From positions 1 through 25,801 of the IMG/VR virus record IMGVR_UViG_3300030102_005249: a stretch of 25,801 nucleotides of DNA. One strand, 5' to 3'. How positions within the stretch are numbered: the stretch's first letter is position 1; each line of letters begins with the position of its first letter. Both the position numbers and the translations under genes were made by a program. Below are positions 1-25,801 of the stretch, piece after piece. Below the pieces are notes generated by a model. It had not been told where the DNA came from and searched no databases. It saw nothing but the letters and a program-made list of their open reading frames with translations. The stretch is from a virus.

Positions 1-3000
1 CACTTCAGATACTGATTTACCTTTTAAAAATCTTGAAGCAGCAGCGTTTTTCATCCAGTTTATTGGTCCGATATCATTAGCATAGGTAATAAAAGATGTT
101 AACTGTTTTAAAGTAACAACAGGGTTGATACCTAATCTTGACAAGATAAATACATCTTGCATAATATTAACAGTAGTATCTAAATTAGCACCAGCTTGTG
201 AAAGACCTTTGTTAGAAAGTTTTTCAATCGCTGCTTGTATTACTTCATTTAAATTAGAACCAGGATATAACTTGTCAATAGTATCTCTGATAATTTTATT
301 TGAGAATAATTTATTTATATCATTTACTGGTCTACCATAAGCTGCAAAGTATTCCATATCTCTCATATATGAGAACAATGCGTCATTACCATCCACAGCA
401 ACAATAGCTTTTTTAGCATTCGCATTTCTTAGCTTGGTAGAGTTTGCTGTTACAGGACTATTGTATTGAGGTGTTCCAGATAGAATATCTTGACCTTCAG
501 ATTCTACACCTTCTCTGTAAACCATACCTGCATAGTTTAAATTGTAAGGCATATCTACTCTATACAAGTCTTTATATGCTTCGTTATAATGTTCGTAAAG
601 CATTGGGAAAAAAACATTGACTTGCCAATCAGCATATTCTTTGAGCTCAGGATAATTAGTTTCTAATTCATTTGTTATATCCTGCATGATTTGCTCATAG
701 TTTGGACCGAACCGTGCTTCAAAACCTGGGTGGTTTTGTGGATCTTTGTATTGATTGTATAGATAATACATTTGATTTGGACTTAATGAAACACCATGCT
801 TCATTATTGCATCTTCCAACTTTTGATTATTTTCTTTTGTAGGGTTTTCTCTGTATGCTTTTTCTGCTTTCTCAACCGCTTCTTTATCTTTTATAATGAC
901 TTGTGGTAACTTACGAGTATACTTAGCCATAACTTTTTTATAGTTTTTACCAAACAGCTCTCGCATTTTTACAATCATAAATGCTTGATTAGTAAGCATT
1001 CTTTCTTTATATATTCTTGTTGCCTCATCAATTCTTTTAGTTACTAACTCTTGTGTGTTACCCTCAAAAATTTCACCAGGTAATTTAGATATAGCATCCA
1101 TTAAAATAAACAAATCTGAATTTTTGTTCATTGTATTTAATAAAGTCCTGTTTAATTTTTTACCTATTCTTTTTAATATATTGCTTGAGCTTTCTCTATT
1201 CTCTTGTTCGTCTTTTATATTATTTAAATTTTTCTTAATATCCTCTATGATATCTGTAACCTTGTCTTGCACCTCTTCATTAGAAGGATTTTCAACACCC
1301 TCAGCTTCTAATTCTTTCCTTGCCTGTTCTTCAAATGATTCCCTTCTACCAGTTATATCTAAGAATAAACTCTCAAATTGTCTTCTGTACTCTAAATGTT
1401 GTTGTCTTAGTTGCTCTTTGAAATTAGTCCTACCAGTTAAAATAATTTGTTTTAATTGTTCAGATAGTTCAGCTAATGTTTCAACCTTTGCTAAATCTGT
1501 ATTTTCCATTAATAAACTACTGGTAACTCTTTGGATAGCAATCCTTAAGTTTTCCATTGTATCGTAATCAGAATTAGTCTTAGCAGGTTTTTTATTTATA
1601 TCATTATATTTTTTTTCTAAAGAGGCTAAGTAATTTGTAACACTTTCAAAAGTATTTAAATCTACGTTTGGATTTATAAGTTTATTTATTTCTTGTAATC
1701 TTTTTCTTGTTTCATTATCTATTTGAACACCTTTTAATCTGTCATTTATTTTTTTTACACCAGTTGTTTTCAGTAGATCTGTTACTATTCTTTCTAATAT
1801 TTCGTTATTTTTTTTAGCTGCCTCTTCTAAAATTTGATTTCTTACGTTTTCAATATTATCTACCGTGGCATCATTTATTAATTTTAGTAACCTGTTTAAG
1901 TCTGATTTAACATAAACAGTTTTGGGCATGACTTTTCTCAAAAAGTTTCTCAACTCTTGCTGAACTAATTTTAATTCTCTGGCACCTCGTTTTTGTGAAT
2001 TTAAAATAATACGAGATCTTTTAATTGCCTGAGCTAAATCATTACTCTTTCTACCTCCTAACGCTTCAGCTATTTCTATTTCAACTAATCTTTGTTTAGT
2101 AGAAAGTGACTTTGTGTTTTTAACAGCCAGCTTTTTGAAAGCCGATTGAGACTTTAGATATTCCATAGTCTCATCCATAATCTCCTGCTCAGATTTTTTT
2201 ACTTTAGCTTTTGCATTTTTCTTTAGTAGTTGATTGTATTTTTTAAATACTTTAGTATATAATTTAATACCATTTAGCATACCACCTTCGATACTTCCTA
2301 ATGATGGGGGTATAGATGAAAAAATATCTGCATCAACCTTCATTAAAGAACTAATAAACCTTTTACCAAACTTTCTTACTCTTGTTAGATAATCTGTTAT
2401 AGCAGGATCAGTAAAGCCTTGAACCCTTGCGGTCTTTATGATATCAACTGGATCATCAAACTTATTAAAAGCCTTTTGAGATTTTTCTTTTATTTGTCTT
2501 TTGTTTTTATCTTTTGGTCTGTAGATATTTCCTTCTACATCTCTTAAATAATATGATGTAATCTCTCCTATATCTCCACGAGATACATCAACTGTAAAGC
2601 CCAAACTTTTAGCCCACTCTGTTAGAGCTGCTCTTGAATAAATATTAGGTTTGATAAAACCACTATCATTCATTTGATAGAATTTGACCAAGCGATCCAT
2701 ACCCGCTTTCTGATTCTTTTCTTGTAAGTTTATTGTTTCTGATTCGACTGGCACTCCTTTTGGAACCCTTGCAACATACTGACCACCCATAGCAGATTTA
2801 GCAGCAAAAGGTTTTGGTCTGTCTTTAAGAGGGGTAGGAGTCATTTTTTTAGACTTAGGTCTTGAATTAGGATAAACCTTTCTCACATCCACAGCATTAT
2901 TAAATACCATGATAGGTTTACCATCTATTACAAATGGATATGATGGATGAAAATTAGGATCACCCTCTCTTACTTCTCTTATTGGAGAGTTCTTTTCAAA

Positions 3001-6000
3001 TTGTATAGCTGAGACGATATCACCATATTGAACATTTTTAAGTGAGGGATCATTAACATAATCTAAAACACCAGTGTCATAAGTTTTATTAGCTTCCATT
3101 GGTGGTATTCCAAATCTGTCAGCAGATGTTCCTGTAAAAAATTGTTGAGCAAATAAAGCTCTTTCAGCGTAAGAAAATCTATTATCTCCTTCAAAAGGCA
3201 TCAAAGTATTTAGCTGTTCCAAATTTTGTATTTGACTTGGAGCATTTTTGTTTTTAAGAATTTTTGATATAGCTGGGTTTTTAAGCTTTTCATTTACATA
3301 ACTTAAAAGATCTTTTGCGCTTGCTCCTTTATTTATAGCATGTGCTATTTCAGCGTTTAAATATTGCCAAAAATTAAAACTACCTCTAATACCACCTGGA
3401 CCTTGAACCATGACCAAACCCACACCATCGCTTTCTTTTACCTTGTTTAATACTCGTTGAGCATCTTGTTCTCGTGTGAAAGCCCAACCATAACCAGTTC
3501 CGTAAGGATATAAATATCCACCGTTGAACTTAAATTTTAATCCTGACGGACTTTCTATCGTCCCATAGGTAGCCATATCAGCTGCATAAACAAAAGCTTT
3601 AGATCCGCTTAAATCATTAATAGAGCCTCTTTTAATTTTACTAATATCAATACCACCTCTATCTATTTGATTTTTTTCTGTTATCTCTAAATCAATAGAA
3701 CCACCATCATCAGGTATGTTGTTTGGTATTTCACCTTCGGCATTCTCTACCATTTCACCTGGTATTAGTTCTATATCTCCTTCTGTTATTTCTGTTCCTT
3801 CCTGAACTTTTTTAGATGCCGTGTTAAAGAAATCAATAATATCTTTTTCTTCTTTCGTAAACTCATTTGTATTTATGGGTAAACCTGAAAGTTTTATTAA
3901 TCTATTTAACCATCTTTTTATAATATTTTTTGGTTCTGTAGATAAGGATGTATAGTTAGCAGCTAACATACCAAACAACTCTGCGGTTTGTTCTTCACTT
4001 TGATCAACAGTTTCGTAGTCAGCAGCAAAATCTTTTAATACTTTTTTAACCTCAGGATTCTTCACAGATTTTATTACAGCTTTCAACATTCTCTCTGTCT
4101 GTGCTTTGAAGTTAGGTTGTAAACCAAATTTCTTTACTAATAAAGCATGAAATATTTCATGGGGAATAGTAGTGTTTAACGCTTCACTTGCATTAATATG
4201 AATAGTATTTGTCATGGGTGCAAATGTACCCTTGGTACCTTGACTATCCTTACTAACCGCTTTGTTATATGCATCTTTAGTTGAGTGTATTATAATGTTT
4301 ACCCCTGGTAATATTTTAGATATAGCTTTACCAGCTTTTTCTGCTTGAGATATAATCTTTTCTTTTACTGTTGCGTTTTCAGTAATTTTTACATTATCAG
4401 AAATACTACGCCCTTTATAATTTACTTTGGTGCCGTCATTTTTGGTTACAGATATATTTTCTGAATCAGTTTCAGTTGTTGTTTCTGTTCCTGTTTGCTG
4501 ACCTACTGCTGCTTCTAAATCACCAACTTCTTGTTGTAGGTTTTGATCCGTTTCGGTCTCTTGTTTTACTAACGTTATAATACTTTTGTCTAAAGGTATA
4601 GTTTCTATAACTCCTAAATTAGGATCTCTAACAACGATAGCATCATGTCCTTTAGCAATAATATCCCTAATTTTTTGCACTGTCCACACTTCAGTTTTCT
4701 CTACTTCAAATGGATTTTTAGGGTTTATCTTTGCTGTATATTTATTTCTTGTACCGTCCTCTTTATAAGTATTAGATCTATTCTTTGGTCCAAAGAAAAA
4801 TAAATTTTTTGGAACAGGACCTTCTTTAGTTTCGTTAGTGTTTTCAAAATCTAAATCAGACATTAAATCCTCTTCAGTTTCTTTTCCATATCGTACTTGT
4901 ACTTCTCCTTCCTCTACTTCCTCTTCCGTCTTCGTTTCAGTCTCTGTACCACTTTCTTGGTCACCCTCTCTGGCAGGTCGCTGAACTTGGTCGGATACTC
5001 CCTCAACCACTTCTTGAGTAGTTTCGGATTCGACTGCGCCAGTTTTCTCCACTGGGCTTTGCTTTGTACTGGCATTTATTTTATTATTTATTTGTTCAGG
5101 AGTTGGGTTTTCAACACCATCATCCTTTAATTCTTGTATTGCTTTTTCTCTCTGCTCTAATAAAGCCTTGTCTCTTTCAAGTTGAGCATCACCTTCTTTT
5201 ATGATTTTATCAACTTCAGCTTCTAACTCAGCTTTTTCATTTTGTTGTCTTTTTGTAAGTTGATTATTATATTTATCAATATAATCAGAAAGTTCCTGTT
5301 GTCTTAATAAATTAGCTAATAATATTTTCTTTTTAGGGGTTGGTAAATCAGCTGGTATTTTATTCATAACACCAACTACTTGATCATACATTGCTATTTT
5401 ATTCTGACCAGCTTTTTTATCAATCTTACCATCTAATATTTCTTGTTTAGTTTTTTGAACATATGTATCTTTTACAATATCTGAGTTATGTAAGTCTTCA
5501 AACAATTCAAATACACCTTCATCTAAAGTTGTAAAATCACCTTGGGATGCTGCTGTCGCTACAGCTCCAGGCATTGACATAATTTTTCCACCCACAGCTT
5601 CTTGAGCTGCTGCTCTTAATACCTGTTGAACACCATCTGTAAATGATTCTGGTGTTTGAAATAAGTCAGAACCTTTCCATGCGTTGTATGCTTCTTTAAA
5701 ACTTATATCTGCTACCTCTTGTAAAAATCCTGTTTCAAATTCAGCTAAACCACCGGCTCCTATAATTAATGTACCTTGAGCAATCATGTTATTAACCTCT
5801 TTTTTCACAACATCTCTAAAAGTTTTGTTAGTTACATTAACTCCTTTTTTATTTAAAACTCTTAGTAAAATAGCATTAGCAACTCCTTTCTGAGCTAAAA
5901 CATTTCTAACACCATAGTTTTCTAATAAACCAACTACTGTACCTAAAGGAATTACAAAAGCCGCTTTTTCGTTTTCAGTCACGTCAGCAAATTGTGGTTG

Positions 6001-7677
6001 CTCCATTTCTCTCAAAACATAATCCTGAGCTTGTAAAACCATAGATATTGGTCTGAGGTATCCTGACTGTATAATAGCTGGTAATGATTTTGTTACACCA
6101 AGAACTGCACCACCCCAAAATGATTCTTCAGTTTTTTCTGTCCACTCAGGTGTAGTTTCCGTGCCCCACACTTCTCTGTTTCCTTTTCTTATAGCCTCTA
6201 ATAATCCAGTATTAGTATCATACTTTGTGTCATTAGCGTATAAAGAATAAGGATTTCTATATACAATCTCACCAGGATCACGTTCATATTTAATTCTTTT
6301 TTTCTCCTCATCTTTTATTTCTTTTCTTAAATCTTTAAAATCGACATCATCCCTGCTTTCTGCTGCTTTTTTTATTAGGTTTTCAACTTCTGAATATTTA
6401 TCAGGATCTTTAGCTATATCAGCTATCCTTTCATTAGAATAAGATGAGCCTAATAATCCTTTCTCTCTTGCTTTTTCCATAATTGTAGTACGATACCACA
6501 CTGGGTTAGAAAAATCTAAACCTACAGTTTCAACCATTATATCAACTAAAAAGTTTGTTTTTCCTGCATCAATACCAGCAAATCCATCAGCAATAGCGTT
6601 CCACAATCCTCCTAAACTACTACCTTGTCTTGATCTCATTTCAGACCATGCTCCAATTTTTTGATCTAACTCTTTACCTTCCAGCTTTAAAACTTGTTCT
6701 TGTTTGGCCAGAAGATTTTCTGCATCTAATAATTTTAGTTTTAATTGTAAAGGTGTAGTTGCTTGTATATCACCTTCTGGACCTCGTGTATATATTACCT
6801 TGTTAGGATCAGCATTGTCTAAATCGTTTTGGTCATAAAATGTTTTTGCTCTTATGTATTCTTTAATGTTTTTTGCTTGAACATCAGACCTTTCGCTAAA
6901 ATCTTTTATTTTATTTTTTACTTCTTCTTCGCTTTGTATTTTTGCTGTATTATGTTTGAATCCTTCTTCTAAAAAATAAAGCTTTTGACTTTCATCTTTG
7001 TTAGTTCTTAAAAATTCTCTTAGCTTTTTTGATTCTCTATCTTCAGAGCCAAACAGGTTGCCAGTAAAAGGATCTAAATTAATTCTTATTTCTTTTCCAT
7101 TTTTAGATCTAACTTTCATTGCATCTAAACCAACTGCCTGTTCGAACTCAAATCCATAGTCCCCAAAATGATAGTTCATCAAAGGCACTACTTGTTGCTC
7201 TTCTCTATCTATTAAGGTTTTGTCTATTTTTTGTAAAGACTGTGAGAAATAATCATCAGGCTCATCAAGCTCTTCTTTTACTTCTAATGTATCAAACTTA
7301 AATGCGGATGTATCTCCTTCAGAAATTGTTTCAGGATTAACTAATTTATTAGGATCAACTTTATTTGGATCGCTTGGATCGGTTACTGAAGATTCCGATG
7401 AGCCAGGAACGACCTGATCTGGAGGTGTATCTGACTCCATAACGTCCTGAACTTGCGTAGAAGTGACATCGGGATTTTTTTTTTCCACAGAAATACCCAT
7501 CAAATCCACAAAAGTATTTACGTCATCCTCATACCCTTCCTCAACAAAAAACTGATACGCTGTATTCACAGCATTAGCATCAGAGTTAAGTAGTTGTTGA
7601 AACTCTTCTACGCTTCCGTTATAACCTTCCTCTTGAAAAAGTTTGTAGGCTAAATCTATTGGGTTTTGTTCCTCCAT
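1..7677 (-). CDS. Giant polyvalent-type virion/ejection protein, at least 2559 aa, runs off the left edge
   Basis: A single minus-strand frame stays open from an ATG at 7675-7677 to base 1, giving 2559 codons with no stop; I checked the frame in triplets over most of its length. The start overlaps the stop of the upstream gene as TAATG, which suggests translational coupling. In order I see: a 30-residue tandem repeat (residues 10-60); glycine-rich hydrophobic stretches (about 520-720) with an FxTxFLQEVAD motif; a charged Glu/Lys region (about 770-940); a partial ADP-ribosyltransferase-like segment (about 958-1037); an HEIFH zinc-protease motif (1173-1177) with candidate third-ligand glutamates at 1228, 1229 and 1233; a compact Gly/aromatic-rich block (about 1345-1605); long Lys/Glu helical stretches (about 1610-2330); and a mixed C-terminal part. 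Mosaic giants like this are known in phages as polyvalent proteins. Its place after two small internal-protein genes suggests a T7 gp16-like protein carried in the virion and ejected into the cell. The role is inferred; the open frame is seen directly. Confidence 0.9.
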   Translation of the reverse strand, partial: MEEQNPIDLAYKLFQEEGYNGSVEEFQQLLNSDANAVNTAYQFFVEEGYEDDVNTFVDLMGISVEKKNPDVTSTQVQDVMESDTPPDQVVPGSSESSVTDPSDPNKVDPNKLVNPETISEGDTSAFKFDTLEVKEELDEPDDYFSQSLQKIDKTLIDREEQQVVPLMNYHFGDYGFEFEQAVGLDAMKVRSKNGKEIRINLDPFTGNLFGSEDRESKKLREFLRTNKDESQKLYFLEEGFKHNTAKIQSEEEVKNKIKDFSERSDVQAKNIKEYIRAKTFYDQNDLDNADPNKVIYTRGPEGDIQATTPLQLKLKLLDAENLLAKQEQVLKLEGKELDQKIGAWSEMRSRQGSSLGGLWNAIADGFAGIDAGKTNFLVDIMVETVGLDFSNPVWYRTTIMEKAREKGLLGSSYSNERIADIAKDPDKYSEVENLIKKAAESRDDVDFKDLRKEIKDEEKKRIKYERDPGEIVYRNPYSLYANDTKYDTNTGLLEAIRKGNREVWGTETTPEWTEKTEESFWGGAVLGVTKSLPAIIQSGYLRPISMVLQAQDYVLREMEQPQFADVTENEKAAFVIPLGTVVGLLENYGVRNVLAQKGVANAILLRVLNKKGVNVTNKTFRDVVKKEVNNMIAQGTLIIGAGGLAEFETGFLQEVADISFKEAYNAWKGSDLFQTPESFTDGVQQVLRAAAQEAVGGKIMSMPGAVATAASQGDFTTLDEGVFELFEDLHNSDIVKDTYVQKTKQEILDGKIDKKAGQNKIAMYDQVVGVMNKIPADLPTPKKKILLANLLRQQELSDYIDKYNNQLTKRQQNEKAELEAEVDKIIKEGDAQLERDKALLEQREKAIQELKDDGVENPTPEQINNKINASTKQSPVEKTGAVESETTQEVVEGVSDQVQRPAREGDQESGTETETKTEEEVEEGEVQVRYGKETEEDLMSDLDFENTNETKEGPVPKNLFFFGPKNRSNTYKEDGTRNKYTAKINPKNPFEVEKTEVWTVQKIRDIIAKGHDAIVVRDPNLGVIETIPLDKSIITLVKQETETDQNLQQEVGDLEAAVGQQTGTETTTETDSENISVTKNDGTKVNYKGRSISDNVKITENATVKEKIISQAEKAGKAISKILPGVNIIIHSTKDAYNKAVSKDSQGTKGTFAPMTNTIHINASEALNTTIPHEIFHALLVKKFGLQPNFKAQTERMLKAVIKSVKNPEVKKVLKDFAADYETVDQSEEQTAELFGMLAANYTSLSTEPKNIIKRWLNRLIKLSGLPINTNEFTKEEKDIIDFFNTASKKVQEGTEITEGDIELIPGEMVENAEGEIPNNIPDDGGSIDLEITEKNQIDRGGIDISKIKRGSINDLSGSKAFVYAADMATYGTIESPSGLKFKFNGGYLYPYGTGYGWAFTREQDAQRVLNKVKESDGVGLVMVQGPGGIRGSFNFWQYLNAEIAHAINKGASAKDLLSYVNEKLKNPAISKILKNKNAPSQIQNLEQLNTLMPFEGDNRFSYAERALFAQQFFTGTSADRFGIPPMEANKTYDTGVLDYVNDPSLKNVQYGDIVSAIQFEKNSPIREVREGDPNFHPSYPFVIDGKPIMVFNNAVDVRKVYPNSRPKSKKMTPTPLKDRPKPFAAKSAMGGQYVARVPKGVPVESETINLQEKNQKAGMDRLVKFYQMNDSGFIKPNIYSRAALTEWAKSLGFTVDVSRGDIGEITSYYLRDVEGNIYRPKDKNKRQIKEKSQKAFNKFDDPVDIIKTARVQGFTDPAITDYLTRVRKFGKRFISSLMKVDADIFSSIPPSLGSIEGGMLNGIKLYTKVFKKYNQLLKKNAKAKVKKSEQEIMDETMEYLKSQSAFKKLAVKNTKSLSTKQRLVEIEIAEALGGRKSNDLAQAIKRSRIILNSQKRGARELKLVQQELRNFLRKVMPKTVYVKSDLNRLLKLINDATVDNIENVRNQILEEAAKKNNEILERIVTDLLKTTGVKKINDRLKGVQIDNETRKRLQEINKLINPNVDLNTFESVTNYLASLEKKYNDINKKPAKTNSDYDTMENLRIAIQRVTSSLLMENTDLAKVETLAELSEQLKQIILTGRTNFKEQLRQQHLEYRRQFESLFLDITGRRESFEEQARKELEAEGVENPSNEEVQDKVTDIIEDIKKNLNNIKDEQENRESSSNILKRIGKKLNRTLLNTMNKNSDLFILMDAISKLPGEIFEGNTQELVTKRIDEATRIYKERMLTNQAFMIVKMRELFGKNYKKVMAKYTRKLPQVIIKDKEAVEKAEKAYRENPTKENNQKLEDAIMKHGVSLSPNQMYYLYNQYKDPQNHPGFEARFGPNYEQIMQDITNELETNYPELKEYADWQVNVFFPMLYEHYNEAYKDLYRVDMPYNLNYAGMVYREGVESEGQDILSGTPQYNSPVTANSTKLRNANAKKAIVAVDGNDALFSYMRDMEYFAAYGRPVNDINKLFSNKIIRDTIDKLYPGSNLNEVIQAAIEKLSNKGLSQAGANLDTTVNIMQDVFILSRLGINPVVTLKQLTSFITYANDIGPINWMKNAAASRFLKGKSVSEV
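3955..4300 (-). other. HExxH metallopeptidase-like domain within the giant protein
   Basis: The motif HEIFH lies at residues 1173-1177 (bases 4147-4161). It is preceded by a strand-like TNTIHINAS and followed by a helix. About 50-56 residues further on, SEEQTAELFG offers glutamates 1228, 1229 and 1233 as a gluzincin-type third zinc ligand. This is the usual layout of small zinc metallopeptidase domains in phage polyvalent proteins. The motif is seen directly; activity and substrate (cell wall, host protein or self-processing) are inferred. Confidence 0.6.
4567..4806 (-). other. Partial ADP-ribosyltransferase-like segment within the giant protein
   Basis: Residues about 958-1037 contain FFFG, then INPKNPFEVE, then IIAKGHDAIVVRD and a closing IETIPLDKSIIT. 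This order resembles the C-terminal half of ART-type domains in phage polyvalent proteins (a KNP turn, a GYDGIIV-like strand, then a final VFDPxQI-like strand). I do not see the N-terminal NAD-binding His or Arg or a clear catalytic Glu in ARTT-loop context, so this may be a degenerate or structural remnant. The match is from memory of the pattern and needs a profile search. Confidence 0.35.
7492..7677 (-). repeat. N-terminal 30-residue tandem repeat in the giant protein
   Basis: Residues 10-30 and 40-60 share the pattern A-Y-x-x-F-x-E-E-G-Y, then V, F and L at matching positions, offset by exactly 30 residues. Each copy looks like a short two-helix unit. I do not know its function; an N-terminal packaging or docking signal is one possibility. 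Confidence 0.7.
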
Positions 7678-9503
7678 TATTTTGGTTTATTAAATCCTCC
7701 AGCTCTACCGCCACCAGCCTTATTAGCTTTTCTGATCTCTGTATTAACAGAAGCTCGAATATCATCATAAACATCTGATATTAATTTATCTCCCGCTCTT
7801 ATTTCGTATTCTTGATTGTTAACTTTATATGTAAGGGTTTCACTGTCTTCATCAAATTTGATATCAGTAAATGAAGAGTTAGGTGGCATAAATCCTTCTA
7901 CAGAAACTAATCTTTTAATTTCATTTTCTATGACACCCTTATCTATCTTTCTTTCTTTTAAAATATCACTTATCCCTCTTCCAGCATCAGCATCTGTTAA
8001 ATTAGAGAAGAAAGTTTCAAACCCTAATCCTTCTGGTACTTGTTGAATACCTGGTCTTGTTTTTTGAGCACCGAACACTTCTATTTCATCAAAGGTAACT
8101 GTTTGACCAATTTGTCCTCCAAGACTTACGTATTCGTCAAATTCTCCTGGAGCGTTAACTGCTTTGTATAGTCTTCTTATGGCATCTGTGGAGTTTAACC
8201 CCTCAGTGCTAATCTCTAACGGATCTCTACCTGTATATGTTATTTCAAAACCTGTTCCTGTTTTTTTAATTTTTTGTATCGTTCCGTTGCTTGCATCTAC
8301 TAAATATCTTGCAGCTGATTCCGCTTGATCTGGATTACCAGTAACAAGTAAATTTACATTGTTACCAGCGGATTTTATTTTATCATCCGCTTTACCAGCA
8401 GCTCTACCACCTGGTCTTATTTTAACCTGTTTAGTTTCTTTTACATCTAATGTAGACTGTATCAAATCAGTAGCATAATTTTTTGCCGCCTCTTCTTGTT
8501 TTTCATCAAACTTAGGCATCATAACATTAATGTCATTTACCTCAGCTACAATAACAGGATTTTCTTTACCAGGGTTTTCCTGAGCGTATTTATCATAGTC
8601 CTCCTGTGAGCCATATTTATATGCTTCTCCTGATGGTGTAGTTAATCCAGCATTAACCATCATATTTCCTTTGTTAGTGGGATCTTTAGTAAATTTTTGA
8701 ACCTGTAAGGCTAAATAGTCTTTACCCTTTTTAGTAGCAAAGTATTCTGTCTCAGCTCTACTTCTCATTGTTTCTGTAATAACAATATCATCATTTCCAG
8801 TTGCACCCCTAATATTAGAAGTTATTATATTACCAAATGATTTTTTAATTTTTTGTGCCTCTTGATTAGCATCAAAGTTATCTATTTGTTGGTTCATTAA
8901 ATTAGAAACACCATTGACACTACTGCTTTTACCAGCAATAGGGTTGCCATTTTTGTCAAGTTTTATAAGTCCTAAATTACCAGTTACAGCGTCTGTTTCA
9001 AGAACCATGTTATTTATATTAGCAAAACCACTTAAAAGTTCAGCTGAATATGCTTCTAATGGAGAACCTTTTGATACGCTTGAAGTAGCGTTTAATTTTT
9101 CATTTTGTCTGTTGGTGTAGTTTTGAAATGCTTTGTCAAAATTTTCAGCATTTTTTTTCAACTGTGTAAATCCAGTTTTTTGATTCATTTGGAATCTTTT
9201 CAGATCAGCTGGTTTTACTAATCCCTTTTTAACTAACTCATACTGATCTTGTAATTTATGAGAGCCGTCTTGTACAGCGTTCATCACCAGTTGATTCAGG
9301 GTGTAGTTATTATACAGATCCTGATTCGCTAAAAGCTCTTGTTGTTCTTGATAAGCTTTTTCTATCTCATCCTTTCTTCTTTGTCTATCATCACGAATAT
9401 CAGTAAAAGTCTTGGTAATATCTTGAGCTTGTTTTGCCCAGTCAATAGTGGATGCAGTATTTGCCCTTTCATATATCTCAAAGTTTATATTTTTTTTAGC
9501 CAT
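7677..9503 (-). CDS. Putative internal virion / ejection protein (608 aa)
   Basis: This 608-residue protein begins with a charged helical region rich in Gln, Glu and Lys (about residues 20-140), likely coiled coil. Mixed alpha/beta parts follow, and the C-terminus is Gly-rich and basic. I see no signal peptide, no transmembrane segment and no catalytic motif. It starts 11 bases after the stop of the 245-aa gene and ends in a TAATG overlap with the giant gene. Its position between a small protein with a hydrophobic N-terminus and a giant protein matches T7 gp15 in the gp14-gp15-gp16 ejection series. I rely on synteny and size rather than sequence recognition. It could also be another minor virion protein. 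Confidence 0.6.
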   Translation of the reverse strand: MAKKNINFEIYERANTASTIDWAKQAQDITKTFTDIRDDRQRRKDEIEKAYQEQQELLANQDLYNNYTLNQLVMNAVQDGSHKLQDQYELVKKGLVKPADLKRFQMNQKTGFTQLKKNAENFDKAFQNYTNRQNEKLNATSSVSKGSPLEAYSAELLSGFANINNMVLETDAVTGNLGLIKLDKNGNPIAGKSSSVNGVSNLMNQQIDNFDANQEAQKIKKSFGNIITSNIRGATGNDDIVITETMRSRAETEYFATKKGKDYLALQVQKFTKDPTNKGNMMVNAGLTTPSGEAYKYGSQEDYDKYAQENPGKENPVIVAEVNDINVMMPKFDEKQEEAAKNYATDLIQSTLDVKETKQVKIRPGGRAAGKADDKIKSAGNNVNLLVTGNPDQAESAARYLVDASNGTIQKIKKTGTGFEITYTGRDPLEISTEGLNSTDAIRRLYKAVNAPGEFDEYVSLGGQIGQTVTFDEIEVFGAQKTRPGIQQVPEGLGFETFFSNLTDADAGRGISDILKERKIDKGVIENEIKRLVSVEGFMPPNSSFTDIKFDEDSETLTYKVNNQEYEIRAGDKLISDVYDDIRASVNTEIRKANKAGGGRAGGFNKPK

Positions 9504-9514
9504 AATATTTAGTC

Positions 9515-10252
9515 CTAAAATTCAAACTTAAAACCTTCTGACATCAGCTCTGTTGGATTCATATCCATTAACTCTTTATATTGTTTTCTTGATAAATTTT
9601 GACCTTCAAGAGCTTCAATAAAATCTGCTTGATTCATCCCTTGTGGTGTCATATCCGAAAATTTATCAGCTACCTTACTGGCTCTTCTGGTATTTTGAGC
9701 TTGTTGATATAAAGGGACAAGGTCAGCCGCTGACGTAGCCGCTTGACCTATACCGCTAATACCAGATTGTATAGCAGCATTTTGTGCCTCCAAAGCATCC
9801 TGTCTTTGTTTCATAGAATCTCTGGCAAAAGCTACATCCATTTGAACTAACTGTTGGTTTATATCATCCTTGCTTTCCCTTTTTAATTTATCTAATTCAA
9901 AAAGCTCCTCACCCATAGCTATTCTTTGTTTTTCAGCAAGGTCTCCTTGCAACGCTCCAATCCTTCCTACATTCGCTGATAGTTGTCTGGAGTCTCCTTC
10001 TTGTAAAGCTGTTAGGGCTTCTTTTTGTTGTTGAAGATTTGTTTCTGTTTCTTTTTCAAAAGCATCTAATGGTACATTTAGACCTTCAAAAAAATCTTTT
10101 TGAATGTTTGATCTTGCCTCTTCCATTGCTTCTTGAGCTGCTCTGTTAGATTCTTCAGCTAATCTCTTTTGATCAGATGCTTGTTTAAAACTCATTACTG
10201 CACCTCCAACTCCACTTGCTATACCTACTACTGCTGCGGTTACTGCTGCCAT
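9515..10252 (-). CDS. Putative small internal virion / ejection protein with hydrophobic N-terminus (245 aa)
   Basis: Residues 2-21 form an Ala/Gly/Val-rich hydrophobic stretch that could insert in a membrane. Long Gln/Glu/Lys-rich helices follow (about 25-160), then a second Ala/Gly-rich apolar stretch (about 158-183) and a polar tail. This resembles T7 gp14 and other small ejection proteins that help form a channel through the cell envelope; alanine-rich helical proteins of this kind are common in podoviruses. The ATG is one base after the TAA of the GNAT gene, so the two are probably translated together. The next gene follows after 11 bases. Function is inferred from composition and place; there is no enzyme motif. 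Confidence 0.6.
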   Translation of the reverse strand: MAAVTAAVVGIASGVGGAVMSFKQASDQKRLAEESNRAAQEAMEEARSNIQKDFFEGLNVPLDAFEKETETNLQQQKEALTALQEGDSRQLSANVGRIGALQGDLAEKQRIAMGEELFELDKLKRESKDDINQQLVQMDVAFARDSMKQRQDALEAQNAAIQSGISGIGQAATSAADLVPLYQQAQNTRRASKVADKFSDMTPQGMNQADFIEALEGQNLSRKQYKELMDMNPTELMSEGFKFEF

Positions 10253-10253
10253 A

Positions 10254-10664
10254 TTATAATGTTTTTATTAATTCTTGTGTATACATGTCGCCTTCTACAA
10301 AACCATATTTTTTATAAGCATCTACTAATGGTTTATTCTTAATTAATGCATAGACATACTTTGCTCCTTCTTTTTTAGCTTCGTCACTAATAGTTTTGAT
10401 TAAAAGTTCTAAAGCTTCTTTTCTATTTTGTCTGTCCTTATATTCTAAATTTGATATAATCCAGTCACACCACACTGCTTTTGAATTAGTTACATACATA
10501 AAGCCTGCGCAAATTGGTATGTCACCATCATATACCATAAAACCACCCATTCCATTTTGTGGTAAAAAATCTTTCGAAGGCGGAGACCATCTCCAATCTT
10601 TCCACCACTTACAAAGTATTTTATCATAATCTGTATCTTTTAGTGGGATTACATTAAATTTCAT
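10254..10664 (-). CDS. GNAT-family acetyltransferase (136 aa)
   Basis: The 136 residues have the length and layout of a single GNAT domain, which transfers an acetyl group from acetyl-CoA to an amine. I see a Trp-rich N-terminal part (WWKDWRW), a GGFMVYDGDIPICAGF strand pair, a central WCDWIISN strand, an EALELLIKTISDEA helix, and a C-terminal YKKYGFVEGD segment matching the usual Y-x-x-x-GF end of GNAT domains. The acetyl-CoA loop (Q/RxxGxG/A) is not canonical, so substrate and even activity are uncertain. The gene sits among virion genes, first in the group that ends with the giant protein, and has its own TATCTTTG box five bases before the ATG. It may modify a virion or host protein. The family call is fairly firm; the role is unknown. 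Confidence 0.75.
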   Translation of the reverse strand: MKFNVIPLKDTDYDKILCKWWKDWRWSPPSKDFLPQNGMGGFMVYDGDIPICAGFMYVTNSKAVWCDWIISNLEYKDRQNRKEALELLIKTISDEAKKEGAKYVYALIKNKPLVDAYKKYGFVEGDMYTQELIKTL

Positions 10665-10669
10665 TAATG

Positions 10670-10677
10670 CAAAGATA
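10670..10677 (-). promoter_or_regulatory. Candidate -7 promoter element (TATCTTTG) before the GNAT gene
   Basis: TATCTTTG fits the Bacteroidetes -7 consensus TAnnTTTG and is followed by CATT, giving a 12-base match to the box upstream of 20724. Only five bases separate it from the GNAT ATG, so a transcript from here would be almost leaderless. I see no clear -33 TTG. It lies in the 20-base gap after the preceding gene. Confidence 0.45.
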
Positions 10678-10684
10678 ATAAAAT

Positions 10685-11467
10685 CTATGGAAAACTTTTC
10701 ATCACGCTACTTCCGACAGAAAATAGCTCAACAGCTTTTGTGTTTGTGTTTTCTAATGTAAAATGCATATAATAACCTCGAGCCCCAGAAGATTCAGCCA
10801 CTGGATTTTTTACATATAAAATATAACTATTTACAGGTGGTGTAGCACCAGTAGTGCAGTCCACTGTTATTGAGGATAAAGTAGTAACTCCTAATGGTGT
10901 TACTGTTTGATTAGGAACAATGCTTGTTATTATACCACCAAACGTTGGTGTTGAACCAAAAAACATAGAGTCTCCTACACTAACAATACTACCAACATCA
11001 ACTGTAAAATCTATTACAACAGCGTTGACTGGTCCATTTATAGTATTAGCTGTTCCTAAACCATTCACGGATCTGTCTTTTAAATTTATTGTTGATGAGT
11101 TTTCTCTAATAAATGTATACCACTCACCTTCTTTTTGATCAAAGAAAGTTGATAACATAGAACCGGTACTCAAATCTGTAAACAATTCAGAACAAATCCA
11201 CCTATCATCACTTTCATATGACATGGTTTTAAATAATTTAATTGTCTGTGGTTCTACATTAAATACAGAAGTTATTTTAGAACCGTATTGAACACCATAG
11301 TAATTGTTTCGAAGCTCATTTGTATTGTGTCTGTATAAATCTCCACCAGACCAAGAGTAAAAATATCCATTCATACCGATCATATAATCGGGTGGAAAAG
11401 AATAAAATGATGGCCATCCTTTTACATCGGAGGAATCTGAATATGATAATGTTTGAAATGTTGACAT
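10685..11467 (-). CDS. Tail nozzle-like protein, C-terminal part as a separate gene (260 aa)
   Basis: The sequence opens with GWPSFYSF, MIGMNGYFYSW and a GDLYRHN...RNNYYG run. From memory of podovirus tail proteins, this is the pattern that usually follows the GGYDP...DEYVL motif in large nozzle/stabilisation proteins; here that motif is in the 1605-aa protein and this part is its own gene. A beta-rich insert (about residues 145-215) and an ARGYYMHF...VELFSVGSS ending follow. I start it at the ATG at 11465-11467, which has an A/T-rich leader ending TTTAACTATG, the same ten bases that end at the start of the gene at 20724. An earlier in-frame ATG at 11492-11494 would add nine residues and overlap the upstream gene by 17 bases. 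Likely a tail component. Confidence 0.65.
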   Translation of the reverse strand: MSTFQTLSYSDSSDVKGWPSFYSFPPDYMIGMNGYFYSWSGGDLYRHNTNELRNNYYGVQYGSKITSVFNVEPQTIKLFKTMSYESDDRWICSELFTDLSTGSMLSTFFDQKEGEWYTFIRENSSTINLKDRSVNGLGTANTINGPVNAVVIDFTVDVGSIVSVGDSMFFGSTPTFGGIITSIVPNQTVTPLGVTTLSSITVDCTTGATPPVNSYILYVKNPVAESSGARGYYMHFTLENTNTKAVELFSVGSSVMKSFP

Positions 11468-11477
11468 AGTTAAATAT

Positions 11478-12845
11478 TTATGGACATGGTACAATAGATC
11501 TTACAATTCCTGGTACATACGCTCCTGAAGTTTGTGTAGAGCCCACAACACCATTATAGCTACTTAAATAACCTTCCGGTGGTAATGCATGAACTGTATT
11601 GGCATTTGGTGCACAGGTGCCACCAGGATTATTTACATCTTTATATGCTCTAACACCAATAGATACATGCCAGTCTCTTAAACCAAATCCATCACCAGCA
11701 TCAAACCTCATTTTGTATTCTCCTACTGGAGCAGGATTTACACCATGCTTATCAGTGTATACCCAATCATGATATCCTAATCTTCCGTCAGGCTGTCCGT
11801 TTTTACCTGCTGTTGGAAACTGATCTCCACTTACTACATATGCTGAATTTAAATTAGTATTACCATAAGCATCAACAGGTACGTGATATAACTTTTGAGT
11901 TAATCCAGCCGCACAAACGGTGTTTGTTGGTGTATTTTGAGCTAAAAGAGCTGATGATTCAAACTCAGCTAATTCTCTTGGGCATTCAACTGTGATGCCC
12001 CACCATGTGTTTGTACAAGGTGCTGTTACTGTTATTGATAATATTGTGCTGGCTACACCTGGAGGTGATGGAACTACCATAGTAGCACCTCTATACTCAC
12101 CATTTACAGCAGGCCAATTAGTTCCAGTTGGTAAGTTTGGGGCTGCCGGTAGCGTTCCACCAAAATTTACAGGCATTCCTATACCATTTGTGTTTGGGCA
12201 TGGTCCAGGTGAAAATTGACTGCCTAAATTAGGATTATTCCAAGATAATAAGGTACATTCAGGATCTTGTCCTGCCGGTGCATTTGTTAATCCTGTTTGT
12301 GCTGGTATTGTTACGGCACCACCAGGAACAAACGATGTCGTAGCTAAATCATAATTAAAATTTGTTACATTTAAAACAGTTGGTATTCCTGTTTCTACAC
12401 AAGCATTGCACTGAGTACCTGGCTTAGGAGGTCCATCTGGTGCTCCTATCATACCTGTTTGATAACCACCAACAAGAGAGCTGTATTCAGACGCACTAAC
12501 GCCATTATATGTCCAAGTAAGTTTATCTGGTATTGGTTGACACGAACTTTGATTTATTCCAGGACTAAATGTAATTATAGAAGCACCTGGAGTGTTTCCT
12601 AATTGAAATAAAACATTGTAAACTCCTTTTTGACCTGTTGCTATAAATCCACCAGTACCACATGGAACTGCACAACTTGGACAATTAGTAGGTGCTCCTA
12701 AAACCCCACTTATTTGTTGTCTAAAAATATTACCAACCATATACCACCCATCTGGGGCCAAACTGGTTAGTGTTGCGTCTGTGTAAATAGCTGTTGCGTC
12801 AGCAAAACTTACACCGTCATAATAATAAGTTCCTATACTTGGCAT
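11478..12845 (-). CDS. Modular cysteine-rich virion protein, probably tail or receptor-binding (455 aa)
   Basis: This protein is Gly/Pro/Thr/Asn-rich and beta-predicted, typical of phage tail appendages. Residues 14-48 (TDATLTSLAPDGWY) and about 358-400 (HDWVYTD...GEYKMR...) look like two copies of a small module that also ends the 1605-aa protein. Cysteines cluster as CPSCAVPC (55-62) and CNAC (146-149), with others at 102, 197, 216, 277, 288, 311, 411 and 454. Residues about 68-145 look like a small beta-sandwich of a kind I associate with Bacteroidetes phage tails. It starts 16 bases after the nozzle gene, without a Shine-Dalgarno. Adhesion or host recognition is an inference from composition and place; I see no enzyme motif. 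Confidence 0.6.
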   Translation of the reverse strand: MPSIGTYYYDGVSFADATAIYTDATLTSLAPDGWYMVGNIFRQQISGVLGAPTNCPSCAVPCGTGGFIATGQKGVYNVLFQLGNTPGASIITFSPGINQSSCQPIPDKLTWTYNGVSASEYSSLVGGYQTGMIGAPDGPPKPGTQCNACVETGIPTVLNVTNFNYDLATTSFVPGGAVTIPAQTGLTNAPAGQDPECTLLSWNNPNLGSQFSPGPCPNTNGIGMPVNFGGTLPAAPNLPTGTNWPAVNGEYRGATMVVPSPPGVASTILSITVTAPCTNTWWGITVECPRELAEFESSALLAQNTPTNTVCAAGLTQKLYHVPVDAYGNTNLNSAYVVSGDQFPTAGKNGQPDGRLGYHDWVYTDKHGVNPAPVGEYKMRFDAGDGFGLRDWHVSIGVRAYKDVNNPGGTCAPNANTVHALPPEGYLSSYNGVVGSTQTSGAYVPGIVRSIVPCP

Positions 12846-12861
12846 AATATTTGATTTAAAT

Positions 12862-15800
12862 TTAACATGTTCCTGTTTCTATTACTGCTCCATTATTTCC
12901 TATCCTTACATAATTCTTTGGCGACAATGCCGCTGGTTGAGATGGATCAACTACATAATATCCAGGAGCTAAATAATTATTTGTATCACAAGCTGTTCCA
13001 TTAAATACTACATCACCAATAACAGGTATCGTTCCAGGTGATCCTGTAAATGAATTAACGCTAAACCCATTAGAATTAGTATTAGTAGCGCAAGCCGTTT
13101 CAAAATCACCCTCGACAGGGCCAAAATATGCTTGAGTACAATTTGGATTACAATCACAACACACATCATCTAAACTAACATTACTGTAACATATTAATGA
13201 TTCTGTAACATCTCTGTAATCCCAAACTAAATATAAATATTGATTACCAATAGGTAAACTAACAGAGGTAGCTTTTGCTTGGAACGTATTTGTTGTTGGG
13301 TTTGTTATTGGTGTAATCTCAGTTGCACTATTTGTTATAACAATAGCGTTTGCCAAACTTGGTGTATATAAAGTATTCGAAGATAAATATTTAAACTTGT
13401 GTTGAGTTGGATCAAAATCAAAATTATCAGGTATTATTTTTTGATTTCTCATAGTGATATCCACACCATCATATGGAAATAAACCAACTGATCTTACACC
13501 TGTGTTAGATTGCCATAATGCTGGTTGATTTACAGTATCTGCTAAAACCACTGCATTATTTGAACTTGGACTAATTGTAATACCATCTGTCCATTGATAT
13601 CCAAGATGTGTTGATTGAGATGCAAAATTATTACTATTAATTACTATTTCAACAACTGTTATTTCTGGCTCTGGTGGACAGTTTACAGTAACTTCGTATG
13701 TAGCTGTATTCACAGGTGCAATTGTTACGTCAATAGTTTGTGGATTGTTAGCTGTTTTATTTATAGATAATGTACCACTATTAGTTACGTTTCCTGTTGT
13801 AACAGAATTTCCATTCCATACTGCTGTTATATTTATACCACCAGATGTTACTTGATAGGGTATATCAATTTGACCTATAACTAAACCAACATCTACTTTG
13901 TATGAGAAAGTAGTTGTTGTATCTAATTGACTTAATCTTTGACCACAGGGCACAATAACTTCTGGTACAGGAACCGGTCTGATATTTGCACTAAGAACAT
14001 ACTCATCCATATAAGGATCATATCCTCCTAATTTTTGCGTGTGTATTCCTTTTCTAAATTCATCTCTAAAGAACGATCTCATTCCATAAGAAGAAACTAT
14101 TTCTATTGAATCTGTATTAGCTGAAGTTCCTTTTAATAAAACAACTGCTCCTCTTTTAGTATCTGTAAAATATATTTGAGATCCCCAATCCGCAAAACTT
14201 TCTGGTTGGAATCCCATACCGTATTCTTCTATTCGTGCTATTTGTGTTCCTAAAACCTCAGGAACAGAAGTAATAGCACCTCCACCTGTTGAGTCTGTCA
14301 CTACATTTTTACCTGAAAGAACGTAAGATATTCTATCCTCTTGTAAAACTAATATATCCGTTTCACGAGAATGCATTTTCATTATGGGTCCAAATGAGGT
14401 TTCTAAATCTTTAAAATTAGCCAAACCTAAATTGAACTCATTTAAATTATTAACATTAGATGGGCCACTAAAAACACCACTGTATGTCATTCCAGCAAAT
14501 CTATCTGCTTCCTGAACCTCTTGGTTAGATACAGCTAAAGTTCTTTGCCCTAAATTAAATGATTTACCATCAGCTCTGTCTTGTATTCTAAAACTTTCAA
14601 TACCATTGGCAAATGTAAAACAATTACCAAACTTTAAATTCTGAACCAAATCGGTTCCAGTTGATATTGACTGATCTATATCACCAGCACCACCACTTGA
14701 TTTATGAATTAGTTGTCCTGAAGTTGGTTCTAATTCAATATCCATCATTTCAGATGCATCGTAATATAAATTTTCATCAACCGGGCCTGGATCAGTTTCA
14801 AAAGCAACCAGGTTTCCAGCTCGAGTTACCTCTATTGTTAACTCGGTGTGCCCTGGTCTTTGGTCCCCCCAAAAATTTGCACATTCTTTTAAATCTCCAT
14901 TTAATCTTACAAACATATGACTTCCTGCTGATGGTTGAACTATACAAAAATGTGCTGTAAAACATGTTCCTTTTGGTGTTTGAGATGATGAGGTAAAAGG
15001 GGCACCACCATTATTGGGGGCATTTAATGTAATTCCGTTAGAACTACCATTACCTATTAGTTGATCTATACCATCTCCATAGAAAAATTCAAAGAAATCA
15101 TTATAATCAGTAGAGGCTGTATATACTTCATCTAATCTGTAATGTTTAGCTCTACATCTATTTCCACTACCACCTCTCCATATATTAATATTAATCCTTA
15201 CTTGAGATCCAGCTGGTAGGGTATAAGGAGTACCAGAGTTTGGATCAGAAGTGTCATTTAGTGAATATTTTACTGATGGTTTACCATTGTCACAATTTCT
15301 TTTTTCATTTACTTTTGTTAATCTACCGTAATTTATAAAAGCACCGTCTAATATTTCAGTCGAAAAATTAGGTTTTAAAACCATATATAGTCCTGCCTGC
15401 AATAAGTTACCTACAACAGGATAATCTGCATCTTCTTTACCCGCTGCAATAACATCTAATACTGTAACCTCAGTAGTTATTGGTCTGGGACCAAGTGTAT
15501 CTAACTTACAAAAAAGCTTCATACCCTTTTGCACAATGTTTGTATTGTCTCCTTCTAATTTAAAATAAAATATAGATGACTCATCCTGAGACTGAAAAAA
15601 GAGATTACTATAAACCATGTTATAGTCTCCTTTACTTGGTTTCATAACAAACTTATATTTTTTAGCCCACGCTGGTGGTAAGGATTTTAATGTTACTTTC
15701 ACTGAGTTTTTAGCTGTGCTATATTCGGCTGGAATAAACACTGTATTCTCCTCACTAACAACAACTGTTGTAGCTCTCGCATATTCATCCATATAAACAA

Positions 15801-17679
15801 CACCTACCTCATAATCTCTATCACTGTGTAAACTCAAAGTATTATCTGATCTTAAATATCCAGATGCGCTTCCGAAACCTGAAAACTCAAAGTATTCGTA
15901 TTGATTAGCAACTGGTGAACAGGTGGGGTTGTAATATTGAACAGCTGGTGCTTTCAAAGTAAACGTATTACCTACAAAAGATAAAGAAAAACCTTGGGGT
16001 GAACATCCTGAACTTGGAGGGCAATTAGTTGGAATACAAGTGTTTGTAATAGCTGTGTTTACATGACACCATCCAGCCACCACAGCGGGTGCAACTATAT
16101 TAGCGTTAAATTTATCTGTAAGCGTTCCACCAGTAGATGCTTGATCAATTTCTTTAAACTGTCCTGTTGCATTACCTGGACCTGTTATTCCAATAGGATA
16201 TGCAAACTCAGCTGATGCTATCATAGTGGATACATTAGCATATTGTGTTGTAGCAGTAAAAGTCCAATCTAAAGAAAATGGACTTACATTTTGATACCCA
16301 GGGACTAAACAACCGGGATCACCACTACCATTTGAACCTTGACCTGAAACAACTGTTCCTGAACTTGACATTTGTACAGAAAAATTAAAAGTAGTACCAG
16401 GCTCAACAGGATCAGTACCATAGGCAGATAAATCAAAAGTTATTTCTGAATTTGGAACTGATTGAGAAACTCCAGATATAGAATAATTAGAGCCAGTGGA
16501 AGTGGTAGGTTCAGCAAGCCCCTCGCCTCCGATTACCTGATGTACAGGTTCTACAAAATAATCTACTAAAATCTTATTACCAGCTAAATCAACTAAATTA
16601 TATCCGTCCACATAGTTACCGTACATTAATCTGTTACCCTGAATAGTTTGTGCTTTTGCTGTACGAGGTACATTATCGTATAATCTTAATAGTTCATCCG
16701 ATCCTAAAGTTGTGTATATTTTAGCGTTATCAAATGTAATTGTTTGTTGTGTATTGTCTGGCCACCCAAACTTTTCTTTATTATATCTTTCTATTACATA
16801 AATGATGTTAGAGTTAGTGTCTTTATATAATAAATCTATTGAAATAACTCTTTTTGATCCAGTGCTAAATGTTATTTCAGCAGCGTTGAATTTATTAGTC
16901 ATTGATATATTAGAAAACGTAGATATATCAAATTGAAAAGCTTTCGGTTGAAAGGCGGGATTGCTAAATAAAGAAGTAGCACTGTAGCTTCCATCAGTAT
17001 ATTTATAACGATAAGCGAAACAAACAAATTTATTTTCTAAATAGTTTTCGCCACCTGGTATTTCGATAAGTTTTACATCAGGAGTTGGTAAGGGAAATGG
17101 AGATACTCCTGTTCCATCTTCAAACCCAGGTGGCTTTAAAATAACACTTATATCTTCTTCTTCAATACCATCAGTAGCCCCAACTGGTTGAGGGTAATTT
17201 CTTTCTACATTAATATATCTTGGTGGATTTAAATCATCAGTAAAATATAAATACTCTTCTATTTTATTTACACCTGTAATTAAAAACTCTTTATCAAAAT
17301 TTAAAGTAGATATACTTATTACATGGTAAGTTAATAATCCTGCTGTCGTTTCATACGAACATATCATATCAACTATACCAGTGGGTGAATTAGGAACATT
17401 CTCTGCATGAACAAACCAATACAAGGTTTCTTTCATGCTATCTTCATATGCACCTATTGTTCTAACAGTAGCTGGTACTTGATTTAGTTTTGTGCCTCTA
17501 AACTCTAAATCAGTTAATAGCGTATTACCTTTTGAGTTTTCAACAGCTCCGATTTCAGTTCCTTCTGTTGATCCTAAACGAACATTTAAAGCATCAACAT
17601 ATTGACCTTTAGGAACTAAGCGCTCATCCACGCTCTTGTTCATTTTACCCGCAATAAAGTTAGTTCTTATTATTGCCAT
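12862..17679 (-). CDS. Large tail nozzle / tail-stabilisation-like protein (1605 aa)
   Basis: The N-terminus (GKMNKSVDERLVPKGQYVDA, then ALNVRLGSTEGTEIGAVENSKGN) is the start I associate with P22 gp10-like stabilisation/nozzle proteins and the 'muzzle' of crAss-like phages. Further hallmarks are HSDRDYEVGVVYMDEYARA, a PAWAKKYKFVMKPSKGDYNM segment and the GGYDPYMDEYVL motif at residues 1218-1229. The family folds as a beta-propeller-rich ring closing the tail tube. The last 375 residues look added: Ig-like beta repeats, a CCDCNPNC cluster (1507-1514) and a final module (1555-1605) shared with the next gene. A Cys-rich loop (CIPTNCPPSSGC) also interrupts the body. The ATG lies one base after the stop of the upstream ring gene. 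The structural role is well supported; the accessory part may face outward and bind host or ions. Confidence 0.8.
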   Translation of the reverse strand: MAIIRTNFIAGKMNKSVDERLVPKGQYVDALNVRLGSTEGTEIGAVENSKGNTLLTDLEFRGTKLNQVPATVRTIGAYEDSMKETLYWFVHAENVPNSPTGIVDMICSYETTAGLLTYHVISISTLNFDKEFLITGVNKIEEYLYFTDDLNPPRYINVERNYPQPVGATDGIEEEDISVILKPPGFEDGTGVSPFPLPTPDVKLIEIPGGENYLENKFVCFAYRYKYTDGSYSATSLFSNPAFQPKAFQFDISTFSNISMTNKFNAAEITFSTGSKRVISIDLLYKDTNSNIIYVIERYNKEKFGWPDNTQQTITFDNAKIYTTLGSDELLRLYDNVPRTAKAQTIQGNRLMYGNYVDGYNLVDLAGNKILVDYFVEPVHQVIGGEGLAEPTTSTGSNYSISGVSQSVPNSEITFDLSAYGTDPVEPGTTFNFSVQMSSSGTVVSGQGSNGSGDPGCLVPGYQNVSPFSLDWTFTATTQYANVSTMIASAEFAYPIGITGPGNATGQFKEIDQASTGGTLTDKFNANIVAPAVVAGWCHVNTAITNTCIPTNCPPSSGCSPQGFSLSFVGNTFTLKAPAVQYYNPTCSPVANQYEYFEFSGFGSASGYLRSDNTLSLHSDRDYEVGVVYMDEYARATTVVVSEENTVFIPAEYSTAKNSVKVTLKSLPPAWAKKYKFVMKPSKGDYNMVYSNLFFQSQDESSIFYFKLEGDNTNIVQKGMKLFCKLDTLGPRPITTEVTVLDVIAAGKEDADYPVVGNLLQAGLYMVLKPNFSTEILDGAFINYGRLTKVNEKRNCDNGKPSVKYSLNDTSDPNSGTPYTLPAGSQVRININIWRGGSGNRCRAKHYRLDEVYTASTDYNDFFEFFYGDGIDQLIGNGSSNGITLNAPNNGGAPFTSSSQTPKGTCFTAHFCIVQPSAGSHMFVRLNGDLKECANFWGDQRPGHTELTIEVTRAGNLVAFETDPGPVDENLYYDASEMMDIELEPTSGQLIHKSSGGAGDIDQSISTGTDLVQNLKFGNCFTFANGIESFRIQDRADGKSFNLGQRTLAVSNQEVQEADRFAGMTYSGVFSGPSNVNNLNEFNLGLANFKDLETSFGPIMKMHSRETDILVLQEDRISYVLSGKNVVTDSTGGGAITSVPEVLGTQIARIEEYGMGFQPESFADWGSQIYFTDTKRGAVVLLKGTSANTDSIEIVSSYGMRSFFRDEFRKGIHTQKLGGYDPYMDEYVLSANIRPVPVPEVIVPCGQRLSQLDTTTTFSYKVDVGLVIGQIDIPYQVTSGGINITAVWNGNSVTTGNVTNSGTLSINKTANNPQTIDVTIAPVNTATYEVTVNCPPEPEITVVEIVINSNNFASQSTHLGYQWTDGITISPSSNNAVVLADTVNQPALWQSNTGVRSVGLFPYDGVDITMRNQKIIPDNFDFDPTQHKFKYLSSNTLYTPSLANAIVITNSATEITPITNPTTNTFQAKATSVSLPIGNQYLYLVWDYRDVTESLICYSNVSLDDVCCDCNPNCTQAYFGPVEGDFETACATNTNSNGFSVNSFTGSPGTIPVIGDVVFNGTACDTNNYLAPGYYVVDPSQPAALSPKNYVRIGNNGAVIETGTC

Positions 17680-17680
17680 T

Positions 17681-18601
17681 TTATTTTATCAATTTATTCT
17701 GACCTCTTAAGTTTTGTAAAAGTCTACCAGGGTGTATATTACTTAGTCTCAGCTTTGCGTTTCTTAATAAAGATGATTTGTCCTTTCTTGCTCTATTAAT
17801 AATAAATTCCTGTACTCCAAAACGGCCATTCAAAATTGAATATTTTATATAAGCATAAATAAATTCTTCAAACATTTTATTTATACTGACTTTTGAATCA
17901 TCTCCATTTTCCATACCATCTGAAACATATTCTAACACTACCATTTTACCTGACATCTCCGAAGTAAAATTAATTACACCACCTCTTTTATCAATACTAA
18001 AAGTAGGATTTACATTAGCTGTTTCTGTATTTAACCCAAACCTATCTCCTATTTCGTAATCGAAATACCAACAACCATCAACACAATAACCTTCACAACC
18101 GTGAAATGGGCCATGTCCTAAATACATATTTTTTTGTTGGCCATCGATTCTTTGTTTGTCAAAAAAAGATTTATCTGGTTTCAAAACATTACCATCAATA
18201 TCAAATAGTATTCGACAGTCATGATCTTGTAAGTAAGCTCCACTCCAATTGGTTTGTATGTTTTCAGTTAGTGGAAATAACATACCGTCTTTCTCCATAG
18301 ATATTCTCACCCAGTTTACATAGTCTTGTGGTAAAACAAATCTAAGCTGATCGCATACTGTAAGTTCTAATATTTTTATTTCTTTCATTGCATCATAGTT
18401 CAACTCTTGTATTCCTCTTTTTGCATGAAATAAAACTTGGTAACGATTGACATTATTTATAATCTCATTATTACCTTGATACATTAGCATAAAATTATTT
18501 ACGATATCTTCTAAACTAATATATTGGTATGAGCCCCAATTTGCATCTTCAGGTACTCTACCACCGTTTTCATAATATTGATAATCTGTTATATATGCCA
18601 T
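17681..18601 (-). CDS. Putative neck ring / tail adaptor protein (306 aa)
   Basis: This 306-residue protein lies between the other ring protein and the nozzle gene, where podoviruses encode the adaptor or tail-tube ring. It begins with a Tyr-rich segment, then a helix RYQVLFHAKRGIQELNYDAM, a strand ending LPQDYVNWVRIS, a Cys/aromatic stretch CEGYCVDGCWYFDY (about 169-182) and a basic C-terminal helix leading to HPGRLLQNLRG. I recognise the LPQDYVNWVR-type pattern from marine phage structural proteins of this position but have no exact family name. It starts two bases after the upstream stop and ends one base before the nozzle start, which points to tightly coupled expression. Nothing enzymatic is visible. 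Confidence 0.65.
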   Translation of the reverse strand: MAYITDYQYYENGGRVPEDANWGSYQYISLEDIVNNFMLMYQGNNEIINNVNRYQVLFHAKRGIQELNYDAMKEIKILELTVCDQLRFVLPQDYVNWVRISMEKDGMLFPLTENIQTNWSGAYLQDHDCRILFDIDGNVLKPDKSFFDKQRIDGQQKNMYLGHGPFHGCEGYCVDGCWYFDYEIGDRFGLNTETANVNPTFSIDKRGGVINFTSEMSGKMVVLEYVSDGMENGDDSKVSINKMFEEFIYAYIKYSILNGRFGVQEFIINRARKDKSSLLRNAKLRLSNIHPGRLLQNLRGQNKLIK

Positions 18602-18603
18602 GA

Positions 18604-19557
18604 TTAACTTGTTTCTTTAATTTCTTGTTGTTCTTCTTTACTTCCAAAATTGTACACATCAGCTTCTCTAATTTCTATTCCTACATACTGACAAATTTTA
18701 GCTACTAAAGTAGGTTCGTCAGACTCAGGTAATTCAAAGTCTTGAAAGTCTGGCTGTGTAGGATCAAAGAGTGGTTCGCCACCAGATAGTATTTTAAAAG
18801 TCCATTGTGGATCTTTTGGGTATCTAATATATTGAGCATGCACATCACCTATATTTAATATAGTCGAAGGATAAACTGTTACGGCATTTGCATCCAACAC
18901 ATATGCTGGAAAGCTTTTTGTAGGAGCTGTAAGTTTGGAGCTTGTTAGATAAAATATTTTGTTTTGACTTACTCTTTCTACTTCTTTAATATTTGTGTTT
19001 GCATAAATTTTATATGCATTACCTGGAGCTAAAAATATATCTCTACTTAAATTTAAAGTAGTATTATTTACTACTCCTGTAACAAAAGCTTGTTGTAAGG
19101 TAGTAGTGTTAATAACAATTGAACCAATGGATGGTGTAGGTGATGAGGCAGGAATTATATTCCAGCCAGTTTGAGCTGTATCTAATAATTGATTTGCACT
19201 CACACCAGTAGCTGTACCTGTAAATAAAAGTTGTGGATAGTAAAATAATTTGTTGATTAAATAATAATCATTTGGTAAATTATATACATTAGCATTATTC
19301 TGTTGTAAGAATACTTGAACAGAAAAACTATCCATTACCTCTTCTAATCCTTTTATAATATCAGCATAACCTGTGCCAGATGTTCTTTGGTTTTCACGGT
19401 TAATCCAATTATTGTATGCATAAAAATAATCTTCAAACATATCTAATTGTGCTTGTTTAGCATATAGATTAAAATCTTGAGGAGATATGTATCCGTAATT
19501 ATCTTTATTAGCAATAGCTAATACCGTATTTCTTACTTCATTTATTGATGCTGCCAT
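18604..19557 (-). CDS. Putative head-tail connector / ring protein (317 aa)
   Basis: The N-terminal part (residues 1-110) is helical and ends in PNDYYLINKLFYYP. Residues about 122-186 form a beta module (GSIVINTTTLQQAFV...NTTLNLSRDIF) similar to modules in the 265-aa head protein. A C-terminal helical part contains LPESDEPTLVAKICQYVGIE. Connector and adaptor proteins of podoviruses commonly combine a helical bundle with a beta insert, and the gene opens the neck/tail group, so a ring protein just below the portal is the best guess. It begins immediately after a 10-bp palindrome and 18 bases after a TATCTTTG box, and it is separated from the upstream gene by a terminator. The exact ring number cannot be told from sequence alone. 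Confidence 0.65.
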   Translation of the reverse strand: MAASINEVRNTVLAIANKDNYGYISPQDFNLYAKQAQLDMFEDYFYAYNNWINRENQRTSGTGYADIIKGLEEVMDSFSVQVFLQQNNANVYNLPNDYYLINKLFYYPQLLFTGTATGVSANQLLDTAQTGWNIIPASSPTPSIGSIVINTTTLQQAFVTGVVNNTTLNLSRDIFLAPGNAYKIYANTNIKEVERVSQNKIFYLTSSKLTAPTKSFPAYVLDANAVTVYPSTILNIGDVHAQYIRYPKDPQWTFKILSGGEPLFDPTQPDFQDFELPESDEPTLVAKICQYVGIEIREADVYNFGSKEEQQEIKETS

Positions 19558-19581
19558 TCTTTGTAAAGATTTTTACAAAGA
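19558..19581 (-). promoter_or_regulatory. Perfect 10-bp inverted repeat abutting the start codon and overlapping the -7 box
   Basis: TCTTTGTAAA and TTTACAAAGA are exact inverted copies separated by four bases. One arm ends directly beside the ATG at 19557; the other overlaps the TATCTTTG box. It could be an operator for a dimeric repressor or a hairpin at the 5' end of the transcript. Confidence 0.5.
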
Positions 19582-19583
19582 TA
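19576..19583 (-). promoter_or_regulatory. Candidate -7 promoter element (TATCTTTG) before the ring-protein gene
   Basis: TATCTTTG matches TAnnTTTG and lies just past the T-tract of the upstream terminator, 18 bases before the ATG. A clear -33 TTG at the usual distance is missing. The placement, restarting transcription right after a terminator, makes it more credible. Confidence 0.5.
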
Positions 19584-19585
19584 AC

Positions 19586-19619
19586 AAAAAAAAAGAGGTC
19601 CCTTTTTTTGAGACCTCTT
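19586..19619 (-). terminator. Rho-independent terminator after the 265-aa head gene
   Basis: On the minus strand AAGAGGTC pairs with GACCTCTT (8 bp; arms at 19612-19619 and 19593-19600) across an 11-base loop and runs into nine T. It begins 21 bases after the stop codon. Confidence 0.85.
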
Positions 19620-19640
19620 CAAAATCGATACAATCAGGGT

Positions 19641-20438
19641 TTAGTTAAACACTATTGAACCTGCCCACTGAATACCTTGAGTACCACTGGAGCCTGTTAA
19701 AGGCATCGTAATAGAGTTTTCTACCCACTCTCTTTTCATAACTTCTAAAGCTGTTGATTTAAACACTCCGTAGTAAGCGTCATCGGTAACTGTGTCACCC
19801 ATGCTTATTACACATCTATCATTACCAGAAGCGGCACCTCTGTAATGAAGAGTTACCTCTCCATCAGATGCATTACCCCTAATAAGGAGAGCATTATCTA
19901 AATTTACTGATTGAGCGCCTTGGTTTCCTCTATCAGAAAGGATAAAGAATCCATCTCCTGCGAGAATACCAAAGTTATCACCTGCTAAAATTATCGTAGT
20001 GTCATCTACAACTGAAGCAACTTTATAATTTAAATTAGTTGTTGTGTTACAAACCATATCACCTGCCTGAACATTTGAAGTAAATGCAGCGCCTGATAAT
20101 ACACATTTAGATAAGTCAGCAGCAGCTATAATAGAGTAATTTGTGTTATTAGCAGATAAGCCTCCAGTACCTGTTGCAGGTAATCCCGGGCCACGCAAAC
20201 TTAAAGTAGTGTCACTATCAACAGCTGTCACTAAACCATATGATCTTACTGGAAAACCAGCTACAGCAGTTGTAATTACAGCGTAGTCTCCTACATTTAC
20301 AGTAGTTGCAAAGTTTTGGCCTGCTTCAGTTAGCTTTCCCGCTACAGCAGAAGTAGTTGTTCCTGAATCCAGAGCAGCTGCATTCGTTGCCGTTGAACTC
20401 GGGTACATTTGTACTGGTAGTTTTATATATTTATACAT
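19641..20438 (-). CDS. Probable head decoration / auxiliary capsid protein (265 aa)
   Basis: The protein is beta-rich and made mostly of small residues. It holds two related modules: residues about 36-104 (FATTVNVGDYAVITT...VDSDTTLSL) and 111-167 (FTSNVQAGDMVCNTT...VDDTTIILAG). The rest (170-265) ends in VMKREWVENSITMPLTGSSG. Similar G-D-x-V and TT-L modules occur in the capsid and ring proteins of this phage. It starts four bases after the 93-aa gene and is closed by a strong terminator, so the pair forms one short unit. Its place between capsid and neck genes suggests a decoration or head-completion protein; a head fibre is an alternative. I see no enzyme motif or signal peptide. Confidence 0.6.
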   Translation of the reverse strand: MYKYIKLPVQMYPSSTATNAAALDSGTTTSAVAGKLTEAGQNFATTVNVGDYAVITTAVAGFPVRSYGLVTAVDSDTTLSLRGPGLPATGTGGLSANNTNYSIIAAADLSKCVLSGAAFTSNVQAGDMVCNTTTNLNYKVASVVDDTTIILAGDNFGILAGDGFFILSDRGNQGAQSVNLDNALLIRGNASDGEVTLHYRGAASGNDRCVISMGDTVTDDAYYGVFKSTALEVMKREWVENSITMPLTGSSGTQGIQWAGSIVFN

Positions 20439-20442
20439 TGTC

Positions 20443-20724
20443 TTATGCTATAACTATTCCAGAAACAGCCTGAGCAGGAACATATGCGAATGCAACATCT
20501 GTCCATGACGTTTTTAAAGCTTCTTCCATAGCATCTTGTATTGAATCTCTCATTTGATTATCAGTAGCAACTGAATCATGAGTTAATGTTGCTGTATTAC
20601 CGCTATTATAAGTAATTACAGTTTTAGTTGCAGCAGGACTTCCTACTGTTACAGAAATTACACCAGTACAGCTAAGTAACATATTCGACTCGTTAGTAAT
20701 TGGTATATCTAAAAATTTATCCAT
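20443..20724 (-). CDS. Small head-region protein (93 aa), unrecognised
   Basis: This 93-residue protein is mostly beta and polar: MDKFLDIPITNES, a Val/Thr-rich strand region, a NSGNTATLTH turn, a helix of about 20 residues (QMRDSIQDAMEEALKTSWTD) and an apolar C-terminus. I do not recognise the family. It is the first gene after a terminator and a TATCTTTG box, and the 265-aa gene follows after four bases, so the two are probably made together in similar amounts. A minor capsid or decoration partner is the likely role. Its leader, ending TTTAACTATG, repeats the one before the gene at 11467. Confidence 0.6.
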   Translation of the reverse strand: MDKFLDIPITNESNMLLSCTGVISVTVGSPAATKTVITYNSGNTATLTHDSVATDNQMRDSIQDAMEEALKTSWTDVAFAYVPAQAVSGIVIA

Positions 20725-20753
20725 AGTTAAAAATTTTAATGGTTAATAAAATG

Positions 20754-20761
20754 CAAAGATA
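20754..20761 (-). promoter_or_regulatory. Candidate -7 promoter element (TATCTTTG) before the 93-aa head gene
   Basis: TATCTTTG lies three bases past the T-tract of a terminator and 29 bases before the ATG at 20724. It shares twelve bases (TATCTTTGCATT) with the box before the GNAT gene. I see no convincing -33 element. Confidence 0.5.
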
Positions 20762-20764
20762 GTT

Positions 20765-20791
20765 AAAAAAAAAGCACCTATTTAAGGTGCT
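20765..20791 (-). terminator. Rho-independent terminator after the 261-aa gene
   Basis: On the minus strand AGCACCT pairs with AGGTGCT (7 bp) across a 5-base loop and is followed directly by a run of nine T that includes the last base of the stem. It begins six bases after the stop codon. Confidence 0.85.
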
Positions 20792-20797
20792 CTTTAA

Positions 20798-21583
20798 TTA
20801 CTTAGTTTTCTTTGCTTTTTTCTTTTCAGGTTCACCATCAAGTAATCTACAAAGTAATTTGTATGTCTCTACACCATCATCAGTAGATAAGTATGAAACA
20901 ACAATATCTTGTGGTTCTTCACCAAAGGGCACTGTAAGCATTTTAGTTTTATTAGATGTTAAATTAAAATATACATCTCTGTTTTTGTTTTTTAACATCA
21001 ACATATTAGTACCAAAAAACTTAGTTACATTATCATACATTTGTAAAGATGGATCATTAAGAATATCTACAAAGTCTTGAGGATTATTTCTTGCAAAAAC
21101 TAAAACATCTCTTTTTAATTCAGATGTACTCTTTTTTTCAGCAGCCATTCCAAATAATACTCTTGAAACCATAACTAATTTATCTACATCTAATTCTTTT
21201 GCTAAAATCTGAGCATCTAAAATCATTTCTTCAATTTCTAATTCTTGCGCTGCTTCTTTAGCAGGGTTAAGCTCTTCAAATATACTCCCGTTATGTGGGT
21301 GATAATATAAAAATTTTTGTAATACCTGATTGCCTCTTTCTACTGTTAAAAACCCATCTTCAAAAACGATAGGTTCCATTATAGCATTACCATCCTGCTC
21401 ATCTTCAAAAGGGCTTTTTTGATTTCTTGCGTAGCGTAAAGGTCTGTTAATTCCTTTTTCTTCATCAAAATATAGTAAAGGTGTTCTTTTATTGTGGTGA
21501 GAGGCAAGCATAAAACTTAAAGGTGCTGCATCTCTTAAAAGCCTGTATGTTTTAGCAACAGGCGTGCTTTTCATTTTTTTCAT
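20798..21583 (-). CDS. Unrecognised protein in the head-gene region (261 aa)
   Basis: I do not recognise this 261-residue protein. It has a basic N-terminus, a mixed region with SFMLASHHNKRTPLLYFDEE, an acidic helical middle (PAKEAAQELEIEEMILDAQI), more helices, and a very basic end (KKKAKKTK) that could bind DNA or acidic proteins. There is no membrane segment or catalytic motif. It lies alone between two terminators, directly after the capsid gene, and I find no TAnnTTTG box in front of it, so it may depend on readthrough. Its leader, AACTTAA then AATTAAATAAAATG, closely matches that of the scaffold gene, which hints at common control. A second ATG three codons in is possible. A head-assembly or head-completion role is only a guess from place. 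Confidence 0.55.
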   Translation of the reverse strand: MKKMKSTPVAKTYRLLRDAAPLSFMLASHHNKRTPLLYFDEEKGINRPLRYARNQKSPFEDEQDGNAIMEPIVFEDGFLTVERGNQVLQKFLYYHPHNGSIFEELNPAKEAAQELEIEEMILDAQILAKELDVDKLVMVSRVLFGMAAEKKSTSELKRDVLVFARNNPQDFVDILNDPSLQMYDNVTKFFGTNMLMLKNKNRDVYFNLTSNKTKMLTVPFGEEPQDIVVSYLSTDDGVETYKLLCRLLDGEPEKKKAKKTK

Positions 21584-21605
21584 TTTATTTAATTTTATTT
21601 AAGTT

Positions 21606-21661
21606 AAAAAAAAGGGGAGGTTATTCGGAGAACGTTTGCATGTATGCCTTTCGCCTCCCCT
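21606..21661 (-). terminator. Long-loop terminator after the major capsid gene
   Basis: On the minus strand AGGGGAGG pairs with CCTCCCCT (8 bp, mostly G:C) around a 33-base loop and runs into eight T. The loop contains GCATACATGC, which can fold on itself, and CTCC, which could compete with the main stem. It begins 15 bases after the capsid stop codon. Confidence 0.7.
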
Positions 21662-21676
21662 AATTATCAATGCTTA

Positions 21677-23131
21677 TTAGTTTTCAAATAAGAAGAAGTT
21701 GTTCGCACCCATAGTACAAACAGCTCTCTCAGATAAAAAGTTAACTCTCATCGCATCTAAGTCAGTCGTTCTTGCTCCACCAGCAGAACCAGTGATCCAA
21801 GTTTTATAACGTCTGTCTTCAGTTTCTGAAGCTCTGTATCTTACATGTAAGAATGGTCTCTTAGCGTTCTTACCTAAGATTTGGTCATAAACAGTTGTAG
21901 AACCAGCTGGAACCATAAGTCCACTGATCTTACCACCTATTAAACCACCTCTCATTGTAGGATCGTTAAGGTATTTCCAGTCTGACTTGTAAAAGTCATA
22001 ACCTCTTCTGAAACCAGAAAAGCCTAAGTTTAGAGCCATTTCTTCATCATTATCGAATAAACCATATGAAGTACCGCCTGCTCCGTAAGAGTTTTGCGCT
22101 GCTAACATATCGTCAATATCAAATGAGAAGTCTCTGTTTACAAAGAGTACATTTTCTTCGATAGCTCCTTGCTTGTCTAATCTTTGGATTATAGAATCGA
22201 AACCTGCAAGAGCAACTGGGTTACCACCGCTCCACACGTTTCCTCTGGTTTTCACAGCATGGAATACTCCTTCAGAACCAGCTTGTCCTGCAAGACCACC
22301 AGCTAATGCAGTAGATGCACCTGAACCAGCTACTGCTGGAACCGCTTCTACCATTGCTGTCTCGATGTAGTCATCGAATCTTAATCTTGTTTCATGCTCT
22401 GACTTTAGGTACCATAGGTATCCTGAAGCTCCGTTTTCAGTGCTTATTTCAACCCATCCAATTTGAGCCATATCAGAACCATTAACTTGGTAATTGTCTT
22501 TTAGGATAATTGGTTTATTGTCGAAAATAAGATCTTGAGCCTCTAAAGAACCATCCATACCGTTTGTTCCTTTTGCAAACTCTGATCCATAAACAAATAC
22601 ACTTACAGTTGAAGTTGCCGCAAAAGCTGCTTGAGTTGCTTCGTAGTAAGCTACTGTTATTGTATATGGAATCGTTGATCCAGAAGTGTTTGTAACTACA
22701 GCTTTGTTGCTCAAAGTCGAACCTGGTGTTTCGTCAGAAATCATTACAGTTTGTCCTACTCTAATTGCTGTAAAACCATTCGCTGGAGCTGTTGAAGCTC
22801 CACTTACGTTTGTATTTACTTGATTAGTAGGTATTGTAATAGTTTGTGTAGTTTCAGCACCTGTATGAGATCCTAACGTACAAGCTGTGTATTTAGTGTG
22901 TAGCCTTCCTTGCTCTGCCCATTTTATTAGGTCAGAGTTAGTAGGCATTTCAGCACCTACCATTCTTAAGAATGAAGATACTGTTCTGTTACCATATCTT
23001 TCAAACTCTTTTTCATAAGTATCAGGTAGATACTGATTCAAAAAGTCGAAGTTGGTAATATAATTTGATGCCAGGGCTACCTGTTGTGCACTTGGCTGCA
23101 ACTCAAACCCTGGAGTTGATAATACTGGCAT
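21677..23131 (-). CDS. Major capsid protein (484 aa)
   Basis: The N-terminal region YLPDTYEKEFERYGNRTVSS and GAEMPTNSDLIKWAEQGRLH is the pattern I associate with major capsid proteins of Bacteroidetes podoviruses and crAss-like phages (HK97 fold). Residues about 91-183 are a Thr/Val-rich beta insert and 185-484 the remaining core, with SEHETRLRFDDYIETAM as a spine-like helix. Position after portal and scaffold, length of 484 residues, a strong terminator behind it and visibly more GC-rich codons than its neighbours all fit the most abundant virion protein. It starts 19 bases after the scaffold stop, with an A-rich leader and no Shine-Dalgarno. The role is well supported; the subfamily is not settled. 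Confidence 0.85.
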   Translation of the reverse strand: MPVLSTPGFELQPSAQQVALASNYITNFDFLNQYLPDTYEKEFERYGNRTVSSFLRMVGAEMPTNSDLIKWAEQGRLHTKYTACTLGSHTGAETTQTITIPTNQVNTNVSGASTAPANGFTAIRVGQTVMISDETPGSTLSNKAVVTNTSGSTIPYTITVAYYEATQAAFAATSTVSVFVYGSEFAKGTNGMDGSLEAQDLIFDNKPIILKDNYQVNGSDMAQIGWVEISTENGASGYLWYLKSEHETRLRFDDYIETAMVEAVPAVAGSGASTALAGGLAGQAGSEGVFHAVKTRGNVWSGGNPVALAGFDSIIQRLDKQGAIEENVLFVNRDFSFDIDDMLAAQNSYGAGGTSYGLFDNDEEMALNLGFSGFRRGYDFYKSDWKYLNDPTMRGGLIGGKISGLMVPAGSTTVYDQILGKNAKRPFLHVRYRASETEDRRYKTWITGSAGGARTTDLDAMRVNFLSERAVCTMGANNFFLFEN

Positions 23132-23150
23132 TTTTATAAATTTTTAATTA

Positions 23151-24317
23151 TTATACTTTTTTTATACTTCTAATTTTGAGTCCTCTTCCACTACTTTGAT
23201 CGCCTACACTACGAATCTTTAATCCATCTTTACTGAATGTTTGTGGGGTTTTTCTCATGTCCATATTAATGTTTTTTGATTTTTTAGAAACATTATCTAC
23301 AGCTTGAGTCATACCTTGATTGTAAAAAAACTCAGCAAACTTGTCAAGATTCATAGCTACTGCCATGGCTTTGTGATATCCTTTCGCATCTTTTATTAAT
23401 CCTGTTTCTTTGTCCATATATTTATTGACAAAATTATTTACATTGGATTGTTTAGACTTCAATTCATTACTGTCACCCGGCTTGAAAGTAAAACTTTTTT
23501 CTCCGACACTAAACTCAAAACCTTTGAACTCATCGTTAAAAACCTCATTGGTTTTTTCGAGAAAATAATTATACCTCTTTTTTTGCGCTTCAACCTTAGA
23601 GTTAGATTCCTCTATATAACTTTTATAGCTATCAAACTTCTTCTTGTCCTCGTCAGATAACCCACCCCCACTTGACTCAAGAGGAGTTTTATATTTATCT
23701 CGTTGTTCATTTAAAAACTTTTTAGCTTTTACAAGTTCTCTTTTTTTGGCTAACTGTTTCTTCTTGATATCTTTCGGCTCATCAATTTCCTCATCATAAG
23801 AAAATTTATCCTCCAGTATATCTCGAATATCCTCACTATCTAATCCCTCTTCAGTAATTGAATAGTAAGCAGCCAGCACTTGGTCTCCGTCCATGTCGTC
23901 ATAGTTTTTTTGTAACTCGACAAAATCTTTGATTCCACGGCCAGTTTCCTTTTTATACTTGAAATACGCTGCAACATCTTCTGGTAATTCTTCGTTTGAT
24001 TCTTTTGTTTCAAACAATTGATCTACCGACTCGATGTCTTTGTCATATCTATTTTTAATATAAGAAAGAACGTCTGCATCATTTAACTCTGATGCGGGAG
24101 ATTTTTGTGTTTCACTTTCCTGTTGTACTTCTTCTTGTTTCGTATCGGTGTTGGCACTCGTAGTGCTTGTATCCACTCGCTCCACTTTATTTTCTTCCAC
24201 TCCAGCTTGATTTCCTTCCATTTTTTGTTCATGATCTTTTAAGAGTTTTTCTTCTATCTCTTGTTTGGATTTTTCAACGCCAGATACGTCTTTTACAATA
24301 AATTTATTTTCTTCCAT
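23151..24317 (-). CDS. Capsid scaffolding protein (388 aa)
   Basis: The sequence is highly charged (Glu, Asp, Lys), low in aromatics and predicted helical, with a disordered Thr/Glu/Gln-rich N-terminal third and coiled-coil stretches at about 180-265. Scaffolds of this type guide capsid assembly and leave before DNA packaging. The end carries two copies of GLKIRS, at residues 365-370 and 379-384, just before a basic C-terminus; scaffold C-termini often bind the capsid protein. It lies between portal and capsid, the classic place. I see no Ser-His-Asp or other protease signature. Its leader shares AACTTAA and AATTAAATAAAATG with the 261-aa gene and contains a weak TAAATTTG box. Confidence 0.75.
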   Translation of the reverse strand: MEENKFIVKDVSGVEKSKQEIEEKLLKDHEQKMEGNQAGVEENKVERVDTSTTSANTDTKQEEVQQESETQKSPASELNDADVLSYIKNRYDKDIESVDQLFETKESNEELPEDVAAYFKYKKETGRGIKDFVELQKNYDDMDGDQVLAAYYSITEEGLDSEDIRDILEDKFSYDEEIDEPKDIKKKQLAKKRELVKAKKFLNEQRDKYKTPLESSGGGLSDEDKKKFDSYKSYIEESNSKVEAQKKRYNYFLEKTNEVFNDEFKGFEFSVGEKSFTFKPGDSNELKSKQSNVNNFVNKYMDKETGLIKDAKGYHKAMAVAMNLDKFAEFFYNQGMTQAVDNVSKKSKNINMDMRKTPQTFSKDGLKIRSVGDQSSGRGLKIRSIKKV

Positions 24318-24339
24318 TTTATTTAATTTAATTAAGTTA

Positions 24340-24347
24340 CAAATTTA
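24340..24347 (-). promoter_or_regulatory. Weak candidate -7 element (TAAATTTG) before the scaffold gene
   Basis: TAAATTTG fits TAnnTTTG and lies 22 bases before the ATG, in a 56-base gap. The surroundings are so AT-rich that a chance match is likely, and no -33 element or upstream terminator supports it. Confidence 0.25.
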
Positions 24348-24373
24348 AACAATTATTATATACCTTTTTTAGG

Positions 24374-25801
24374 CTATCTTGGATCAAATTCAGCTAAGTC
24401 AAAACCATCCAAGCTATCCTCGTTAGATTCGAAGTTTATAGGAGGTAGGTTTCTTTTTCTTTGTTCAATCAATTTTGATTGTTGAGTATTACCTTGACTG
24501 ATTCTGTCCGATTTTGCTTTTTCTTTCTGAAGCTCTCTTTGATCTATTTGATTCTGTTCCATACCTCTTAGTTGCATGTTGTAGTTAAATTCAACATCCA
24601 TTAATCTTCTTTTTAGATCCGCTTCATTATTCATTTTTTCTATTTCAAAAGCTATTTCAGCTTGTTTGATTTGTATTTTAGATTGCAACTCAGCTTGTGT
24701 TTGCTGCATTTTAGATTGAGCAGCTTGCTGTTGTAGTTGTAATTGATTCTGTGCTTGCATTTGTTGTTTCATCAACTCTTGTTCTTGCTGTTCGACTTGC
24801 TTTTGTTTACGCTTTACTTTTAATAGCTGATTAGCCATTTTTAAATTATTAAGTGTACGAATATCAATAGCGTCTTCTAAATCTATACCACCTTTTTGTA
24901 AAGCCATTTGTATGTTTGCTTCTAACTGAGCTTTCTCTTCTTCATCTGGTGACATATCAATAAAAATACCAAAGTCATATATATATAAGTTTTTAATCTC
25001 TTCTAATATTCCTAAATTATATTTACCGATTTGCATAGCAAACTCATCTTTAAAATCAGCATACTCTAAAATATCTGCTGTTCTGATAGATAAACATTCT
25101 GCAAGTCTTTTTGTAATCCATAAACTTGCTTTCAGTATATGTCTTGTTGCTACATTAGAATTTAAGGCAGCTAATTTTTGAATACCTACTAAAGAGTTTG
25201 GATCAGGAGTTGATGCATCCCTTGCTTCATTCAATCCAGTTACTTGACGCAACATATTTAGATAATGATTATAGTTTCCTATAAGCATTTGCATTTTACT
25301 TTGTCCACTGTTAGAATTTAGTTGACTGATTGGTTGTCGAGCATTATTAAATTCACCATCTTGTGTATAGCTACGTCCTACTACACTACCAGTTTGGAAA
25401 TATAATCTCAAAGCATCTTCAGGGTTATATGCGTTGCCTGTTCCTAAATCAACCTCATTTAATCCATCTGCATCAATAAAAACTCCATCGGGAACAACCC
25501 TTGCAACAACTTGTTGTATTTTTAGATGAGTCATTTGAATCAAGTCAGCAAAAGGAATCATTCTTCTTACCAAAGACTCAAAGGTTCCTTTATATAGTTT
25601 TGGTGCACATGCTACATAGTTTGGATAAGCAAACTGATTTGCAGAGTTTGGTCGTACCATGTTCTCCATAAGATCCCACTTCAAAACAATATTAGTACCC
25701 ATAACCATAATACCCTCATACCATACATCTATTTTTTTTTCTACTTTTTCAAACTCTCCCTCCTCCATCATTTCTTGTGGTGGGTTGAACTCATCATCTT
25801 T
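24374..25801 (-). CDS. Portal protein, C-terminal 475 residues (5' end beyond the right edge)
   Basis: The frame is open to the right edge, so the first visible ATG at 25769-25771 is probably internal; ten more codons are visible before the edge. The central part, with QVTGLNEARDASTPDPNSLV, a following NSNVATRHIL helix, and then long helices, is the pattern I recognise in portal proteins of Bacteroidetes podoviruses. The portal is the dodecameric ring through which DNA enters and leaves the head. About 130 residues near the C-terminus are Gln/Glu/Lys-rich and should form a long coiled coil, comparable to the portal barrel but unusually Gln-rich. A disordered acidic tail ends the protein. The scaffold gene follows after 56 bases. 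Terminase would be expected beyond the edge. Confidence 0.8.
   Translation of the reverse strand, partial: KDDEFNPPQEMMEEGEFEKVEKKIDVWYEGIMVMGTNIVLKWDLMENMVRPNSANQFAYPNYVACAPKLYKGTFESLVRRMIPFADLIQMTHLKIQQVVARVVPDGVFIDADGLNEVDLGTGNAYNPEDALRLYFQTGSVVGRSYTQDGEFNNARQPISQLNSNSGQSKMQMLIGNYNHYLNMLRQVTGLNEARDASTPDPNSLVGIQKLAALNSNVATRHILKASLWITKRLAECLSIRTADILEYADFKDEFAMQIGKYNLGILEEIKNLYIYDFGIFIDMSPDEEEKAQLEANIQMALQKGGIDLEDAIDIRTLNNLKMANQLLKVKRKQKQVEQQEQELMKQQMQAQNQLQLQQQAAQSKMQQTQAELQSKIQIKQAEIAFEIEKMNNEADLKRRLMDVEFNYNMQLRGMEQNQIDQRELQKEKAKSDRISQGNTQQSKLIEQRKRNLPPINFESNEDSLDGFDLAEFDPR

Follow-up and report, generated by a model that had tools for sequence, protein, structure and literature searches.

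A giant modular protein at the T7 gp16 position of a short-tailed Bacteroidota phage, a putative polyvalent ejection protein

Introduction

In phages T7 and DEV, the ejection genes gp14-gp15-gp16 and gp73-gp72-gp71 have a matching layout, and in DEV an ejection role has been proposed for the giant virion RNA polymerase (vRNAP) as well (PMC10925440). The muzzle gene of crAss001 is followed by those for the cargo proteins gp45-gp47 (PMC10172136). Polyvalent proteins are multi-domain, encoded beside virion genes and variable in architecture, with a zincin metallopeptidase (MPTase) as their hub; these MPTases have a His where strand 2 ends, and a downstream Glu (Iyer et al. 2017, PMC5512222).

We analysed a window of 25,801 bp, the whole of a virus record from a short-tailed phage of the marine, Bacteroidota-infecting type, which carries a giant gene cut by the contig end. 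Like T7 gp16, other podovirus ejection proteins and DEV gp71, the giant is the last and largest product of its cassette, is cysteine-free and has large helical parts. Unlike T7 gp16 and DEV gp71, it carries a zincin and slot cassettes, and no transglycosylase or RNA polymerase domain was found in it. The cassette also resembles crassvirus gp45, gp46 and gp47, being three cargo genes after a muzzle gene with near-absent cysteine and Bacteroidota hosts, whereas crassvirus gp47 is annotated as RNA-polymerase-associated (PMC10172136), unlike the window giant. With polyvalent proteins it shares a gene beside late virion genes and a zincin with HEXXH and a downstream Glu, but its family differs from them in having fixed backbones with two exchange slots (PMC5512222). 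We consider it likely that the giant, which stands where T7 has gp16, is the third ejection protein of a short-tailed Bacteroidota phage and the largest of the three, and that it is built as a polyvalent protein. The likeness to gp16 is one of working only: no Pfam, PHROG or NCBIfam match indicated gp16 homology or a transglycosylase domain in the window giant.

Results

The giant frame and its relatives

The initial annotation described a long open frame that leaves the window, joined to its upstream gene by a TAATG overlap. Both features are present. The minus-strand frame at 1-7677 is free of stops from its ATG for 2559 codons (2559 aa, 289 kDa visible) until the contig end cuts the gene and leaves the remainder unreadable. 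On the coding strand the junction reads ...CCAAAATAATGG..., the ATG of the giant overlapping the stop of the upstream 608-aa gene. From alignment with the giant of locus L002 (2984 aa, with its own stop), approximately 390 C-terminal residues are missing.

A zincin-based scan identified 215 relatives in viral contigs, from which 80 loci were kept; with those found earlier, 90 giants were compared (loci are numbered L002, L003 and so on). Full-length members have 1700-3900 aa. In the C-terminal half, L002 and L003 are 56% and 51% identical to the window giant, and L009-L012 are 49-72% identical to it across residues 1365-1650. Because the relatives come from independent viral contigs, are colinear and are mostly intact (several run from start to stop, at 2357-3859 aa), a frameshift or assembly error behind the frame is very unlikely. 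The family is virus-restricted, with 215 relatives in viral contigs against one in 84,980 genomes. That sole match, L099 (JAAGZR010000163.1), lies on a 35-kb contig inside an Aliivibrio MAG and is probably a stray phage contig. At their C-termini the giants of L002 and L003 carry consecutive (D/S)NPM repeats (e.g. DNPMERVNPMHSENPMSNSNPMSSDNPMLD), possibly a packaging or binding motif, and L005 is without them.

Operon position and virion evidence

The window encodes, in series, the portal, scaffold, major capsid protein (MCP), ring and tail proteins, a muzzle-like protein, fibres, and finally the cassette:

9515..10252, minus strand: gp14-like protein, 245 aa, 0 Cys; PHROG 13764, virion structural protein
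7677..9503, minus strand: gp15-like protein, 608 aa, 0 Cys; in relatives its C-tail is co-exchanged with the N-terminal tag of the giant
1..7677, minus strand: giant virion/ejection protein (putative), 2559 aa seen, C-terminus beyond the contig end, 0 Cys

This order bears out the earlier placing of the giant at the end of the virion operon, behind gp14- and gp15-like neighbours. It is the third gene of the cassette, as gp16 is in T7, with the largest gene last. The gp14-like protein has a hydrophobic N-terminal helix (KD 1.85). No sequence similarity was detected between the muzzle-like protein and solved chains.

The gp14-like, gp15-like, giant order is kept in Elemovirus, Tenacibaculum phage Gundel_1, Cellulophaga phages phi38:1, phi40:1 and phi18:3, and Manatee Spring phage; phi40:1 gp101, phi18:3 gp123, Gundel_1 gp074 and Elemovirus gp21 occupy the same gene position as the window giant. 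For phi40:1 gp099/gp100/gp101 and phi18:3 gp120/gp121/gp123, notes in the GenBank records rest the annotation on experimental MS/MS proteomics, so that presence in the virion is documented in these relatives. The Elemovirus and Gundel_1 proteins are labelled 'structural protein' without an MS/MS note, and these labels were left out of the experimental evidence.

The window giant is connected to these proteins through a chain of similarities. It matches the Elemovirus giant at about 7e-35, over the zincin and beyond, and the Gundel_1 giant at 1e-8 in module B (domains are listed below); the Gundel_1 giant in turn matches those of phi38:1 (6e-16) and phi18:3 (9e-14). With hhalign, the module A profile aligned to an Elemovirus plus Gundel_1 profile with a probability of 82% (E 1e-5), and weakly to phi38:1/phi18:3/Gundel (25%, E 8e-4). 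In the giants of phi38:1 (close to phi40:1; 1691 aa) and phi18:3 (1935 aa), the zincin and slot-2 domains were not detected. Since MS/MS-annotated Cellulophaga proteins occupy the same position and cysteine is excluded as in proven ejected proteins (see below), the window giant is probably a virion protein, as had been suggested for it, although its direct similarity to the MS/MS-annotated relatives is weak.

Two further genes were observed in this region. Directly before the gp14-like gene, inside the virion operon, 10254-10664 encodes a 136-aa GNAT-like protein (PHROG 17252, 1e-41) that is kept in L019, L060, L070 and Manatee Spring phage; with 3 Cys it falls outside the ejected set by the cysteine mark. 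In L010 (1363-2586) and L070, upstream of the giant, there is a gene of approximately 403-407 aa starting M[EY]SIF(I/V)QIASYRDPELIPT, glycosyltransferase-like by eye; in some relatives its neighbours are tail fibre genes.

Domain order

Domain boundaries were set by pairwise and profile comparisons, and give the following order (all minus strand):

7474..7677, minus strand: N-terminal tag, residues 1-68; a repeat of approximately 30 aa, twice, then EKKN (KKK[DES] in most relatives)
5164..7248, minus strand: backbone module A, residues 144-838; conserved stretches 144-357 and 524-838
5548..6117, minus strand: Gly-rich hydrophobic block, residues 521-710, inside module A
4408..5070, minus strand: variable slot 1 (or variable linker), residues 870-1090; holds the ART-like segment of the initial annotation
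3763..4395, minus strand: zincin-like metallopeptidase domain, residues 1095-1305
4147..4161, minus strand: HEIFH motif, residues 1173-1177
2818..3615, minus strand: slot-2 domain, residues 1355-1620; 265 aa, without a Pfam match, in 48 of 90 giants
1..2718, minus strand: helical backbone module B, residues 1654-2559; cut here, approximately 1250 aa when complete

Most of this architecture had been noticed in the letters of the window, and the relatives now give it substance. Self-alignment confirms the N-terminal repeat, with a score of 61 where shuffles gave 23.6 +/- 5.4 and none of 60 reached 61. The Gly-rich hydrophobic block (approximately 520-710), the HExxH site (HEIFH, 1173-1177), the unnamed block at 1355-1620 and the long helices from residue 1654 to the end are each conserved among relatives, and the mosaic architecture reappears there as fixed modules with an exchangeable tag and slots.

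The zincin and the two variable slots

In a nine-sequence seed alignment of the zincin, His1131, the His1160 of IHI, the HEXXH residues of HEIFH and Glu1228/1229 are invariant. The strand-2-end His and downstream Glu agree with those of polyvalent-protein MPTases, whereas the Asp that follows HEXXH in one MPTase clade is absent (PMC5512222). Fold matches include, weakly, IrrE-type zincins. The zincin was found in 86 of 90 giants, largely by construction as the scan was based on it. It could cut the giant either before or after entry.

An ART-like segment had also been read into slot 1. The window giant has no ART match in Pfam, PHROG or NCBIfam, and the segment has no relative in viral contigs and no match to the ART of L037; we dropped this assignment. 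As to the further idea that several activities would travel as one molecule, the one catalytic signature visible is that of the zincin: the window giant has a single recognisable enzyme domain plus a slot-2 domain without known function.

Slot 2 (counted with an HMM built with the zincin masked) is variably occupied. Identity between L019 and L024 is 84% for residues 1-1360 and 96% for module B, and L024 has no slot-2 domain. Among giants without this domain, the distance from zincin to module B ranges from 44 to 1057 residues; at the lower end, the slot of L003 is nearly empty. Relatives of the window giant match the Pfam models LPD23 (5.7e-12) and ART-PolyVal (2.5e-9, L037 residues 2027-2236), and relatives also carry DUF3293, DUF7178 (Pfam scans) and GNAT-like domains. 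Because of the LPD23, ART-PolyVal, DUF3293 and DUF7178 matches, we group the giant family with the polyvalent proteins, even though the window member itself matches no Pfam polyvalent model.

Such cargo raises the question of whether effector delivery is the main role, the slots carrying host-attack or counter-defence domains in every phage while the other two proteins perform DNA entry. The ART-PolyVal, DUF3293 and GNAT-like domains of relatives fit this reading, as does the slot difference between the near-isogenic L019 and L024. We nevertheless hold it to be unlikely, as the 44-residue slot of L003 indicates that slot-2 cargo is dispensable and the conservation of modules A and B points to a core entry role.

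Structure models

The model of the zincin and slot-2 stretch had a mean pLDDT of 75.5 (slot 2 approximately 90) and matched Elemovirus and other phage proteins in BFVD (1.9e-17); Foldseek against the PDB returned no match at E <= 0.001. In the VIA list, YTH chains and a few of EVE type topped the slot-2 rows (Z 5.5-7.2, under the reliable range), and hhalign against YTHDF1-3 sequence profiles gave a probability of 0.1%. A YTH m6A reader in slot 2 was rejected, the fold rows being suggestive but below reliable Z and without sequence support. Sequence searches of the PDB found nothing significant for the giant, the muzzle-like protein or the zincin plus slot-2 profile.

The module B model (pLDDT 68) matched the Gundel_1 structural protein (2.5e-24), several polyvalent-annotated phage proteins and the T7-like 'Protein inside capsid D' (3e-4) in BFVD. 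Against solved structures its matches were weak (Z at most 6.8), including the PhiM1 ejectosome at Z 4.6 over 204 residues.

These searches bear on whether the giant is an N4- or crAss-type virion RNA polymerase that has diverged beyond recognition. The vRNAP of N4 (3500 aa) has the same operon position, is cysteine-free and has an MPTase domain, and one relative of the window giant has a weak match to N4_RNAP_helical (0.037). Yet no RNA polymerase family in Pfam, PHROG or NCBIfam matches the window, the structure searches with the two modelled stretches brought up no polymerase, and the central region is taken up by the zincin and slot cassettes. We regard a polymerase as very improbable, and retain the reading of a polyvalent-type ejection protein.

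The N-terminal twin-repeat tag

Among 81 intact N-termini, a twin repeat beats all 60 shuffles in 54, and a KKK motif lies within 110 residues in 57. Between phages the repeat unit is wholly different (FIPPSDAV, LPKPxDIL, TPPLPSGYEPI and GYxYFVxTGYxGTxxDFxxL are examples). In three independent pairs, L029/L030, L070/L082 and L038/L065, different tags precede 200 residues that are 91-98% identical, and at the DNA level the replaced block includes the end of the gp15-like gene. Across 61 loci, tag similarity correlated with similarity of the last 40 residues of the gp15-like protein (partial r 0.39, both bodies corrected); for the gp15-like body, the partial r was 0.11. DNA adjacency may explain this correlation as well as physical contact does.

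No second copy of the tag was found in other genes at the same loci or elsewhere in the L030 record, and we rejected the notion of a tag common to several proteins. The gp15-like C-tails of L030 and L038 have a similar TEWxxxNPGxxxxD stretch (LTKTEWMEANPGKTAADYVAYFNA; DAEKTEWEKENPGSKIKDILKSD) beside quite different tags. A term search of PMC5512222 found no description of an exchangeable N-terminal twin-repeat tag.

Cysteine exclusion

Cysteine is absent from all 3412 aa of the window cassette (giant, gp15-like and gp14-like proteins). The other twelve window proteins have 58 in 5054 aa (1.15%), at which rate none in 3412 aa has a chance of about 1e-17. Across the 90 giants there are 13 Cys in 238,133 aa (0.0055%), versus 1.39% for the genes that lie downstream on the opposite strand at these loci. 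Tryptophan is merely about twofold lower in the window giant, so the absence of cysteine is not a matter of simple composition.

The same depletion is found in proven cases. The ejected or cargo proteins of T7, P22, N4 and crAss001 have 8 Cys in 15,192 aa (0.053%), against 279 in 27,538 aa (1.01%) in 61 other proteins of these phages (binomial P per phage: T7, 4e-11; P22, 2.5e-6; N4, 2e-16; crAss001, 6e-19). The N4 vRNAP has 0 Cys in 3500 aa. In the same comparison scaffolds are also cysteine-free (0 in 1015 aa), as are some short proteins: the P22 needle and GtrB, N4 MCP and gp57, and crAss001 gp27 and gp31. By these counts the mark can be read clearly in long proteins but is ambiguous in short ones. 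As cysteine is also missing from scaffolds and from a few short proteins of the capsid or tail, the exclusion may mark the capsid interior rather than ejection. Within the window, the scaffold-like protein (23151-24317) has 0 Cys in 388 aa, the fibre-like protein (11478-12845) 13 in 455 aa and the muzzle-like protein (12862-17679) 25 in 1605 aa. We found no description of cysteine exclusion in ejection proteins in the open-access literature, from which it does not follow that it is unpublished.

A giant that remains in the particle as part of the internal core or tail, without ever being injected, and whose zincin matures virion proteins during assembly, would also account for part of these data: MS/MS record notes speak for virion presence and not for transfer, the scaffolds are cysteine-free without being injected, and DdrB of P1 is processed before packaging (PMC5512222). 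We judge this quite unlikely, given that operon position and cysteine exclusion are as in the ejected proteins of T7, P22, N4 and crAss001, and that swapping of cassettes in mid-protein would be unusual for a static structural protein.

Discussion

The giant is best understood as a polyvalent protein that occupies the ejection slot of gp16. The operon, the order of domains, the exchange of cassettes and the exclusion of cysteine are seen directly in the sequences, and presence in the virion is documented for proteins at this position in relatives. From these comparisons we infer ejection, the channel roles, a docking partner, proteolysis and a host target as follows. Copies of the giant would be packed in the head together with the gp14-like and gp15-like proteins, and at infection all three would exit via the tail, largely unfolded, before the DNA. 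The gp14-like protein, with its hydrophobic N-terminal helix, and the gp15-like protein would form the envelope channel. The twin repeat of the giant would dock to a phage-specific partner, for which the gp15-like C-tail is the best candidate, and the hydrophobic module A and helical module B may aid inner-membrane crossing and DNA admission. The zincin would then cleave the giant chain or a host target, freeing the slot-2 domain for the cytoplasm. Cysteine would be excluded because the chains pass unfolded through a thiol-oxidising periplasm, or because they sit in the capsid.

We offer more tentatively, as a possibility somewhat short of an even chance, the combined proposal that proteins ejected through the tail are purged of cysteine and that the twin repeat plus KKK is an exchangeable docking tag pairing with the gp15-like C-tail. 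If this is true, long cysteine-free proteins would predict the injected set in uncharacterised phages, and the twin-repeat tag, inherited with the gp15-like C-tail, would pair both proteins in packaging or ejection.

The window giant links polyvalent conflict proteins and T7-type ejection proteins, which are usually treated separately, at one gene position, and that position has MS/MS support in cultured phages. The gene is modular, its cargo domains and N-terminal tag being swapped between phages, and cysteine exclusion provides a simple computable mark for proteins that may be injected.
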